This document shows positions 1-64,000 of a DNA stretch of 64,000 nucleotides, one piece after another (position 1 is the stretch's first letter; every line of letters begins with the position of its first letter). The notes beneath the pieces are model-generated. The model was not told the origin of the DNA, searched no databases, and saw nothing but the letters and a program-made list of their open reading frames with translations. Source of the DNA: Citricoccus sp. K5 (GTDB lineage: Bacteria > Actinomycetota > Actinomycetes > Actinomycetales > Micrococcaceae); contig NZ_LR732817.1 of assembly GCF_902506195.1 (NCBI RefSeq), positions 1,954,985 to 2,018,984 of the forward strand. The letters run 5' to 3'. The translations under genes and the position numbers were made by a program.

Positions 1-1847
1 GCCAGGGAGAGCACCATCATCGCCGCGTGGGAGGCGGCGGCGTCCCGGGCGGTAAGGCGGTTGACGCCTGAGCCGAGCACCGTCAGCCCCGAGGTGGCGG
101 ACTCGATCAGGCCGGCCCCGCTGAACGGCAGCTGGGCGCGTTCCAGGGCGGGCCAGAGACGGTGACGGACTGCCAGGGTGCCCAGGCCCACGGCCAACAC
201 CGCCACGGTGGTCAGCAGCTCCGGGGTGACGCCGTGCCATAGGACGAAATGCGGGTGCACCTCCGCTCCGGGCAGGGCCGCCGTGGCCGCCGCACCGACG
301 GCGGTGTCCAGCAGCGGGAGGACGAAGAGGGCGGCCACGGAGGCCAGGATCGGCAGTGCGGTGGCGCCGACGAGGATGGCGCCGGGTGCGTGGCCGGCGT
401 CGTGCTGGCCGTCCGGGACCGTTTCGAGAGCCGACTCAGGACCCCGCGCGGGGTCCCAGAAGCCGCCCACCACGATCTTGGCGCAGTAGGCCACCGTCAG
501 CACGGAACCGAGGGCCGCACCGGCCAGGGCCGCAGGGCCCGCCCAGGCGGGCAGGGTTCCGGCGGCACCGCTGGCCGCGCCTCCGGCGGCTACCCAGTCC
601 GTGGACCAGGCGTTGAGCGCGGTGAAGATGGACTCCTTGGAGACGAAGCCGAGCAGCGGGGGGATGCCGGCCATCGCCCCGGCACCGAGCACCGTCACCG
701 CGAAGGTGCCGGGCAGGGCGCGGCGCAGCACGGGCATCTGACGCAGGTCGCGAGTGCCGGTGGCGTGGTCCACCACCCCGATCATCATGAACAGCCCGGA
801 CTTGAACAGTGCGTGCGCGATGGTGTGGATCAGGGCGGCGGCGATGCCGGCCTCCGTGCCGGTGCCGATGGCGGCGACGATGAGCCCGAGCTGGCTCACG
901 GTTGAATAGGCCATCAGCTTCTTGAGGTCGTGCTGCTGCAGGGCGCGCCAACCGCCGACGAGGGCGGTGACGAGACCGGCGATGACCAGCAGTACGGACC
1001 ACAGCGCGTTGTCATGGAACACCGGGGAGAACCGCAGGAGCATGAAGATGCCCGCCTTGACCACGGCGGCGGCATGCAGGTAGGCGGACACCGGGGTGAT
1101 CGCGGCCATGGCGTCCGGCAGCCAGGAGTGGAACGGGAACTGGGCCGACTTGGTCATGGCGGCCAGGGCGATGAGCAGCCCGATGGTGGTGGTGAACGCC
1201 GGGTCGGACGTCCACAGGCCGCCAGCGGCCTCAGGGTCCAGGATCACCGAGAGGTCGGTGGTGCCGGCGCGCACGGCCACCAGGACGACCGCCACGAGCA
1301 GGGCCAGCCCGCCGAGGAACGTCACCAGCAGGGTGCGCATGGACGGGGCGAAGGCGGCGCGTCCCGAGCGGGCGATGAGCAGGAACGAGGCCAGCGAGGT
1401 CAGTTCCCAGCACAGGAACAGCACCATCAGGTCATCGGCAGTGACCAGGCCGACCATGGACACCGTGAACAGGGCCATGCCGAGGTAGAAACTCAGGTAG
1501 GCCGAGGGTGGCATCCCGGCGTCGAGGTACCGGGTCGAGTACACCAGCACGACGGCGCCGATGAGCAGGGAGATCAGCGTGAAGACGCTCGAGATGGGGT
1601 CGGCGGCGAAGGACAGGTCGATCCCCCACGCCGGGATCCAGGGGATGGACCACGCATTGGGTGCCGGGCCGGCGTCGATTCCCGTTCCAGCGGAGCCGCC
1701 GGCCTTCAGGGCCGGGAGGTAGAGCACCGCGGCGCCCAGGTAGACGGCGGCCAGCGGCCAACCGGCGTTGCGTCCCAGCCAGCGGCAGAACAGCGGGGTG
1801 AGGATGAGTCCGACCGCCAGCAGGGCAAGCGTGAGGGCGATGGACAT
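1..1847 (-). CDS. mnhA: Na+/H+ antiporter subunit A (MrpA/MnhA), N-terminal part
   Basis: The gene runs off the left edge, so only about 615 N-terminal residues are seen; the family is usually about 950 residues. It is a polytopic membrane protein of the proton-pumping NADH dehydrogenase ND5 type. Visible landmarks are the helix with LFLCWELTS, the lysine-bearing stretch TKSAQFPFHSWLPDAM, AAAVVKAGIF, and LKKLMAYSTVSQLGL, all part of the conserved proton-channel core. MrpA is the large subunit of the multi-subunit Na+/H+ antiporter used in pH and sodium homeostasis. The start is ATG at 1847. NuoL is the alternative, but the early residues and the DPISSVFTLISLLIGAVVLVYS region fit MrpA. The other mrp subunits would lie outside the window. 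Confidence 0.85.
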   Translation of the reverse strand, partial: MSIALTLALLAVGLILTPLFCRWLGRNAGWPLAAVYLGAAVLYLPALKAGGSAGTGIDAGPAPNAWSIPWIPAWGIDLSFAADPISSVFTLISLLIGAVVLVYSTRYLDAGMPPSAYLSFYLGMALFTVSMVGLVTADDLMVLFLCWELTSLASFLLIARSGRAAFAPSMRTLLVTFLGGLALLVAVVLVAVRAGTTDLSVILDPEAAGGLWTSDPAFTTTIGLLIALAAMTKSAQFPFHSWLPDAMAAITPVSAYLHAAAVVKAGIFMLLRFSPVFHDNALWSVLLVIAGLVTALVGGWRALQQHDLKKLMAYSTVSQLGLIVAAIGTGTEAGIAAALIHTIAHALFKSGLFMMIGVVDHATGTRDLRQMPVLRRALPGTFAVTVLGAGAMAGIPPLLGFVSKESIFTALNAWSTDWVAAGGAASGAAGTLPAWAGPAALAGAALGSVLTVAYCAKIVVGGFWDPARGPESALETVPDGQHDAGHAPGAILVGATALPILASVAALFVLPLLDTAVGAAATAALPGAEVHPHFVLWHGVTPELLTTVAVLAVGLGTLAVRHRLWPALERAQLPFSGAGLIESATSGLTVLGSGVNRLTARDAAASHAAMMVLSL

Positions 1848-1934
1848 GCAGTTCACCCTACCCAAGCAGGGTGGCCGAGGCGGCCCATGGCGGCACCGTT
1901 CAGGTGGATTCGGCGGGGGTCGGAGCCAGCTCCT

Positions 1935-3032
1935 TTAAGCAGTCGGGATTCGAGGATTACTCCCGGGCCCGTTCGCTGCCAGCGAACGAATGGCGTCGGA
2001 GACCTCCACCAGCAGCCTCCGATCTGCCGGGTGGCCGCTGGCCCGGTCGGTCACCAGCCCGACGGCCAGGTCCAGGTCCGGGTCCGCCCAGCCCAGGCAG
2101 ACGTCCGATCCGTTGTGCCCGAAGGTCCGTTCCGTGCTGGTCTCTCCCAGCGGACATCCCGCTCCGGTGCCGCCCAGTTGCACCCCGGTCCCCCAGCGGG
2201 TGGGAAGTCTGGTCCAGCCGTCCGGGCCCCCGTCTGAACTCGGCGTGCACAGCGCCTCCCGCTCCGGGACCTGGAGCAGATGGCGGTAGAACCGCGCCAG
2301 CTCCAGCGCGGTCGTGGAGATCCCGGCCGCCGGGATCTGAGCCTGTCTGACGACCCGGCGGTTCAGCAGTGCCGCGACCACGGGCCCACCCGGGGCAGCG
2401 CGGAGGGAACCGTCGAACGGCAGGCAGCGGTGCAGCTCGGCATCCGGCACGCCGGGATGGACGTCCTGGAGCCCGGCCGGCTCCAGGACCAGCTCCCGCA
2501 GCAGCCCGGCCCAGCCCAGGTCTCCGTCCCCTCCGGTGGCTCGCCCGGTGGCCCGCCGTGCCACCTCCGCGAGGATGAACCCGAAGTCCAACGGCTGGTA
2601 GGCGGGACCGGCACCATATCTCCGGTTCCGACGCCGGCCTCCCGCCACCCGCTGCAGGGAGGCCTCGGTGCGGTGCATGGCCATCACGGCAGCCGGATAG
2701 GGCCCCGCCGAGGGGACGGCGGAGCGGTGGGTCAGGACGTCGCGGAGGGTGGTGCCGGCCTTCGAGGTTCTCTCGCTCCGCGGCCACCGGCGGCCGGAAC
2801 CGTAGTCGGGCCAGTACGTGGCCACGGGCTCATCAAGGTCCAGCAGGCCTTCGCCGGCGAGCCGGTGCACCAGCAGGGACGTGAAGGGCTTGGACGCGGA
2901 GAACAGCCAGCCCAGGGCGTCGGGCCGGCAGCGGACGGCCCCGTCCACCACGGTCCGGCCGCGGTGGATCACCGCCACCTGCACCGAGGACCCGCGGGAG
3001 GCCGCCAGCTCGAGAATGTCGGAGGCATGCAC
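1935..3032 (-). CDS. Serine hydrolase of the class C beta-lactamase/esterase family
   Basis: About 365 residues from a GTG start at 3032 (reading VHASDILELAASRG); an upstream in-frame start would add about 60 low-complexity residues and is unlikely. The SxxK active-site motif is SASK (WLFSASKPFTSLL). A C-terminal HNG in FGHNGSDV stands where the family has HxG or KTG. The YxN tyrosine position reads YQPLDFGF, so the second motif is atypical. Proteins of this family are mostly esterases or D-aminopeptidases rather than true beta-lactamases. No signal peptide is seen. It is divergent from the ZIP transporter. The specific substrate is unknown. Confidence 0.8.
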   Translation of the reverse strand: MHASDILELAASRGSSVQVAVIHRGRTVVDGAVRCRPDALGWLFSASKPFTSLLVHRLAGEGLLDLDEPVATYWPDYGSGRRWPRSERTSKAGTTLRDVLTHRSAVPSAGPYPAAVMAMHRTEASLQRVAGGRRRNRRYGAGPAYQPLDFGFILAEVARRATGRATGGDGDLGWAGLLRELVLEPAGLQDVHPGVPDAELHRCLPFDGSLRAAPGGPVVAALLNRRVVRQAQIPAAGISTTALELARFYRHLLQVPEREALCTPSSDGGPDGWTRLPTRWGTGVQLGGTGAGCPLGETSTERTFGHNGSDVCLGWADPDLDLAVGLVTDRASGHPADRRLLVEVSDAIRSLAANGPGSNPRIPTA

Positions 3033-3106
3033 GGGCCCAGCGTAATGAAGCTCATTGCCCCATGTCCCGCACCGACATGGGGACCTCGCCGCCCTACACT
3101 CGGCTG

Positions 3107-3910
3107 GTGGAGAACTTCTGGCTGGCCTTCGGGCTGACACTGCTCGCCGGCCTCTGCACCGGTATCGGTGGGCTGATCTCGGTGGTCCCGCGGCGCGCGT
3201 CCGGCGCATTCCTATCCGTCTCGCTCGGCTTCTCGGCCGGCGTCATGCTCTATGTCTCCTTCATGGAGATCATGCCCAAGGCCCTGGACTCCTTGACCGC
3301 GGCCAATGGTCCGGCGGCCGGACCATGGGCTGCCGGAGCCGCGTTCTTCGCCGGGATCCTGCTAATCGGCGTCATCGACCGGCTGGTGCCTGAGCAGATC
3401 AACCCGCACGAGCCCGGGTTGGTCCACGATCCGGCTGCGGCCGTGAAGCGCCGCCGGATGATGAAGACCGGCACCGTGACCGCTTTGGCCATCGGCGTGC
3501 ACAACTTCCCCGAGGGCTTCGCCACGTTCATCGCCGGACTCACCGACCTGCAGGTGGCGCTGCCCGTGGCCCTGGCGATCGCCCTGCACAACATCCCGGA
3601 GGGTGTGGCCGTGGCCGTGCCGATCCGCGAGGCCACCGGATCCCGCCGCAAGGCCGTGCGGTGGTCCTTTCTCTCCGGACTGGCTGAACCCGCCGGAGCG
3701 TTGATCGGATTCGCCCTGCTGATGCCCTTCATGAACGACTTCACCCTGGGCCTCACCTTCGCCCTGGTGGCCGGCATCATGGTGTTCATCTCCCTCGATG
3801 AGCTGCTGCCCACCGCCCGCGAGTACGGCAAGCACCACCTGGCCATGTACGGGCTCGTAGCCGGCATGGCCGTCATGGCCGTTTCGCTGTTGCTGTTCGC
3901 GACGCTGTAG
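3107..3910 (+). CDS. zupT: ZIP-family metal transporter (ZupT-like)
   Basis: A membrane protein of about 267 residues that imports zinc or other divalent metals. It carries the two hallmark helices with metal ligands, HNFPEGFATF and HNIPEGVAVAVP, and the N-terminal LAGLCTGIGGL helix typical of ZupT. The start is taken as GTG at 3107 (VENFWLAFG), which matches the usual ZupT N-terminus; an ATG at 3062 would add 15 non-hydrophobic residues. It is followed 9 bp later by a major facilitator gene on the same strand, so the two may be cotranscribed. Confidence 0.88.
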   Translation: MENFWLAFGLTLLAGLCTGIGGLISVVPRRASGAFLSVSLGFSAGVMLYVSFMEIMPKALDSLTAANGPAAGPWAAGAAFFAGILLIGVIDRLVPEQINPHEPGLVHDPAAAVKRRRMMKTGTVTALAIGVHNFPEGFATFIAGLTDLQVALPVALAIALHNIPEGVAVAVPIREATGSRRKAVRWSFLSGLAEPAGALIGFALLMPFMNDFTLGLTFALVAGIMVFISLDELLPTAREYGKHHLAMYGLVAGMAVMAVSLLLFATL

Positions 3911-3919
3911 AACTGATCC

Positions 3920-5245
3920 ATGACCACCGACCCCGGCAACAACCCGAGCATCGACACCAGCACCGGCCGCCGGGCCGTCGGTTTCACCCTGGCTGTGCTG
4001 GCCGTGGTGTTCATCGCCATCAATCTGCGTCCGGGGGCCACCGCCCTCGGACCGGTCCTGGCCGAGGTGTCAGCCTCCCTGCAGATCAACGGCACCGTGG
4101 CCGGGGTCATCACGGCACTGCCGGGGCTGATGTTCGGACTCGTGGGATTCGTGGCCGTGAGCCTGGGCCGCCGGGCCGGGCTGTCCCTGACCATCGCCCT
4201 CAGCCTGATCGTGATGGTCCTCGGCCTGCTGTTGCGCCCCTTCGCCCCGTCCATCTGGGTCTTCATCCCGTTCACTGCCCTCGCCCTGGCCGGCATGGCC
4301 GTGGGCAACGTCCTGGTTCCCGCGTGGATCAAGCGGCACGGCGGCGGCCGCACGGTGGCCCTGATGACCCTGTACAGCATGTTCCTCACCGTGGGCGGAT
4401 CCGCAGGCTCGGGCCTCGCCGCGCCCCTGGCCGAAGCGGCCGGGTCTGCCCTGTCCGCCAGTGACCCGGCCGAGGGCTGGAGGTGGTCGCTCGGATTCTG
4501 GGGGCTGGCCGCCGCCGTCCCCTTGGTGTTGTGGTTGCTGGTGGCACGCCGCACGGGGCACGACTTCCCGGGGACTCCGCCTCAGGATGAACCGGACCGG
4601 CCCCTGCGGTCCTCCCCCACGGCCGTGTTCCTCATGGTGCTGTTCGGAGTCCAGTCCATGAACGCCTATGTGCAGTTCGGCTGGCTGCCCCAGATGTACC
4701 GGGACGCTGGACTGGACGCCAACGTGGCCGGGGCCCTGTTGTCCGTGGTCGCGGCGCTGGGCGTGGTCGGCGGGCTCGTGATGCCCACCGTGATCGACCG
4801 GTCCCGGACCCTCGCGCCGTGGATGATCGGCTTCGGCATCGCCACCGCCGGCGGATGGGCCGGGATGCTGCTGGCCCCGGCCGAGGGTGGCCTGTGGTGG
4901 GCCATCCTGCTCGGCCTGGGCGGCTTCGCCTTCCCGACGGCGATCGCCCTGATCCCCGCCCGCAGCCGGCAGCCGCATGTCACCGCACGGCTGTCCGGAT
5001 TCGTCCAGCCGTACGGCTACATCGTCGCCGCGATCGGCCCGATGACCGTCGGGTTGATCCATGCGGCCACCGGGAACTGGACCCTGGTGCTCGTCCTGCT
5101 GGCCTGCTCCGGACTCGTCATGGCCCTGGCCGGGCTCCGCGTCTCCGCCCGCGTCTATGTGGACGACGAGATCACGGTGCAGCGGGGCCGAGCTGGGCTG
5201 ATCCGGCCTGACGGGGACCGATCCGGATTCGAAGCCGATCAGTAG
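3920..5245 (+). CDS. MFS transporter, CynX/NimT (cyanate/nitroimidazole) family
   Basis: A 441-residue major facilitator with about 12 membrane segments. The sequence INLRPGATALGPVL in the first helix and AGMAVGNVLVPAWIKRHGG in the central part are characteristic of the CynX/NimT subgroup, whose members have been linked to cyanate transport and 2-nitroimidazole resistance; the substrate here is unknown. It lies directly after the ZIP gene. Its stop overlaps the convergent protease gene by 7 bp. Confidence 0.85.
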   Translation: MTTDPGNNPSIDTSTGRRAVGFTLAVLAVVFIAINLRPGATALGPVLAEVSASLQINGTVAGVITALPGLMFGLVGFVAVSLGRRAGLSLTIALSLIVMVLGLLLRPFAPSIWVFIPFTALALAGMAVGNVLVPAWIKRHGGGRTVALMTLYSMFLTVGGSAGSGLAAPLAEAAGSALSASDPAEGWRWSLGFWGLAAAVPLVLWLLVARRTGHDFPGTPPQDEPDRPLRSSPTAVFLMVLFGVQSMNAYVQFGWLPQMYRDAGLDANVAGALLSVVAALGVVGGLVMPTVIDRSRTLAPWMIGFGIATAGGWAGMLLAPAEGGLWWAILLGLGGFAFPTAIALIPARSRQPHVTARLSGFVQPYGYIVAAIGPMTVGLIHAATGNWTLVLVLLACSGLVMALAGLRVSARVYVDDEITVQRGRAGLIRPDGDRSGFEADQ

Positions 5246-6540
5246 ACGACGGCCTCCTGCAAGGTGGCCTCACCCGAGCGGTCCTCGCCTGCCTCGGTGG
5301 TCCATTCGACCGTGATGACGTCCCCCACGTTGTGGTCGTTGACGATCTGTGAGAGTTCGTCGGCCGAGGTCACTGGCTGGCCGTCCACGGTGCGGACGAT
5401 GTCCCGCTCACGGAGGCCGAGCTGTTCGGCCGAGGAGCCCGGCGTCACCTCGATGACGACCGCCTGCTCCTGCTCGGTGCCCACCACGATGCCCAGGGCG
5501 CCGTCCGCCCCGATGCTGACGGAGTCCGTCTCCTCACCCGAAAGGACCTGCTCCACCACATCCAGGGCCACCGTCACCGGTATCGCATACCCGTCCACCT
5601 CCTCGGCCGTCTCCCCCTGGGATGCAGCCGTGGTGATGCCGATGATCTGACCGTCCCCGTCCACCAGGGGCCCGCCCGAGTAGCCAGGAATCACGTCCGC
5701 GCTGGTCTCGATGAGACCCGACAGCCGGGACATGTCATCGGGGACACCGGAGGAGGCCACGATCGACTCGTCCAGTCCCGTCAACTCACCGGTCACGGCG
5801 GTGAGATAGCCCTGGCCGCCACCGTTGCCGACGGCCGCCGTGGGCTCGCGCCGGTCCGGGAGCTCGGTGTTGATGGAGGCCGTGGCCAGGGAGGGCGCGT
5901 CCTCGATCTGCAGCACGGCGACATCATGCAGGGAATCGCGTCCCAGCACCGTGGCCGTGTAGACCTCACCGGAGTCAGCGACGGTCACCGTGACCTCGGA
6001 GGCGTCCTCGACGACGTGGTAGTTGGTGATGGCCAGCCCGTCGCCGGTGAGGACGACGCCCGTGCCGGTGCCCATCCCGCTCATCAGCTGGGTGTCCACC
6101 ATGAGCACACCCGGGGCATCCGTGACCCGGGAGCCCTGGTCCAGGCCGGCGTCGTCCAGGTTCGGGCCGGCAGCCCAATCCACCTGGATCCCGTCGTGGC
6201 TGTGCTGCAGGGCCTCGCCGAGGGGAACGCCTCCGGTGGCCGGTAGCGCCGGGCCGTGGTCCTGCGCCGCCACGATGTCCTGGATCTCCTCGAAGATCAA
6301 CAGGCCCACGCCACCGGCCAGGATGGCTGCGGCCAGGAATCCCGAGGCGACGATCAGGCGGTAGGCGGGGCTCCGGCGTCGTCGGCGTGGCTGTGGGCGC
6401 GGGAGCTGGTACTGCTGCGGGGGCTGGTACTGGTGCGGGGGCACGCCATAGATCGGGCCGACCGCGGGGGGCCGGTCCGGAAGGGGCGGGATCCCGACCG
6501 GCGGGCGGTCGGGATCCCGCGGGTTCTCAGGGTCGTTCAC
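5239..6540 (-). CDS. Membrane-anchored trypsin-like serine protease with PDZ domain (HtrA-like)
   Basis: 433 residues with a GTG start. A cytoplasmic Pro/Arg-rich N-terminus (about 1-55) is followed by one membrane helix (about 60-85), a trypsin-like domain (about 130-320) and a C-terminal PDZ domain (about 335-425). The catalytic triad is visible: His in TNYHVVED, Asp in HDVAVLQI, Ser in PGYSGGPLV (GYSGG instead of the common GNSGG). The topology places protease and PDZ outside the membrane, where HtrA proteins degrade misfolded exported proteins. It is convergent with the MFS gene. Confidence 0.9.
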   Translation of the reverse strand: MNDPENPRDPDRPPVGIPPLPDRPPAVGPIYGVPPHQYQPPQQYQLPRPQPRRRRRSPAYRLIVASGFLAAAILAGGVGLLIFEEIQDIVAAQDHGPALPATGGVPLGEALQHSHDGIQVDWAAGPNLDDAGLDQGSRVTDAPGVLMVDTQLMSGMGTGTGVVLTGDGLAITNYHVVEDASEVTVTVADSGEVYTATVLGRDSLHDVAVLQIEDAPSLATASINTELPDRREPTAAVGNGGGQGYLTAVTGELTGLDESIVASSGVPDDMSRLSGLIETSADVIPGYSGGPLVDGDGQIIGITTAASQGETAEEVDGYAIPVTVALDVVEQVLSGEETDSVSIGADGALGIVVGTEQEQAVVIEVTPGSSAEQLGLRERDIVRTVDGQPVTSADELSQIVNDHNVGDVITVEWTTEAGEDRSGEATLQEAVVY

Positions 6541-6588
6541 GGTACTCCGGTGATCGGGACGGGACGTGGTGGACCGGGCGGAACCAGA

Positions 6589-7089
6589 TCAGCCGCGGAC
6601 GGCGGCCAGTGCTGAGTCGTAGTCCGGTTCGGTTGTGATCTCCGGGACCACCTCGGTGTAGGTCACGGTGCCCTGCGGGTCGATCACGATGACGGCGCGG
6701 GCCAGGAGACCGACCATGGGGCCGTCGGCCAGGGTGACCCCGTAGTCCTCGCCGAAGGTGGAACGGAACACCGAGCCGGTGGTGACGTGGTCGATTCCCT
6801 CGGCGGTGCAGAAGCGGCCGGCGGCGAAGGGCAGGTCAGCGGACACGGCCACCACGGTGGTGTTCTCCAGGTCCGCGGCCGCCTTGTTGAACGTGCGGAC
6901 GGACTGGGCGCAGACGCCGGTGTCCATGGAGGGGAAGATGTTCAGCACGATCGTGCGTCCGGACAGGGACTCCAGGGTGACCGGTGCCAGGTCGGACCCG
7001 GTGAGGGTGAAGGCGGGGGCGGGGGTGCCCTCGGCGGGCAGCTCCCCGACGGTGTTGACGGGGCTGGACTTGAATGCGGTGGTTGCCAT
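6589..7089 (-). CDS. tpx: Thiol peroxidase, Tpx type
   Basis: A cytoplasmic 2-Cys peroxiredoxin of 166 residues that reduces peroxides at the expense of thioredoxin. The peroxidatic cysteine is in the DTGVCAQS motif with the preceding PSM stretch, and the resolving cysteine is in GRFCTAEG. The spacing of about 34 residues between them is right for Tpx. The ATG at 7089 (MATTAF) is preferred, with an upstream AGGTTGGAG; a TTG 9 bp earlier is possible. It is divergent from a patatin gene. Confidence 0.93.
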
Positions 7090-7120
7090 GCGCTCCAACC
7101 TAGCGGTTTAGGCTGGCGAG

Positions 7121-8014
7121 GTGGAACTGCGCAGCAATGTCACCGATACCGCACTGCTCTTCGAGGGCGGTGGGATGCGAGCGTCCTATACGTCCGCTGT
7201 GGCGGTCGCGCTGCTCGAGGCGGGCATCCACCTGGACTTCGTGGCCGGTATCTCGGCAGGGTCGTCCAATACGGCCAACTACCTGGCGCGGGATCCGTGG
7301 CGGGCGCGGCATTCGTTCGTGGACTTCGCCGCCGACCCGAAGTTCGGCAGCTGGAAGACGTTCCTGCGCGGGGACGGCCTGTTCAACGCCAAGTACATCT
7401 ACGAGGAGACGGGCCTGCCGGACCAGGCCCTCCCGTACCCCTGGGAGACCTTCCTGGCCAACCCTGCGACGCTGCGGCTGGGTGCCTTTGACGCCGAGTC
7501 CGGACAGCCCGTGTGGTGGGGTCGTGAGGACATCCAGGAGCTCCCCGACCTGATGGTGCGGGTCCGCGCCTCCTCCACGATGCCGGTGCTCATGCCGCCG
7601 GTGCTGCTGGACGGGCGGACCTACGTGGACGGGGCCCTGGGCCCGGATGGCGGGATTCCCCTGTCCGCTGCCATCGACGCCGGCCACGACCGCTTCCTGG
7701 CGGTACTCACCCGCGAACGCGACTACGTCAAGGCCCCCGAACGGTTCCCCCGGTTCTACCTGCGCTACTTCCGCAAGCACCCGGCGATCGCCGAGGCCCT
7801 GCTCACCCGGTGGCAGCGGTACAACGCGACGCGGGAGCGGTTGTTCGAACTCGAGCGTCAGGGCCGGGCCTACCTGTTCGTGCCGGAGACCATGCCGGTG
7901 TCCAACGGCGAGAAGGACGTGGTCAAGCTCGCCGCCGCACACGAGGCCGGGCTGGCCCAGGCACGCCGGGAGCTGCCGGCCATCCGGGAGTTCCTCGGCC
8001 TGCCGGCGGTGTGA
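7121..8014 (+). CDS. Patatin-like phospholipase family protein
   Basis: 297 residues from a GTG start. Patatins are lipid acyl hydrolases with a Ser-Asp dyad. Visible here are the oxyanion-hole GGGMRAS, the nucleophile elbow GISAGSSN (G-x-S-x-G) and the catalytic DGA in YVDGALGPDGG. The remainder matches bacterial YjjU-type patatins, including a C-terminal segment rich in charged residues. No signal peptide. A second, different patatin lies at 11929. The natural lipid substrate cannot be told. Confidence 0.87.
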   Translation: MELRSNVTDTALLFEGGGMRASYTSAVAVALLEAGIHLDFVAGISAGSSNTANYLARDPWRARHSFVDFAADPKFGSWKTFLRGDGLFNAKYIYEETGLPDQALPYPWETFLANPATLRLGAFDAESGQPVWWGREDIQELPDLMVRVRASSTMPVLMPPVLLDGRTYVDGALGPDGGIPLSAAIDAGHDRFLAVLTRERDYVKAPERFPRFYLRYFRKHPAIAEALLTRWQRYNATRERLFELERQGRAYLFVPETMPVSNGEKDVVKLAAAHEAGLAQARRELPAIREFLGLPAV

Positions 8015-8031
8015 TCACTGCTCGCTGACGG

Positions 8032-8607
8032 CTACTGGGCGGAGTCAGGCAGCCCGAACACGCGGTCGAAGAGCCAGGCGTAGACCGCGTTGTAGATGAG
8101 GAAGAAGATGATCAGGGCCGCCTCGTAGAGGAACGCCTCCCACAGGCTGACCTGCAGCAGCAGCGCGACGGCGGGCACCAGGACGATCACGAGTCCGAGC
8201 TCGAACAGCAGCGTGTGCAGCAGGCGGATCCGCAGGGGCCGGCCGGTGTGGCCCGAGCGCCGCTCCCAGCGCTCGAAGAGCGTGTTGAACACCATGTTCC
8301 AGATCAGCGCCACCACGGAGGACAACACCCCGACGGCGGCGCTGGCGCCGGCCGGGTTGCCCATCAGCGCGAGGATGACCGTGGTGAAGCCGATGGCGAG
8401 CGCCTCGAAGATGACGGCGTAGACCACGCGGCGAACGGCCGGCGTCGGGAAGACGCGGCGACCGACCAGGGCCCGGCGGCCGCCCGGGGCCAACGGCACC
8501 TCACGTTGGACGACGTCTGACGTGGGGTCGACGCTGGGGTCGACGCTGGGGTCGACGCTGGGCTCGCTGATGGGTTCGCTGGTGGAGTGGGGCACAGTGC
8601 CGGGCAT
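8032..8607 (-). CDS. PACE-family multidrug/biocide efflux transporter
   Basis: 191 residues from ATG 8607, preceded by GGAGG at good spacing. It has the four-helix, two-repeat layout of proteobacterial antimicrobial compound efflux (PACE, AceI-like) proteins: the first bacterial transmembrane pair domain has RRVVYAVIFEALAI and WNMVFNTLFERWE, the second has FELGLVIVLVPAVALLL and NAVYAWLFDRVF. AceI exports chlorhexidine and short diamines. The N-terminus carries an unusual hydrophilic tail of about 55 residues that includes a triple SVDP repeat. Confidence 0.85.
   Translation of the reverse strand: MPGTVPHSTSEPISEPSVDPSVDPSVDPTSDVVQREVPLAPGGRRALVGRRVFPTPAVRRVVYAVIFEALAIGFTTVILALMGNPAGASAAVGVLSSVVALIWNMVFNTLFERWERRSGHTGRPLRIRLLHTLLFELGLVIVLVPAVALLLQVSLWEAFLYEAALIIFFLIYNAVYAWLFDRVFGLPDSAQ
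8524..8559. repeat. 12-bp tandem repeat x3 inside the PACE gene
   Basis: Three perfect copies of ggggtcgacgct. In the minus-strand gene they encode three SVDP tetrapeptides in the N-terminal tail. Copy-number change would stay in frame. Confidence 0.9.
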
Positions 8608-8989
8608 GACGAGAAAACCTCCAAGATGTGTCCATGGGAAGTCCTCGAGCGGTTTCGCGTCCATGGAAGCGGATGCTCGGCGTCGTGGACCGACCGACCG
8701 GCAGGCCCGAGGAGAACCCGAGGCTGAGCGGATGCGGATCGGTGGGGACCGGTGGTCCCGTGACGCCGTGTGGTGATTCTACCAAGGTTGAACCCCTGGT
8801 CCGACGCGGCTATTCCCTGTTATTCCCTGTCATTCCCGGTCATTCCCTGTCACGGCCCGTTGGAGGTAGCCCCCTCCGGCCGGGACCGGGGCTCGGCTTA
8901 ACACCTACGATGAGGACAGACACCACCAAGCCTGAACAGATACACCTGATCACACCTGAACACACCTGAACAGAAAGAGGCTCCCACCC
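8608..8989. other. Intergenic region with decamer repeats, divergent promoters expected
   Basis: No gene is supported here. It separates the divergent PACE and ddh genes, so it should carry both promoters, but no strong -35/-10 pair stands out. At 8811-8850 are four decamers (tattccctgt twice, cattcccggt, cattccctgt). At about 8935-8970 the motif cacacctgaaca recurs just before the ddh ribosome binding site (gaaagagg). Confidence 0.7.
8811..8850. repeat. 10-bp tandem repeat x4
   Basis: Four adjacent decamers of the form (t/c)attccc(t/g)gt between divergent genes. No function is apparent; it could be slippage-derived or bind a regulator. Confidence 0.85.
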
Positions 8990-9964
8990 ATGTCGAGCTC
9001 ACCCATGACTATCCGGGCCGCCATCGTCGGATACGGAAACCTCGGCAAGAGCGTGGAGAAGCTGATCCGCGCCCAGCCGGACATGGGCCTGGTGGGGATC
9101 TTCTCCCGACGTTCTGAGCTGGACACGGACACCCCGGTGTTCCCCGCCGCCTCGGCAGCTGATCATGCGCAGGACGTCGATGTGCTGTTCCTGTGCCTCG
9201 GCAGCGCCACCGACATCCCGGAGCAGGCCGCCGGCTACGCCCGTCACTTCACCACCGTGGACACCTATGACAACCACCAACTGATCCCGGACCACTACGC
9301 CAGGATGGACGCTGCGGCTCGTGAGGGCGGGCACGTCGCCATGATCTCCACCGGATGGGATCCGGGCCTGTTCTCCCTGAACCGCACCCTGGCCGCCGCC
9401 CTCTTCCCCGACGCCCAGCAGAACACGTTCTGGGGCAAGGGCCTCTCCCAGGGCCACTCCGATGCTGTCCGCCGGGTACCCGGGGTGCGGCGGGGCGTCC
9501 AGTACACGATTCCCAACGAGGACGCGATCGTGGAGGCCAAGGCCGGCCGCGGCGCCGAGATCAGCGCCACCTCCGCGCATGTTCGCGAGTGCTATGTGGT
9601 GGCCGATGAGGCCGACCACGCCGACATCCGTGAGGCGATCACCACCATGCCGGACTACTTCGCCCCCTATGACACCACCGTCCACTTCATCTCCGACGAG
9701 GTCTTCGAGCGCGACCACCAGGGCATGCCCCACGGCGGCCACGTGGTCACCTCCGGTGATCTGGGTGGTTCGCGCAGCTCGGTGGAGTTCGCCCTCGAGC
9801 TGGAGTCCAATCCGGACTTCACCGCCGCCTCCCAGGTCGCCTACGGCCGGGCCGCCGCCCGGCTCGCGGCCGAGGGGAAGACGGGAGCGTTCACCGTGCT
9901 GGAGGTCGCCCCGTACCTGCTCTCCCCCGTCGCCCTGGAGGAACTCATCCGCCGCGATGTGTGA
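8990..9964 (+). CDS. ddh: meso-Diaminopimelate D-dehydrogenase
   Basis: 324 residues. The NADPH-dependent enzyme interconverts tetrahydrodipicolinate and meso-diaminopimelate in one step, a shortcut in lysine biosynthesis known from Corynebacterium glutamicum. The Rossmann motif is VGYGNLGKSVEK. Substrate-site segments include FLCLGSATDIPEQ, DTYDNH, STGWDPGLFSLNR and GKGLSQGHSDAVRRVPGV, all highly characteristic. A ribosome binding site (aaagagg) precedes the ATG at 8990. It stands alone, divergent from the PACE gene. Micrococcaceae usually have lysine rather than DAP in peptidoglycan, so a role in lysine supply or amination is inferred. Confidence 0.95.
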   Translation: MSSSPMTIRAAIVGYGNLGKSVEKLIRAQPDMGLVGIFSRRSELDTDTPVFPAASAADHAQDVDVLFLCLGSATDIPEQAAGYARHFTTVDTYDNHQLIPDHYARMDAAAREGGHVAMISTGWDPGLFSLNRTLAAALFPDAQQNTFWGKGLSQGHSDAVRRVPGVRRGVQYTIPNEDAIVEAKAGRGAEISATSAHVRECYVVADEADHADIREAITTMPDYFAPYDTTVHFISDEVFERDHQGMPHGGHVVTSGDLGGSRSSVEFALELESNPDFTAASQVAYGRAAARLAAEGKTGAFTVLEVAPYLLSPVALEELIRRDV

Positions 9965-10049
9965 CCGAACGGGTTGACCGAGCTGGTCGTCCGAGACTGG
10001 CGATCGAGGGCCGCCGACCCGTCGTGGGCCGGCGCGCCGCCGTCGTCGT

Positions 10050-10062
10050 ATGCTCTGAGCAT
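10050..10062. promoter_or_regulatory. 13-bp palindrome in front of the DUF808 gene
   Basis: atgctc-t-gagcat, perfect arms of 6 bp. It lies in the 260-bp gap between ddh and the DUF808 gene. It may be an operator, or an overlapping -10 (tatgct) for the downstream gene; no other landmark is seen in this gap. Confidence 0.35.
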
Positions 10063-10224
10063 GCCGATCACGCGAGATGACCGCGAGACCCTGCCCGCCT
10101 CGCCAGACCCGGTTCCCCCGACGCCTCCGGTGCCCTCGATACAACCGGACCCCTCCGCAGTGCGATCCGCACGGCGCGTTCAGTCATGCAGCCAGACACA
10201 GGGCGACCAGTCACGGAGCAACCG

Positions 10225-11292
10225 GTGAGCGGCGGCCTGGTCGCCCTCCTGGACGACGTCGCCGCCCTGGCCCGCATCGCGGCGGCCTCGGTGGATGACA
10301 TCGCTGCCGGGGCCGCGAAGGCCGGAACCAAGGCGGTGGGCGTGGTGATCGACGACGCGGCCGTCACGCCGCAGTACATGTCCGGGGCGGACCCGTCCCG
10401 CGAGCTGCCGATGATCAAGAGGATCTTCTGGGGCTCGCTGCGGAACAAGCTTCTGATCATCCTGCCGGCGCTCCTGCTGGTCAGCGCCTTCATCCCCTGG
10501 ATCATCCCGTGGATCCTCATCCTGGGCGGCACCTACCTCTGCTACGAGGGTGCTGAGAAGGTCTGGCACAAGCTCCGCGGCCACCATGCCGAGAAGCAGA
10601 CCCCGGCCACGGAGAAGGGCCCCGAGGCCGAGGACAAGGTGATCAAGGGGGCCATCACCACCGATTTCATCCTGTCCTGCGAGATCATGGTCATCTCCAT
10701 GAACGAGGTCGCCGACGAGAGCATCTGGTTCCGCGCCCTCATCCTGGTCGTGGTGGCGGTGGCGATCACCGTGCTCGTGTACGGCGCCGTCGCGCTGATC
10801 GTCAAGATGGACGACGTCGGCCTGCACCTTGCGCAGAAAGAGCGCACCGGAACCCGGCGGTTCGGCGAGATGCTGGTCAAGGCCATGCCGCAGGTCCTGG
10901 CCGCCATCACGTTCATCGGGACCATCGCGATGCTGTGGGTCGGCGGCCACATCCTGCTCCAGCAGTCGGCGGAGCTGGGGCTGCACGGCCCCTACGACCT
11001 GGTCCATGCCCTCGAGGCTCCTGTGGCCGCGCTGCCCGCGGTGGGCGGGTTCCTCGGCTGGCTGGTGAACACGCTGTGCTCGGCCGTGATCGGGCTGATC
11101 TGGGGTCTGGCCGTCATGGCGGTCCTGCATCCCCTCCTTCGGTTGCTGCCGATCGGCAAGTCCTCCGAGGCCGCGGAGGACGCCGGCCACGAGGAGGGCT
11201 CCCTCCGGGCCGCTGTGGCCGGTCACCGTCCGGGCCGTCGTCCTACGGCGCAGGGTCCGGGTCAGAGCCCGGAGTCCGAGCCGCCGGCCTAG
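10225..11292 (+). CDS. DUF808 family inner-membrane protein (YedI-like)
   Basis: About 355 residues from GTG 10225, which gives VSGGLVALLDDVAALA, the usual family N-terminus, with cggag just upstream. An ATG at 10186 would add 13 residues. The protein has the DUF808 layout: a conserved N-terminal segment DDIAAGAAKAGTKAVGVVIDDAAVTPQY, then about eight membrane segments including LLIILPALLLVSAFIPW and LGGTYLCYEGAEKVWHK. The C-terminal tail of about 50 residues is hydrophilic and low complexity. Function is unknown. It is convergent with a VOC gene and their ends share a duplicated 21-bp sequence. Confidence 0.88.
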   Translation: MSGGLVALLDDVAALARIAAASVDDIAAGAAKAGTKAVGVVIDDAAVTPQYMSGADPSRELPMIKRIFWGSLRNKLLIILPALLLVSAFIPWIIPWILILGGTYLCYEGAEKVWHKLRGHHAEKQTPATEKGPEAEDKVIKGAITTDFILSCEIMVISMNEVADESIWFRALILVVVAVAITVLVYGAVALIVKMDDVGLHLAQKERTGTRRFGEMLVKAMPQVLAAITFIGTIAMLWVGGHILLQQSAELGLHGPYDLVHALEAPVAALPAVGGFLGWLVNTLCSAVIGLIWGLAVMAVLHPLLRLLPIGKSSEAAEDAGHEEGSLRAAVAGHRPGRRPTAQGPGQSPESEPPA

Positions 11293-11327
11293 CCGGCCGC
11301 TTCGCTGGCCTAGCCAGCCGCTTCGCC
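11286..11327. repeat. 21-bp tandem duplication spanning the ends of two convergent genes
   Basis: Two adjacent copies differing at two positions (ggcctagccggccgcttcgct, then ggcctagccagccgcttcgcc). The ctag of copy 1 gives the DUF808 stop and the ctag of copy 2 gives the VOC-gene stop on the other strand. Confidence 0.8.
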
Positions 11328-11741
11328 GGACTCGACGGAGAAGGCCCACATGACGCCGAATCGGTCGAAGGCCTGGCCGTACCAATCTCCCCAAGGGGCC
11401 TTCTCGAACGGCATGTTCTCGGACCCGCCACCGGAGATCAGCTTGCCGATCAGTTCCCGGGCGGCTTCCGGGCTCTCCACCGTGTAGAGCAGTGAGTACG
11501 CGGTGTCCCTGATCGGGTAGTCCTTGCCGTCCATGGAGTCGCCGCCGGCGAGTTCGCCACCAGGTAGGGACAGGGTCACATGGGCCACCGCCTGCGGATC
11601 GGGCTCGAAGGGCATCCCCTCCATGGGCGCATCGGCATAGCGCAACAGGTCCAGCGTGCCGCCGAACACCTCATGCCAGTGCTCGAACGCCTCGGCGGTG
11701 TGCCCGGGCAGGGAGATATACGTCGCAAGGGAGGTACTCAT
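11310..11741 (-). CDS. VOC superfamily protein, PhnB-like
   Basis: 143 residues with one vicinal-oxygen-chelate fold repeat pair. Landmarks are the N-terminal TYISLPGHTAEAFEHWHEVFGG, EPDPQAVAHVTLSLPGGELAGGDS and the C-terminal PWGDWYGQAFDRFGVMWAFSV, typical of PhnB or 3-demethylubiquinone-methyltransferase-like VOC proteins. Such proteins are metal-binding enzymes or binding proteins of diverse and mostly unknown function. The ATG at 11741 has a clear AGGAG upstream. Confidence 0.88.
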   Translation of the reverse strand: MSTSLATYISLPGHTAEAFEHWHEVFGGTLDLLRYADAPMEGMPFEPDPQAVAHVTLSLPGGELAGGDSMDGKDYPIRDTAYSLLYTVESPEAARELIGKLISGGGSENMPFEKAPWGDWYGQAFDRFGVMWAFSVESGEAAG

Positions 11742-11928
11742 GGGGGGCTCCTAGTTCTCTGGGCGGTGTCGCGCCACCCTCGAGGTGATTCAGGCTGTGA
11801 CACCAGCATGTTCCCTCGGGAGTAGGGCCGCACCTCCGATCCTGCGCAGCCAGGCGGACAGTGCAACGAGACCATGGGCACGAGACCAGGGGCTTGGACC
11901 GTCCGGACGGCCGGAATACAGTCGAAGC

Positions 11929-12777
11929 GTGAGAGCTACATCGTCGGGGACCGCCTTCGTCTTCGCGGGCGGAGGCGTCCGCGGTGCCGTGCACGTGGGG
12001 CAGCTGAGAGCCTTGTTCGAGCGTGGCATCACTCCGGACCTCGTCGTCGGCACCTCCGTCGGGGCCATCAATGGCGCTGTCGTGGCCCGCGACCCGCACC
12101 CGGACGTCGCCCACGAGATGCTGCGGATGTGGCAGACGGACGAGGCGCGGGCCGTCTTCGGCCAAGCGTGGAGCCGCCAGGCCGGCCGGGTGATCCGCGG
12201 CCGCACCTACACGCTGTCCGCCAAGCCCCTCGTCGACCTGATCTCCATGCACTTCCCGCCCCGCACCCAGATCGAGGACCTCGACCTGCCCTTCGTGACG
12301 GTGGCCACCTCGATCGAGCGGGCGGCGGAGCGCTCCTTCGACACGGGGCCCCTGGTGCCCGCCGTCGTCGCCTCGGCCACAGTGCCGGGACTCCTGCCGC
12401 CCGCCGTCATCGATCACGAGCACTACTTCGACGGCGGCCTGGTCGCCTCAGTGCCCCTGGGACAGGCCGTCCGTCGCGGGGCCACAACGATCTACGTGCT
12501 CCAGGCCGGCCAACTCGACAAGCAGATGACGGTCCCGACCTCCATGGTGGAGACGCTCAACGTCTACGTGGACATCACCCGCCGGCACAGCTTCACCCAC
12601 GCCCTGGAGCACGTCCCCGAGGGGGTCACCGTCTACGTGCTGCCTACCGGTGGCAAGCCCAAGGTGCGCGGCCTGAAGGCGCTGATGTCCCTCGAGCACA
12701 CCGCGGAGCGAGCCGAACTGGCCTACCAGGCGACCTCCGTGGAACTCGACCGGATCGCCGGCATGCACCCGGCCTGA
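11929..12777 (+). CDS. Patatin-like phospholipase family protein (RssA-like)
   Basis: About 282 residues from GTG 11929; longer upstream starts give an arginine-rich non-conserved extension. Motifs: oxyanion hole FAGGGVRGAVHVG, nucleophile elbow GTSVGAING (G-x-S-x-G), catalytic DGG in YFDGGLVASVPLGQA. This short NTE/RssA type of patatin is usually cytoplasmic and acts on phospholipids or thioesters. It is unlike the patatin at 7121 in sequence. It is followed 87 bp later by a kinase gene. Confidence 0.86.
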   Translation: MRATSSGTAFVFAGGGVRGAVHVGQLRALFERGITPDLVVGTSVGAINGAVVARDPHPDVAHEMLRMWQTDEARAVFGQAWSRQAGRVIRGRTYTLSAKPLVDLISMHFPPRTQIEDLDLPFVTVATSIERAAERSFDTGPLVPAVVASATVPGLLPPAVIDHEHYFDGGLVASVPLGQAVRRGATTIYVLQAGQLDKQMTVPTSMVETLNVYVDITRRHSFTHALEHVPEGVTVYVLPTGGKPKVRGLKALMSLEHTAERAELAYQATSVELDRIAGMHPA

Positions 12778-12864
12778 ACATTGCCACCTCCGGTTCCCGC
12801 CTCCCTCTCCGCCCCACTCGCCCCGGGCCGTGACAAGACGGGCCGGGGATGCCACCGTGGAGGG

Positions 12865-13800
12865 ATGCGCAGTCCTGACCTCACCACACAACTGCTGGAC
12901 CTCGCGGCAACCCATGGCCTCGACCTGGACCCGTCCTCGATGTCCATCAACGAGATGGGCCTCGACTTCCGCGTGGCACTGGCCACCACGGCGGCCTCCA
13001 GCGCCACCAGTCCGAACGACTCCGCCGGGGAACGCTGGGTCCTCCGGGTCCCGCGCCGCCCGGATGCCCTGAAGCGAGCCGAGGTCGAGTCCCGGCTCCT
13101 GGACCTGGTCGGACCGGAGCTGTCTGTGGCTGTTCCCCAGTGGCGCGTCCAGGCCACCGACCTCATCGCCTATCCAGCGCTTCCGGGGGATCCCGGACTC
13201 ACCCTGGACCCCGACGGCGCTCCCGTCTGGCATCTCGATGTCACCTCCGAGCGGTATGCCCGTTCCCTCGGGGCGTTTCTGGCCGAACTGCATGCGATCG
13301 ATCCCGCCGAAGCCGCCGCAGCCGGCGTCGAGGTCCGCGATCCGGATCAGGTGAGGACCCAGTGGGCGCAGGACGTCGCGCAGGTGGATGCGGAGTTCAA
13401 GGTGTCCCCCGCGCTGCTGGAGCGCTGGTCCGCGTGGCTGGCGGAGGACAGTTTCTGGCCGGCGTTCTCGGTCGTCACCCATGGGGAGGTGTACCCGGCC
13501 CACACCCTGGTGGTGGACGAGGAGATCACCGCGGTGCTGGATTGGACCACGGCGTCCGTGGGCGACCCCGCCAAGGATTTCGCGTTCCACCACGCAGTGG
13601 TGCCCCCGGACGTGTTTGCCGCCACGCTGGATGAATACGTCCGCCGTGGCGGGCGCATCTGGCCCCGGATGGGTGATCACGGCGCGGAGATCATGGCCGC
13701 CAGCCCGGTGGCCTATGGTTTGTTCGCCCTTCAGTCCGGCATGGCCGAACACCGTGAGGCTGCTCAGGCCCAGCTCAATCCGGAGGCTGCCGCAGGCTGA
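12865..13800 (+). CDS. Aminoglycoside/macrolide phosphotransferase family protein
   Basis: 311 residues from ATG 12865, with GGAGG just upstream. The fold is that of antibiotic phosphotransferases: an N-lobe with RWVLRVPRRPD, where the Lys/Arg ATP-binding stretch lies, the catalytic loop as THGEVYPAHTLVV (Brenner-type HGDxxxxN replaced by HGExxPAH as in macrolide 2'-phosphotransferases) and the metal-binding VLDWTTASVGDPAKDF. The closest family is Mph(H)-type macrolide 2'-phosphotransferase, known as an intrinsic gene in some Actinobacteria. Whether it confers resistance here is inference. Confidence 0.8.
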   Translation: MRSPDLTTQLLDLAATHGLDLDPSSMSINEMGLDFRVALATTAASSATSPNDSAGERWVLRVPRRPDALKRAEVESRLLDLVGPELSVAVPQWRVQATDLIAYPALPGDPGLTLDPDGAPVWHLDVTSERYARSLGAFLAELHAIDPAEAAAAGVEVRDPDQVRTQWAQDVAQVDAEFKVSPALLERWSAWLAEDSFWPAFSVVTHGEVYPAHTLVVDEEITAVLDWTTASVGDPAKDFAFHHAVVPPDVFAATLDEYVRRGGRIWPRMGDHGAEIMAASPVAYGLFALQSGMAEHREAAQAQLNPEAAAG

Positions 13801-13871
13801 GATTCACATGGCGGCGCAGGTGGACGCACAGACGTCGGCCACCGGCCGGCTTCGAGCGTTCAAGCTGATGG

Positions 13872-14684
13872 TCAGCTGTGCTCCAGAAAGCCGCGAAGGA
13901 CCTCGACGAACTTCTCGGGCGCCTGGGAATGTACCCAGTGGCCCGCCTCGCGGATCGTGACCTTGTGGGTCTTGGGGAACAGTGCCCGCATGGTGGCGGT
14001 GTACTCATCGCGGACGTAGTCTGAGCGGCCGCCGGCCACCCACAGCACGGGGCGCTCGAAGGTGGCCCCGCCGGTGTCCGGGAACCCGCCGATGGCGTCC
14101 AGGCTGGTCCGCAGGAGTTCCAGGTTCGGCTCCCACGTATACCCGTCCGGCCCGCTGCGCAGGTTCTGCAGCAGGAACAGCCGCGTGGTGTCCCAGGGGA
14201 TGGGATCCTTGAGCGCCTCATCGGCGTCGGACCGGCGTTCGATGCCGCTCAGGTCCACGGCCGCCAGGCTGTCCAGTAGGTGCGCGAACTCGCCCTCCGC
14301 GCCCCCGGCCTGCGTGGGAGCGATGTCCACCACGATGAGTCGGGAGACCAGGTCCGGGTGCCGCAGTGCCAGCACCATGGCCACCTTGCCGCCCAGTGAA
14401 TGCCCGACGACGGCCACGGGGCCTTCCGAGGCGGCGCCGGCCCGGAGCGTGGCAGCCACGGAGTCGGCCATCTGACGGTAGTCGACCACATCGGTCCACT
14501 CGGACTCGCCGTGGTTGGGCAGGTCCACCAGCAGACTGAGGTACTCCGGTGCCAGGTCCTTGGCGATCCGGGTGAAGTTCTTGCCGCGGCCGAAGAGGCC
14601 GTGCAGGAAGACGATGCTGTCCTCGGCGGTCTCGGCGTTGCCGATGCGGCTGGTGTGCAGGGTGCTTACAGGAAGGTCAGACAC
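13872..14684 (-). CDS. Alpha/beta fold hydrolase, YbfF-type esterase
   Basis: 270 residues from a GTG start with CGGAG upstream. Motifs: oxyanion-hole HGLFGRGKNF, VDLPNHGESEWT, nucleophile elbow GHSLGGKVAMVLAL, the acid in VAGGRSDYV and the catalytic His in EAGHWVHSQAPEKF. This is the layout of YbfF-like acyl-CoA or short-chain esterases. No neighbour suggests a substrate. It is divergent from the BCCT transporter. Confidence 0.85.
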   Translation of the reverse strand: MSDLPVSTLHTSRIGNAETAEDSIVFLHGLFGRGKNFTRIAKDLAPEYLSLLVDLPNHGESEWTDVVDYRQMADSVAATLRAGAASEGPVAVVGHSLGGKVAMVLALRHPDLVSRLIVVDIAPTQAGGAEGEFAHLLDSLAAVDLSGIERRSDADEALKDPIPWDTTRLFLLQNLRSGPDGYTWEPNLELLRTSLDAIGGFPDTGGATFERPVLWVAGGRSDYVRDEYTATMRALFPKTHKVTIREAGHWVHSQAPEKFVEVLRGFLEHS

Positions 14685-14751
14685 GCTCCGAGCCTAGCCC
14701 GGTGGTCCCTTCAATAGGATCCGCATTACCGGCCAGTTTAGGGTGGAGACC

Positions 14752-16647
14752 ATGTCATCCATCGAATCCGCCGGCGGTAATCCGCCGGGCACGACCGAGA
14801 AAACCGACGAAAGCCCGAACGAGACACACCCAACGGGCGGCGAGGCAGCCACCGAGAATCAGTACAGCACCCGCCTCATCCCGTGGGTCCTCTGGCCCTC
14901 ACTGGTCATCATCGTCTTGTTCGTCGGCGCGACCATCGCCTTCCCGGCCGCCATGGAGTCGGGGATCGCTGCCGTACAGGAGACCGTCATCAGCAACTTC
15001 AGCTGGTGGTACATGCTGCTCGCCTTCGGCTTCGTGGTCTTCTGCGTCTATCTGGGGTTCTCCCGCAAGGGCAACATCAAATTGGGCCGGCCGGACCAGG
15101 AACCCGAGTTCTCCACCCTGTCCTGGCTGGCGCTGCTCTTCGCCGCGGGCATGGGCATCGGGCTGGTGTTCTTCGGGATGACGGAGCCGATCACCCATTT
15201 CGCCACGCCCCGCCCCGGTCTCGCGGCGCAGGATCCTGGCGTCGGTGCCCTGGCCCAGGATGCCCTGGCCACGACCTATCTGCACTGGGGCCTGCAGCCC
15301 TGGGCCATCTACGCCGTGGTCGGCCTGGCGATCGCCCACGCCATCCACCGTCGCGGGCGCCCCCTGTCCATGCGCTGGGCCATCGAGCCGCTGATCGGCG
15401 AGAAGGCGACCCGTGGCGGCTGGGGACACGCCATCGACAGCTTCGCGTTGATCGGCACCGTCTTCGGCGTGGCCACCTCGTTGGGGCTGGGCGTCACCCA
15501 GATGGCCGCCGGCCTGCGGTCCATGGGCGTCGTCGGGGAGGACGACCTGTGGGTCGAGTACGCCATGATCGCTGCCGTGACCGGCCTGGTGATCTGGTCC
15601 GTGGTGTCCGGTGTCAACCGTGGCATGAAGTGGCTTTCGAACATCAACATGGTGCTGGCCGCCGGTTTGGTGCTGTTCCTGCTCATCGTGGGACCCACCC
15701 AGTTCCTGGCCAAGGAGATGGTGCAGACCTTCGGGCACTACCTGCAGAACTTCATCGGTACGTCCCTGAACTCGTCCGCGTTCTTCGGGGCCGAGGGTGA
15801 CGCCTGGCAGGCGTCCTGGTCCACGTTCTACTGGGCCTGGTGGATGTCCTGGACCCCGTTCGTGGGCGTCTTCATCGCGCGCATATCCCGGGGCCGGACC
15901 GTCCGCGAGTACCTGTTGGGCGTGATCCTGGTGCCCACCATGATCTCGGTGGTCTGGTTCGGTGTCCTGGGCGGCACCGCCATCTTCTACGAGGCCAACC
16001 GGCCCGACTGGTACACCTCGGTGGTGGCCGCCGACGGCTCGGTGGACGTCAACTCCGCGCTGTTCCAGGTGCTGGAGCAGTTGCCGGGTGGTGCCGTCCT
16101 GGTGGTCGGGGCGATCCTGCTCTCGGCGATCTTCTTCATCACGTCCTCGGACTCCGGATCGCTCGTGATGGCCATGATCGCCACGGGCGGCAACCCCGAG
16201 CCGCCCAACCGGATCCGCGTGATGTTCGCGGTGGCCACGGCCGTCATGGCCGCCGCCCTGCTGCTTGCGGGTGGTCTGACGGCCATCCAGACCCTGGCGA
16301 TCACCATCGGCCTGCCCTTCACCGTCCTCATGGTGCTGATGTGCATCGCGGTGTTCAAGGCCCTGCACGTCAACGTGCAGCGGACCGAGGCGATCCGGCG
16401 GATGACGTTCCTCGCGGACATCTCGGAGCGCTTCGGCCTGGAGTCCGACGACGACGCCGTGGAGTCCGGACCGGTCTCGGCCAACACGTGGTGGTCCTCC
16501 CTCAGCCGCGAACGGCAGAAGGAGATCCACCAGCGTGTGGGCCCGCACACCGGGCAGCGTGTCCGCCGGGCGGCCGGCACGGCAGGAGCGTCCAGCCGGG
16601 ACGGCACCTCTCAGCCGGACAGCACCTCGGACTCCAACCGCGCATAA
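14752..16647 (+). CDS. BCCT-family transporter (betaine/carnitine/choline)
   Basis: About 631 residues with 12 membrane helices, a hydrophilic N-terminal tail of about 40 and a charged C-terminal tail of about 90 residues. Signature segments are FAAGMGIGLVFFGMTEPITHF (glycine-rich substrate/Na+ helix) and FYWAWWMSWTPFVGVFIARISRGRTVRE, which contains the tryptophan box for the trimethylammonium group. Members import osmoprotectants with Na+ or H+. ATG 14752 is preferred over a GTG at 14743 by the upstream GGTGGAG. The stop lies 37 bp inside the convergent SRPBCC gene. Confidence 0.92.
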   Translation: MSSIESAGGNPPGTTEKTDESPNETHPTGGEAATENQYSTRLIPWVLWPSLVIIVLFVGATIAFPAAMESGIAAVQETVISNFSWWYMLLAFGFVVFCVYLGFSRKGNIKLGRPDQEPEFSTLSWLALLFAAGMGIGLVFFGMTEPITHFATPRPGLAAQDPGVGALAQDALATTYLHWGLQPWAIYAVVGLAIAHAIHRRGRPLSMRWAIEPLIGEKATRGGWGHAIDSFALIGTVFGVATSLGLGVTQMAAGLRSMGVVGEDDLWVEYAMIAAVTGLVIWSVVSGVNRGMKWLSNINMVLAAGLVLFLLIVGPTQFLAKEMVQTFGHYLQNFIGTSLNSSAFFGAEGDAWQASWSTFYWAWWMSWTPFVGVFIARISRGRTVREYLLGVILVPTMISVVWFGVLGGTAIFYEANRPDWYTSVVAADGSVDVNSALFQVLEQLPGGAVLVVGAILLSAIFFITSSDSGSLVMAMIATGGNPEPPNRIRVMFAVATAVMAAALLLAGGLTAIQTLAITIGLPFTVLMVLMCIAVFKALHVNVQRTEAIRRMTFLADISERFGLESDDDAVESGPVSANTWWSSLSRERQKEIHQRVGPHTGQRVRRAAGTAGASSRDGTSQPDSTSDSNRA

Positions 16648-17591
16648 CTGGTCTCCATCCCATCGGCCATGCCGGTGGAGAGGATGGTTTCCCGTAGTGC
16701 CGCGTCCGGATAGGTGACGAGGAGGGACAGGAGGGTGCCGCCGTCGACCGGGGTGAGCGTCAGCTCGTTGGTCGTGGCGGTCTGCTCCTGGCCGATCATG
16801 GCCTCCGTGGTGACCGACCGGTGGGGTGCCTCGATCTGGAGAACCGTGCCGGTGAATCCGAAGCGGTCCTGACCGCCCTCGCGCTCCCATTCGTAGCGGT
16901 AGGTCTCCCCCACCGCCGTGCCGACCTCGCACACCGGCATGGTCCAGCCCTCCGGTCCGAGTTGCCACCTGCGGAGCAACTCAGGGTCATGGTGGGCCTT
17001 CCACACCTGATCGAGGGTGCCGCGGATGACCCGGCTCAGCCGGGCCTGGTGATCCCCGATGAGCTGGGTTGTCACGGCCTGGCCGGCGGCGAAGGACTGC
17101 AGGTCCGCCACCACGGCATCGATCTGGCTCATGGCCGAGAGCGTGCCCTCTTCCATGCCCATCCCGAGGATCTGCTCCAGATCGGCGACGGAGTTGAAGT
17201 GGGTGGTGTGCACGAGCCGGGAGCCCTCCGTGGTCTCCTCGAAGGCGAACACCATCCGCATGACCGGTGATTCGAGGTCCCGGCTTCCGTCCTCCTTGTT
17301 GAATCCGTCCAGTACCTCGAAGGATTGCCCCTCGGAGACGGCGATGAACTCGAACCAGGCGGCTGGTCTCTCGTCGTCCGGGCCGGTCATGTAGTACTGC
17401 GATTCACCACCCGGATACATGTCGTGCCGGGTGAAGGTGGCCGGCCAGCCCACGGGTCCCCAGAACTTCTCGAGCTGGCGGGGATCGGCGTAGGCGTCCC
17501 AGAGCCGGCGCACGGGGACGGGAAAGTCGGCCACGATGGTCATCGTCATGGCCTGGGGGTCTTTGGAAACGTTGGTGACGGGCATGGTCAT
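16611..17591 (-). CDS. Double SRPBCC (AHSA1-like) domain protein
   Basis: 326 residues containing two START/Bet v1-like domains: about 15-165 (DFPVPVRRLWDAYADPRQLEKFWGP...) and about 180-320 (TLDQVWKAHHDPELLRRWQLGPEGW...). Each begins with the typical helix-grip pattern. Genes of this kind are often translationally coupled to a small ArsR regulator; here the ATG overlaps the regulator stop as ATGA. The ligand is unknown. The 3' end overlaps the convergent BCCT gene by 37 bp. Confidence 0.88.
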   Translation of the reverse strand: MTMPVTNVSKDPQAMTMTIVADFPVPVRRLWDAYADPRQLEKFWGPVGWPATFTRHDMYPGGESQYYMTGPDDERPAAWFEFIAVSEGQSFEVLDGFNKEDGSRDLESPVMRMVFAFEETTEGSRLVHTTHFNSVADLEQILGMGMEEGTLSAMSQIDAVVADLQSFAAGQAVTTQLIGDHQARLSRVIRGTLDQVWKAHHDPELLRRWQLGPEGWTMPVCEVGTAVGETYRYEWEREGGQDRFGFTGTVLQIEAPHRSVTTEAMIGQEQTATTNELTLTPVDGGTLLSLLVTYPDAALRETILSTGMADGMETSYARLESEVLSG

Positions 17592-18010
17592 GCCTTTCCG
17601 ATGGGGCTATCTGGTTCCGGGCCCGGCTCGTGCGCCAGCAGAGAGTCGAGACGTCCGATCCGTTGGCGCCACAGCTGTTCGTAGCGGTCCAGCAACTGTT
17701 GGGCCTTGCGGACGGTGTCTGGATCTCCACTGACGAGCCGCTCTCGGCCCTTCTTGTTCTTCTTCACGAGACCCGCCGATTCGAGGACGGAAACGTGCTT
17801 CTGGACGGCCGCGAACGACATCTCGTAGTCCTCGGCCAGCACGGAGACGGACAGCGGCTCCGTGAGGGTCCGGCTCATGATGTCCCTGCGGGTCGCGTCG
17901 GCGAGGGCCTGGAAGATCCGGTCCACCTCGTCGTCGCCCAGCTGCCGCCAGGAGGTTTCAGTGCCAGACGTGACGTCGGCTGCTCTATATACAACCATGT
18001 GGTTGTACAT
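17588..18010 (-). CDS. ArsR-family transcriptional regulator coupled to the SRPBCC gene
   Basis: A small winged-helix repressor. The conserved core is RIFQALADATRRDIMSRTL, the recognition region VSVLAEDYEMSFAAVQKHVSVLESAGLV and KNKKGRERLVS. No metal-binding cysteines are seen, as in other SRPBCC-linked ArsR proteins. Three starts are possible: ATG 18010, ATG 17998 and GTG 17926 (VDRIFQALAD). The first two lie at or within an operator-like palindrome, so the last one, or a leaderless start, deserves thought. It probably represses its own operon. Confidence 0.85.
   Translation of the reverse strand: MYNHMVVYRAADVTSGTETSWRQLGDDEVDRIFQALADATRRDIMSRTLTEPLSVSVLAEDYEMSFAAVQKHVSVLESAGLVKKNKKGRERLVSGDPDTVRKAQQLLDRYEQLWRQRIGRLDSLLAHEPGPEPDSPIGKA
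17990..18007. promoter_or_regulatory. Operator-like palindrome at the ArsR gene start
   Basis: tacaacc-atgt-ggttgta, perfect 7-bp arms with a 4-bp centre. It covers the ATG at 17998 and abuts the ATG at 18010, next to tatata (17986-17991) that could act as a minus-strand -10. Autoregulation by ArsR is inferred. Confidence 0.7.
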
Positions 18011-18074
18011 TAGTGAGCTCGGGCGGTCGCGTCAAGAGGTTCTTTTCTGGTGTTCACGTCATCGGCAATCGCGA

Positions 18075-18110
18075 GGCAGAGGGTTGGGCAGAGGGTTGGG
18101 CAGAGGGTTG
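18075..18110. repeat. 12-bp tandem repeat x3
   Basis: Three perfect copies of ggcagagggttg, with a fourth partial copy, in the 248-bp gap between the divergent ArsR and lipoprotein genes. The rest of this gap shows no gene. Confidence 0.85.
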
Positions 18111-18258
18111 GGCAGCACTCCGGGGCGGCCCGGAGGGACTGATGATCTCGCCCCCACCGCGGCCGGTGACCTGAACGCGGGCTGGTCACTGCCTGACCGT
18201 GCCACACAGGCTCGCTTGCTAGGTTGCCCAAGCCACCATCGAAAGGACGGTATTCGCA

Positions 18259-19125
18259 GTGCCACTCACCACGCGATCCAGTGCACGATTCAGCACGAGC
18301 AAGAAGCTCCTGACCAGCGTCGCCCTGGTCGGTTCCCTGTTCGGTCTCGCCGCGTGTGGCGGCGGCGGCGATACGGGGGGCTCCGCCGAGGCCGACGGCA
18401 GCCAGGGCGCCAGCGCTGGGGCCTCCCAGCCCGCTTCCGAAGGTGCCCAGGCGGCACCCGAGGATGCCCAGCCGTCCATGCCGGAACCGGACGTCGAGAA
18501 TGTCCCTGACGTCGTGGCCACGGTCAACGGCGAGGAGATCACCGGGGAGGAATTCACTGCGGCCTATCAGGCACAGTTCCAGCAGATGGCCATGCAGTCG
18601 CAGATGTCCGGCCAGGAGATGAACCAGGACGAGATGAAGAAGCAACTGGCCGAGTCCCTGGTGGGCACGGAGCTGTTGGTCCAGGACGCAGCGGACCAAG
18701 GCCATTCGGCCAACGAGGAGGACGTCAACGCGTTCCTCGAGGAGACCGCCAAGTCCAGTGGCTTGGCCTCTGTGGACGAGCTGATGGCCACATTCGAGGA
18801 GCAGGGCTACCCCGAGGACCAGGTCCGCGCTGACGCCCAGAAGCAGTTGATGCTGGACAAGTCCATCGAGGAGATGGACATCCCGGACCCCTCTGACGAG
18901 GAACTCAAGGAGCTCTACGACTCCTCGATCGCAGCCCAGTCCGAGGCCCAGGGAGGCGCGAGCGCCCCTGCGGAGGGCGGCGAAAGCGCCCAGCCTGAGA
19001 CCCCGTCCTTCGAGGAGCTCAAGCCTCAGCTTCAAGAGCAGGTCAAGTCCCAGAAGGAGAATGAGGCTCTGACCCAGAAGATGGAGGAGCTCCGCGAGGG
19101 CGCTGACGTCGAGGTGAAGCTCTAG
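18259..19125 (+). CDS. SurA N-terminal domain lipoprotein
   Basis: 288 residues from GTG 18259, with AAAGGA 8 bp upstream. The N-terminus is a lipoprotein signal: positive residues, a hydrophobic stretch LLTSVALVGSLFG and the lipobox LAAC with Cys33. A low-complexity Gly/Ala/Ser/Gln linker follows (34-70), then a SurA_N-type chaperone domain (about 75-220: DVVATVNGEEITGEEFTAAYQAQFQQ). No parvulin isomerase domain is present, so it is probably an extracytoplasmic chaperone-like protein without PPIase activity. A Gln/Glu-rich C-terminus ends the protein. Confidence 0.85.
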   Translation: MPLTTRSSARFSTSKKLLTSVALVGSLFGLAACGGGGDTGGSAEADGSQGASAGASQPASEGAQAAPEDAQPSMPEPDVENVPDVVATVNGEEITGEEFTAAYQAQFQQMAMQSQMSGQEMNQDEMKKQLAESLVGTELLVQDAADQGHSANEEDVNAFLEETAKSSGLASVDELMATFEEQGYPEDQVRADAQKQLMLDKSIEEMDIPDPSDEELKELYDSSIAAQSEAQGGASAPAEGGESAQPETPSFEELKPQLQEQVKSQKENEALTQKMEELREGADVEVKL

Positions 19126-19153
19126 TCCACTTCGTCCTGCCACGAGGCTCGGT

Positions 19154-19924
19154 TCATATCAGCGGCCACGGGAACCTCATGCCGGTGGGATCCTCCGGGA
19201 GCACCTGCTCCTCGAGCAGGTGCTGTACCCGCTGCCGGAGCGCCGCTGCCTCGAACCATGTGAGGTGTTCGGCCAGTGCCGCAGGCACTTCATCGGCGAG
19301 CGGGGCAGCGTCGGCCAAGAGGCCGGCGTCGACCCGGTCTCCGGCGAAATCCCAGATCACGGTGCGCAACTTGAACGGTGCGGCAAAACAGAGTCCGTGG
19401 TCGATTCCCCACAGTCGACCGTCAGTGCCGTGCAGGACATGCCCGGCCTTCCGGTCGGTGTTGTTGGCCACGAGGTCGAAGACGGCCAAGCGCCGCAACT
19501 CGTCGAGGTGGGCGGGATCGCCGTCGACCAGTGTGAAGTAGTGCTCGGCCGGGTCATGGTCGATGAACAGCTGCAACGAGCCGATCCCGAAGGGTCCTTC
19601 CTCCCGGATGACGGTCGGCGGGACCACCCCCCACCCGAGCGACTCGCTGAGCAGGAAGGCGGCGCGCTCACGGCGGTACAGCCCGGGCGGAAAGTCTCTC
19701 AGGGGTCTTTCGCCCCACTCCGGCTTGTAGATCGCCCAACACCGCCGCGCTACGGGTGAGGAACCGGACTGATCGGCATCGTTGACCACCTCGACGAGAA
19801 ATGTCTCGTTACTGCTGTGGGCCAACTGGCCGAGGAGCCGGATCGAGCCACGTTCAAGCAGATCGATGTCTCGGTCAGCGCATCGTGCGTCACGCTTCCC
19901 ATCCCGTCCGCCGGTCTCGCCCAT
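19154..19924 (-). CDS. SCO1664 family protein (kinase-fold-like)
   Basis: 256 residues from ATG 19924, preceded by GGGGAGGGG. Conserved segments are WAIYKPEWGERPLRDFP, GLYRRERAAFLLSESLGWGVVPPTV, the HD-containing IDHDPAEHYF, and the DLVANNTDRKAGHVL plus WGIDHGLCFAAPFKLRTVIWDF pair, reminiscent of the catalytic and metal loops of PI3/4-kinase-like proteins. The family is actinobacterial and uncharacterised. It follows the histidine-phosphatase gene by 26 bp in an operon that in other Actinobacteria also contains a DUF3090 gene, which is missing here. Confidence 0.85.
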   Translation of the reverse strand: MGETGGRDGKRDARCADRDIDLLERGSIRLLGQLAHSSNETFLVEVVNDADQSGSSPVARRCWAIYKPEWGERPLRDFPPGLYRRERAAFLLSESLGWGVVPPTVIREEGPFGIGSLQLFIDHDPAEHYFTLVDGDPAHLDELRRLAVFDLVANNTDRKAGHVLHGTDGRLWGIDHGLCFAAPFKLRTVIWDFAGDRVDAGLLADAAPLADEVPAALAEHLTWFEAAALRQRVQHLLEEQVLPEDPTGMRFPWPLI

Positions 19925-19950
19925 GACTCGCCCCTCCCCTGCCCGGACGC

Positions 19951-20613
19951 CTACGACGCCTTGAGCTGAGCCAGGGTGTCCTGCGTCGAGTTGACCGTGA
20001 GCACCACAGGATCGTGTCCGTCCTGGTAGGACAGCGCGGAGACCGAGCAGGGGCCGATGCTCAACCGCTGGAATCGGTCGAGCGGCGTGCCCATGGCATC
20101 GGAAACGGCAACTCGAATGGGGTCCGCGTGGGAGAAGCACACGACCGTCCCACCGTCATGGGCATACCGTAGCCGTTCCAGGGTGGCCGTCATCCGGTCC
20201 CTGATCTCCACGAAGCTCTCCCCCTCGGGGAATCTGAATGCCGAGGGGCGTTGCTGAACGGTCTTCCATTCGGGCTTGCGGTACAGGTCGGCGAGCCGGG
20301 CTCCTGTCCAGTCGCCGAAGTCCCCCTCCAACAGCCCATCGTCCTCAAGAACGGGCACCCCGGTGCGAGCCGACGTCGGGCGCGCCGTTTCGAGGGTTCG
20401 CTCCAGGGGTGAGGCATAGATGGCGGCGATCGGCAGTGCCGCGAGCCGCTCGGCGACCCGGGCAGCCTGCTCCGCGCCGGCCTCTGAGAGGTGCAAGCCG
20501 GGCGCACGGCCCGGCAGCACCGTCCCAGTGGTCGGTGTCTGACCGTGCCGAACCAGCAGGACCAGGGTGGTCGTGGCCCCAGGTGGGGATGACGGCGTCT
20601 CGTCTCGTGGCAT
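19951..20613 (-). CDS. Histidine phosphatase family protein (MSMEG_4193-like putative phosphomutase)
   Basis: 220 residues from ATG 20613; upstream in-frame sequence is repeat-encoded. The phosphohistidine motif is VRHGQTPTTG, with the second catalytic elements SPLERTLETA, EGDFGDWTG and CFSHADPIRV. The family acts on small phosphoesters; the substrate is unknown. It heads a two-gene operon with the SCO1664 gene. Confidence 0.88.
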   Translation of the reverse strand: MPRDETPSSPPGATTTLVLLVRHGQTPTTGTVLPGRAPGLHLSEAGAEQAARVAERLAALPIAAIYASPLERTLETARPTSARTGVPVLEDDGLLEGDFGDWTGARLADLYRKPEWKTVQQRPSAFRFPEGESFVEIRDRMTATLERLRYAHDGGTVVCFSHADPIRVAVSDAMGTPLDRFQRLSIGPCSVSALSYQDGHDPVVLTVNSTQDTLAQLKAS

Positions 20614-20700
20614 CACGGTCAGCCTAGGCGGGCGACCCGGAACAGTCACGGCGTGGACATCATCTATCCACAGGGTCACCTGGGCCTGGGCCCGGCGTGG

Positions 20701-20753
20701 GTCCTGGCTGGTCCGAGGTGGGTCCTGGCTGGTCTGAAGCGGGTCCTGGCGAG
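20701..20753. repeat. 21-bp tandem repeat x2.5
   Basis: gtcctggctggtc is repeated at 21-bp intervals at 20701, 20722 and (partial) 20743, between the divergent phosphatase and AAA ATPase genes. Confidence 0.8.
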
Positions 20754-20834
20754 ATTCATGCCCGCCCACGATGTGATCCTGTGGATGAGGTGGGTCTCTG
20801 TACGCGCCGGGCCGCCGCCGATAACGTGAGCGTC

Positions 20835-22403
20835 ATGGCCACTGTTCCTGATTCCACGCCGCCCACGGTCTTTTCGTCTTCGGCCACCTCGTCCGAGACG
20901 GCCCCGCCCTCCATCGGCACCCTCGCCGAATTGCGCGCCGCCGGCCACGAACAGCGTTCCCTGCGGGAGGAGATCCGCGCCAACCTCCTGGCAGCCCTGG
21001 CCGCTGGTCGGAACCCGTGGCCCGGGTTACATGGCTTCGACCGAACGGTCATTCCCCAACTGGAGAGGGCCTTGATCGCCGGGCACGACGTCGTCCTGCT
21101 GGGTGAACGAGGCCAGGGCAAGACCCGGCTGTTGCGAACCCTGAGCGGATTGCTCGACGAATGGTCGCCGGTGATCGCCGGGTCCGAACTCAACGAGCAC
21201 CCTTACGAGCCCCTCACCTCTGAGAGCCGGGCACGGGCCGCGCGCGACGGCGGCGGGTTGCCCGTGGCGTGGAGGCATCGTTCGGAGCGGTATGTGGAGA
21301 AGCTCTCGACGCCGGATACCTCCGTGGCCGATCTGATCGGCGACGTGGATCCGATGCGAGTGGCCGAAGGCCGCCGCCTGGGCGACCCGGAGACGATCCA
21401 CTATGGGCTGGTCCCGCGGTCCAATCGTGGGATCGTCGCCCTCAACGAGTTGCCGGACCTGGCCGAACGGATTCAGGTGGCTCTCTTGAACGTCATGGAG
21501 GAACGGGACATCCAGATCCGGGGTTACGTGCTGCGTCTGCCCCTGGATGTACTGGTGGTCGCTTCCGCCAACCCGGAGGACTACACCAACCGTGGCCGCA
21601 TCATCACTCCGCTCAAGGACCGCTTCGGAGCGGAGATCCGCACTCACTACCCCCGGGAGCTGGCCCACGAGATCGCGGTGATCCGACAGGAGGCACGACT
21701 CACCTCGGAGGTCCCGGACGTGATCCTGGAGATCTTGGCCCGGTTCACCCGTGCCTTGCGATCCTCGAGCGCCGTCAATCAGTCCTCGGGAGTCTCTGCT
21801 CGTTTCGCCATTGCCGGTGCCGAGACCATCGCCGCTGCAGCCCGCCATCGGGCGACCGTTCGAGGCGACGAACCGGTGGCGCGCCTCGTGGACCTGGAAT
21901 CCGCGGCAGAAGTGCTCGGCGGCAAGATCGAGTTCGAGTCAGGTGAGGAAGGCAGGGAGGACGAGATCCTCGAACACCTGTTGCGGACCGCGACCGCCCA
22001 GACGGTGCGGGAGCATTTTGCCGGCCTCGACTTCGGACCGCTGGTCGACGCCTTCGACGGGCACCGCACCACCACCGGCGGACGCGTGACCGCGGCCGAG
22101 TTCCTGGCGGATCTGCCCGAACTCGAGGATCCGACCTTGTACGACGAGATCGACCAACGACTGCGCGTCCTGGCTACCCGAGATTCCACCCCGCAGACGG
22201 ACTCCGGCGAAGACCCCACAGCAGGAGGCTCCACAGCAGGAGGTCACACAATAGGACACAACGCTGGCGGACAGGCACCGGATGCGTCCGGCGGGCAAGC
22301 ACTCGGACATCGGGCCGGCGCCATCGAGTTGGCCCTCGAGGGCCTGTATCTGGCCCGCGAACTCTCCAAGGAGTCTGACGACGGCCAGACCGTCTACGGC
22401 TAA
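20835..22403 (+). CDS. MoxR/BchI-like AAA ATPase (magnesium-chelatase ATPase fold)
   Basis: 522 residues from ATG 20835 (a GTG at 20826 is also possible). Walker A is GERGQGKTRLLR, Walker B is in RGIVALNELPDL, followed by LLNVMEERDIQIRGY (helix-2-insert type) and sensor 1 in LVVASANPEDYTNRGRIITPLKDRFGAEI. This is the ATPase partner of a VWA protein, as in RavA-ViaA or BchI-BchD. The partner lies at 24957, with an inverted DUF222 gene between them. A His/Gly/Ala-rich linker lies at about 455-500. Its last codons (QTVYG-stop) are copied twice more downstream. Confidence 0.87.
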   Translation: MATVPDSTPPTVFSSSATSSETAPPSIGTLAELRAAGHEQRSLREEIRANLLAALAAGRNPWPGLHGFDRTVIPQLERALIAGHDVVLLGERGQGKTRLLRTLSGLLDEWSPVIAGSELNEHPYEPLTSESRARAARDGGGLPVAWRHRSERYVEKLSTPDTSVADLIGDVDPMRVAEGRRLGDPETIHYGLVPRSNRGIVALNELPDLAERIQVALLNVMEERDIQIRGYVLRLPLDVLVVASANPEDYTNRGRIITPLKDRFGAEIRTHYPRELAHEIAVIRQEARLTSEVPDVILEILARFTRALRSSSAVNQSSGVSARFAIAGAETIAAAARHRATVRGDEPVARLVDLESAAEVLGGKIEFESGEEGREDEILEHLLRTATAQTVREHFAGLDFGPLVDAFDGHRTTTGGRVTAAEFLADLPELEDPTLYDEIDQRLRVLATRDSTPQTDSGEDPTAGGSTAGGHTIGHNAGGQAPDASGGQALGHRAGAIELALEGLYLARELSKESDDGQTVYG

Positions 22404-22508
22404 AGGTGCCTCTGGCCATCCCAACGCAGACCGTCTACGGCCAAGGGGGCCGCTGCCCATCCCAACGCAGACCGTCTACCGCTAAGGGGGCCGCTGCCCA
22501 TTCCCCCG
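22386..22508. repeat. 41-bp tandem repeat x3 beginning in the AAA gene 3' end
   Basis: Units start at 22386, 22427 and 22468, each beginning cagaccgtctac. Unit 1 contains the last codons and stop of the AAA gene; units 2 and 3 are duplicated beyond it. The array ends 12 bp before the stop of the convergent DUF222 gene. Confidence 0.9.
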
Positions 22509-22520
22509 TATCGAACCGGA

Positions 22521-24554
22521 TCACGCCGCACCTCGCTCGTCTGCTTCGCCACCGCTTTCGCCATCGTGGCTCTCGTCGCGCTCACCGCAACCGTGACCGT
22601 CACCGTCGTTCTTGCTTGAGGGTTTCCTACCGTTCGTCGTGGTGGAATTACTGGAGCCAGTCCGCCAATAGTGATTGCGACGCGGCGTCTGGGTGGGATC
22701 GTGATAGCGAGCCGGAATGAACCACGGAATCCCGTCGACGACCTCGATCTCCCAGGCTCCGGCATGCACGGCATGGTGGTGGTGCGAGCAGAGCAGTACT
22801 CCGTTGTCCACACTGGTCGGACCGCCGTGTTCCCAGTGCTGGATGTGGTGCGCTTCGCACCACGGGGCATAGATGGAGCAGTCCGGTGCCGCGCAGCCGC
22901 CGTCCCGGGCCGTGATCGCCCGTCTGAGCTTGCGCGTGAAGAGCCGCTGGGACCGTCCCACGTCCAGCACCTCTCCCGTGCCGCCGAGCACAATCGGGAT
23001 CAGGTCACTGTCACAGGCCAGCTGCCGGATCATGGCCGGACTCACCGGCCCGGTATAGGCAGCCTGGGAGAGCAGATGACCGGTGGCCTTCGGCGAAACG
23101 GTGGCTTGATGCTCCCCGACCTGTCCGGCCAGGGTCTGGTAGTCGATCGTCACCAGCACCTGGGGCCGTGACCCACCGCCAGCGTCCGGCCGGTTGGCTC
23201 CCACAAGGCCCTCTGCCCCGTCCCTCGGCCACTGGGCGGGCATCGAGGTGAGGGCCAAGGCACCGGTCAGGGCGCTCACCAGACCATCGAGCCGCTTCTG
23301 CGCCGGACTGCGCGGATCCAGAGCCGCCCTCTCTCGGACCTGGCCGGCCCAGGGCTCCGCAGCGGTCTCGATTCGCAGGTCAGCCGCGCTTCGAGTCGCC
23401 GTTCCACCCTCGCACCCAGTCAACGCACCGGAGTCGACTTCGGGCTTGCGTTCGCTTTCGCTTTCGCTTTCGCTTTCGCTTTCGCTTTCGCTTTCGACCA
23501 CGATGTCGTCTGTATTCTGAACCCCAAAGTCGCCGCCTGTGTTCTGAACGCCGGCGTCGATTTCTGTACCGGCACCCTCGTCCTTGCGCGGATCTTTGCG
23601 CGGGTTGGCGGCATCGGCGGCGATGGTCTGCAGGACCTCATGCTGCAGATCCGTAGCCATCAGCAGCCACCGATGCAGGTTGGCTTGGCCTCTGCCCTGG
23701 TAGAACAACCCTTGAGCTGCGTTGGCCTGGGCGTCCGTCGGCTCCAGGCCATCCGGGTTGACCAGCGCATCGAAGCGCTGGCGCCAGTGCGAGCAGACCT
23801 TCTTCACGGTTTCAGGATCCGACTGGCCGGCATGTCCGACGAGGATCCGCTCCCCCTCCGTGACCAGACCGTGGACGAACTCTGGATCGGCACCGGCCAG
23901 CCCAGCATCCCGGACAGCCTCAGCCAAGGTTGCCGCCACGGTGTCCACCGAGGCCGAATCCATGGTTGCCCCGGCCACGGCCCGAGCCAGCTCAGGCATT
24001 TTCGGAGCGACCACGGCATCGGGTTGCAAGCTGGCGGGATCACGGCTGGCCAGCACGCACTGTGCCCGCGCCACTCTCCTCTTCGCCTCGACTCGGTGGA
24101 TCCGCAAGGTCTGCCGGAGATAGTCCGCGCCATTGCGGTACGCAGTCTTGCCCTCCGGTATCCCCAACACCTCACGCCGGGTGGTGTGGAGGTCGAAGAT
24201 CCGATCCGTATGCCCCGCCAATCCGGTCCGAGCCGAGTCGAGCCACCGGGACAGTTCCTCCACCTGAGCCAGAACGACGGGCAAGGACGCCGCCGATGCC
24301 TCGCTTGGAGGGATGTCAGCACCAGGACCTGTCGCCGTCTCACCGGGTGCCTCGTCGGCAACATGGACATAGAGGCCCCACTGCGCCGACCGATCGACCT
24401 CCGGCTCCTCAGCGAAGCGGTCGAGGTACCCCAACAACCCGGGATCAGTGGCCCGTGCGGCCACCTCCTCCACCAACACGCGGGTGATGGCCAGGAGCTC
24501 GGGCAGGTCCAGAGAGGACGCCCCATCCTTATCGATCAACACTGTCCTTGCCAC
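22521..24554 (-). CDS. DUF222 and HNH endonuclease domain protein (13E12-repeat type)
   Basis: About 677 residues; GTG 24554 is chosen because GAAGGA lies just before it, and earlier ATGs up to 24599 are possible. An N-terminal to central DUF222 region (about 50-420) is followed by a C-terminal HNH nuclease with ARDGGCAAPDCSIYAPWCEAHHIQHW, GGPTSVDNGVLLCSHHHHAVH and WEIEVVDGIPWF. Four cysteines (CAAPDC, and those near the HH) probably bind zinc. Multi-copy proteins of this type are common in Actinobacteria, known in mycobacteria as 13E12 repeats, and have no settled role. A Ser-Glu repeat lies in its middle. Confidence 0.88.
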   Translation of the reverse strand: MARTVLIDKDGASSLDLPELLAITRVLVEEVAARATDPGLLGYLDRFAEEPEVDRSAQWGLYVHVADEAPGETATGPGADIPPSEASAASLPVVLAQVEELSRWLDSARTGLAGHTDRIFDLHTTRREVLGIPEGKTAYRNGADYLRQTLRIHRVEAKRRVARAQCVLASRDPASLQPDAVVAPKMPELARAVAGATMDSASVDTVAATLAEAVRDAGLAGADPEFVHGLVTEGERILVGHAGQSDPETVKKVCSHWRQRFDALVNPDGLEPTDAQANAAQGLFYQGRGQANLHRWLLMATDLQHEVLQTIAADAANPRKDPRKDEGAGTEIDAGVQNTGGDFGVQNTDDIVVESESESESESESESERKPEVDSGALTGCEGGTATRSAADLRIETAAEPWAGQVRERAALDPRSPAQKRLDGLVSALTGALALTSMPAQWPRDGAEGLVGANRPDAGGGSRPQVLVTIDYQTLAGQVGEHQATVSPKATGHLLSQAAYTGPVSPAMIRQLACDSDLIPIVLGGTGEVLDVGRSQRLFTRKLRRAITARDGGCAAPDCSIYAPWCEAHHIQHWEHGGPTSVDNGVLLCSHHHHAVHAGAWEIEVVDGIPWFIPARYHDPTQTPRRNHYWRTGSSNSTTTNGRKPSSKNDGDGHGCGERDESHDGESGGEADERGAA
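23451..23496. repeat. Hexanucleotide repeat (ttcgct)x7.7 inside the DUF222 gene
   Basis: Seven perfect ttcgct units plus a partial one; in the minus-strand gene they encode a run of alternating Glu and Ser in an acidic linker. Copy-number changes preserve frame. Confidence 0.9.
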
Positions 24555-24599
24555 CCCCATCCTTCTCATACCGGCACGGCCCATCCATGTCATGCCCAA

Positions 24600-24956
24600 T
24601 GACGATTCGCCGGCTGTTCGACAGCTGAGACCGTCGATCGATGCCCACCGGGTGGACTAGTACACATATTCGAACACGCGGCACGGACATGGTAAAGGCC
24701 GCGTCCTGGGCCTGGGGACAACACACCGAGCATGGGGCTCCTGTGCAGGCCGCGGCGCCGAACGCGACACAACTGCACCGGTGAGCCACCGGCGATCCCA
24801 AGACCCCAAGACCCCCGCAACGGGTCCGGAGAACCTGATGGTGCCGGCGTCGGGAAGACGGGTCCGGAGAAGCGGAAAAACCTAGTGGTGCCGGCGTCGG
24901 GAAGACGTAGAGTGGCGATGGAAGGCTGAGGCCCCTCGTCAGGGGAAGGAGTCACC
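24600..24956. other. Gene-free region with a 22-bp direct repeat
   Basis: No coding gene is supported in this stretch between the divergent DUF222 and VWA genes. A 22-bp direct repeat (tggtgccggcgtcgggaagacg) occurs at 24839-24860 and 24886-24907, and gtccggagaa recurs beside each copy. A ribosome binding site for the VWA gene (ggaaggag) lies at its right end. Confidence 0.75.
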
Positions 24957-26972
24957 GTGAGACACCACCAGTCCTCACGTTATGGCCGCTACGACGGCGG
25001 CCCCGATCCACTCGCACCACCGATCGACCTCTCCGAGGCACTCGACGCCGTGGCGGACGACGTCATGGCCGGATACTCCCCCGCGCAGGCCCTGCGCGAG
25101 TTCCTGCGCCGCGGCGGACGGACGATGGCCGGTCTGGACGAACTCGCCGGCCGCGTCCAGCAGAAGCGCCGGGACCTGCTCAGCCGGCACGGCCTGGACG
25201 GCACCCTCCAGGAGGCGAAGAAACTGCTGGACGAGGCCGTCCTCGAGGAACGCAAACAATTGGCCCGTGACATCCGGATGGACGACACCGACCGGGCCTT
25301 CCGGGAGATGCAGCTGCAGAATCTCCCTGCTTCCACGGCCGCCGCCGTCACCGAACTGGCCGATTATGACTGGAAATCGGACACCGCGCGCCGCACCTTC
25401 GAGGAGATCAAGGACCTGCTCGGCCGCGAGCTGCTCGACCAGCGGTTTGCCGGCATGAAGAGCGCGCTCGAGAACGCCACTGAGCAGGATCGGACGGCCA
25501 TCGCCGCCATGCTCCGGGACCTCAACGATCTGCTGGACAAACATGCCCGCGGCGAGGACACCCCTGAGGACTTCCAGAACTTCATGGCCCAGCACGGTGA
25601 CCAGTTCCCCGAGGACCCGAACGACATCGACGAACTGATCGATACCCTCGCCGAGCGCTCCGCCGCGGCCCAGCGCATGCTTCGATCCATGTCCCCGGAA
25701 CAGCGTGAAGAACTAATGGCCCTGTCCGCACAGGCCTTCGGCTCAGCGGACCTCCTGGACCAGCTGAACCGTCTCGACGCCAACCTCCAAGGCCTGCGCC
25801 CCGGCGAGGACTGGACCGGTGCCGAACAGTTCGACGGCGACCAGGGACTCGGCCTCGGAGACGGCACCGGGGTCTTCCAAGACCTGGCCGAACTCGATCA
25901 GCTCAGCGACCAGCTCGCTCAGTCCGTTCCCGGTTCCACCCTGTCAGACGTGGACGTGGACCGGCTGGCCCGCCAGCTCGGGGACGAGGCCGCCGCCGAC
26001 GCCAGGACTCTCGAACGACTCGAGAAGGCCCTCAGGGACAGCGGCCTGCTGCGACGCGGCACCGACGGGGACTTGAAGCTCTCTCCGAAGGCCGTGCGCA
26101 AGCTCGGCACATCCCTGCTCAAGGATGCCGCCGGCCGCCTCTCCGGCCGGCAGGGCCAGCGCGATACCCGGTTGGCCGGGGCTGCCGGCGAACTCACCGG
26201 ATCGAGCCGAGCGTGGCAGTACGGGGATGTCGAGCCCTGGGACGTCACGCAGACCATCACGAACGCGATCAGTCGCACGGTCGCCGAGGGCAGGAATCCC
26301 CGGACCGGCCTGCGGATCGAGGTGGCCGACGTCGAGGTCCAGGAGACAGAGGCCCGCACCCAGGCGGCCGTGGCGCTCCTGGTGGACACCTCGTTCTCGA
26401 TGGCCGCCGAGGGGCGCTGGGTGCCCATGAAGCGCACCGCCCTGGCCCTCCACCACCTCGTCGCGACCCGGTTCCGCGGCGACCAGCTGCAACTCGTGCA
26501 GTTCGGCCGCTACGCCCAGCGAGTGGACATCGACGAGCTCACCGCCCTGCCGCCCATGCGCGAACAGGGCACCAATCTGCACCACGGGCTGATGCTCGCC
26601 ACCCGATTCTTCCGCCAGCACCCCACGATGCAGCCGGTGCTGCTCATCGTCACCGACGGCGAACCGACCGCGCATCTCCTGCACCACGGCGACGCCGGCC
26701 CCGAGGCGTGGTTCTCCTACCCGCCCGACCGCGAAACGTTGCGCGCCACCATCGCCGAACTCGACCGCGTCGGCCGGCTCGGTGCGGAGACCACCTTCTT
26801 CCGGCTGGGATTCGACCCGGGATTGGTGGAATTCCTCGCCGCCATGGCCCGCCGGGTGGACGGCCGCGTGGTGGCACCGGATGCGGAGGACCTGGGCGCC
26901 GCCGTCGTGGGCGAGTTCCTCCGCTCGCGCTCGCACCCATCGGACCGACCGGGTCCGGACTGGACTGACTGA
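24957..26972 (+). CDS. VWA domain protein, partner of the AAA ATPase
   Basis: 671 residues from GTG 24957 with GGAAGGAG upstream. The first about 450 residues are helical and charged (repeated EQ/DD-rich helices); the C-terminal third is a von Willebrand A domain with the MIDAS motif LLVDTSFSMAAEGRW (DxSxS), the conserved Thr in REQGTNLHHG and the Asp in LIVTDGEPTA. It should form a chelatase-like complex with the ATPase encoded at 20835, as in ViaA-RavA. The C-terminus binds metal via MIDAS. The 14-bp repeat after it overlaps the stop codon. Confidence 0.88.
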   Translation: MRHHQSSRYGRYDGGPDPLAPPIDLSEALDAVADDVMAGYSPAQALREFLRRGGRTMAGLDELAGRVQQKRRDLLSRHGLDGTLQEAKKLLDEAVLEERKQLARDIRMDDTDRAFREMQLQNLPASTAAAVTELADYDWKSDTARRTFEEIKDLLGRELLDQRFAGMKSALENATEQDRTAIAAMLRDLNDLLDKHARGEDTPEDFQNFMAQHGDQFPEDPNDIDELIDTLAERSAAAQRMLRSMSPEQREELMALSAQAFGSADLLDQLNRLDANLQGLRPGEDWTGAEQFDGDQGLGLGDGTGVFQDLAELDQLSDQLAQSVPGSTLSDVDVDRLARQLGDEAAADARTLERLEKALRDSGLLRRGTDGDLKLSPKAVRKLGTSLLKDAAGRLSGRQGQRDTRLAGAAGELTGSSRAWQYGDVEPWDVTQTITNAISRTVAEGRNPRTGLRIEVADVEVQETEARTQAAVALLVDTSFSMAAEGRWVPMKRTALALHHLVATRFRGDQLQLVQFGRYAQRVDIDELTALPPMREQGTNLHHGLMLATRFFRQHPTMQPVLLIVTDGEPTAHLLHHGDAGPEAWFSYPPDRETLRATIAELDRVGRLGAETTFFRLGFDPGLVEFLAAMARRVDGRVVAPDAEDLGAAVVGEFLRSRSHPSDRPGPDWTD

Positions 26973-27000
26973 AACTGACTGACTGAAACGGACTGACTGG
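26963..27000. repeat. 14-bp tandem repeat x2.7 over the VWA stop codon
   Basis: Units gactgactgaaac(t/g) at 26963, 26977 and a partial one at 26991. The TGA stop of the VWA gene is inside the first unit. Confidence 0.8.
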
Positions 27001-27077
27001 GGCCGGCTCCCGAGCGTCCGCCCGTGTCCGGGGGCACCTGGAGACATCTGGGGGCCCGGGTCGGGTTGAATGGGTGG

Positions 27078-28919
27078 ATGCACATCGTCCTGGGCCCGGC
27101 GCCTGATCAGGCACCCGGCTCCAGTTCCGGGCATTCCGGGCATTCCGGGCATTGGCTACCCGTGCTGGTCGACGACGGCCGGCTCGAGCCCCTTCCCCCG
27201 GTCACCACCGCCGCGCTGCCCGATCTGGTGCGCACTCTGCCCGCACGGCTCGGCCTGAACCCGGAGACTGTTCGCTGGGTGTTCGCTTCCGTGACGAGGG
27301 ACTACCGGCCGCTGCTCGAGGCCGGCGTGGAGATCGGCCGGTGCTGGGACCTGGGTCTGTGCCAGCGCATCCTGACGACCGCAGTCTCCAACACCTCCAC
27401 CGGTCCCGCCGGCACCACCACCGGTTCCTCCAACTCGTCCACGTCTCCCGGGACCCCCTACTCCCCCACCGTTTCCATCCCGGTGCTGGAACCCGAGCCG
27501 TGGGCAGCAGAGTCAACACCAGCCGCACGGGCGGATCAGGGAACGTTTTTCGATCTGCCCTCAACCAACCGCAGAGGGCAGGACACGCCCGCTGCACCTG
27601 ATCTGGCTCGCGAACTGGTGGCCCAGCTGGACGCGGTGGCGGCATCTCGACACCGTCACCGGCTCAAGCTGCTGTTGGCCGCCGAGTCCCAGGGTGCCCT
27701 CATCGCGGCGGAGATCCTGCACGAGGGCCTGCCCTGGCGCCGGGACCTCCACGAGCGGATGCTCGCCGAGGTACTGGGCCCGCGTCCGGCGGAGGGACAG
27801 CGCCCCCGACTCCTGCAGGAGCTCGCTGAGGACATCGCCGTCACCCTCGGAGTGCCCGGACTCAATCCGGATTCACCCCAGGACCTGTTGCGCGGGCTCA
27901 ATCTCGCCGGCATCCGCGTGTCCTCCACCCGGGCCTGGGACCTGAAGGGCTGGGCAGCCGAAGGCGGCGCCGACTCGCAGCGGCGGTCCGGGTTGATCTC
28001 CGGCGTGCTGGAGTACAAGCGTCTGTACCGGCTGTGGACGGCCAACGGGTGGCATTGGCTGGACGAGTGGGTGCGGGACGGCCGCTTTCATCCGGCCTAC
28101 TCCGTGGGCGGGGTGGTGACGGGCCGGTGGGCAGCCCACGGCGGTGGCGCCATGCAGATCCCGGCAGTGGTCCGGGACGCTGTCCGAGCCGACCCGGGTC
28201 ATCTGCTCACGGTGGCCGACGCGTCCCAGGTGGAGCCGCGCATCCTGGCAGCGATGTCCGAGGACCGAGCCCTGGCCGAGGCCGGCTCCGGTCATGACCT
28301 CTACCTGGCCGTCGCCGAGCAGGGCCGGCGCGCCGGCTCCGAACTCGGCGAGCGATCCCGGGCGAAGGTGGCACTCCTGGGTGCCATGTATGGCGCGACG
28401 ACGGGTGATTCAGCGGCGCTGATGCCCCACCTGCGCCGGTTGTTCCCCGAAGCCATCGCCCTGCTGGAGCGCGCGGCGCGGCGCGGTGAGGAGGGCGGAC
28501 AGGTCTCCACCTGGCTGGGGCGGACCTCCCCGCCGTCCGCGCCGGAATGGCTGGCGGCCACCGCAAACGTGTCCACGGCCGAGGCGGAGGCGCGGGCCAG
28601 GACGGCGCGCCGGTCGGCCGGCCGGTTCACCCGCAACTTCGTCATCCAGGGCACGGCGGCAGAATGGGCCCTGTGTTGGATGGGTGAGATCCGCCGGCGA
28701 TTGCGGGTAGGCCGCGATGACGGGCTCCCGATGCGGACTCGCCTGGTGTTCTTCGTCCACGACGAGGTGGTCCTGCACGGCCCCGCCGAGGAGGCGCCGG
28801 CCGTGCATCAGATCGTCACGGAGGCGGCGCAGGCCGCCGGGAGGCTGCTGTTCGGGGCGGCCCCGGTGGAGTTCCCGCTCTCGATCTCCGCTGCCGAGTC
28901 CTACGCCGCGGCCCACTGA
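27078..28919 (+). CDS. Bifunctional 3'-5' exonuclease/DNA polymerase (family A)
   Basis: 613 residues from ATG 27078. The C-terminal palm carries the family A motifs: A, LLTVADASQVEPRILAAMSED; B, SELGERSRAKVALLGAMYGATTGDS; C, FVHDEVVLHGP (HDE). The N-terminal half has an exonuclease-like domain with a degenerate appearance and a proline/serine-rich linker (about 110-160). Related standalone proteins occur in many Actinobacteria beside DNA polymerase I; the role is presumed DNA repair. A 9-bp repeat near the start encodes SGH three times. Confidence 0.88.
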   Translation: MHIVLGPAPDQAPGSSSGHSGHSGHWLPVLVDDGRLEPLPPVTTAALPDLVRTLPARLGLNPETVRWVFASVTRDYRPLLEAGVEIGRCWDLGLCQRILTTAVSNTSTGPAGTTTGSSNSSTSPGTPYSPTVSIPVLEPEPWAAESTPAARADQGTFFDLPSTNRRGQDTPAAPDLARELVAQLDAVAASRHRHRLKLLLAAESQGALIAAEILHEGLPWRRDLHERMLAEVLGPRPAEGQRPRLLQELAEDIAVTLGVPGLNPDSPQDLLRGLNLAGIRVSSTRAWDLKGWAAEGGADSQRRSGLISGVLEYKRLYRLWTANGWHWLDEWVRDGRFHPAYSVGGVVTGRWAAHGGGAMQIPAVVRDAVRADPGHLLTVADASQVEPRILAAMSEDRALAEAGSGHDLYLAVAEQGRRAGSELGERSRAKVALLGAMYGATTGDSAALMPHLRRLFPEAIALLERAARRGEEGGQVSTWLGRTSPPSAPEWLAATANVSTAEAEARARTARRSAGRFTRNFVIQGTAAEWALCWMGEIRRRLRVGRDDGLPMRTRLVFFVHDEVVLHGPAEEAPAVHQIVTEAAQAAGRLLFGAAPVEFPLSISAAESYAAAH

Positions 28920-28926
28920 CGCGGCC

Positions 28927-28980
28927 GATGTGCCCGGCGCGCCCGACGTGCCCGGCGCGCCCGATGTGGCCGACGTGCCC
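28927..28980. repeat. 18-bp tandem repeat x3 between polymerase and acyl-CoA dehydrogenase genes
   Basis: Units ga(t/c)gtgcccggcgcgccc at 28927 and 28945, with a third diverged copy at 28963. It fills most of the convergent gap. Confidence 0.85.
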
Positions 28981-29036
28981 AACGTTCCCCCAGCACGAGA
29001 ACCCCCACATCCGAATCTCAGAACTTGACCCTCGGT

Positions 29037-30182
29037 TCAGAGCCCGAGATCGCGCCCGATGAGCTCCTTCATGATCTCGTTGGAGCCGGCCCAGATCTTG
29101 TTGACGCGGGCATCCTTCCAGGCACGGGCCACCCGGTACTCGTTCATGTAGCCGTAGCCGCCGTACAACTGGACGCAGTGGTCGATGACCTCGTTCTGCA
29201 CGTCCGAGGCCCAGTACTTGGCCTTGGCCGCATCCACGGCGGAGAGCTCGCCGGCGGTGTGGGCCATGATGGCGTCGTCGAGGAAGGCCTGGGTGACCTC
29301 GACCTTGGTCACGAGCTCGGCCAACAGGAACTTGTTGTGCTGGAAGGCACCGATCGACTGCCCGAAGGCCTTGCGCTCCTTGGCGTAGCCGATGGTCTCG
29401 TCCAAGATCTGACGGGCGTGGGCGAGCCCGTAGACAGCGGCGCCCAAGCGCTCCTGCGGCAGGTTCCTCATCATCTGGATGAAACCGGTGTCCACCTGGC
29501 CGATGATGTTCTCGGCCGGGACACGGACATCCGTGAAGAACAGTTCGGCGGTGTCCGATTCGGGCTGGCCGACCTTGTCCAGCTTGCGGCCCCGCTCGAA
29601 GCCCGCCATCCCGGTCTCCACACCGAACAGGGTGATGCCCTTGGCCTTCTTCTCCGGACTGGTGCGGGCGGCCACCACCACCAGGTCGGCGGAGTAGCCG
29701 TTGGTGATGAAGGTCTTGGACCCGTTGACGACCCACTCGTCGCCGTCGCGCACCGCGGTGGTCTTGAGGTTGGCCAGGTCGGAGCCGCCGGACGGCTCCG
29801 TCATGGCGATGGCGGTGACGATGGAGCCCTCCGCCACACCGGGCAGCCACCGGGCGTGCTGCTCGGGGGTGCCGAGATCCACGATGTAGGGCGGCACGAT
29901 GTCCGCGTCGATGCCCACACAGGAGGAGATGGCGAAGCTGGCCTTGGCCAGTTCCTCGAAGACCACGGCGTTGAAGCGGTAGTCCTGCGGATATCCGCCG
30001 CCGAACTCCTCCGGGACCTCCAGTCCGAGCAGGCCCTGCTGGCCGGCCTGCAGCCAGAACTCCCGCGGCAGGCCCTTGGCCTCGGCCCAGGCCTCGATGT
30101 TCGGGGTGACCTGGCGGCTGACGAACTCGCCTACGGCATCGCGGAAGTCTTCATGTTCGGTCTCGAATATGCGGCGGCGCAC
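29037..30182 (-). CDS. Acyl-CoA dehydrogenase, long-chain/isovaleryl type
   Basis: 381 residues from GTG 30182, with GGGAGG upstream. FAD-dependent desaturase of acyl-CoAs. Typical segments: AIAMTEPSGGSDL, WVVNGSKTFITNG, QLYGGYGYMNEY and the C-terminal IWAGSNEIMKELIGRDL. The residue that would be the catalytic Glu in MCAD is Ala here (WAGS), while Glu is present in the QERLGAA helix, the position used as base in LCAD and isovaleryl-CoA dehydrogenase. The real substrate is not known. A palindrome lies just upstream. Confidence 0.9.
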   Translation of the reverse strand: MRRRIFETEHEDFRDAVGEFVSRQVTPNIEAWAEAKGLPREFWLQAGQQGLLGLEVPEEFGGGYPQDYRFNAVVFEELAKASFAISSCVGIDADIVPPYIVDLGTPEQHARWLPGVAEGSIVTAIAMTEPSGGSDLANLKTTAVRDGDEWVVNGSKTFITNGYSADLVVVAARTSPEKKAKGITLFGVETGMAGFERGRKLDKVGQPESDTAELFFTDVRVPAENIIGQVDTGFIQMMRNLPQERLGAAVYGLAHARQILDETIGYAKERKAFGQSIGAFQHNKFLLAELVTKVEVTQAFLDDAIMAHTAGELSAVDAAKAKYWASDVQNEVIDHCVQLYGGYGYMNEYRVARAWKDARVNKIWAGSNEIMKELIGRDLGL

Positions 30183-30227
30183 GGTGATCCTCCCGGAGCG
30201 GTGGTGACTGGGTGTGACACCAAGATA

Positions 30228-30241
30228 CTACTCATGAGTAG
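30228..30241. promoter_or_regulatory. Perfect 14-bp palindrome upstream of the acyl-CoA dehydrogenase gene
   Basis: ctactcatgagtag, 46 bp before the GTG start. A typical size and position for a TetR-family operator controlling fatty-acid degradation; no regulator gene is adjacent. Confidence 0.55.
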
Positions 30242-30272
30242 CTTAGGTTTCGACCCCTGGTCCACCGTTGGA

Positions 30273-32627
30273 CTACGGCGCCGCGGGCGAACCGGAACCC
30301 GACGGCGTCGGGCTCGGCGATCCGGGCTCCGAGGGAACCTGACCCGGGGATCCGGACTCGGAGCGCGTCGGTTCGGAAGCCGTCCCGCTGGGTGCCGGCC
30401 CCGAGGGTGAGTCCGCATCGGGGTTGTCCGGAGTCCCATCAGCGGCATCGCCGGGCCGCTCAGGTTCGTTGCCCGGTTCGGTGCCGTCTCCGCCCATCTG
30501 GTAGCGGTCACGGGATCCCGGGTTCTGGATCGGTGAGTCCTGGGCCGCCCGGAACTCCTCCGCCGGGAACTGCTCCGCCGTCTGGCCCATGTAGTCGAAC
30601 CACTGGGGTGCCGCGAGCGTGCTGCCCCAGAAGTCCTCGTGGCGCTGCCCGTTGACGGGAACGTCGGCCAGAGACTTCAGGTCCTGGTAGCGCCCCACCC
30701 AGCTGGCCGTGGACAGCCCGGAGGTGTACCCGATGTACCAGGTGGAGGACTGTGCGTTGTTGGTGCCGGTCTTGCCGCCCATCGGCGCCCGCTCGACGGT
30801 CTCGGTCTGGCCGGTCTCGTCCGCGGTGCGCTGGGCGATGTTGGTGAGCGTCTCGTTCAGCTGGGCGACCACCTCGGGTTCGAGCGCCTGGTCGCATTCC
30901 GGGGCGCCGACGTCGTACTCCTTGCCGTTGGTGTCCTTGACGGAGACCAGGGAGCGCGGGGCACAGTACTGACCGTCATTTGCGAAGGCCGCGTAGGCCG
31001 CAGCCTGGGTCATGGGGGCGAACTCCTCGGCACCGAGGATGAACGAGGGGTTGGCGGGATTCAGGGGCTGGCCGTCGTCCGCGCGGTGCACGCCGAGGCG
31101 CGTGGTCAGGTCCGTGATGTCACACAGGTCCAGTTCCTCGGCCATGTTGACCATGACGGTGTTGGTGGACCAGTAGAGACCGAAGTCGGCGGTCATCTCC
31201 CGCTTCATGTTGTCGATGACGTTGTTGACCTTCCAGCCGCCTTCGTCGGGGATGGAGATCGAGCCGCCCTCCTGGCAGGACGCCTTGAACTCGGACCCCT
31301 GCGGCCAGTGGTCCTGGGAGGCGTCCACGATGTCATACATGGACCGGCCGCTCTCGAGCCAGGCCGCCGCCACATAGGGTTTGAGCGAGGAGCCACCCTG
31401 GAAGCCGTTGCCACCACCCTGGGCCGCGTCCACGTTGAAGTTCAGGACGGTGTTGCCGGCGTCCTCGCTCTCCTCCGGCGAGTAGTTGGTGTTCTGTGCC
31501 ATCGCCTTGATGTTGCCGGTCCCCGGCTCCACCGTCACGAGGGAGGCGCCCGCACCCGAGGCGTCCCCGGCGGGGGCGGTCTTCTCCACGGACTGCTGGG
31601 CCTGGTCCTGCAGGCCGGAGTCCAGCGTGGTGGTGATCTCCAGGCCGCCGCGGTTCAGCAGCTGCTCGCGGGACTCGACGTCCGGTCCGAAGGCCTCGCT
31701 TGCGAGGATCTCGCGGTGCACGTAGTCGCAGAAGTAGGGGGCCTGGGACGCAGAGATGCAGCCCGTGGCCTCCTGGTGGATGTCCAGGCCGAGCTCCGCG
31801 TTGGTGGCCTCCTCGTGTTCCTGCTCGGTGATCTTCCCCTGGGACAGCATGGAGTTCAGCACGATGTTGCGCCGCTCCACCGATGCCTCGGGGTTCGTCT
31901 CCGGGTTGTAGCCGTTCGGGGACTTCACCACTCCGGCGAGGGTGGCCGCCTGGGCGATGTCCAGCTCTGCGGCGGGAATGCCCCAGTAGTACTGCGCGGC
32001 CGCCTCCACGCCGTACGTGCGGCCGCCGAACAGCACGATGTTGAGATATCCCTCGAGGATGTCCTCCTTGGACATCTCCTGCTCCACCGAGACCGCCAGC
32101 TTCATCTCCTTGAGCTTGTCCGCATACGTCTTCGTGCCGGAGATCGTCAGCCGTTCCTCCCCCCGGAGCATGTCCGCATTGATGAGCATGTTGTTGACGT
32201 ATTGCTGCGTGATGGTGGAGGCACCCTGCTGGGACCCCGAGGAGGCATTGGTGACCAGTGCGCGGCCGATGCCCTGCGGGTCCACGCCACCGTGCTCGTA
32301 GAAGCGCTCGTCCTCGATCGCGATGATCGCGTCCTGCATGTCCTGGCTGATCTGGTCCAGTTCGACCGGCTGGCGGTTCTCCGCATAGAACGTGGCCAGC
32401 TCCGTGCCGTCCTCCGCGAGGATGCGGGAGGGCACGCTGACGGGCTCCTCCCGCAGCTCCGCGGGGAACTGCTCGATCATGTCCGAACCCGTGGACGCCG
32501 TGGCCCCGCCGGTGACGGCCAGCGGCAGGAACAGCCCCGCCACGAGGAGTCCGGCGAGCGCGCTCACTCCGAAGAACGAGAGGATCTTGCCGAGCGTGGT
32601 GGACGTGGCTCTGCGGACAAAACTCAT
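30273..32627 (-). CDS. Class A penicillin-binding protein
   Basis: 784 residues from ATG 32627 (an in-frame GTG at 32636 is also possible). A short cytoplasmic tail and one membrane helix (about 15-45) precede the glycosyltransferase domain (about 70-260, with IAIEDERFYEHGGVDPQGIGRAL, STITQQYVNN and GYLNIVLFGGRTYGVEAAAQYY). The transpeptidase domain has SSLK as SxxK, STN as SxN and KTGT in MGGKTGTNNA. It polymerises and crosslinks peptidoglycan. The C-terminus is a Pro/Ser/Gly-rich tail of about 90 residues. No PASTA domain is seen. Confidence 0.93.
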   Translation of the reverse strand: MSFVRRATSTTLGKILSFFGVSALAGLLVAGLFLPLAVTGGATASTGSDMIEQFPAELREEPVSVPSRILAEDGTELATFYAENRQPVELDQISQDMQDAIIAIEDERFYEHGGVDPQGIGRALVTNASSGSQQGASTITQQYVNNMLINADMLRGEERLTISGTKTYADKLKEMKLAVSVEQEMSKEDILEGYLNIVLFGGRTYGVEAAAQYYWGIPAAELDIAQAATLAGVVKSPNGYNPETNPEASVERRNIVLNSMLSQGKITEQEHEEATNAELGLDIHQEATGCISASQAPYFCDYVHREILASEAFGPDVESREQLLNRGGLEITTTLDSGLQDQAQQSVEKTAPAGDASGAGASLVTVEPGTGNIKAMAQNTNYSPEESEDAGNTVLNFNVDAAQGGGNGFQGGSSLKPYVAAAWLESGRSMYDIVDASQDHWPQGSEFKASCQEGGSISIPDEGGWKVNNVIDNMKREMTADFGLYWSTNTVMVNMAEELDLCDITDLTTRLGVHRADDGQPLNPANPSFILGAEEFAPMTQAAAYAAFANDGQYCAPRSLVSVKDTNGKEYDVGAPECDQALEPEVVAQLNETLTNIAQRTADETGQTETVERAPMGGKTGTNNAQSSTWYIGYTSGLSTASWVGRYQDLKSLADVPVNGQRHEDFWGSTLAAPQWFDYMGQTAEQFPAEEFRAAQDSPIQNPGSRDRYQMGGDGTEPGNEPERPGDAADGTPDNPDADSPSGPAPSGTASEPTRSESGSPGQVPSEPGSPSPTPSGSGSPAAP

Positions 32628-32741
32628 TTGAGTCACGTTGTCAGGGTTTTCTGAACGAAACCTTGGCGCCCGGCGAGCGGTCCGGGTATCAGAGCGCGCG
32701 CCGCGACAGTTCGGTGTCAGTCCGCGTGCCGGATGTACTTC

Positions 32742-33386
32742 TCAGCGGTGCCGGCGGCACCGTGCCTGGTACTGCTCCGCCCCGCCCACGTGCTCGGCAG
32801 CGGCCACCAGGGAGTTCCCGACGCCGGCGCCCGCACCTTCCCCAGTGACCGGCACCGCGGTCTCGGTGCCGTCGACGCGCCGGTGGAAGGCCGCATCGGC
32901 CCCGCACACGGCGCAGACGGCCAGCAGCTTGGTGACCGACTCGGCGGAGGCCATGAGCGCGGGCAGAGGCTCGAATGGCTGGTCATCGAAGGTCAGGCAC
33001 AGCCCGGACACCACCACGGTGACGCCCCGGTCCGCCAGATCGATCGCCACTGGCACCAGGTCCGCTCCGAAGAACTGGGCCTCGTCGATGGCCAGGAGAT
33101 CGAGGGTGCCGCCGCCCGTGCCGTCATTGCGGTCAGGGCCGTCGGCTCCGTCCACCAATCTCCACAGATCCGCCGAGCCGTTCACGGATCGGGCCGGGAT
33201 CCGGCCGCCTGCGTGCGATGACACCGTGCTCGCACCGCGCCGGTCGTCCAGGGCGTGGTTGACGACCAGCACCCGGAGCCCGGCGATCGTGGCCCGCCGG
33301 ACCCGGCGCATGAGCTCCTCGGTCTTGCCGGCAAACATCGGACCGGTGATGACCTCGATACGTCCGCGGTCGGGGTCGTGGTTCAT
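32742..33386 (-). CDS. tdk: Thymidine kinase (type II)
   Basis: 214 residues from ATG 33386, with GGAAGGA upstream. It phosphorylates thymidine in pyrimidine salvage. P-loop GPMFAGKTEELMRRV, metal site in LLAIDEAQFF, zinc-binding cysteines CAVCG and the C-terminal YQARCRRH. The linker before DEAQ is longer and more acidic than in many family members. A ribosome binding site and a short heptamer array lie upstream. Confidence 0.92.
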   Translation of the reverse strand: MNHDPDRGRIEVITGPMFAGKTEELMRRVRRATIAGLRVLVVNHALDDRRGASTVSSHAGGRIPARSVNGSADLWRLVDGADGPDRNDGTGGGTLDLLAIDEAQFFGADLVPVAIDLADRGVTVVVSGLCLTFDDQPFEPLPALMASAESVTKLLAVCAVCGADAAFHRRVDGTETAVPVTGEGAGAGVGNSLVAAAEHVGGAEQYQARCRRHR

Positions 33387-33411
33387 GCTGTTCCTTCCGC
33401 CATCTCGCCAG

Positions 33412-33467
33412 CCACCGTCCACCGTCCACCGTCCACCGTCCAGCGTCCAGCGTCCAGCGTCCAGCGG
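33412..33467. repeat. 7-bp tandem repeat x8 upstream of tdk
   Basis: Four copies of ccaccgt followed by four of ccagcgt (last ccagcgg), 26 bp upstream of the tdk start in its leader. Confidence 0.9.
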
Positions 33468-33765
33468 ACATCCTGTCGGTCACGTCGGTGTGCCGGACAA
33501 TGGCCAGTGATCCAGGAATTCTTTCACGATGCCGATGCGCGGGCCGTTGCTGTCGTCCGGTAGCCGGATCTCCATGGACCCATGATGGCACCGGGACTGC
33601 AGGCCCGGCGAGGCCGCAGGGGGACAGGGCGGAGCAATAGAGCAGAGGAATAGAGCGGAGGAAGGGAGAGAGAAACGTGGAACCCGGGCACCGACGTCGT
33701 TCTATGGTTGACTTTTCTGAGGTTTCACTGCAATTCATCGGGTTCAACACGAGAGGGGACGGCCC
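33468..33765. other. Gene-poor gap between tdk and gntR
   Basis: No recognised gene. A 31-codon open frame on the minus strand (33480-33575) has no ribosome binding site. The right part holds a putative promoter of the GntR gene at 33708-33736. Confidence 0.6.
33708..33736 (+). promoter_or_regulatory. Putative promoter of the GntR gene
   Basis: -35 TTGACT at 33708-33713 and a weak -10 (caattc) at 33731-33736, spacer 17 bp. The structural operon has an equivalent arrangement (TTGACT, 17 bp, caatct). Confidence 0.45.
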
Positions 33766-34545
33766 ATGGCTTCGGCCGAGCTCAACCCTTCCTCCGGCCT
33801 CCCTCTTTACCGGCAGATCAAGGACATCCTGAGACGGGAAATCGCTGACGGGACGGCCGGGCCCGAAACCCCCATGACCGAAGCCCTGTTGCTGAAGCGC
33901 TTTGAGGTGAGCCTGGCCCCCATTCGTCAGGCGCTCCGGGAGTTGGCCACTGAAGGATACGTCTACCGCAAGCAGGGCAAGGGCACGTTCCCGGTCCCCG
34001 GGTCCCGCGTCCACCGGCCCGCCGATGTGCGGCTGGGCGCCCTCCACGACTACCTGGCCGACCGGGGGCTGAATCCCACCTCGACCGTCATCGGCCTGGA
34101 ATGGACCGAACCGACCGATCGGCTGCGGTCGGCCCTGAACCTGGATTCTGGGCCGGGGCCCCTGATCGACGGATCCATCACGGCGGACGATCGGTTGCTG
34201 CACATCACCCGCCTCATCTCGGTGGACGGCCGGCCCATCGCCCGCCCGGAGGTGCACCTGCGGGTTCCCCGGGGCTTCGATCCGACCGCCGCGGAGCTCG
34301 AGGAGCACGGCTCGGCCTTCACCCTGCTGGAGCGTGACCACGGCCTCGTCCTGGACCACGCCGAGCACGACGTGTGGGCCACGGAGGCCACCGCCGCCCA
34401 GGCCGAGACCCTCGCGGTGGCCGTGGGGAGCCCGCTGCTCGCCATCGAGACCCTTTTCTTCGCCGCTGGCGGCTGGCCGGTCGGCTTCCGCTCGGCCGTG
34501 CACCGCGCCGACGACTTCAAGTACCGGTTCGTCGAGCGCCGCTGA
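33766..34545 (+). CDS. GntR-family transcriptional regulator with UTRA domain (HutC type)
   Basis: 259 residues. The N-terminal winged helix (about 10-75) has YRQIKDILRREIADG, TEALLLKRFEVSLAPIRQALRELATEGYVYRKQGKGTF. The C-terminal UTRA ligand-binding domain (about 90-255) ends in FFAAGGWPVGFRSAVHRADDFKYRF. It lies directly upstream of the phosphotriesterase-like operon on the same strand and is probably its repressor, with a small ligand from the pathway. The ATG has GAGGGGAC upstream. Confidence 0.9.
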   Translation: MASAELNPSSGLPLYRQIKDILRREIADGTAGPETPMTEALLLKRFEVSLAPIRQALRELATEGYVYRKQGKGTFPVPGSRVHRPADVRLGALHDYLADRGLNPTSTVIGLEWTEPTDRLRSALNLDSGPGPLIDGSITADDRLLHITRLISVDGRPIARPEVHLRVPRGFDPTAAELEEHGSAFTLLERDHGLVLDHAEHDVWATEATAAQAETLAVAVGSPLLAIETLFFAAGGWPVGFRSAVHRADDFKYRFVERR

Positions 34546-34590
34546 GCGCCTCCCCAGCCCTTCGCCCTGATCCGCGGGATGTGATCCGCC

Positions 34591-34660
34591 CGCTGTGACC
34601 TACTTGCTGTGACCTACTTGCTGTGACCTACTTGCTGTGACCTGCTCGCTGTGACCTGCT
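34591..34660. repeat. 14-bp tandem repeat x5 in the operon promoter region
   Basis: Units (t/c)gctgtgacct(a/g)ct at 34591, 34605, 34619, 34633 and 34647. The last unit runs into the -35 hexamer. Each carries tgtgacct. It lies between the GntR gene and the first structural gene, so a regulatory role is plausible. Confidence 0.9.
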
Positions 34661-34691
34661 TGACTTTCACAAGACACGGTGTCAATCTAAT
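34660..34691 (+). promoter_or_regulatory. Putative promoter and operator of the phosphotriesterase-like operon
   Basis: TTGACT at 34660-34665 as -35; caatct at 34683-34688 as -10 after a 17-bp spacer. Between them lies the palindrome gacac-g-gtgtc (34673-34683), well placed for a GntR repressor. The transcript would have a leader of about 60 nt before the ATG at 34752. Confidence 0.55.
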
Positions 34692-34751
34692 GGACAGGTA
34701 ATCGGGATCACATTACGCCACCAGCCGTGGCGCTCACGAAAGGTCGTGCCC

Positions 34752-35777
34752 ATGACGGCAACCCCCGCGGCGGATCGCCACTCCGCACCCCATGCCCCCA
34801 CTGTCAACACGGTGCTGGGACCGGTTCCGGCAGGGGACCTGGGGGTCGTGGCCGTCCATGAGGCCCTGCTCTCGGTGCTGCCGGGGGCGCAGTACTCGCC
34901 GTTCATCTCGATGGACCGCGCGGAGATCTATGAGGCGCTGGAGGCCAAGGTCCTCGCCTTCCGTGAGGCCGGCGGAGGTACCATCGTCGACTCCACCGGG
35001 ATGTTCCACGGACGGGATCTGACGCTCTACGAAGCCCTCTCCAAGGCCACTGGCGTGCACATCGTCGCCTCGACCGGCCTGGGCCCGGAGGAGGAGCTGG
35101 GCGGGTACTTCCTGACCCCGCAGACGAATCCGCCCACCCCGTGGCCGGCGGAGAAGTTCGAGAAGCTCTTCGGCCAGGAGGTCACGGAAGGCATGGTGGT
35201 CCCCCGCATCGAGCGCCGCGCGGCTGCCGGAATTGTTGCCACCGTTGCCGACCGGGCAGGCATGACCGCCACCGAGGAGTCCCTGTTCCGCGGCTCCGCC
35301 CGCGCGGCCCGGAACACCGGCGTCCCGGTCTCCATCCGCTGTGGTGCCGATGCCGTGCCTGACCTGGATATCGTCCTGGACGAGCAGCTCGGTGCCGACC
35401 GGGTGCTCGTGGGAGATATGGACCGCCGGCCCACCCCGGGTGCGACGGCCGAGAAGGTCACCGAGGTCGCCACTGCGGTGGCCGAACGTGGGGCCTTCGT
35501 GGGGATCGACCATGTGGGCCTGAACGACAGCCCCGACTACCTCACCGACGCCGATCGCGCCACCCTGGTCCTGGACCTGGTCGCCGCCGGCCACACCGAC
35601 AAGATCATCCTGTCCTCCAACGCGATCGGCGTCGCCAAGGGCCTTCCGGACTACGACCTGCCCTATGGCCATGTCCTGCAGACGTTCATCCCGTTCCTGA
35701 AGGGCCAGGGGTTCAGCGACGAGGACGCCCGGTGCATCCTCGTGGACAACCCCGCCCGGCTGCTCACCGTGCGGTGA
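34752..35777 (+). CDS. Phosphotriesterase-fold protein with degenerate metal site (pseudoenzyme candidate)
   Basis: 341 residues from ATG 34752, with GAAAGG at good spacing. It aligns along its length with the next gene product, beginning TVNTVLGPVPAGDLGVVAVHEA versus KVNTVLGTIPAAELGIVAIHEH. The binuclear metal ligands of the amidohydrolase fold are lost: HxH is HEA, the carboxylated Lys position (AGVIK in the paralogue) is AGIVA, the next His (ILTH) is VSIR, the following His (VLFGH) is VLVGD and the Asp (GVD) is SSN. Fold and loop motifs such as TGMFHGRDLTLYEALS are kept. A regulatory, binding or altered-chemistry role is inferred. The product is intact, without frameshift. Confidence 0.85.
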   Translation: MTATPAADRHSAPHAPTVNTVLGPVPAGDLGVVAVHEALLSVLPGAQYSPFISMDRAEIYEALEAKVLAFREAGGGTIVDSTGMFHGRDLTLYEALSKATGVHIVASTGLGPEEELGGYFLTPQTNPPTPWPAEKFEKLFGQEVTEGMVVPRIERRAAAGIVATVADRAGMTATEESLFRGSARAARNTGVPVSIRCGADAVPDLDIVLDEQLGADRVLVGDMDRRPTPGATAEKVTEVATAVAERGAFVGIDHVGLNDSPDYLTDADRATLVLDLVAAGHTDKIILSSNAIGVAKGLPDYDLPYGHVLQTFIPFLKGQGFSDEDARCILVDNPARLLTVR

Positions 35778-35851
35778 GCACGGAACCACGCAGGCCGACG
35801 ACGAGTACCCCCACCAGCTTTCAAACCCCTGAGGCAAGCAGAGGTAGAACC

Positions 35852-36805
35852 ATGACCAAAGTGAACACCGTGCTGGGCACCATCCCGGCCGCAGAACTGG
35901 GCATCGTGGCCATCCACGAACACATCGGCTACGGCATGCCGGGCTCCGAACTCGACACCCAGTGGTGGAAGACCCCGGAACAGGCCTATGAGGAGACGGT
36001 GCCGAAGCTGCGAAAGTTCCATGAGTACGGCGGGCGGACCTTCGTGGACGTCACCGGTATCTGCAACGGTCGCGATCCGAACTACTACCAATCCCTCTCC
36101 GCCAAGACCGGCGTGAACATCATCGCCTGCACCGGTTTCGTGGGCGGGGACACCGCCCTGCCCCACTTCTCCCGGGCCACCGTGGACTATCTCGCGAGGG
36201 TGTTCATCCACGAGATCACCGTGGGTATCGGCAACACCGGCGCCAAGGCCGGCGTCATCAAGGTCGGCGTGTCACGTGGCGGGAGGATGACCGAGCTGGA
36301 CCGGCGCATCTACCGCGCCGGGGCGCGCGCCGCCGTCGCGTCCGGCGTGCCGATCCTCACGCACCTGGCCATCGATCCCGAACCTGCCGTGGCCATCTTC
36401 AAGGAAGAGGGCCTGGACCTGGACCGCGTCCTGTTCGGCCACGCTGACGACGGTCTCAATGCCCCGATCACCCCTCACGACTACATCTACGAGCAGGGTG
36501 GGCGCATTGGCTTCGACACCTTCGGCTACGACCTCGAGCTACCGGACCCACCCTTCTGGGGCCGCAAGCGCGCCGAGCGCGTGGCGCACTTCAAGAAGCT
36601 CGTGGACAGGGGCTACACGGACAAGCTGATGGTCGGCGTGGACGCCAACTGCAGCCCGCTGGGCTGGCCCGGTGTCAAGGGCCACACCGTCAACTACCTC
36701 TTCGAGGACATGATCCCGGACCTCAAGGCCGCCGGCATCGACGACCAGACCCTCCACCACCTCCTCGTGGACAGCCCCGCCGAATTCCTCGGCATGAAGA
36801 ACTGA
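35852..36805 (+). CDS. Phosphotriesterase/lactonase family hydrolase
   Basis: 317 residues with the full amidohydrolase metal site: H22-x-H24 (AIHEHIGY), carboxylated lysine K137 (AGVIKVGVSRGG), H171 (ILTHLAID), H197 (VLFGHADDG) and D264 (LMVGVDAN). Relatives hydrolyse lactones, phosphotriesters or other esters, so a lactonase or esterase role in the operon's catabolic pathway is inferred; the substrate is not known. The gene lies 74 bp after its degenerate paralogue, with AGAGGT before the ATG, and 67 bp before the monooxygenase. Confidence 0.88.
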   Translation: MTKVNTVLGTIPAAELGIVAIHEHIGYGMPGSELDTQWWKTPEQAYEETVPKLRKFHEYGGRTFVDVTGICNGRDPNYYQSLSAKTGVNIIACTGFVGGDTALPHFSRATVDYLARVFIHEITVGIGNTGAKAGVIKVGVSRGGRMTELDRRIYRAGARAAVASGVPILTHLAIDPEPAVAIFKEEGLDLDRVLFGHADDGLNAPITPHDYIYEQGGRIGFDTFGYDLELPDPPFWGRKRAERVAHFKKLVDRGYTDKLMVGVDANCSPLGWPGVKGHTVNYLFEDMIPDLKAAGIDDQTLHHLLVDSPAEFLGMKN

Positions 36806-36872
36806 TCACCCCTGACCCCCGTCTCCCGGGCCTCCCCCACGGGCACAACCCGGAACCACGAAAGAGAAGAAC

Positions 36873-37988
36873 ATGAAGGCTGAAGACCTCCAGAAGTTGA
36901 ATATCGCCATCATCGGCGGCGGGTATGCCGGTGCCACCGCCGCGCTGGCCCTGCACCAGATCGGCGCGAACGTCACCGTCTACGAACAGGCCAGGCAGAT
37001 CCACGAGGTCGGTGCGGGCATCGGTCTGCGCCCGGCCGTCATCAAGCTGTTCCGCAAGCTGGGCATCTACGAGGACATCGCGGCCGTCACCACGGCCTCC
37101 CCCTCCCACGACATCTTCGACGCCCAGGGCAACCTGATCCACTCGGAGGAGTGGCCGCACCTCAACGACGACGGCGAGGACAACAGCACCCGCTTCATCC
37201 ACCGCGGCGACTTCATCGACGTGCTGACCAGCCTGTTGCCCGAGGGCATGCTGAAGCTCAACCACAAGGCCGAGAGGATCGAGGACCACGGGGATTCCAC
37301 CACCGTGACCTTCACCAATGGCTCCGAGGTCACCGCGAACCTTGTGATCGGCGCCGACGGCATCAAGTCCAAGGTGCGCACCCTGTTCTCGGACCACCAG
37401 CCGGTCTTCGCCCGTTGCCACGCCTACCGGATCGTCATCGACGCTGAGGATGCCGAGGGGCTGATGACGGATGACGCCTTCCGGATGTACATCGACAAGG
37501 AGACCAACGGCATGATCTACTTCCTGCCGCTGCGCCACCGCAACCAGGTCTCCTTCGACATCACCGTCCCCAGCGAGGACTCCTCCTGGAACCCGCAGGT
37601 CACCCGCGAGGAGGTCCTACACTCGATCCGGAACTTCGACGACCGGCTGAAGCGGATCGTGCAGAAGCTGGACATGGACCAGCTGAACGCCCGTTCGGCC
37701 CACGACATCGACCCGGTGGACGTGTGGAACTCCAGGTCCGTGGCCCTCATCGGCGACGCCGCGCACGCCATGCTGCACCACCAGGGCCAGGGCGCGAATT
37801 CCGCCGTGCTCGACGGCGGCATCCTCGCCGATCAGCTGGTCGCCTCCGCCACGGTGGCCGAGGCCCTCGCCGCCTACACCGCAGAGCGCAAGGAGCCCAC
37901 CCAGGCCCTGCAGAGGATCTCCCGCGCCTCCTGGGATCCCAACGCCATCACCACCGCCTTCCCCGAGAAGGAAGCCATCGACTACTGA
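36873..37988 (+). CDS. FAD-dependent aromatic monooxygenase (class A flavoprotein hydroxylase)
   Basis: 371 residues. The N-terminal FAD dinucleotide fold is IAIIGGGYAGATAALAL, the DG motif NLVIGADGIKSKVRTLF and the second FAD motif VALIGDAAHAMLHHQGQGAN are all present. These are the three hallmarks of group A single-component hydroxylases, the salicylate hydroxylase/6-hydroxynicotinate 3-monooxygenase lineage. The reaction is NAD(P)H- and O2-dependent hydroxylation of an aromatic ring; the ring is not identifiable from sequence. The operon suggests that it acts before or after the hydrolases. Confidence 0.88.
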   Translation: MKAEDLQKLNIAIIGGGYAGATAALALHQIGANVTVYEQARQIHEVGAGIGLRPAVIKLFRKLGIYEDIAAVTTASPSHDIFDAQGNLIHSEEWPHLNDDGEDNSTRFIHRGDFIDVLTSLLPEGMLKLNHKAERIEDHGDSTTVTFTNGSEVTANLVIGADGIKSKVRTLFSDHQPVFARCHAYRIVIDAEDAEGLMTDDAFRMYIDKETNGMIYFLPLRHRNQVSFDITVPSEDSSWNPQVTREEVLHSIRNFDDRLKRIVQKLDMDQLNARSAHDIDPVDVWNSRSVALIGDAAHAMLHHQGQGANSAVLDGGILADQLVASATVAEALAAYTAERKEPTQALQRISRASWDPNAITTAFPEKEAIDY

Positions 37989-38011
37989 CCACCTCAGTTC
38001 CCGTACCGCTC

Positions 38012-38064
38012 GGCGACGGCGCCCTGACCCGATCACCCCGATCGAGCCTCAGGGCGCCGTCGCC
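38012..38064 (+). terminator. Long hairpin between monooxygenase and esterase genes
   Basis: Perfect 16-bp arms (38012-38027 and 38049-38064, ggcgacggcgccctga) with a 21-bp loop, lying 23 bp after the monooxygenase stop and 32 bp before the esterase start. It may terminate or attenuate transcription inside the operon; no T-run follows. Confidence 0.5.
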
Positions 38065-38096
38065 ATGCCCGTCTCCCCGATGAAAGGATCACCGCC

Positions 38097-39059
38097 ATGA
38101 ACCAGCAGCCCCAGACCGACCCCCGGATCCATCCGCAGATCGCCGAGATCCTCGCCCACATCCCCGCGTCCGACGGTTCCGCTCCCAGCCTCGAGGGCTG
38201 GCGCGGGGCCGAGGAGTCCCGCGTGCCCGCACCGGCCGAGCGCACCCCGCAACTGCCCGGGGTGAGGGACGCGGTGGCCGCCGCCGCACACGGGGACGTC
38301 CCGGTGCGGATCTACACCCCGGACGAGCGGGAGCGGAGCGGCGTGATCGTGTACTTCCACGGCGGTGCGTTCTTCTCCGGATCCCTGGACACCCACGACG
38401 GCGCCGCCCGGGCACTGTCGGTTGAGTCCGGCCTGACCGTGGTGTCCGTGGGCTACCGGCGGGTCCCGGAGGACGCCTTCCCGGCCGGTCTGGAGGACTG
38501 CTACGGCGTGGTCCGCTGGGCCGCCGAGCATGGCAGCGAGCAGCTGGGCTGGGACGGCGGCACCCTCGCGGTGGCCGGAGACAGCTCCGGCGGCACCTAC
38601 GCCGCCGCCGTCACCGGCATGGCCCGGGACGAGGGCTTCGTGGGCATCACCCATCAGGTGCTGCTCTACCCCTCCGTCGACCTGGACTTCACCGAGGCCG
38701 GCACCGCGCGGTACCCCTCCCGAACGGAGAACGCCACCGGCTACGGCCTGGAGACCGCTGGGCTGGTGGGCCACAACTCCTTCTACTTGGACTCCGGTGC
38801 CGACCCGACCGACCCCCTGGTCTCCCCCATCCGGCGGGACGACCTCTCCGGGCTGCCGAAGGCCCTCATCATCACCGCCCAGTTCGACCCGCTGCGGGAC
38901 GAGGGCGAGGCCTATGCCGCACGCCTCCGCCAGGCCGGCGTGGAGGCCACCGTCAGCCGGTACGGCAGCGCCAACCACGGCTTCATGGTCAACTTCGCCT
39001 GGATCCCGGAGCTCTACGAGGCGTTCACCGAGGTCGGGCGCTTCCTGCAGCAGGCCTGA
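38097..39059 (+). CDS. Alpha/beta hydrolase of the hormone-sensitive lipase family (esterase)
   Basis: 320 residues. Oxyanion hole HGGAFFSGSLDTHDG, nucleophile elbow GDSSGGTYAAAV, acid in AQFDPLRDEGEAYA, His in SANHGFMVNF: the complete HSL-type triad. It is a cytoplasmic carboxylesterase acting on short acyl esters. ATG 38097 has AAAGGATC upstream. It ends the operon, convergent with the MFS gene across a perfect palindromic terminator. Confidence 0.9.
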   Translation: MNQQPQTDPRIHPQIAEILAHIPASDGSAPSLEGWRGAEESRVPAPAERTPQLPGVRDAVAAAAHGDVPVRIYTPDERERSGVIVYFHGGAFFSGSLDTHDGAARALSVESGLTVVSVGYRRVPEDAFPAGLEDCYGVVRWAAEHGSEQLGWDGGTLAVAGDSSGGTYAAAVTGMARDEGFVGITHQVLLYPSVDLDFTEAGTARYPSRTENATGYGLETAGLVGHNSFYLDSGADPTDPLVSPIRRDDLSGLPKALIITAQFDPLRDEGEAYAARLRQAGVEATVSRYGSANHGFMVNFAWIPELYEAFTEVGRFLQQA

Positions 39060-39090
39060 TCGGCCCACTCGTCACCACCATCCCCACACC

Positions 39091-39136
39091 ACGACGGCGG
39101 CGCCTCCCCTTGCGCAAGGGGAGGCGCCGCCGTCGT
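39091..39136. terminator. Perfect 46-bp palindrome: bidirectional terminator
   Basis: Positions 39091-39113 are the exact reverse complement of 39114-39136, centred on gcgc. It lies in the 109-bp gap between the convergent esterase and MFS genes, so each transcript could end here. The GC-rich stem is very stable and there is no long T-run on either side. Confidence 0.85.
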
Positions 39137-39168
39137 CCACCGGCCTTCAGGCCGGGCGGGGTGCAGGG

Positions 39169-40833
39169 CTAGCGGGCGCTGGCGCCCTCCGGCCGGGCCG
39201 TCACGGCTCCGGGCAGCGGCTCAGTCAACAACTCCTGCTCGGCGACAGGCTCCGGGGCGCTGCGCAGGCCGAACAGCACGAGCAGGGCCGAGGCCGCGGC
39301 GGCCAGGGCGCACACGAGGAACGCCGTGCCGAAGCCGCTGCCGAGCGCCTGCAGGGCCAGTTCCGCGGCCGCGCCGCCGGGGGCGTCCGCCGGGATGGAG
39401 TTCAGGGCGAACGGTCCGCCTGCCTCGAAGATGCCCTGGGCGGGCCCCAACTGGTCCGCCGGCAGGGTGGAGGTGGCCAGGGAGGCACCCAGCTGACCGG
39501 CCGCGCCGGACAGGGCCACGGCACCGACCAGGACCGGGCCCAGGGCGAAGCCGAGGTCCCGCAGCAGGTTGGTGGTGGCACTGGCCATGCCGGCCAGCTC
39601 CCGGGGCACCGTGTTGATGGCCAGCGCCGTCATGGGGCTCAGGGTGAAGGCGAAGCCGAGACCGGTGAACAGGGCCGGCAGCAGGAACTGCCCCATGGAG
39701 TGGTCGGTGGCGTCCAGGGTGGTGGCCCCGAGCAGGCCGCCCAGGGCCAGCAGGCCGAGTCCGGCCGTGAGGATCCAGCGGTCCGCCACGCGGGTCATCA
39801 GCCAGGAGATGAGCGGGATCAGCACGAACGCGGGACCCTGCAGCAGCAGGAACAGCAGGCCGATGTTGATCGGGTTCTGGTGCTGGACCGGGCCCAGCCA
39901 CATGGAGAAGGAGAAGCAGATGCCCAGGAAGGCGAACATGCCCACCACGGCGATGATCGAGGTGATCGAGTAGTTCACGTTGCGGAACAGGGAGAGCTTG
40001 AGCAGCGGGTGCTCCACGCGGGTCTCGATGACCACGAACACGGCCAGCAGGATGACACCGGCCACCAGGCTGTACATCACCGAGGGGGTGCCCCAGCCGG
40101 ACTCCGGCCCCTGGACCAGGCCGAACAGCACCAGGATCAGGCCCAGCGCGAAGGTGATCTGGCCCCACAGGTCCATGCGCCGCCCGGACTGAGAGGTCGA
40201 CTCGGCGGAGAACGCCAGGCACGTCGCCACCACCGCGAGGCCCAGGACGACCACGACGCCGTAGGACCACTGCCAGGCGCCGGCCTGCGCGAACCCACCT
40301 CCCAGCAGCGGGGCGACGATGCCGCCGGCGGACAGGCAGCCCGCCCAGACGGCGATGGCCCGGGCCCGCTGCTGCGGGGTGACCGTCACGGCGGCGACCA
40401 GGGCCAGCGACGCCGGGTACATGGCCCCGGCGCCGAGGCCGTTGATGGCCGATCCGACCCACATCATCTGGACGGACGGGGCGAGCGCGCAGACGAGGGA
40501 GCCGATGGCGAGCACCACGGCGCCGATGATCGTCAGGCGGCGGTAGCCGAACCGGTCACCGAGCATGCCGAAGGTCAGCTCGAAGACCACCACGGGGATC
40601 ATGAACCCGGCGGTGATCCAGGTCAGCTGGGATCCGACCGTGCCGAAGTACTGCTGGAACGTGCCGTTGAGGGCGCCGGGCAGGGCGTTGGCCAGCTGGG
40701 CGACCAGGACGGCGACGGCGGCCGCGAAGATCGTTCCGTTGATCTTCGTCAGGCGAGGTGCATCCGGTCCGGCAGGGGTTGGACCGGATGCGGCAGGACC
40801 GGACACGGTCCGATCCTCGGTGGGGGTGGTCAT
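39169..40833 (-). CDS. MFS drug/solute exporter, DHA2-like with 14 helices
   Basis: 554 residues from ATG 40833, with AGGAG just upstream. A 14-segment major facilitator of the EmrB/QacA kind: FGMLGDRFGYRRLTIIG (motif A), NGLGAGAMYPASLALVAA (motif C-like region), and ITAGFMIPVVVFELT. Such exporters extrude drugs or metabolites; import of the pathway substrate cannot be excluded. It is preceded by a TetR gene in the same direction and has its own promoter with a palindrome at 40894-40923. Confidence 0.88.
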   Translation of the reverse strand: MTTPTEDRTVSGPAASGPTPAGPDAPRLTKINGTIFAAAVAVLVAQLANALPGALNGTFQQYFGTVGSQLTWITAGFMIPVVVFELTFGMLGDRFGYRRLTIIGAVVLAIGSLVCALAPSVQMMWVGSAINGLGAGAMYPASLALVAAVTVTPQQRARAIAVWAGCLSAGGIVAPLLGGGFAQAGAWQWSYGVVVVLGLAVVATCLAFSAESTSQSGRRMDLWGQITFALGLILVLFGLVQGPESGWGTPSVMYSLVAGVILLAVFVVIETRVEHPLLKLSLFRNVNYSITSIIAVVGMFAFLGICFSFSMWLGPVQHQNPINIGLLFLLLQGPAFVLIPLISWLMTRVADRWILTAGLGLLALGGLLGATTLDATDHSMGQFLLPALFTGLGFAFTLSPMTALAINTVPRELAGMASATTNLLRDLGFALGPVLVGAVALSGAAGQLGASLATSTLPADQLGPAQGIFEAGGPFALNSIPADAPGGAAAELALQALGSGFGTAFLVCALAAAASALLVLFGLRSAPEPVAEQELLTEPLPGAVTARPEGASAR

Positions 40834-40893
40834 GGGGACTCCTGGGAGACGGTGGGAGCCGGAGGGTGGCGGGCGCCACGGGTGCTCGTGATC

Positions 40894-40923
40894 AGTATCA
40901 CCACTCACGAGACAGACTGTCAA
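40894..40923 (-). promoter_or_regulatory. Promoter of the MFS gene with overlapping palindrome
   Basis: On the minus strand, TTGACA (40923-40918) and gatact (40899-40894) are 18 bp apart. The palindrome gacag-a-ctgtc (40911-40921) covers the -35, and outer repeats cactcac (40902-40908) and gtgagtg (40933-40939) flank it. TetR control is inferred. Confidence 0.6.
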
Positions 40924-41003
40924 GTGATTTGTGTGAGTGACACAACACCGCCCCGACGGACGTGTTCCGGCGGGGCGGTGGTCAACCGATGCTCAGGCGG
41001 ACG

Positions 41004-41597
41004 TCAGACGGCCTCACACAGCAGGCCGGTCCAGGAAGCGGTCATCTGCTCGAGGAGTTCCTCCCGGTCGATGGTCCAGCCCAGGCGGAACCAGCGCTGG
41101 GACATGAAGATCAGCTGGCCGAAGGCGATCGAACAGCGGATCCGGCGGCTGGCCGGGTCGAACCGGTCGGCGGCATCGAGCCCCGACTCCATGGCGCCGA
41201 TGGCCCGGTCATGCCAGGCGTCCAGGGCCGACTGGATCTCCGGGTCGGCCGCGGCGGCCTGGAGCGAGATCATCATGTACGGCTTGATCTCCGGCCACTG
41301 GTCGAATTTGAGTCCGAGGAACGCCCGGATCGTCGCCGGATCGTTGGAGGCGACCATCTCCGGCAGCGGCGGCCGGTCGGCGCTCGTGAGCAGCTCGTCG
41401 GCACGCTCCACGATGAAGCGGACGAGCTCGGCCTTGGAGGTGAAATGCAGGTAGAACGTGGCACGCGTGGCGCCGGCCGCCAGGGCGATCTGGTCCACCG
41501 TGGTGGGCCCGTAGCCCTTCTCCGTCATGACCTCCACACCGGCGTCCAGTAGGAGTTGACGCGTCATACGCTTTTGCGCTTCTCGGAGGTTGGCCAT
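41004..41597 (-). CDS. TetR-family transcriptional regulator
   Basis: 197 residues from ATG 41597 (a GTG 6 bp earlier is possible). The N-terminal helix-turn-helix is TRQLLLDAGVEVMTEKGYGPTTVDQIALAAGATRATFYLHFTSKAELV. The C-terminal domain is ligand-binding and unrelated to well-known subgroups. It sits 11 bp after the MBL-fold gene, cotranscribed, and 171 bp before the MFS gene, whose promoter palindrome is the likely operator. Confidence 0.9.
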   Translation of the reverse strand: MANLREAQKRMTRQLLLDAGVEVMTEKGYGPTTVDQIALAAGATRATFYLHFTSKAELVRFIVERADELLTSADRPPLPEMVASNDPATIRAFLGLKFDQWPEIKPYMMISLQAAAADPEIQSALDAWHDRAIGAMESGLDAADRFDPASRRIRCSIAFGQLIFMSQRWFRLGWTIDREELLEQMTASWTGLLCEAV

Positions 41598-41608
41598 GGT
41601 CACCCAGC

Positions 41609-42547
41609 CTAGCGTCCGGCGCCCCGCTCCCGCTGGTAGCCGCCGAGGGTGGTGAAGAAGGGCGAGGGTTCCAGGGCCGGGTCGCCGGTGTAGCCGAGGT
41701 CCTCGGCGACCGAGGCGAACGGCGAGTACGGCGAATCGGACTCGACCGGGCCGGCGTCGAGCGCCCTGACGGCCGCCTCGCGGACCCGCGCCTCGACCTC
41801 GAGGGACTCCTGCAGGGCCGCCCGAGCGGTGTCCGCGTCCATGCCGATCTCGAAGGGGACCCCCGCGGTGGAGCGGTAGGGGTGGCCGAGATACAGGCGC
41901 TGCGGACGCACCTCGTCCTTCAGGTATTCGAGGGAGGACCGGTAGGCGGCGGGGTCCTCATATCCCGGGAAGTGGTTGGCGGCCCCGTGGACCTGGACCG
42001 CGTCGCCCACGAAGACGGCGTTCTGGTCCTCCACCACGTACGCCACCGAACCCGGCGTATGGCCCGGGATGTGGCGCACGGAGACGGCGACGCCCCCGAG
42101 GTCGAGCACCTCGCCGCCACGCACCAGCACGTGCGGCTCCATCTCCCCGGAGATGGCGTGCGCCGTGGCCGCCAGCTGCTGCTGCTCGCCCGCGGGGTTC
42201 TTCAGGTACCGGTTCCGACCCGCCAGGTACTCGTCCACGTGCGCCCGCCGGGAGCGCAGCAGGGGGGCGTCCGCCTCGTGGATCACGACCTTCGCCTTCC
42301 GGCCGGTCAGCTCCCACAGCGCATGCGCCCCGCCCAGGTGGTCGATGTGCCCGTGGGTCAGCAGGATCCACCGCACCTCCTCGATGCTCCGGCCCAGCCT
42401 CTCCAGCTCCGGCGCCATGCCCTCGGCCGGCGAGGTGGTGATGCCGGTGTCCACGATGGCGGGCTCCGGGGCGTCGATGAAGAAGCTGTAGAGCCCGAAC
42501 CGGCCCCAGGGGGAGACCAGCGGGTGGATGGCAACCGGTGCGGACAT
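41609..42547 (-). CDS. Metallo-beta-lactamase fold hydrolase
   Basis: 312 residues from ATG 42547. Zinc ligands: LTHGHIDHLGG (HxHxDH), HIPGHTPGSVAY (His), FVGDAVQVHG (Asp) and LYLGHPYRS (His). It is a typical glyoxalase II/lactonase-like MBL protein, so ester, thioester or lactone hydrolysis is likely. It heads a unit with the TetR gene and is divergent from the CocE gene. Confidence 0.88.
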   Translation of the reverse strand: MSAPVAIHPLVSPWGRFGLYSFFIDAPEPAIVDTGITTSPAEGMAPELERLGRSIEEVRWILLTHGHIDHLGGAHALWELTGRKAKVVIHEADAPLLRSRRAHVDEYLAGRNRYLKNPAGEQQQLAATAHAISGEMEPHVLVRGGEVLDLGGVAVSVRHIPGHTPGSVAYVVEDQNAVFVGDAVQVHGAANHFPGYEDPAAYRSSLEYLKDEVRPQRLYLGHPYRSTAGVPFEIGMDADTARAALQESLEVEARVREAAVRALDAGPVESDSPYSPFASVAEDLGYTGDPALEPSPFFTTLGGYQRERGAGR

Positions 42548-42658
42548 CTGAGGATCCTTGTCGTCGGGCGCCCCGTCAGGGACGCAACGAGATGGCACGG
42601 AGGTCCGGTCACCCTACCGGGCACCGTCCCGCCTGTGGTCTTGCCCACTCAACTTTAG

Positions 42659-42664
42659 TATAAT
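42659..42664 (+). promoter_or_regulatory. Consensus -10 (tataat) of the CocE gene in an AT-rich divergent promoter
   Basis: tataat sits in an AT-rich patch of about 20 bp (42650-42670) that contrasts with the GC-rich surroundings; no clear -35 is visible at 17 bp. On the opposite strand the patch reads tattat/tatact, so it may serve the MBL gene as well. Confidence 0.5.
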
Positions 42665-42743
42665 AATATGTGCATGTCACGACCCGGGGAGATCACGATC
42701 ACCCGCTGGAACGGTGACCCCACGCTGAGAAGGAGTCCACCCC

Positions 42744-44462
42744 ATGACGGAGAACCTCACCTGGAACGCCGGCGGCACGCCGATCACCATCCGCAAGGAC
42801 CTGCAGGTCCCCATGCGGGACGGGCTCGAGCTTGTGGCGGATGCCTACGAGGGAACCGAGCAGAAGCCGCGCCCGGCCCTGGTGGCCTTGAGCCCCTACG
42901 GCAAGGAGCTGCAGGCGCTGGCCCTGACCACCCCGCCCCAGCGGCGCCCCTCCCCGATGTGGGACGGCTGCATCGAGGCCGGTGACATCGCCCGGATCGT
43001 CAACGAGGACTACGTCCACGTGATCGGCGACCTGCGCGGATCCGGCGGCTCCGGCGGAGAGCACATCGGCAACTACAACGCCGGCGGGGTCTCCCTGGGC
43101 GAGGACGCCTACGACTTCATCGAGTGGGTGGCCGCGCAGCCCTGGTGTGACGGCAACGTGGGCATGGTCGGCATCTCCTACTTCGGCTCTATGCAGGTCC
43201 TGGCCGCGGCCGAGCGCCCGCCCTCGCTGAAGGCGATCTTCGTCTCCGGCGGTCACTACGACTTCTATGAGACCACGTACCACGGCGGCATCATGTGGTT
43301 CATGCCCCGGGCCGCCCGCGAGGGCCGGGGCGGCGACTCGGGCTGGGCCTTCACCGACGGCGTGAAGTCCCGCATGATCGAGGAGTTCAGCCCCGAGGAG
43401 CTGAAGGCCAAGGTGGATGAGCGGCTCGCGGACCCGGACGTGGCCGGCTGGCCGAACCTGGTCCACGTGCTGAACTACCCGAAGAACCACGAGGCCTGGT
43501 TCGACATCGTGATGAACCAGTTCGACGGCGAGTGGTACGAGGAGCGCAACCCCAACGAGCTTGCCGACCAGATCGACATCCCGGTCTGGCTGCAGCTGGA
43601 TCAGGGCCGCGGGTGGACGCTGGACAGCACCATCGAGGTCTTCGACCGCGTGCAGGGCCCGAAGAAGCTGACCATCGGCTCCTACCCGCCCATGCAGTCG
43701 CGGCCTTTCGTGGAGGAGCACGACAAGATGTTCCGCTGGTACGACTACTGGCTCAAGGGCATCGACAACGGGATCATGGACGAGCCGGCCGTGGACGTGT
43801 TCGTGGAGGGCTCCCGCGAGGTCGTCACCGCCGACCAGTGGCCGCCCAAGCCGGTCGAGCACCGGCCGCTGTACCTGCGCCCGCGCCACAAGCTCTCCAC
43901 CGAGCGGGAGCTGATGGGCACCGAGTACGCCCACCCGGACGGTTTCTACCAGGCCCCGCTGACCGTGACGGACGATGTCCAGATCCTCAGCTGGTCCACC
44001 CCGGTGTTCGAGGAGCCGGTCGAGATGATCGGCACAGGCGCCGCACACCTCTTCGCGGAGATCGACCAGCCGGACACCAACTTCATCCTGCGCCTGTGGG
44101 ACTACGCTCCGACCGGCAAGCGCCAGCTGATCACCACCGGCTACCTCAAGGCCTCCCACCGCGAGCTGGACGAGGCACGGACCTCCGAGGGCGATCCGCG
44201 GCACCCGCACACGCGGTCCGTACCGGTGGAACCGGGAACGATCGAGGAGTACGTGATCCGTCTCTACCCGTTCGCGGCCACCTTCATGCCGGGCCACCGG
44301 CTCACGGCCGAACTGTCCAACGCGGAGCCCCTGGCGGATGAGCACAACTCATTGCTGCCCCCGGACGCCTTCCACCTGCCGGTGGGCCGGCCGGTGACGC
44401 ACAAGATCTACCGGGATGCCGAGCACCCGTCCCGGCTGGTCCTGCCGTTCACCACCCAATAG
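42744..44462 (+). CDS. CocE/NonD family hydrolase (X-Pro dipeptidyl-peptidase fold)
   Basis: 572 residues with AGAAGGAG before the ATG. Nucleophile elbow GMVGISYFGSMQ, an N-terminal catalytic domain with GYLRGSGGSGGE-like DLRGSGGSGGEH, and a C-terminal jelly-roll domain (about 330-570, from PKPVEHRPLYL). Relatives include cocaine esterase and glutaryl-7-ACA acylases. The substrate is unknown. It is divergent from the MBL-TetR unit and may belong to the same catabolic process. Confidence 0.88.
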   Translation: MTENLTWNAGGTPITIRKDLQVPMRDGLELVADAYEGTEQKPRPALVALSPYGKELQALALTTPPQRRPSPMWDGCIEAGDIARIVNEDYVHVIGDLRGSGGSGGEHIGNYNAGGVSLGEDAYDFIEWVAAQPWCDGNVGMVGISYFGSMQVLAAAERPPSLKAIFVSGGHYDFYETTYHGGIMWFMPRAAREGRGGDSGWAFTDGVKSRMIEEFSPEELKAKVDERLADPDVAGWPNLVHVLNYPKNHEAWFDIVMNQFDGEWYEERNPNELADQIDIPVWLQLDQGRGWTLDSTIEVFDRVQGPKKLTIGSYPPMQSRPFVEEHDKMFRWYDYWLKGIDNGIMDEPAVDVFVEGSREVVTADQWPPKPVEHRPLYLRPRHKLSTERELMGTEYAHPDGFYQAPLTVTDDVQILSWSTPVFEEPVEMIGTGAAHLFAEIDQPDTNFILRLWDYAPTGKRQLITTGYLKASHRELDEARTSEGDPRHPHTRSVPVEPGTIEEYVIRLYPFAATFMPGHRLTAELSNAEPLADEHNSLLPPDAFHLPVGRPVTHKIYRDAEHPSRLVLPFTTQ

Positions 44463-44476
44463 TCGGCGGCGAGGGG

Positions 44477-45310
44477 TCAGGCCATCGCCCGGCCCATACC
44501 AGTCCGCGCATGCTCGAGTGTCCACGTCAGCGCGTAGTCGGCGACCTCTTCCCAGCCGGGCTCCGCACAGGTCCAGTGGCCCCTGCCATCGAACTCGTGG
44601 TACTCGGTGAGCGCCGGAGACTTCCCCCAGTGTTTGGCGTTGGACCTGTTGACCGAGGGAGGCATGATGTGATCCTTGCTCCCGCCGATGAACAGCAGCG
44701 GGGCCCGGTCAACGGAGTAGTCGACCCACGTTGCCTGGTGACCGGGCTGGAAGTTCGCCAGCAGACCGTAGGCCCAGACCCAATTGCCGGGTGCAGCGAT
44801 CGCGTAGCGATCGTACGCGGCGTCTGAGTCCTCCCGGTTGAGGGTGTTGGTGAACGCATAGTGCCACTCCTCAGGGGTGAACCCGACCGCCTTGCGAAAG
44901 TTGGCCGGGTTCTTCAGCGCCGGGAACAGCGACCGTGCCTGGGAGAGCGGAGTGACGCGGACGCCCTCGGTGGGGGCAGAGTTGATGGCGGCCCCGGCCG
45001 CCCCCAACCCACGGGCCAGGAGCATCTGTGTGAGCAGCCCCCCGAAGGAGTGGCCCATGATGACAGGGGGCTTCGGCAGCGCCTCGATGACACTGCTGAG
45101 GTGCTCCAGGGTCTCGGGGACGGTGAGGTCGGCGATGATCTCGGGATGCTCGCGGAGTGCCTCGACCTCGATCTCGAACCCCGGGTATGCCGGGGTGATG
45201 ACGCTATAGCCCGCAGACTCGTAGCGGGCCTTCCAGCCCTCCCAGCTGCGGGGGGTGACCCACAGGCCGTGCACGAGGACGATCGTGTCGGGTGATTCAA
45301 GGGTGCTCAT
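44477..45310 (-). CDS. Alpha/beta fold hydrolase
   Basis: 277 residues from ATG 45310, with GAAAGG upstream; longer frames run into a decayed gene. Oxyanion hole LVHGLWVTPRSW, nucleophile elbow MGHSFGGLLTQML, acid in IGGSKDHIMP, and His in FDGRGHWTCAEPGW. This is a complete triad of the hydrolase/haloperoxidase class. The region around FTPEEWHYAFTNTLNREDSDAAYDRY forms the lid. Substrate unknown. Confidence 0.87.
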   Translation of the reverse strand: MSTLESPDTIVLVHGLWVTPRSWEGWKARYESAGYSVITPAYPGFEIEVEALREHPEIIADLTVPETLEHLSSVIEALPKPPVIMGHSFGGLLTQMLLARGLGAAGAAINSAPTEGVRVTPLSQARSLFPALKNPANFRKAVGFTPEEWHYAFTNTLNREDSDAAYDRYAIAAPGNWVWAYGLLANFQPGHQATWVDYSVDRAPLLFIGGSKDHIMPPSVNRSNAKHWGKSPALTEYHEFDGRGHWTCAEPGWEEVADYALTWTLEHARTGMGRAMA

Positions 45311-45339
45311 GATGACGATGACCTTTCGGGTGGCCGTGC

Positions 45340-45530
45340 TCAGATGTGCAGGAGGAGTCGTGCGCCGGGCACGAGCTGTGGGGAGAGCTCCCTGCTGTCT
45401 CGAACGGGACGATCTGTTCATCGTCGCCGTACAGGACGAGGGTCGGAACGACGACGCTGGCGGGGCCTCGACGGACGTCGGTAGCCGAGACGGCCGCGAT
45501 GCACTCGACGGCATGAGGGGTACCGGCCGC
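45340..45530 (-). pseudogene. C-terminal remnant of a chloroperoxidase-like alpha/beta hydrolase
   Basis: A frame here reads ECIAAVSATD and PTLVLYGDDEQIVPFE, the distal acid-residue part of the haloperoxidase/arylesterase family. After FETAG the match continues in another frame as ELSPQLVPGARLLLHI and stops at 45340, before the catalytic His. The N-terminal two thirds are absent. It is therefore a truncated, frameshifted relic directly upstream of the intact hydrolase gene. Confidence 0.65.
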
Positions 45531-45756
45531 GAGCGTCTGCAATCCCCTCCGAGGACTGATGGAGGAGGTTCTGTCACTACATGCGAGGTTAAAGTAGCGC
45601 TTGTCATCACCTCGCACCAGGCCTCAGCACCGTGACGTCAGAGCGAACGGATCGCAGATCGCGGACATCCTCAGACCGGCGGACCGTCCGGTGGGATCTG
45701 GACATCCGGGCCCCCTCCGCACCATGGTTGGTGGTGACGATGAGAGGCCCTCCGCC

Positions 45757-45978
45757 ATGTCCACCACCACGTCCGACTCCCCCGCGAACGACACGGAGTC
45801 CCTCTGGGAGACCCATCCGGTCACCCCCGATCGCTTCGAGGACTTCGCCGCGTCCCGGGGCGCACCCGCCGTCGAGGCCTATCCGGTGGTTCCCGCGGGA
45901 CGCATGGACCTCACCATGGCGTTCGTGGGCACCCGCTCCATGTTTGAGAACCCGGTGATGCGCAGGGAACTGACCTGA
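45757..45978 (+). pseudogene. Internally deleted GNAT acetyltransferase
   Basis: A 73-codon open frame whose beginning (LWETHPVTPDRFEDFA) and end (GAPAVEAYPV, GRMDLTMAFVGTRSMFE, VMRRELT) match the start and end of a GNAT family of about 200 residues. About 90 residues, including the acetyl-CoA binding motif, are missing between FEDFA and GAPAVE, and about 20 more between SMFE and VMRREL. Both deletions are in frame. No activity is expected; the family match is from memory. Confidence 0.65.
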
Positions 45979-46000
45979 CGAGCCACCGTCCGCGAGACGG

Positions 46001-47323
46001 CTACAGCACCATCGCGGCGATGATCCCGCCGAAGAACAGTGGGATGTTGAAGTGCACGAAGGTGGGCACGCACGTGTCCCAGATGTGGTGGTGCTGGCCG
46101 TCCACGTTCAGTCCCGAGGTGGGGCCGAGCGTCGAGTCCGAGGCGGGCGAGCCGGCGTCGCCGATGGCTCCGGCCGCGCCCACCAAGGCCGCGGTGGCCA
46201 ACGGGGTGAACCCGACGGCGGCGCACAGCGGCACGAAGATCGCGGCCAGGATCGGGATGGTGCCGAAGGACGAACCGATGCCGATCGTCACGAGCAGGCC
46301 CACCGTCATCATCACCACGGCAGCCAGCAGCTGGCTGTCCCCGATCCACGCCGTGGCCGAGGCGACGAGTGATTCCACGGAGCCGGTCTCCGTGAGCACG
46401 GAGGCGTAGCCGGAGGCCACCAGCATGATGAAGGCGATGGTGCCCATCATCGTCACGCCGCCGTGGGCCAGCTCATCCGAGGCCCGCCACCTCTCCCCGC
46501 GGAAGATGAAGATGATGAGCACCCCGCCCAGTGCGGCGATGACGAGAGAGCCGAACACCAGTTGGAGCACGAGGGTGACCGCGAGCGCGATCAGTACGAC
46601 GATGTGCTGGCGCGTCCACCCCGTGTCCGATCCAGAGGCGCCGTTCGTGCCGAAGGCCGCGACCCCGAGGTCCGGCGCGGCGTCCCGGTACTCGCGCGGA
46701 CGCCGGTAGGTCACCAGGATCGCGATGACGAGGCCGACCACCATGGTGGCCACGGGGATGGCCATGGCCAGCGGGATCTGGGCCAGCTCGATCGTCATGC
46801 CGTAGGCGGCCATCTCCCCCACGATGATGTTCTGGAAGATCAGCCCGAACCCGAGCGGGATCAGCATGTAGGGCGCCTTGAGTCCGAAGGTCAGGGCGGT
46901 GGCCACGGCCCGGCGGTCGATCTTCATCCGGTTGAACACCGTCAGCAGCGGCGGGATGAGGATGGGGATGAAGGCGATGTGGACCGGAACGAGGTTCTGG
47001 GAGAAGCAGGCCAGTCCGGCGATCCCGAACAGGGTCATGGCCCGCTTGCCCTGAATCCGCGGCAGGATCCAGCGGATGAGCTTCTCCGTGATGCCGGAGC
47101 GGGCCACCATGACCGAGAGGATGCCGAGCAGGATGTAGCTCAACGCCGTCTCCCCCTGGCCGCCCAGCCCGCCGACGAGCGTGGACATGGTGTCCTCCAC
47201 GCTCAGTCCGGACATCAGCCCGGCCACCAGTGCCGCGATGAGCAGGGCGACGATCACGTTCACCCGGGCCAGGCTCAGGGCCGCTAGGACCACGACGGAG
47301 ACGACGACGGGATTCAGGAGCAC
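46001..47323 (-). CDS. Na+/H+ antiporter family protein
   Basis: 440 residues from GTG 47323 (ATG 47401 would add a non-hydrophobic segment). It has about 11-12 membrane helices. The N-terminal half (LNPVVVSVVVLAALSLARVNVIVALLIAALVAG, YILLGILSVMVARSG) and the central FSQNLVPVHIAFIPILIPPLL fit the NhaC-related antiporter family; the C-terminal repeat has GAIGDAGSPASDSTLGPTSG. The exchanged ion is not certain: related transporters carry C4-dicarboxylates or amino acids. It may import the pathway substrate or handle sodium. Confidence 0.75.
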   Translation of the reverse strand: MLLNPVVVSVVVLAALSLARVNVIVALLIAALVAGLMSGLSVEDTMSTLVGGLGGQGETALSYILLGILSVMVARSGITEKLIRWILPRIQGKRAMTLFGIAGLACFSQNLVPVHIAFIPILIPPLLTVFNRMKIDRRAVATALTFGLKAPYMLIPLGFGLIFQNIIVGEMAAYGMTIELAQIPLAMAIPVATMVVGLVIAILVTYRRPREYRDAAPDLGVAAFGTNGASGSDTGWTRQHIVVLIALAVTLVLQLVFGSLVIAALGGVLIIFIFRGERWRASDELAHGGVTMMGTIAFIMLVASGYASVLTETGSVESLVASATAWIGDSQLLAAVVMMTVGLLVTIGIGSSFGTIPILAAIFVPLCAAVGFTPLATAALVGAAGAIGDAGSPASDSTLGPTSGLNVDGQHHHIWDTCVPTFVHFNIPLFFGGIIAAMVL

Positions 47324-47483
47324 GGTGGTGGGACCTCGGTTTCGTGGGGGCGCGATGTGCGCCCCGAAGAGTGTACCGGTCGGGCCCGGCCACCACTCCA
47401 CAGGGCGCCGTCTGGGTCATTGCGTCCACAGGGCACCGGCTGCCCGTCCCTGCACTGTGGCGGACCACGGCACAGTGGGTGAC

Positions 47484-48197
47484 ATGACCAACGTGGACCA
47501 CCGAGCCATCTCCCCAATCCGCCATGGACAGCCGTGGACCGAGCAGGACTTCGCCGAGGTGATGCAGGCCGTGAGCGAAGGGTGCGCCCTCGAGGAGATC
47601 GCCGAACGGATCGGCCGCAGCGTCAACGGACTGCGCAACCAGCTGCGGCGCATGCTGCCTGCCGACGAACGCCACCTGACGGCGGACGTGGTGCTGCTGC
47701 GCCTCAGGCAGCTCAACAAGGACAATGACTACGACTGGCTGGCAGCCATGGCCGAACAACCGAAATCGGACTGGGAGCTTCGGTGCGAGGCTGAACGGCA
47801 CTCCCGCGAGAGGATGCTGGAAAACGCCCGGGTCGTCGGCATCGGTGCACTTCCCGAGGATCATCTCCTCGCGGTGGCTGCCGCCCTCGTGGACACCGGT
47901 GAATCCGTGCCTTCAGACCTCAGGCTGATCCTGGCGAAGGAGATCAGTGAACGAGGCCTGCTGGGCCGACTGGCCGACCGGGCTCGGGACCGGCTGGACG
48001 GTTCACTGGCGACTCTCCTCGGGACGGAGCCGCCGGTCCGGTGGGACGGAGAGCACTACGGTGAGCGGTATGACGAGCGGTATGGCCAGTGGGACGACGA
48101 TGCGCACCGAGGACGGTACGACGCGTGGGGGGACGAGCTCCCTTCGGCCTCGGCCCTGGACCGCTACTCCGGTGAGGTCGACCACCGGGGGTTCTGA
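47484..48197 (+). CDS. Hypothetical protein with Myb/SANT-like helix-turn-helix
   Basis: 237 residues. The N-terminus has a HTH-like segment WTEQDFAEVMQAVSEGCALEEIAERIGRSVNGLRNQLRRML (about 17-60), as found in Myb/SANT-like and sigma-like proteins. The rest is helical; the C-terminal quarter is rich in Asp, Arg, Tyr and His (GEHYGERYDERYGQWDDD). No relation to the neighbours is clear. A DNA-binding role is inferred only from the HTH. Confidence 0.6.
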   Translation: MTNVDHRAISPIRHGQPWTEQDFAEVMQAVSEGCALEEIAERIGRSVNGLRNQLRRMLPADERHLTADVVLLRLRQLNKDNDYDWLAAMAEQPKSDWELRCEAERHSRERMLENARVVGIGALPEDHLLAVAAALVDTGESVPSDLRLILAKEISERGLLGRLADRARDRLDGSLATLLGTEPPVRWDGEHYGERYDERYGQWDDDAHRGRYDAWGDELPSASALDRYSGEVDHRGF

Positions 48198-48199
48198 GG

Positions 48200-50014
48200 C
48201 TATCGGACGATCTCACGGTGGCTGCCGTCCACCCGGCGGGTCCAGCCGCGGGAGTCGAGGTGCTCGAGCAGCGGGACCGCCACCCGCCGGGAGGTCCCCA
48301 GCGCCTGACGGGCCTGGCTGGTGGTGAAGGGCTGCTCGAGCCGGGCCAGTTCGCGCATCGCCAGGGCCGGGGCAGTGGGCAGCAGCACCACTGAACCGTC
48401 CAGCCGCAGGATCCGGCCGGCTCGTTCGGCGGCCGCCAGCACTTTGGCGCCAAGGTCCAGGGCAGTGAGGTCGTCACCCTCGGGGGCGTCGAAGGGCTGT
48501 GCCAGGAGGCGGTGTTCAAGGGTGGCGATGGCCTGTTCCGCCGGTCCCAGCACTGCGCCGTGACCGGGCAGGCGGATGTAGCCACCCTGCTGTTCCATAC
48601 CTGCCTCAGCGACGACGGCGTTCAGGAGGGTGTCGTCCCAGTCCACCTCAAGCAGAGCGGCCGCCGCACCCCGGCTCAATCCGGCGGCCAGAGGGTCACT
48701 GCCAGCCAACGACTCCACGGCATCCCGCAGTCGTGCGGCCCACCGGTCCATCACGGGGGCGTGGACCCACCAGTCGCCGAACACCCGGACGTTCGCCGGA
48801 TTCCCGTTCTCTTCACCCGACGCCCCCGCCTCCGGACCCACCAGTCCGAGTCGTTGGAGGAACCCCACCCGCACCGCACCCCGCCGCACGACCTCGAGCC
48901 GGGCGTCGCCGCCGTCGGGCACCGTCTCCAGGTAGGCCGCGTGCCGGGTACCGGCCCCGCGCCGGGTGAGTTCCGGCGGGTCCACGTCCAGCACCTGGGC
49001 ACCACCGAACACCGCACGGCTGCCGGGGTCACGCAGCACCAGCCGGTCTCCCGGCACCAGCGGCAGATTCCGCTCGAACACAAGCCGGGCGTGCCCGGCG
49101 TTGAAGGGCCGCACGTGTGCGGGCACCGTCGCTGTGCCGATGTGCACCAGCAACTGCCCGGGCGCCTCCGTGAGATCGGCGCCGGTGGTGCGCCGGATGT
49201 CCACGACGCCGGCCACCGGCCAGGCTCCGGGCGTCACCAGGGCATCCCCCCGGTGGGACTCCTCGGCGGTGGTTCCGCGCAGGTTCACGGCCACGCGCTG
49301 GGTGGGCCCGATCGATGGGTGCGGTCGATTGCGGCTGTGCAGGGCACGCACCGAGACGGCACGCGGCGAGTCGGCACCGAGCACCTCGAGCCGGTCGTTC
49401 TCGGCCAGGGTCCCGGCCGTCAGGGTGCCGGTCACCACCGCGCCGGAGCCCTTGACGGTGAACGAGCGGTCCACCCAGAACCGGACACGTCCGGCCACCG
49501 CGGGCGCGGGAAGGGCCGCCAGCACGCGGCCCAGCTGGTGCCGCAGGTCCTCCAGGCCCGCACCGGTGACGGCGGACACGACGACGGCCGGTACCCCGGC
49601 CAACGCGGTTCCGGCGAGTTCGGCACGGGTCTGTGCCAGCACGGCGTCCACCCGCTCCGGGGCACGGTCCGCCTTGGTGATCACGATGAGTCCGTGCTCG
49701 ATCCCGAGGGCGGCGATGGCGTCCCGGTGGTCAGCGGACTGTGCCTGCCAGCCCTCGTCCGCCGCGACGATGAAGCAGACGGCCGGGACCGGGCCGAGGC
49801 CGGCGAGCATGTTGCCGAGGAACCGCTCGTGGCCGGGGACGTCCACGAAGGCCACGTCCTCACCGGAGGGCAGGGGGGTCCAGGCGAATCCGAGGTCGAT
49901 GGTCAGCCCCCGGCGCTTCTCCTCGGCCCAGCGGTCGGGTTCCATGCCGGTCAGGGCGCGGACGAGGGTGGACTTTCCGTGGTCCACGTGCCCGGCGGTG
50001 GCGACGACGTACAT
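48200..50014 (-). CDS. selB: Selenocysteine-specific elongation factor SelB
   Basis: 604 residues from ATG 50014; the selA stop lies one base upstream. It delivers Sec-tRNA-Sec to UGA at a SECIS hairpin. G domain: GHVDHGKST (G1), DVPGHERF (G3), TKAD (G4); domains II-III about 175-350; C-terminal winged-helix repeats (about 400-604) bind the SECIS. The end, TSRRVAVPLLEHLDSRGWTRRVDGSHREIV, is the last winged helix. It forms a unit with selA and serves the formate dehydrogenase gene at 56.6-60.1 kb. Confidence 0.95.
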   Translation of the reverse strand: MYVVATAGHVDHGKSTLVRALTGMEPDRWAEEKRRGLTIDLGFAWTPLPSGEDVAFVDVPGHERFLGNMLAGLGPVPAVCFIVAADEGWQAQSADHRDAIAALGIEHGLIVITKADRAPERVDAVLAQTRAELAGTALAGVPAVVVSAVTGAGLEDLRHQLGRVLAALPAPAVAGRVRFWVDRSFTVKGSGAVVTGTLTAGTLAENDRLEVLGADSPRAVSVRALHSRNRPHPSIGPTQRVAVNLRGTTAEESHRGDALVTPGAWPVAGVVDIRRTTGADLTEAPGQLLVHIGTATVPAHVRPFNAGHARLVFERNLPLVPGDRLVLRDPGSRAVFGGAQVLDVDPPELTRRGAGTRHAAYLETVPDGGDARLEVVRRGAVRVGFLQRLGLVGPEAGASGEENGNPANVRVFGDWWVHAPVMDRWAARLRDAVESLAGSDPLAAGLSRGAAAALLEVDWDDTLLNAVVAEAGMEQQGGYIRLPGHGAVLGPAEQAIATLEHRLLAQPFDAPEGDDLTALDLGAKVLAAAERAGRILRLDGSVVLLPTAPALAMRELARLEQPFTTSQARQALGTSRRVAVPLLEHLDSRGWTRRVDGSHREIVR

Positions 50015-50015
50015 G

Positions 50016-51461
50016 TCAGCGCCCGGGTCCGAGCGGCTGGTCGGGATGATCGCCGGCGCTGCCACGACTACTGGTGCTGGTGCCGGTGCTGGCGAGGAGT
50101 GCCTGGGCGGCGCGGACCGCGCCGGCCAGCCGGCCGTCGTCGGGCTCGGGGATGCAGCGCAGGTCCACCAGGCACGCGCCGTCATGGACACGGGGCAGCA
50201 CGGCGGGTTCCCCGGTGCGCAGCAGCGGTGCCAGGTCCTCGGGAAGACGGACCGCCCACCCGGCCAGGGGAACGCCCGGGGCGCCCCCTCCCCCGACGCG
50301 GCCCTCGTGCGCCACCACCGGTGCGTCGACAGCGGCAGCGAGCCGGTCCGCGCGCTCGCGCAGGCGCGCGGGGTCCGCGTGCAGGGATCGGGTGACCGGG
50401 CTGGGCCCGCCGGTGAGGGTGGCCTCCAACGCGGCCAGGGTCAGCTTGTCCGCCCGCACGGCGCGGGCGAGCGGGTGCGTGGCCAGCCGCTGGATGGTGC
50501 GGCTGCGGCCCAGCAGGATCCCGGCCTGCGGCCCGCCGAGCAGTTTGTCCCCGCTGGCGATCACGACGTCGGCGCCTGCGGTCAGGGCTCCGGCCAGGTC
50601 CGGTTCGTCCGGCAACAGGGGGTCCGGTGAGAAGAGGCCGCTGCCGATGTCCACGATGAGTGGCAACGACCGGCCGTCGGCGCCCTCGGCCGCCGCCTCG
50701 TCAATCAGCGAGCGCAGTTCCTCGATCGAGACGGAGGAGGTGAAGCCGTCGACGCGGAAGTTACTGGGGTGGACCTTGAGCAGCCCGGTGGTCTGCGGGC
50801 CGATGGCGTCGGCATAGTCGGCCCGGTGGGTGCGGTTGGTGGTGCCGACCTCGCGTAGCCGGGTCCCGGTAGAGGCGATGAGATCAGGCAGGCGGAATCC
50901 GGCACCGATCTCCACGAGTTCGCCGCGGCTGACGATGAGCTCCCCGGTCCCGGCGAGGGCCGTGGTGGCCAGGACGAGGGCCGCGGCCCCGTTGTTGACC
51001 ACGAGGGCGTCCAGGCCTTCCGGGATGGCCTTGTGCACGGCAGCGGGGACTGCGGCGAGCAGGGCCTGCCGGGTGCCGGTGCCACGTTTCGCGCGCTGCC
51101 CGCTCATGAGATCCAGTTCGACGTCCACGTAGCCGCTGGAGGCGACGAGGGCCTCCACGGCGGCGGGCGGCAGCGGGGCCCGGCCCAGGTTCGTGTGGAC
51201 CACCACACCGGTCGCGTTGAGGACCGGCCGGAGGGTGGTGGCGGTCCGGGAGGCGACGGCGGCGCGGACGGCCGGTGGCACGTCCTCTGGGGTGATCTCT
51301 CCGCTCCGGGCGCGGGACTGGGCCTGCGTGATCAGCGACCGGAGAACCGCCTCGCTGAGGCGGGACCGCGCGTCGACGACCTCCGGCAGGGCCAGCAGGG
51401 TGTCCGTTCGCGGGATCCGGCGCCGGGGATCCTCCGAGCGCCCCGGTGATACAGCGGTCAC
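50016..51461 (-). CDS. selA: L-seryl-tRNA(Sec) selenium transferase SelA
   Basis: 481 residues from GTG 51461, with GGAAGGAG upstream. PLP enzyme that turns Ser-tRNA-Sec into Sec-tRNA-Sec using selenophosphate. N-terminal domain (about 15-80); catalytic core with VLNATGVVVHTNLGRAPLP, NNGAAALVLATTAL, SRGELVEIGAGFRLPDLIASTG, REVGTTNRT and the PLP lysine in SGDKLLGGPQAGI. It lies 72 bp downstream of tRNA-Sec on the same strand. The order is tRNA-Sec, selA, selB. Confidence 0.95.
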   Translation of the reverse strand: MTAVSPGRSEDPRRRIPRTDTLLALPEVVDARSRLSEAVLRSLITQAQSRARSGEITPEDVPPAVRAAVASRTATTLRPVLNATGVVVHTNLGRAPLPPAAVEALVASSGYVDVELDLMSGQRAKRGTGTRQALLAAVPAAVHKAIPEGLDALVVNNGAAALVLATTALAGTGELIVSRGELVEIGAGFRLPDLIASTGTRLREVGTTNRTHRADYADAIGPQTTGLLKVHPSNFRVDGFTSSVSIEELRSLIDEAAAEGADGRSLPLIVDIGSGLFSPDPLLPDEPDLAGALTAGADVVIASGDKLLGGPQAGILLGRSRTIQRLATHPLARAVRADKLTLAALEATLTGGPSPVTRSLHADPARLRERADRLAAAVDAPVVAHEGRVGGGGAPGVPLAGWAVRLPEDLAPLLRTGEPAVLPRVHDGACLVDLRCIPEPDDGRLAGAVRAAQALLASTGTSTSSRGSAGDHPDQPLGPGR

Positions 51462-51533
51462 GGGTTCTCCTTCCGGTACCGCCCTGCGGTGATGGTGATC
51501 GACCAGGCCGTGCCGGCGGGCGTGGGGTGACGT

Positions 51534-51628
51534 TGGCGGAAGCGGACGGGAATCGAACCCGCCAGACCGAGATACTCGGTCTCACCGGTTTTGAAGACCG
51601 GGGTGACCACCAGGACACAGACGCTTCC
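51534..51628 (-). tRNA. selC: tRNA-Sec (anticodon UCA)
   Basis: 95 nt including an encoded CCA (51536-51534). Acceptor stem GGAAGCG/CGCTTCC, extended anticodon arm with loop CTTCAAA (anticodon TCA) in the stem CCGGT/ACCGG, a long variable arm (AGACCGAG/CTCGGTCT) and T loop TTCGATT. The length, UCA anticodon and long extra arm identify the selenocysteine tRNA. It is upstream of selA. Confidence 0.95.
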
Positions 51629-51663
51629 GTCCCTGAAACTACCAGCAGATCCACAGCGGGCCG

Positions 51664-51747
51664 GGCAGCGGGCTGGGCAACGCACCAGGCAACAGACCGG
51701 GCAACGGGTCAGGCAACAGGTCAGGCAGCGGATCAGGGAGCGGGCTA
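51664..51747. repeat. 12-bp tandem repeat x7 between tRNA-Sec and selD
   Basis: Seven diverged units, consensus ggcaacgg(g/a)tca, at 12-bp spacing. They occupy the divergent promoter region of tRNA-Sec and selD and stop 10 bp before the selD ATG. Confidence 0.85.
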
Positions 51748-51757
51748 GGGTGTGGCC

Positions 51758-52768
51758 ATGGAGCCCAACGCGACCACTCGTGACGACATGTCCCAGATCC
51801 GGCTCACCCAGTACGGCCATGGCGGCGGCTGCGCGTGCAAGATCCCGCCGGGCGAGTTGGAGGAGGCCGTCCGCGGGCTCGGCGGCCAGACGAATCCCGG
51901 TGTCATCGTGGGCCTGGACGACGGTGACGATGCCGCCGCCGTGCTGGTCCGGGACGGGCTGGTTGTCCTGTCCACCGCGGACTTCTTCACCCCCATGGTG
52001 GATGACGCCTACGACTGGGGCCGGATCGCCGCCGCCAATGCGCTATCCGACATCTACGCGATGGGCGGCACCCCCGTGGTCGCGATCAACCTCGTGGGCT
52101 GGCCCCGGGGCGTGCTGCCGATGGAGGTCCTGACCGAGGTGCTCCGCGGAGGTCTCGACGTGGCCCAGCTCGCCGGCACCCCCGTCATCGGCGGCCACAC
52201 CATCGACAACCCCGAACCGATCTACGGCATGGCCGTGACCGGCACCGCCCATCCGGACCGGCTGCTGCGCAACGACGCCGCTCAGCCCGGGCTGCCGCTC
52301 ACCCTCACCAAGCCGATCGGCGTCGGGCTGTTGAACAACCGGGTGAAGCAGACCGGCGAGCCCTCCCCGGCTGCCATCGAGTCGATGACCTCCCTGAACA
52401 AGGACGCCGCCGAGGCCACCCTCGCCGCGGGCCGCACCGCCGCCACGGACGTCACCGGCTTCGGGCTGCTCGGACACCTGCACAAGATGGCCCGGGCCTC
52501 CGGCGTCGGCGCCGTGATCGACCGCGCCGCCGTGCCCCTGATCGAGGGGGCCGCCGAGGCGCTGCGGGACGGCTACGTCTCGGGCGGCACCCGCCGCAAC
52601 CTGGACTGGGTGCGGCCGCACCTCACCACCGGACCCGGCATCACCGAGGACGACCTGCTGCTCCTGGCCGATGCACAGACCTCGGGCGGCCTGCTCGTGG
52701 TCGGTGAGGTGCCCGGCTATCCGGTCATCGGCGAGACGGTGCGCGGGTCCGGGATCGCCGTACGTTGA
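51758..52768 (+). CDS. selD: Selenide, water dikinase SelD
   Basis: 336 residues from ATG 51758. Makes selenophosphate from selenide and ATP. The catalytic loop is GHGGGCACKIPP, with Cys25 and Lys28 corresponding to Cys17/Lys20 of E. coli SelD. Conserved segments include LSTADFFTPMVDDAYDWGRIAAANALSDIYAMGG, GGHTIDNPEP and ATDVTGFGLLGHLHKM. Divergent from tRNA-Sec/selA/selB. The 3' end overlaps the convergent MFS gene by 44 bp. Confidence 0.95.
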   Translation: MEPNATTRDDMSQIRLTQYGHGGGCACKIPPGELEEAVRGLGGQTNPGVIVGLDDGDDAAAVLVRDGLVVLSTADFFTPMVDDAYDWGRIAAANALSDIYAMGGTPVVAINLVGWPRGVLPMEVLTEVLRGGLDVAQLAGTPVIGGHTIDNPEPIYGMAVTGTAHPDRLLRNDAAQPGLPLTLTKPIGVGLLNNRVKQTGEPSPAAIESMTSLNKDAAEATLAAGRTAATDVTGFGLLGHLHKMARASGVGAVIDRAAVPLIEGAAEALRDGYVSGGTRRNLDWVRPHLTTGPGITEDDLLLLADAQTSGGLLVVGEVPGYPVIGETVRGSGIAVR

Positions 52769-54185
52769 CCGAGTCGGTCATCTCCTCCAGTTCCCGGCCC
52801 TTGGTCTCCGAGACGAAGCGCCAGACGAAGATGAAGGAGAGCGCGGCCATGGCCGCGTAGAGACCATAGGCCAGGCTCAGCCCCGCGTCGGCCAGCATCG
52901 GGAATGTGGTGGACACGGCGAAGTTGGCCGCCCACTGGGCTGCGGCCGCCACCGCCAGGGCACCGGCGCGGATCCGGTTGGGGAACATCTCCCCCAGCAG
53001 GACCCAGACCAGGGGCCCCCACGTGGCGCCGAAGAACACCACGAAACCGTTGGCCGCCAGCAGCGCCACCGTGGCCCAGGCCCCGCCGAGCTCGGCACTG
53101 GTGGTGCCGTCCGGAGCCGTGGTGGTGGTCGCGAAGGAGAACGCCACGGCCATCAGGGCCAGGGAGACGGCCATGCCGAGGGACCCCACGAGCAGCATGG
53201 GCCGGCGGCCGACCTTGTCCACCAGCAGGATCGCGATGATCGTCACCACGATGTTCGTCACCGAGGTGATCACGGAGACGGTCAGGGCATCCGATTCCTC
53301 GAATCCGACGGACCTCCAGAGAGTGGTGGAGTAGTAGAAGATCACGTTGATGCCCACGAACTGCTGGAACACCGAGAGCGCTATGCCGACCCATACGATC
53401 GGCTTCAGGCCCATCAACGGCCCTGCCAGATCCCGCAGGGACTCCCGCTTCTCGGAGTCCAAGGTGCCCTGGATCTCCTGGATCTTCAGGTTGACCTGCT
53501 CCACCCCGGTGAAGTCGTAGAGCACCTGGGCGGCCTGGTCCAGCTTTCCCCGCGCGACCAGAAACCGCGGCGACTCGGGCAGTCGGAAGGCGAAGATCCC
53601 GTAGAGGACCGCCGGAACGGCCTCCGCCATGAACATCCACCGCCAGGCCTCCAACCCCCACCAGAACGGTTCGGCGGCGCCTCCGGCCAGGTTGGCGAAC
53701 ATCGCGTCGGAGAGCAGTGCCGCGAAGATGCCGGTGACGATGGCCAGCTGCTGGAGGGAGCCCAGGCGGCCACGGACTCCGGCGGGGCTGACCTCGGCGA
53801 TGTAGGCCGGGGCGATTACCGAGGCTGCTCCCACGCCGAAGCCCCCGATCACGCGCCAGACGATCAGGTCCCAGACGCCGAAGGCCAGGCCGGAGCCGAT
53901 CGCGGACACCAGGAACAGCACGGAGGCCAGCAGCATCACCGGCACACGGCCGAGCCGGTTGGCCACGGGCCCGGCGAACCAGGCGCCCACGGCGCAGCCG
54001 ATCAGGGCCGAGGACACGGCGAAACCGGTCAGTCCTGCCCCGAGCGAGAACTGTTCGGACAGGGCATCGACGGCGCCATTGATGACCGAGGTGTCGAAGC
54101 CGAACAGGAAACCGCCCAGCGCAGCGGCGATGCAGATGCCGATGACGCGGGCGTTGAGCCGGCTGGTGGGGTCTTTGGTGACCAT
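52725..54185 (-). CDS. MFS transporter, sugar porter family
   Basis: 486 residues from ATG 54185 with AAGGA upstream. Twelve helices with sugar-porter signatures: GFDTSVINGA (helix 1), FAGPVANRLGRVPVM, RVIGGFGVGAASVIAPAYIAEVSPAGVRG, FRLPESPRFLV, FQQFVGINVIFYYST and the C-terminal WRFVSETKGRELEEM. It imports a sugar or polyol with protons. Its place between selD and the formate dehydrogenase operon looks incidental. Confidence 0.9.
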   Translation of the reverse strand: MVTKDPTSRLNARVIGICIAAALGGFLFGFDTSVINGAVDALSEQFSLGAGLTGFAVSSALIGCAVGAWFAGPVANRLGRVPVMLLASVLFLVSAIGSGLAFGVWDLIVWRVIGGFGVGAASVIAPAYIAEVSPAGVRGRLGSLQQLAIVTGIFAALLSDAMFANLAGGAAEPFWWGLEAWRWMFMAEAVPAVLYGIFAFRLPESPRFLVARGKLDQAAQVLYDFTGVEQVNLKIQEIQGTLDSEKRESLRDLAGPLMGLKPIVWVGIALSVFQQFVGINVIFYYSTTLWRSVGFEESDALTVSVITSVTNIVVTIIAILLVDKVGRRPMLLVGSLGMAVSLALMAVAFSFATTTTAPDGTTSAELGGAWATVALLAANGFVVFFGATWGPLVWVLLGEMFPNRIRAGALAVAAAAQWAANFAVSTTFPMLADAGLSLAYGLYAAMAALSFIFVWRFVSETKGRELEEMTDSVNVRRSRTRAPSRR

Positions 54186-54268
54186 GGGATTCCTTGCGGT
54201 GACGAGGACAGATGGTGTGATGTGCAACACCGTACGCCTTGCCACCCGGTGATTCGAAGGGTCGGCCG

Positions 54269-55405
54269 CTAGCGGACGGTCGTGATCGAGTCGTCCGTGA
54301 TGCCGGCCCGACGGCGTGCGGCCAGGCGCCGCTTCTGCGGCTCGACCGTGTACCTCGGGTCCTGGGCGGAGTCCTTGCCGGCGTAGAACACCCCGAAGCG
54401 GGTGAACGCGGAGGCCGTCACCAGGGCGGCGCCGGACACCGCGGCGACCACGCGGTTGCGGCCGCCCAGCAGGGTACCGATGCCGCCGGCGATCGCCAGC
54501 CGTTCACTCCACTTCATCAGCATCCCGGGGCGGCCGGTCTCCAGCGGCTCCACCGCGACCGGGTCCATCCGGGCCTCCATGTAGCGGGTGGCGGCCACAT
54601 CCGCCACCACGCCGAGCACCGCGAGAGCCCGGGCGGGCGCGGTCTGGCCCACCGGCGTCGTGATCATCGCCATCCCGGAGGCGGCGATGGAGGCGGAACT
54701 GACGAACACGAACGGCAGATCCTCCTTCGCATCGTTCCAGGTGGGCATGGCGGTGTCCGAGAGCAACACCGCGGTGTACCCGGCCAGCGGGGCCCCGAGC
54801 AGCGCGGCCAGTCCGCCGGCCGGCGCCTCGACGGCCCGCAGTATGCCGCGCAACGGCCCGAGGGGCAGCGTCTCCCCCAGCATCCGGTCCACGTCCGCCG
54901 CAGCGGCCACACCGGCACCGGTGCTGAATCCGGCCAGCACCCAAGAGCCCAGGCTCATCGGCGAGGACAGCTTCACGGTGCGCATCATGTTGTAGAACCG
55001 CTCCGGGCGTCCGAGATCCGCCACGAGAGCCACAGCGCCGACGCCGGCCGCGGCCAGCGCGGTAATGCGCGTGTTCCGGCGCAGCACCTCACGGCCGGTC
55101 AGCTGGGCACCGAAGGCCAGCAGAGAGGATCCTCCGGCGATGCCGCCGCACACGAGGTAAGCGGCAACGCGCTCGTCCCAGGGCGGGGCCTTGACGATGG
55201 GACGGCCGTAGTAGGAGTGGGATGCGGTGTTGCTGAACTGTGGTTCGGGCACCATGGCCATCTCGCGGCCGCCGTCCGAGGTGGACAGGGCCAGGCCACT
55301 GCGGTGCCGGCGGTTGCCCTGACCCGGGCTGTCCTGGTGGTTCCTGCGCCGGCGCCGGCGAGGTTCCTCGGGCGGACGGTAGCTGTCGAACTCGGAGGTC
55401 GTCAC
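54269..55405 (-). CDS. NrfD/PsrC-type membrane subunit of formate dehydrogenase
   Basis: 378 residues with a hydrophilic Arg-rich N-terminus of about 70 residues (EEPRRRRRRNH), then about 8-9 membrane helices (AAYLVCGGIAGGSSLLAFGAQLTG, ALVADLGRPERFYNMMRTVKLSSPMSLGSW, DLPFVFVSSASIAASGMAM). LGRPERFYNMMR is the conserved NrfD/PsrC loop. It anchors the Fe-S subunit and passes electrons to quinone. It overlaps the upstream gene by 4 bp (ATGA). Confidence 0.9.
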   Translation of the reverse strand: MTTSEFDSYRPPEEPRRRRRRNHQDSPGQGNRRHRSGLALSTSDGGREMAMVPEPQFSNTASHSYYGRPIVKAPPWDERVAAYLVCGGIAGGSSLLAFGAQLTGREVLRRNTRITALAAAGVGAVALVADLGRPERFYNMMRTVKLSSPMSLGSWVLAGFSTGAGVAAAADVDRMLGETLPLGPLRGILRAVEAPAGGLAALLGAPLAGYTAVLLSDTAMPTWNDAKEDLPFVFVSSASIAASGMAMITTPVGQTAPARALAVLGVVADVAATRYMEARMDPVAVEPLETGRPGMLMKWSERLAIAGGIGTLLGGRNRVVAAVSGAALVTASAFTRFGVFYAGKDSAQDPRYTVEPQKRRLAARRRAGITDDSITTVR

Positions 55406-56613
55406 CGGCGACCTCCACCGAGGAACGCCAGTCCCGCGGCGGCGACCATGCCGGCCATGGCGATCCCGGCGCGGGCGTACATCCGGGGCAGATCCCGGGT
55501 GGGGACCCGGGGGTCCGGTGGCAGGCCGTAGACCTCGGGCTCATCCAGCAACAGGAACACGGAACCGGTGCCTCCGACCCCGTCCTTCGGGTTCGCGCCG
55601 TAGAGGCGGGCCTCGGTGCGGCCCTGCGCGTGGAGCTGGGCCACCCGCTCCTGAGCGGAGGCGACCATGTCCTCCCGCTCGCCATACCGGATGGAGGTGG
55701 TGGGGCAGGCCTGGGCACAGGCGGGGGTTTGCCCGTCCGTCATGCGGTCGTAGCAGAGCGTGCACTTCTGCGCGACGCCGGAATTCTTGTTCTTCTTCGG
55801 CTTCTCTGCCTTTGACGGCTTCTCAGCGTGCACGCCCGGCGCCGGTGACCGGTCCGTCTTGGGCTGGGCGATGCCGTCCTTGCGGCGCTCGATCACGCCG
55901 AACGGGCAACCGGCCACGCACGTGCCGCAGCCGTTGCAGACATCGTCCTGGACCACCACGGTGCCGTGCTCGGTGCGGAACAGCGCGCCGGTGGGGCACA
56001 CGTCCAGGCAACCGGCGTTGGTGCAGTGCTTGCAGACGTCCGAGGACATCAGCCAACGGAACTCGGGAGTGTCCGGCGGGGTGGTGTCCACGGCCGAGGA
56101 ATCAACCGCCGAGCCGAGGGAGGACAGCACGTCCAAACCGCCCATATCGGGTCCGGCCTGCAGACCGACGGCCAGGCTGGAGTCGATCGGGCCGTCCAAC
56201 GGACCCGAGCGGGCACCGGTGCGGGCGCTGGGACGGATGGCGCCGGCGTCGTCCACTCCCCCGGTCCCGCTTCCGGGCGCCCGCCGAAGGGTAGGCATGC
56301 CCAGGCTGACCAGCGCGCGTCCGGATTCGCGGGCCTCTTCCACGCGCTGCCGATCCTGCTCGACAAACGCCACATGGCGCCAGGTGTCCGCCCCGAGGCC
56401 CTCGGAATTGTCGAAGGAGGAGTTGGAGAGCGTGTAGTCCGAGTCGACCGGATTGCGGTTCCACTCCTTGCAGGCCACCTCGCAGGCCTTGCAGCCGATG
56501 CAGATGGAGGTGTCCGTGAAGAAGCCCTTGCGCGGGTGCGGGTGCTCGTAGTGGGCGTCCGCCGTGGGGTTGCCCTCTACAGTCGCATCCGGGCCCTGGG
56601 TCATCTGCACCAT
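55402..56613 (-). CDS. Formate dehydrogenase iron-sulfur subunit (4 x 4Fe-4S)
   Basis: 403 residues, ATG directly after the fdhA stop. Four ferredoxin cysteine clusters: CIGCKACEVACKEW (about 38-51), CKHCTNAGCLDVCPTG (about 195), CNGCGTCVAGCPFG (about 228) and CTLCYDRM ... CAQACPTT (about 280-300). An unusual insertion of about 75 low-complexity residues lies between the first cluster and WLMSSDVCKHC. The C-terminus has a membrane helix (AGIAMAGMVAAAGLAFLG). It carries electrons from FdhA to the NrfD subunit. Confidence 0.92.
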   Translation of the reverse strand: MVQMTQGPDATVEGNPTADAHYEHPHPRKGFFTDTSICIGCKACEVACKEWNRNPVDSDYTLSNSSFDNSEGLGADTWRHVAFVEQDRQRVEEARESGRALVSLGMPTLRRAPGSGTGGVDDAGAIRPSARTGARSGPLDGPIDSSLAVGLQAGPDMGGLDVLSSLGSAVDSSAVDTTPPDTPEFRWLMSSDVCKHCTNAGCLDVCPTGALFRTEHGTVVVQDDVCNGCGTCVAGCPFGVIERRKDGIAQPKTDRSPAPGVHAEKPSKAEKPKKNKNSGVAQKCTLCYDRMTDGQTPACAQACPTTSIRYGEREDMVASAQERVAQLHAQGRTEARLYGANPKDGVGGTGSVFLLLDEPEVYGLPPDPRVPTRDLPRMYARAGIAMAGMVAAAGLAFLGGGRR

Positions 56614-59600
56614 CTAGTCCTCCCTTCCTGTGCGTGGTTCGGTGGCCGGGGGTTGGTGTCCGGGTTGGTGACTGGGTTGCTGTCCGAGCGGACCCGGTGG
56701 ATCGTGCGGCACCACCGGCCCGTCCGCGGCCGGGTGCGGCCGTGCGCTCGTCATCTCGGGCGGTGCCATCGGGTCAGCCGCCGGCCCGGCGTCCTCACCG
56801 GATCCCGTGACGCCCTCGTTGCCGCTGTCGACCGTCAGGCCCGCCCGCCGCTGGTAGCCGGCGACGAAGTCCAACAGGTCGGTGCCGCGGGGACGGCGGC
56901 CCGGGATGATGTTACAGGCACCCACCTTGGAACCCTGGATGAGCACGTTCGGATCCAGCGTCACACCGATCAGGTCGTTGGCGGAATCCCCGCTGACCAC
57001 GGCGTTGCCGCCCACGCCCCAGTGGTAGGGCAGACCGATCTGGTGGACGGTCTGCCCGTCCGCTCCTCCGATCCTCAACGGCCGCATGCGTTCGGTGACG
57101 AGCACCTTCGCCTCGATGGCCGCCCGCGCCGAGACGATGGTCGCCCAGCCATAGGGCTCCAGCCCCCGCTCGGCCGCCAGCTCCGGAGACACCTCGCAGA
57201 ACATCTCGGGCTGCAGCTCGGAGAGGTAGGGCAGCCAGCGGCTCATACCGCCGGCCGTGTGGTGCTCGGTCAGCCGGTAGGTGGTGAAGAGGAACGGATA
57301 CACGTCCGCGCCGGGCATCCCGGCACTGGGCTTGCTGTAGTTGTCTGAACGCGGCACGGTCACCCGGGTGGGGTTGTGCTGCTGCGCGTACATCACATTC
57401 GGGACCGGCGACTCCTGGGCCTCGTAATGCGTGGGCAACGGTCCGTCCACCATGCCCTTCGGAGCGAACAGCCAGCCCTTGCCATCGGCCTGCATGATGA
57501 ACGCGTCATCCCCGGCCAGGGCGTCAGGGCCGCCGGCCTCCGGATCCGGCATGGTGCCGGGAGCCAGGGTGACCGGGAAGTCGGGCACATCGTTGCCGAC
57601 CCAGCGGCCCTGCTCCTCGTCCCACCAGACGAGCTTCTTGCGCTCGCTCCACGGCTTGCCCTCGGGGTCCGCAGAGGCGCGGTTGTAGAGGATGCGGCGG
57701 TTGGCCGGCCAGGCCCAACCCCACTCCTTGCCGGCCGGGTTCTCCGCCACACCGGGCTCCCGGTCCGCGGCGTGGTTGATGCCGTCCGCGTAGACGCCCG
57801 TGTAGATCCAGCAACCGCCCTCGGTGGAGCCGTCCGCCTTCATCTCATTGAACGTGGACAGGTGCTTGCCGGCGTCGGGACCGGTCAGGTGCCGTCCGTT
57901 GATCTCCTGCAACACGGCATCCCCCTCCGGTTCGCCATGTTCGTCCACCGGGTAGTCCCAGGTCAGGTCCAGCAGGGCACGGTCTCGCGGATCAGTGGAG
58001 TCGGCCAGGCGGGCGCGGATGCGCTGGCCGACCTCGTAGAAGAACTGCAGCTCGCTCTGCGCGTCCCCGGGCGGCTGGACCGCCTGGTGACGCCACTGCA
58101 CCAGCCGCTGGGTCTGGGTGAAGGTGCCGGCCTTCTCCACATGGTTCGCCGCGGGGAAGAAGAACACCTCGGTCTCGATGTCCTCGGTGCGCAGCTCGCC
58201 GGTCTCGATCTCCGGACCGTCCTTCCACCAGGTGGCCGACTCGATCAGCTGGAAGTCTCGGACCACGAGCCACTTCAGGTTCGCCATGCCCATCCGCTGC
58301 ATGCGGCCGTTGGCGGAACCCACGGCAGGGTTCTGTCCGAGGATGAAATAGCCCTCGACCTCCCCGGCCAGCATGCCCTCGACCGTCTGATAGGTCCCAT
58401 GTGGTCCGGTCAGCCGCGGCAGGTAGCCGTAACCCCAGTCGTTCTCCTCGGTGGCGGCGTCTCCCCACCAGGCCTTGAGCAGACTGATCGTGTAGGCGTC
58501 CGCATTGGCCCAGTAGCCCTTCTGCTTCTTCGAGGCGATCCCGTCCAGGTAGGTGGTCAGGTCCTCCTTCTCCACGGTCGGCATCGGGAGGTAGCCGGGC
58601 AGCAGGTTGAAGAGGGTGGGGATGTCCGTGGAACCCTGGATCGAGGCGTGACCGCGCAGCGCCATGATGCCGCCGCCCGGACGGCCCATGTTGCCCAGCA
58701 GCAACTGCAGGATCGTGGCGGTGCGGATGTACTGGGCGCCGACCGTGTGCTGCGTCCAGCCGACGGCATAGGCGAAGCACGTGGTCCTCTCCCGCCCGGA
58801 GTTCTCGGTGACGGTCCGGGCCAGCAATTCGAAGTCCTCGATGGAGATGCCGCAGACGTCCCGCACCATCTCCGGGGTGTACCGGGAGTAATGCCGCTTG
58901 AGGATCTGGAACACCGAACGCGGGTGCTGCAACGTCTCGTCCCGCCGCGGCTTGCTCACGTCCAGCTCAGGCCCGCCCATACCGTACTGGTCTCCGGCGG
59001 CCTCAGCGGTCTCCTCGGCGCCGTCCTCCTCAGCTGGGGCGTCGCCGTCGTTCCCTGTGGCTTCTGAGTCGCTCGGATCTCCGGGGTTTCCAGAGTGCGC
59101 GGAACGATCCGGCTCATAGGACCAGCTGGACATGTCATAGCCGCCGGTCTCCGGGTCGAAGCCGGAGAACAGGCCGTCCAGGTCCTCGGTGTCCCGGAAG
59201 TCCTCATTGATGACGGACGCGGCGTTCGTGTACGCGACCACGTAGTCCTTGAACCACTTCTCGTGCTCGATCACGTAGTTGATCAGCGCGCCCAGCAGGA
59301 CGATGTCCGAGCCGGCCCGGATCGGGACATGCTTGTCCGCCACGGCCGAGGTCCGGGAGAACCGGGGATCGACGTGGATGACCTTGGCGCCACGGGCCTT
59401 GGCCTCGGTCACCCATTGGAAGCCCACGGGGTGGGCCTCGGCCATGTTCGAGCCCTGAATGATGATGCAGTCAGCGTTGGCCATGTCCTGCAGCGTTTGG
59501 GTGGCGCCGCCGCGCCCGAAGGAGGTCCCCAGACCGGGAACCGTGGCGGAGTGTCAAATACGGGCCTGGTTCTCGATCTGGATCGCTCCGGCCGCCGTGA

Positions 59601-60120
59601 AGAGCTTCTTGATCAGGTAGTTCTCTTCGTTGTCCAGAGTGGCTCCGCCGAGCGAGGCGATGCCCATGGTGCGCCCGAGGTGGCGTCCGTGTTCGTCCAC
59701 GTCCTGCCACTTGTTGCGGCGTGACTCCAGGAACCGGTCGACCACCATCTCGGTGGCAGTTTCCAGGTCCATCTCCTGCCAGTCCTTGGCGCGCGGGGCG
59801 CGGTACAGGACTGTCGTCTGACGGGTGTCCGAGTTGACGAGCTGCTCACTGGCCGAGCCCTTGGGACACAGCCGGCCGCGGGAGATCGGCGACTCCGGGT
59901 CCCCCTCGATCTGGACGACCTTCTCGTCCGAGACGAAGACCTTCTGCCCGCAACCGACGGCGCAGTAGGGACACACGCTCTGGACGGCTCGATCCGCCGT
60001 GGTGGTGCGCGGGGTGATCTCCGTGGTCTTCCGGGACACCACGGAGGAACTGCGGCCCAAGGGGTCGCCGCCCAAGAATTGCCGGAGCACCGGCCATCCC
60101 ATTGGAGTCTTCCGTGACAT
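56614..60120 (-). CDS. fdhA: Selenocysteine-containing formate dehydrogenase, catalytic subunit
   Basis: 1168 residues when the UGA at 59554-59556 is read as selenocysteine (residue 189, context ENQARI-U-HSATVPGLGTSFG), as in FdnG/FdhF. The 4Fe-4S motif is CPYCAVGCGQK...RLCPKG (about 50-95). It holds the bis-molybdopterin guanine dinucleotide cofactor and oxidises formate to CO2. The ATG at 60120 is preferred over a GTG at 60129. No twin-arginine signal is seen, suggesting a cytoplasmic enzyme. An acidic insertion (about 265-310) and a Pro-rich C-terminal tail of about 70 residues are unusual. Confidence 0.95.
59524..59542 (-). promoter_or_regulatory. SECIS hairpin of fdhA
   Basis: Starting 11 nt after the UGA, the mRNA folds as ggttccc-ggtct-ggggacc: a 7-bp stem (one U-G) with loop GGUCU. 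The E. coli fdhF SECIS has the same spacing and loop. SelB is expected to bind here. Confidence 0.85.
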
Positions 60121-60185
60121 GCGCCCCACCCTAGTCGATGTCAGGCCCCACGTCAGGAGCCACCCCTCTTTCCTTCCAGTCGTTT

Positions 60186-60216
60186 CGACCCTAAGATATG
60201 ACGGAGCTTAGAGTCG
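60186..60216. promoter_or_regulatory. Inverted repeat upstream of the Nudix regulator, candidate operator
   Basis: cgaccctaag at 60186-60195 and cttagagtcg at 60207-60216: 10-bp arms with one mismatch, centre spacing 21 bp. It lies 24 bp before the regulator ATG and 66 bp before the divergent fdhA start. A role as the binding site of the Nudix regulator is inferred. Confidence 0.6.
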
Positions 60217-60240
60217 GATCGACCAGAAGGGGTGTCACGA

Positions 60241-61001
60241 TGGAGCAGGAGCCGCCGGGAGCGCAGGGATCTCAGAGATCGGGGCCACAGGGAGCGCCCC
60301 CGGCGATCGCCGTGTCCACCGTCATCTTCGCCCTCCGGCCGGAAGGCGATACCGCTGGTTCCACACCGTCATTGTGGACTCCGTTCGTGCTGCGCACGCG
60401 TGAACCGCATCTGGACCGCTGGGCCCTGCCCGGGGGGTGGCTTCCGGGAGGCGAGGAACTGGAGTCGGCCGCCGCCCGCACCCTGGGCGAGACGACGGGA
60501 CTGCATCCCAGCTACCTGGAGCAGCTCTACACCTTCGGCGGGGTGGACCGCTCGCCCACCGGCCGCGTGGTGACAGTCGTCTACTCCGCCCTGGTCCGCA
60601 CAGACGAGGTGGAACAAGCCGCCCCCGGGGAGAACGTCCGGTGGTTCCGCGCCGACCGGCTGCCCCGGCTCGCGTTCGATCACAACGCGATCGTCGACTA
60701 TGCCCTGGAGCGCCTGCGCACCAAGGTCGAGTATGCGCACATCGCCCACTCCTTCCTCGGCGAGACCTTCACCCTCTCCCAGCTCCGGTCCGTCCACGAG
60801 GCCGTGCTCGGGCAGGAGCTCGACGCCGCGAACTTCCGCCGTTCCATGGCTGCCTCCCCCGACATCGTGGCCACCGGTGAGCTGATGGCCGGAACCCCGC
60901 ACCGGCCACCCAAGCTGTACCGCTACCGCAACCAGACGCACGCCACCCGGCACCGTGACGTACAACCCGAGAATCCCACCGCAGAAAGGGTCCGACCATG
61001 A
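60241..61001 (+). CDS. nrtR: Nudix-type transcriptional regulator (NrtR-like)
   Basis: 253 residues with AGAAGGGG before the ATG. The N-terminal Nudix-like domain (about 20-145) has WALPGGWLPGGEELESAAARTLGETTGL; the Nudix box GX5EX7REUXEEXGU is degenerate: the REUXEE stretch reads RTLGET, so it probably binds rather than hydrolyses ADP-ribose derivatives. The C-terminal winged helix (about 165-240: FTLSQLRSVHEAVLGQELDAANFRRSM) is typical of NrtR. It overlaps nadA by ATGA and should control NAD synthesis. Confidence 0.88.
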
Positions 61002-62368
61002 CGGCCCGTCCCACCACCATCCCCCAGCACTCCGCCGCGGAGGCGCCTCCCCCAGTCGGGGCTCCGATCGACGCCTCCGTGGACCGGACGCTGAAGCTCA
61101 TCGCCGCCGGTTCCACCAGCGGGTCCTCCTGTGCACCCTCCTTGGACTCCGCCCCCTGGACGCTCGACGCCGGCCCCGCCGGAGCACTGCCCGGCTACGG
61201 TCCCGGGGCCTCCCAAGACGATCAGCTGCCGGGAGCGGCACCCCGCCAGGGTGTGCTGCCGGCCTCCTACCGCGATGCCACCGAGGAGGAACTCCACGAG
61301 CGCATCCGCACGGCCAAGGCTGAGCTCGGCGACCGCGTGGTGGTGCTGGGCCACTTCTACCAGCGCGACGAAGTGGTCGCCCATGCCGATTTCGTGGGCG
61401 ACTCCTTCCAGCTGGCCAAGGCCGCCCGCACCCGCCCTCAGGCCGAGGCGATCGTCTTCTGCGGCGTGCACTTCATGGCCGAGACCGCCGATCTGCTCTC
61501 CACGCCCGAACAGTCCGTGATCCTGCCCAACCTCGCCGCGGGCTGCTCCATGGCGGACATGGCCGACCTCGATTCCGTCACGGACTGCTGGGAGCAGCTC
61601 GAGGAGATCTACGGGACCGCGCCGGACGCTGATGGCAGGGCGCCGGTCATCCCGGTGACCTACATGAACTCCTCCGCGGCCCTCAAGGGCTTCGTGGGCC
61701 GTCATGGCGGGATCGTCTGCACGTCCTCGAACGCGGCACAGGTGCTGGAGTGGGCCTTCGAGCGCGGCCAGCGGGTGCTTTTCTTCCCGGACCAGCACCT
61801 CGGCCGCAACACCGCGAAGGCGATGGGCATCCCCCTGGAGCGGATGCCCCTGTGGAATCCGAACAAGCCGCTGGGCGGCAGCACCGAGGACACTCTGATG
61901 GAGGCCAAGGTCTTGCTGTGGCACGGTTTCTGCTCGGTGCACAAGCGCTTCACCGTCGCCCAGATCGAGAAGGCCCGTGCCGACTTCCCGGGCGTCCACG
62001 TGATGGTGCACCCCGAGTGCCCCATGCCCGTGGTGGACGCCGCTGACTCCTCCGGGTCCACGGACTTCATCGTCAAGGCCATCGAGGCGGCTCCGGCCGG
62101 ATCCACCTTCGCCGTCGGCACGGAGATCAACCTGGTCCAGCGACTCGCCGCCCAGTACCCGCAGCACACGATCTTCTGCCTGGACCCGGTGATCTGCCCG
62201 TGCTCCACCATGTACCGCATCCATCCCGGCTATCTGGCCTGGGCACTGGAATCACTCCTGGACGGCGAGGTCGTCAACCAGATCACCGTGTCCGAGGACG
62301 TGGCCGAGCCGGCACGCCTGGCCCTGGAACGGATGCTGTCCGTGGTTCCGGCCGGGGCTGCCCGATGA
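60998..62368 (+). CDS. nadA: Quinolinate synthase NadA
   Basis: 456 residues; the start overlaps the regulator stop (ATGA). It condenses iminoaspartate with dihydroxyacetone phosphate using a 4Fe-4S cluster. Cysteines: FCGVHFMAE (first), GFCSVHKRF (second) and the CPCSTMYR region (third). Other landmarks are VVVLGHFYQRDEVVAHADFVGDSF, NLAAGCSMADMA, ITYMNSS-like VTYMNSSAALKG and VHPECPMPVVDAAD. An N-terminal Ala/Pro-rich extension of about 85 residues is longer than in E. coli. Confidence 0.95.
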   Translation: MTARPTTIPQHSAAEAPPPVGAPIDASVDRTLKLIAAGSTSGSSCAPSLDSAPWTLDAGPAGALPGYGPGASQDDQLPGAAPRQGVLPASYRDATEEELHERIRTAKAELGDRVVVLGHFYQRDEVVAHADFVGDSFQLAKAARTRPQAEAIVFCGVHFMAETADLLSTPEQSVILPNLAAGCSMADMADLDSVTDCWEQLEEIYGTAPDADGRAPVIPVTYMNSSAALKGFVGRHGGIVCTSSNAAQVLEWAFERGQRVLFFPDQHLGRNTAKAMGIPLERMPLWNPNKPLGGSTEDTLMEAKVLLWHGFCSVHKRFTVAQIEKARADFPGVHVMVHPECPMPVVDAADSSGSTDFIVKAIEAAPAGSTFAVGTEINLVQRLAAQYPQHTIFCLDPVICPCSTMYRIHPGYLAWALESLLDGEVVNQITVSEDVAEPARLALERMLSVVPAGAAR

Positions 62369-63231
62369 CGGACCTCCGGCACATCGACGCCCTCGTGACC
62401 GCAGCCCTCCACGAGGATGCCCCCTGGGGCGACCTGACGTCCGAGGCCCTCATCCCGGCGGACGCCATGCTCGATGCCCGCCTGGTGGCCCGCGAGCCGG
62501 GGGTGTTCAGCGGATCCGAGGTGTTTTCCGCTGCCTTCCGGCTCATCGATCCGCGGATCCGCGTCCAGTTGCTGGTCGCCGACAGCGAGCGCTTCGAGTC
62601 CGGCGACGTGTTGGCCGAGGTCGCCGGTCCTGCACGCGGCATCCTCCGTGCCGAACGGATCGGACTGAATTTCGTCCAACGCATGTCCGGCATCGCCACC
62701 CAGACCGCCCGCTTCGTGGCCGCCGTGGCCGGCACCGGGGCGCGAATCGTGGACACCCGCAAGACCACGCCGGGCCTGCGTCTGCTGGAACGTCAGGCCG
62801 TGCACGACGGCGGCGGGCGCAACCACCGCACGACGCTCTCCGACGCGGTCATGGTGAAGGACAATCACCTGGCGGCGGTGATCGGGGCCGGGCTGACCGT
62901 CACCGAGGCGCTGGTGCAGATGCGTGCCCGTCTTCCGCACACCGCCCATGTGGAGGTCGAGGTGGATCGCCTGGACCAGATCCCGGCCGTCCTGGCGGCC
63001 GGGGTGGGCACCGTGATGCTGGACAACTTCACCCTCGACGGGTTGCGACAGGGCGTGGGTCTGATCGCTGGCGCTGCCCTCGTGGAGGCCAGCGGCGGGG
63101 TGGATCTGGATTCCGTGGCCGGGATCGCGGCCACCGGGGTGGACGTCATCTCGGTCGGCGCACTGACTCACTCGGTCCGATCCCTGGACCTGGGGCTGGA
63201 CGTCGCCCCGGAGCAGGTCGCGGTGCCATGA
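62365..63231 (+). CDS. nadC: Nicotinate-nucleotide pyrophosphorylase NadC
   Basis: 288 residues, starting at ATG 62365 overlapping nadA (ATGA). Decarboxylates quinolinate with PRPP to nicotinate mononucleotide. Signature: EDAPWGDLTSE, GILRAERIGLNFVQRMSGIAT, VDTRKTTPGLRLLERQAVHDGGGRNHR, MVKDNHLA, VEVEVDRLDQ, VMLDNF and SGGV. The active-site Arg, Lys and Glu residues are present. Its TGA overlaps the next ATG. Confidence 0.95.
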   Translation: MTDLRHIDALVTAALHEDAPWGDLTSEALIPADAMLDARLVAREPGVFSGSEVFSAAFRLIDPRIRVQLLVADSERFESGDVLAEVAGPARGILRAERIGLNFVQRMSGIATQTARFVAAVAGTGARIVDTRKTTPGLRLLERQAVHDGGGRNHRTTLSDAVMVKDNHLAAVIGAGLTVTEALVQMRARLPHTAHVEVEVDRLDQIPAVLAAGVGTVMLDNFTLDGLRQGVGLIAGAALVEASGGVDLDSVAGIAATGVDVISVGALTHSVRSLDLGLDVAPEQVAVP

Positions 63232-64000
63232 TCTATGCAGACCATGCCGCCACCACGCCGGTGCGCCGGGAGGCGTTGGAGGCCATGTGGCCGTATCTGA
63301 CGGGCCAGTTCGGCAACCCCTCCAGCCATCACACGGTGGGCGAGGCGGCGGCCGCAGGGCTGGAGGCGGCCCGGGCCTCCATCGCCCAGGCCCTGGGGGC
63401 CCGGGCCGGTGACCTGGTCTTCACCGGCAGCGGGACGGAAGCGGACAACCTGGCCGTCAAGGGGATCGCCCTCGGACGTCCCCGCGGTCGTCACCTCATC
63501 ACCAGTCCGCTCGAGCACGAAGCGGTCCTGGCCTCCGCCGACCACCTCGCCCGCCTCCACGGCTTCGAGGTCGAGTTCCTCACGCCCGATCGGGACGGCC
63601 TGGTGTCCGCCGACGAGCTGGCCGGCCTGATCCGACCGGACACCACTCTGGTGTCCGTGCAGTACGCCAACAACGAGATCGGCACCGTCCAGCCACTGGC
63701 TGACCTGGCGCAGGTGACACGGGCGGCCGGGGTGCCCTTCCACACCGACGCCGTCCAGGCCGCCGGGTGGCTGTCCCTGAACGTGGCCGCGCTCGGCGTC
63801 GACGCCCTCAGCCTGTCCGGGCACAAGCTCGGCGCTCCCAAGGGCATCGGCCTGCTCTGGGTCCGGGGACGGTTCACCCTGGAGCCGGTGCTGCACGGCG
63901 GTGGCCAGGAACGGGGCCGGCGCAGCGGCACGGAGAACGTGCCCGGAGCCGTGGCCCTGGCCACGGCCCTCACCGCAGCCGAGGCCGAACGGGAGGCGGT
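63228..64000 (+). CDS. Cysteine desulfurase (NifS/IscS-like), N-terminal part
   Basis: The gene runs off the right edge: 257 residues are seen. PLP enzyme making alanine and a persulfide for Fe-S clusters. N-terminus IYADHAATTPVRREALEAM, FTGSGTEADNLAVKG, HEAVL, QYANNEIGTVQPL, HTDAVQAAGWL and the PLP Lys in SGHKLGAPKGIGLL; GRRSGTENV. In this operon it probably supplies sulfur for the NadA cluster. The active-site Cys loop would be in the missing C-terminal part. Confidence 0.92.
   Translation, partial: MIYADHAATTPVRREALEAMWPYLTGQFGNPSSHHTVGEAAAAGLEAARASIAQALGARAGDLVFTGSGTEADNLAVKGIALGRPRGRHLITSPLEHEAVLASADHLARLHGFEVEFLTPDRDGLVSADELAGLIRPDTTLVSVQYANNEIGTVQPLADLAQVTRAAGVPFHTDAVQAAGWLSLNVAALGVDALSLSGHKLGAPKGIGLLWVRGRFTLEPVLHGGGQERGRRSGTENVPGAVALATALTAAEAEREA

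What the first reader, a model, noticed from the sequence alone, without database searches (positions are those of the whole stretch)
34752..36805. Phosphotriesterase pair: one member has lost its metal site
Two adjacent paralogues share the whole amidohydrolase fold, but the first lacks five of six metal ligands (second His to Ala, carboxylated Lys to Ala, His to Arg, His to Asp, Asp to Asn), while the second keeps all. The first is intact, has a good ribosome binding site and is the promoter-proximal gene, so it is probably expressed and selected. This suggests a pseudoenzyme acting as a binding or regulatory partner, a heteromer subunit, or new chemistry.
Basis: partly seen in the sequence, partly recalled or inferred. 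Interest (0 to 1): 0.75.

Follow-up and report, generated by a model that had tools for sequence, protein, structure and literature searches.

The report
Conserved metal-less partner of a phosphotriesterase
Two neighbouring bacterial genes encode sister proteins of the phosphotriesterase family; one has lost its metal-binding catalytic site yet has been kept beside its intact sister in soil bacteria of two phyla, which suggests that the 'dead' copy is a working partner protein.

Summary
ORF A (34752-35777) is a full-length phosphotriesterase (PTE) barrel with five of six metal ligands replaced (A38, A163, R196, D222, N290; only H36 kept); B (35852-36805) keeps all six. This is not decay: A is followed by B in 80 of 80 genome loci and on a Caballeronia plasmid. 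Of 82 aligned A rows none has the Lys, third His, fourth His or Asp. The Caballeronia A has also lost the first His but keeps 112 of 123 family-invariant residues. A is under purifying selection (dN/dS 0.20-0.26 against its ten nearest relatives). Orthologues of A and B hit the same genomes in three further samples. In A, loops 1-3 and the start of loop 8, where PTE-like lactonase homodimers touch, are nearly frozen, while loops 6-8 otherwise drift; B conserves both sides. Best reading: an enzyme-pseudoenzyme heterodimer (inferred, untested) in a catabolic cassette of unassigned substrate, probably aromatic. Metal-free chemistry by A is not excluded. Paper searches here found no PTE-family pseudoenzyme described.

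The parts
33766..34545 (+). GntR/UTRA-family regulator next to the pair
   Evidence: PF00392 and PF07702; relatives beside the pair in 13 of 81 loci
34660..34688 (+). putative promoter/operator TTGACTTT...ACAC..TGTC upstream of A
   Evidence: TTGACTTT shared by 10 of 13 GntR-type upstream regions; position read; function inferred
34752..35777 (+). A: PTE-family pseudoenzyme, five of six metal ligands lost
34857..34865 (+). codons H36-E37-A38 of A, where the HxH motif stood
35082..35147 (+). codons 111-132 of A: family-specific loop 3, 18 of 22 positions at 97% or more, low model confidence at 114-125
35337..35339 (+). codon R196 of A, invariant Arg in place of the third His
   Evidence: 82 of 82 rows
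35852..36805 (+). B: PTE-family protein with all six metal ligands
36873..37988 (+). flavin monooxygenase (FAD_binding_3), cassette member
   Evidence: relatives in 80 of 81 loci
38097..39059 (+). alpha/beta hydrolase (Abhydrolase_3), cassette member
   Evidence: relatives in 80 of 81 loci
39169..40923 (-). MFS transporter, DHA2 type (start codon uncertain)
   Evidence: relatives in 42 of 81 loci
41004..41603 (-). TetR-family regulator
   Evidence: relatives at a loose cut-off in 60 of 81 loci
41609..42598 (-). MBL-fold hydrolase, cassette member (start codon uncertain)
   Evidence: relatives in 79 of 81 loci
42744..44462 (+). CocE/NonD-type hydrolase, cassette member
   Evidence: aligned with the cluster-1 proteins, whose L033 member is CocE_NonD; relatives in 78 of 81 loci

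Best explanation
A is a conserved pseudoenzyme that pairs with B. Shown: A and B are PTE-family paralogues, sisters with respect to the 14 outgroup proteins used; A has lost the binuclear metal site throughout its sampled family, is kept by purifying selection, lies directly upstream of B (median gap 49 nt), and in the samples searched A and B orthologues occur only together. Inferred: the two barrels form a heterodimer with the geometry of PTE/PTE-like-lactonase homodimers; B carries out a metal-dependent ester or lactone hydrolysis; the frozen loops 1-3 and the start of loop 8 of A form the contact and help to shape or regulate the nearby active site of B. The hydrolysis is one step of a cassette (PTE pair, flavin monooxygenase, three further hydrolases, often a CYP199-like P450 system) that probably degrades an aromatic ester or lactone.
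For: A then B in 80 of 80 genome loci and on the Caballeronia plasmid. Same 8 of 148 relatives hold orthologues of A and of B, same 2 of 396 phylum genomes, same 1 of 72,556 plasmid records. dN/dS of A 0.20-0.26 against its ten nearest, median 0.276 over 2881 pairs. 123 residue positions of A at 97% or more, many different from an invariant residue of B; 112 of the 123 kept in Caballeronia A although all six ligands are gone there. Loops 1-3 of A 33 of 48 positions at 97% or more against 8 of 35 in loops 6-8; B 33 of 43 and 34 of 51. Known PTE-like lactonases are homodimers that touch through position 34 and through W263 (start of loop 8) against F104 of the other monomer, close to the active sites (PMC3468530, PMC3781021, PMC4323659; passages).
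Against: No complex was modelled or observed. A-B covariation does not stand clear of control pairs: highest mean mutual information and highest density of strong pairs of 15 protein pairs, but A-CocE and B-CocE come near and A-CocE has a higher top-20 mean. All catalytic-face loops of A together are not more conserved than opposite-face loops (46 of 94 against 18 of 39); the loop 1-3 against 6-8 split was chosen after seeing those counts. Co-occurrence fits any two proteins of one pathway. Low confidence of the invariant loops in the models may only reflect shallow alignments.
Confidence: 0.5

Rival explanations
1. A is itself an enzyme with metal-independent chemistry (lyase, isomerase or hydrolase) in a rebuilt pocket, acting one step before or after B.
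For: Invariant polar residues of A on the catalytic face (R196, E37, R88, D89, E113, D224, D253) and family-specific loops 2 and 3. A metal-independent amidohydrolase-superfamily lactonase (LigI) exists (recalled, not seen in a call).
Against: Loops 6-8, which carry substrate contacts in characterised relatives, are weakly conserved in A (8 of 35); the Asp of the ligand set is Asn, Ser, Gly or Arg; H36, H86 and K296 are lost in Caballeronia.
Confidence: 0.2
2. A is a small-molecule binding or sensor protein that regulates the cassette or carries an intermediate without a stable complex with B.
For: Conserved A-specific face with drifted substrate loops; the gene is promoter-proximal.
Against: No DNA-binding or other added domain; GntR or TetR regulators already accompany the cassette; strict pairing with B is not explained.
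Confidence: 0.15
3. A binds metal at a relocated site and is still a metallohydrolase.
For: Some His/Asp/Glu positions are conserved (E37, D80, D89, E113, E143, D253, H254).
Against: Most of these are also present in B or are acidic surface or fold positions; the conserved catalytic-face histidines H36 and H86 are absent in Caballeronia A.
Confidence: 0.06
4. A is a decaying duplicate or a sequencing or alignment artefact.
For: A diverges somewhat faster than B.
Against: 81 A frames of which 80 are 324 aa or longer and one 301 aa; dN/dS well below 1; family motifs kept between Actinomycetota and Caballeronia; structure superposes on PTE.
Confidence: 0.01

Closest known systems
Phosphotriesterases and PTE-like lactonases (PF02126: P. 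diminuta PTE, OpdA, SsoPox, GkL, DrOPH)
   Different: A has lost the metal site; family members are described there as homodimers, here a tandem pair of unlike sisters is fixed.
Inactive dihydroorotase partner of aspartate transcarbamoylase
   Same: An inactive amidohydrolase-type protein kept as part of an enzyme complex (PMC4581275, passages).
   Different: Its partner is a transcarbamoylase of another family; here the partner is the active sister.
LigI, metal-independent 2-pyrone-4,6-dicarboxylate lactonase (recalled, no call)
   Same: Amidohydrolase-superfamily lactonase without metal.
   Different: Other family; keeps several active-site residues that A lacks (recalled).
bxd benzoxazinoid cluster with lactonase BxdA
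   Same: Catabolic cluster with a lactonase in related Actinomycetota (PMC11297187, passages).
   Different: The main text has no mention of phosphotriesterase, P450 or monooxygenase; no sequence comparison was made here.

Membership tests
PTE family (PF02126), protein A | Sequence profile and barrel fold of the family | tested here: met
PTE family (PF02126), protein A | Binuclear metal site: HxH, carboxylated Lys, two His, Asp | tested here: not met
   HAARDN in place of HHKHHD; same loss throughout 82 aligned rows
PTE family (PF02126), protein B | Profile, fold and the six metal ligands | tested here: met
Active lactonase or phosphotriesterase, protein B | Measured hydrolysis of a lactone, ester or phosphotriester | not testable with these tools
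   no assay; B falls far below the NCBIfam cut-offs of the named PTE-family enzymes
Pseudoenzyme with an active paralogue partner | Conserved loss of catalytic residues under purifying selection | tested here: met
Pseudoenzyme with an active paralogue partner | Obligate genetic association with the active paralogue | tested here: met
   same 8 of 148; same 2 of 396; same 1 of 72,556 records
Pseudoenzyme with an active paralogue partner | Physical complex with the active paralogue | not testable with these tools
   only single-chain prediction was available; covariation was unclear
Metal-independent amidohydrolase-superfamily enzyme | Catalysis without metal | not testable with these tools
   no assay

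The most novel reading that the evidence does not exclude
A is not merely structural: with B it forms one composite enzyme, or A alone is a metal-free catalyst in the old PTE pocket, carrying out a new step of an undescribed degradation pathway in which flavin and P450 oxygenation is followed by serial ester or lactone hydrolysis.
Probability: 0.25. Interest if true: 0.8.

Novelty: new variant of a known kind. Interest (0 to 1): 0.6.

Why it matters
PTE and PTE-like lactonases are model enzymes for evolution and engineering, yet the importance of their dimer is described as unclear (PMC3468530, passage) or perhaps indispensable (PMC7084321, passage). A natural pair in which one half has lost the metal site and the other has kept it, found in two phyla, makes the question of what a second barrel does for the first directly testable. 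It also marks a widespread cassette of unassigned function: relatives of the same flavin monooxygenase, alpha/beta hydrolase and MBL hydrolase lie beside the pair in 79 to 80 of 81 loci.

Tried and rejected
Pseudogene, frameshift and misalignment were considered and rejected. A relocated metal site was considered; the conserved catalytic-face histidines H36 and H86 are lost in Caballeronia. Covariation between A and B gave no clear answer. Catalytic-face against opposite-face loop conservation in A gave no difference (46 of 94 against 18 of 39). The cassette's P450 was sought elsewhere in the window's genome: best match 34% identity, so no orthologue found. PHROGs gave no match for A or B. The 50 rows shown by VIA-align for A and for B are PTE-family structures, which says nothing about folds not ranked there.

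Paper searches for a PTE-family pseudoenzyme (phosphotriesterase + pseudoenzyme; amidohydrolase superfamily + pseudoenzyme + metal ligands; catalytically inactive + phosphotriesterase family + heterodimer) returned no paper. Searches for the cassette listed 14, 0, 3 and 1 papers, none of which describes it as far as title and start of abstract show; two leads were looked at by passages and were not it (isoflavone cluster PMC11069340; bxd cluster PMC11297187). These cover only the held open-access library. A search meant for LigI listed two papers that I did not open, so LigI is recalled.

Limits: the 80 genome loci are the best 80 of 128 confirmed, found with A peptides, so they hold A by construction and favour close relatives; co-occurrence therefore rests and 13/34. 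L058, L077 and L100 were dropped before because ORFs of the cassette are broken or short there (79 rows remain, window included; 75 common rows). Of the 125 columns counted as near-invariant, two are columns where most A rows have a gap; I therefore give 123 residue positions, 112 kept. The 14 outgroup proteins are those met in the A search, not a full sample of the family, and the tool warned of long branches. SsoPox interface positions were placed on A and B by spacing from the ligands, with SsoPox ligand numbers recalled, not by a residue-level structural alignment. Several loci end within the cassette (for example L037), so absences of neighbours are partly absences of sequence.

Full report

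IT IS A FAMILY, NOT AN ACCIDENT. A scan of the collection of one genome per species confirmed 128 stretches that encode a relative of A and kept the best 80. A is followed by B in 80 of these 80, and on the Caballeronia insecticola plasmid p2. Hosts include Arthrobacter, Pseudarthrobacter, Citricoccus, Kocuria, Sinomonas, Georgenia, Microbacterium, Streptomyces, Nocardia, Nocardiopsis, Actinomadura, Micromonospora, Geodermatophilus, Blastococcus, Nonomuraea and Microbispora (record titles). Over 82 A rows (window included) the first His is His in 80 (Ser 1, gap 1), the second is Ala in 80 (Ser 1, gap 1), the Lys is Ala 58, Thr 22, Val 2, the third His is Arg 82, the fourth His is Gly 53, Asp 26, Glu, Asn and Ala 1 each, and the Asp is Asn 68, Ser 10, Gly 3, Arg 1. 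B reads HHKHHD in 80 of 82; the other two are L058 (two gaps and Arg for Lys) and L077 (gap at the Asp), both with ORFs of the cassette in pieces. The Caballeronia A has lost even the first His but keeps 112 of the 123 residue positions that are at 97% or more in the A family. So the old metal site has no essential part in what A is kept for.

SELECTION AND DESCENT. Against its ten nearest orthologues dN/dS of A is 0.20-0.26; the median over 2881 pairs is 0.276 (highest 0.592). B gives 0.12-0.21, and 0.224 over 2958 pairs (highest 0.564) (Nei-Gojobori). In a tree of 23 A, 23 B and 14 other PTE-family proteins, A and B are each one group and together are separated from the outgroups (100/98). 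All 14 outgroups keep the four His and the Asp; the Lys column is Lys in 9 and Gly in 5. The tool warned of long branches. The simplest history is a duplication with loss of the metal site in A before the sampled lineages split, and a transfer between phyla (inference; its direction is not shown).

STRICT PARTNERSHIP. Apart from the A-based scan, searches with A and with B hit, at orthologue-level identity, the same 8 of 148 relatives (own genome included; A 70% or more; B 73% or more), the same 2 of 396 genomes drawn over the phylum (A 67%, B 75% in the second; the next best are 34% and 38%), and the same single record of 72,556 plasmids (A 56.7%, next 30.2%; B 66.8%, next 33.0%). The A-B gap has a median of 49 nt; apart from one value of 239 it lies between -4 and 63, and in Caballeronia the genes overlap by 4 nt.

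WHERE A IS CONSERVED. By the models' secondary structure, loops after strands 1-3 of A have 33 of 48 positions at 97% or more and loops 6-8 have 8 of 35; B has 33 of 43 and 34 of 51. The split was chosen, so the difference is descriptive. Within loop 8 of A the invariant positions are 293-297; K296 is lost in Caballeronia. Characterised PTE-like lactonases are homodimers that bury about 1470-1770 square angstrom; they touch through position 34, and through W263 at the start of loop 8 against F104 of the other monomer (PMC3468530, PMC3781021, PMC4323659; passages). Placed by ligand spacing, these fall in loop 1, the start of loop 8 and loop 3. Thus A has kept the side that would touch a partner and let most of the substrate side drift; B has kept both. 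Parts of these invariant stretches have low confidence in the single-chain models (A 114-125; B 28-36 and 268-271), as expected of segments ordered by a partner, though shallow alignments could do the same. Results that do not help: catalytic-face loops of A as a whole are not more conserved than opposite-face loops (46 of 94 against 18 of 39); A-B covariation has the highest mean mutual information (0.103 against 0.065-0.081) and density of strong pairs (23.3 per 10,000 against 7.8-20.3) of 15 protein pairs, but A-CocE and B-CocE come near by density and A-CocE has the higher top-20 mean (8.15 against 7.18).

THE CASSETTE. Relatives around the pair, of 81 loci: flavin monooxygenase 80, alpha/beta hydrolase 80, MBL hydrolase 79, CocE/NonD hydrolase 78, TetR 60 (loose cut-off), CYP199-like P450 54, ferredoxin reductase 54, MFS 42, GntR 13. 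The P450's best solved relative is called CYP199, a group that oxidises para-substituted benzoates (recalled). The monooxygenase's best solved relatives are 6-hydroxynicotinate 3-monooxygenase, salicylate hydroxylase and tropone 2-monooxygenase. Gentisate-dioxygenase relatives lie within the fetched flank in 16 of 81, fumarylacetoacetate-hydrolase and maleylpyruvate-isomerase relatives in 22 each, 3-hydroxybenzoate-6-monooxygenase relatives in 13, CoA-transferase relatives in 13. Their best NCBIfam models are gentisate 1,2-dioxygenase, 3-hydroxybenzoate 6-monooxygenase and so on, but below the curated cut-offs except for the mycothiol-dependent isomerase domain and CocE_NonD; the CoA-transferase name is from reading the sequence only. 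This points to an aromatic substrate with ester or lactone bonds; the substrate is unknown. The window has the GntR form without the P450 module, and no P450 orthologue was found elsewhere in the genome (best 34%).

MECHANISM. I propose an A-B heterodimer of PTE-like geometry, with B as the metal hydrolase and A as the scaffold or pocket-shaping half (confidence 0.5). The main rival is metal-free chemistry by A (0.2). A precedent in the wider superfamily for an inactive partner is the inactive dihydroorotase of aspartate transcarbamoylase (PMC4581275, passages), but there the partner is of another family.

NOVELTY. Seven paper searches aimed at such a pseudoenzyme or at the cassette found no description of either; this covers only the held open-access library. 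I rate it a new variant of a known kind: pseudoenzyme partners are known, but I found none described in the PTE family that is tied to its active sister.

Noticed in passing
34592-34662: Five tandem copies of a 14-base unit (GCTGTGACCTACTT) in the region between the GntR gene and A, ending at the putative promoter.
   Followed up: partly
36873-37988: The flavin monooxygenase of this lineage differs from that of most other loci (76-77% identity to L038 and L086, 88% over 50 residues to L037, but 51-60% to most others, 54% to L043 whose A is 82% and B 87%), as if the gene had been exchanged within a conserved cassette.
   Followed up: no
L088 10001-14500: In Enteractinococcus helveticum the order after the pair is alpha/beta hydrolase then monooxygenase, the reverse of the other loci.
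   Followed up: no
41609-42598: The MBL gene is on the opposite strand to the pair here and in most GntR-type loci, but co-directional in the P450-type loci.
   Followed up: no
L058 11016-15000: In the Arthrobacter sp. Hiyo8 record B, monooxygenase, hydrolase and MBL genes are all in pieces, which looks like sequence errors; the locus was left out of later counts.
   Followed up: partly
whole window: The window is probably from Citricoccus: same-genus genomes G004 and G006 have contigs of the same length as the records L043 and L037, both named Citricoccus; G003 matches a record named Micrococcus (L038) in the same way.
   Followed up: no
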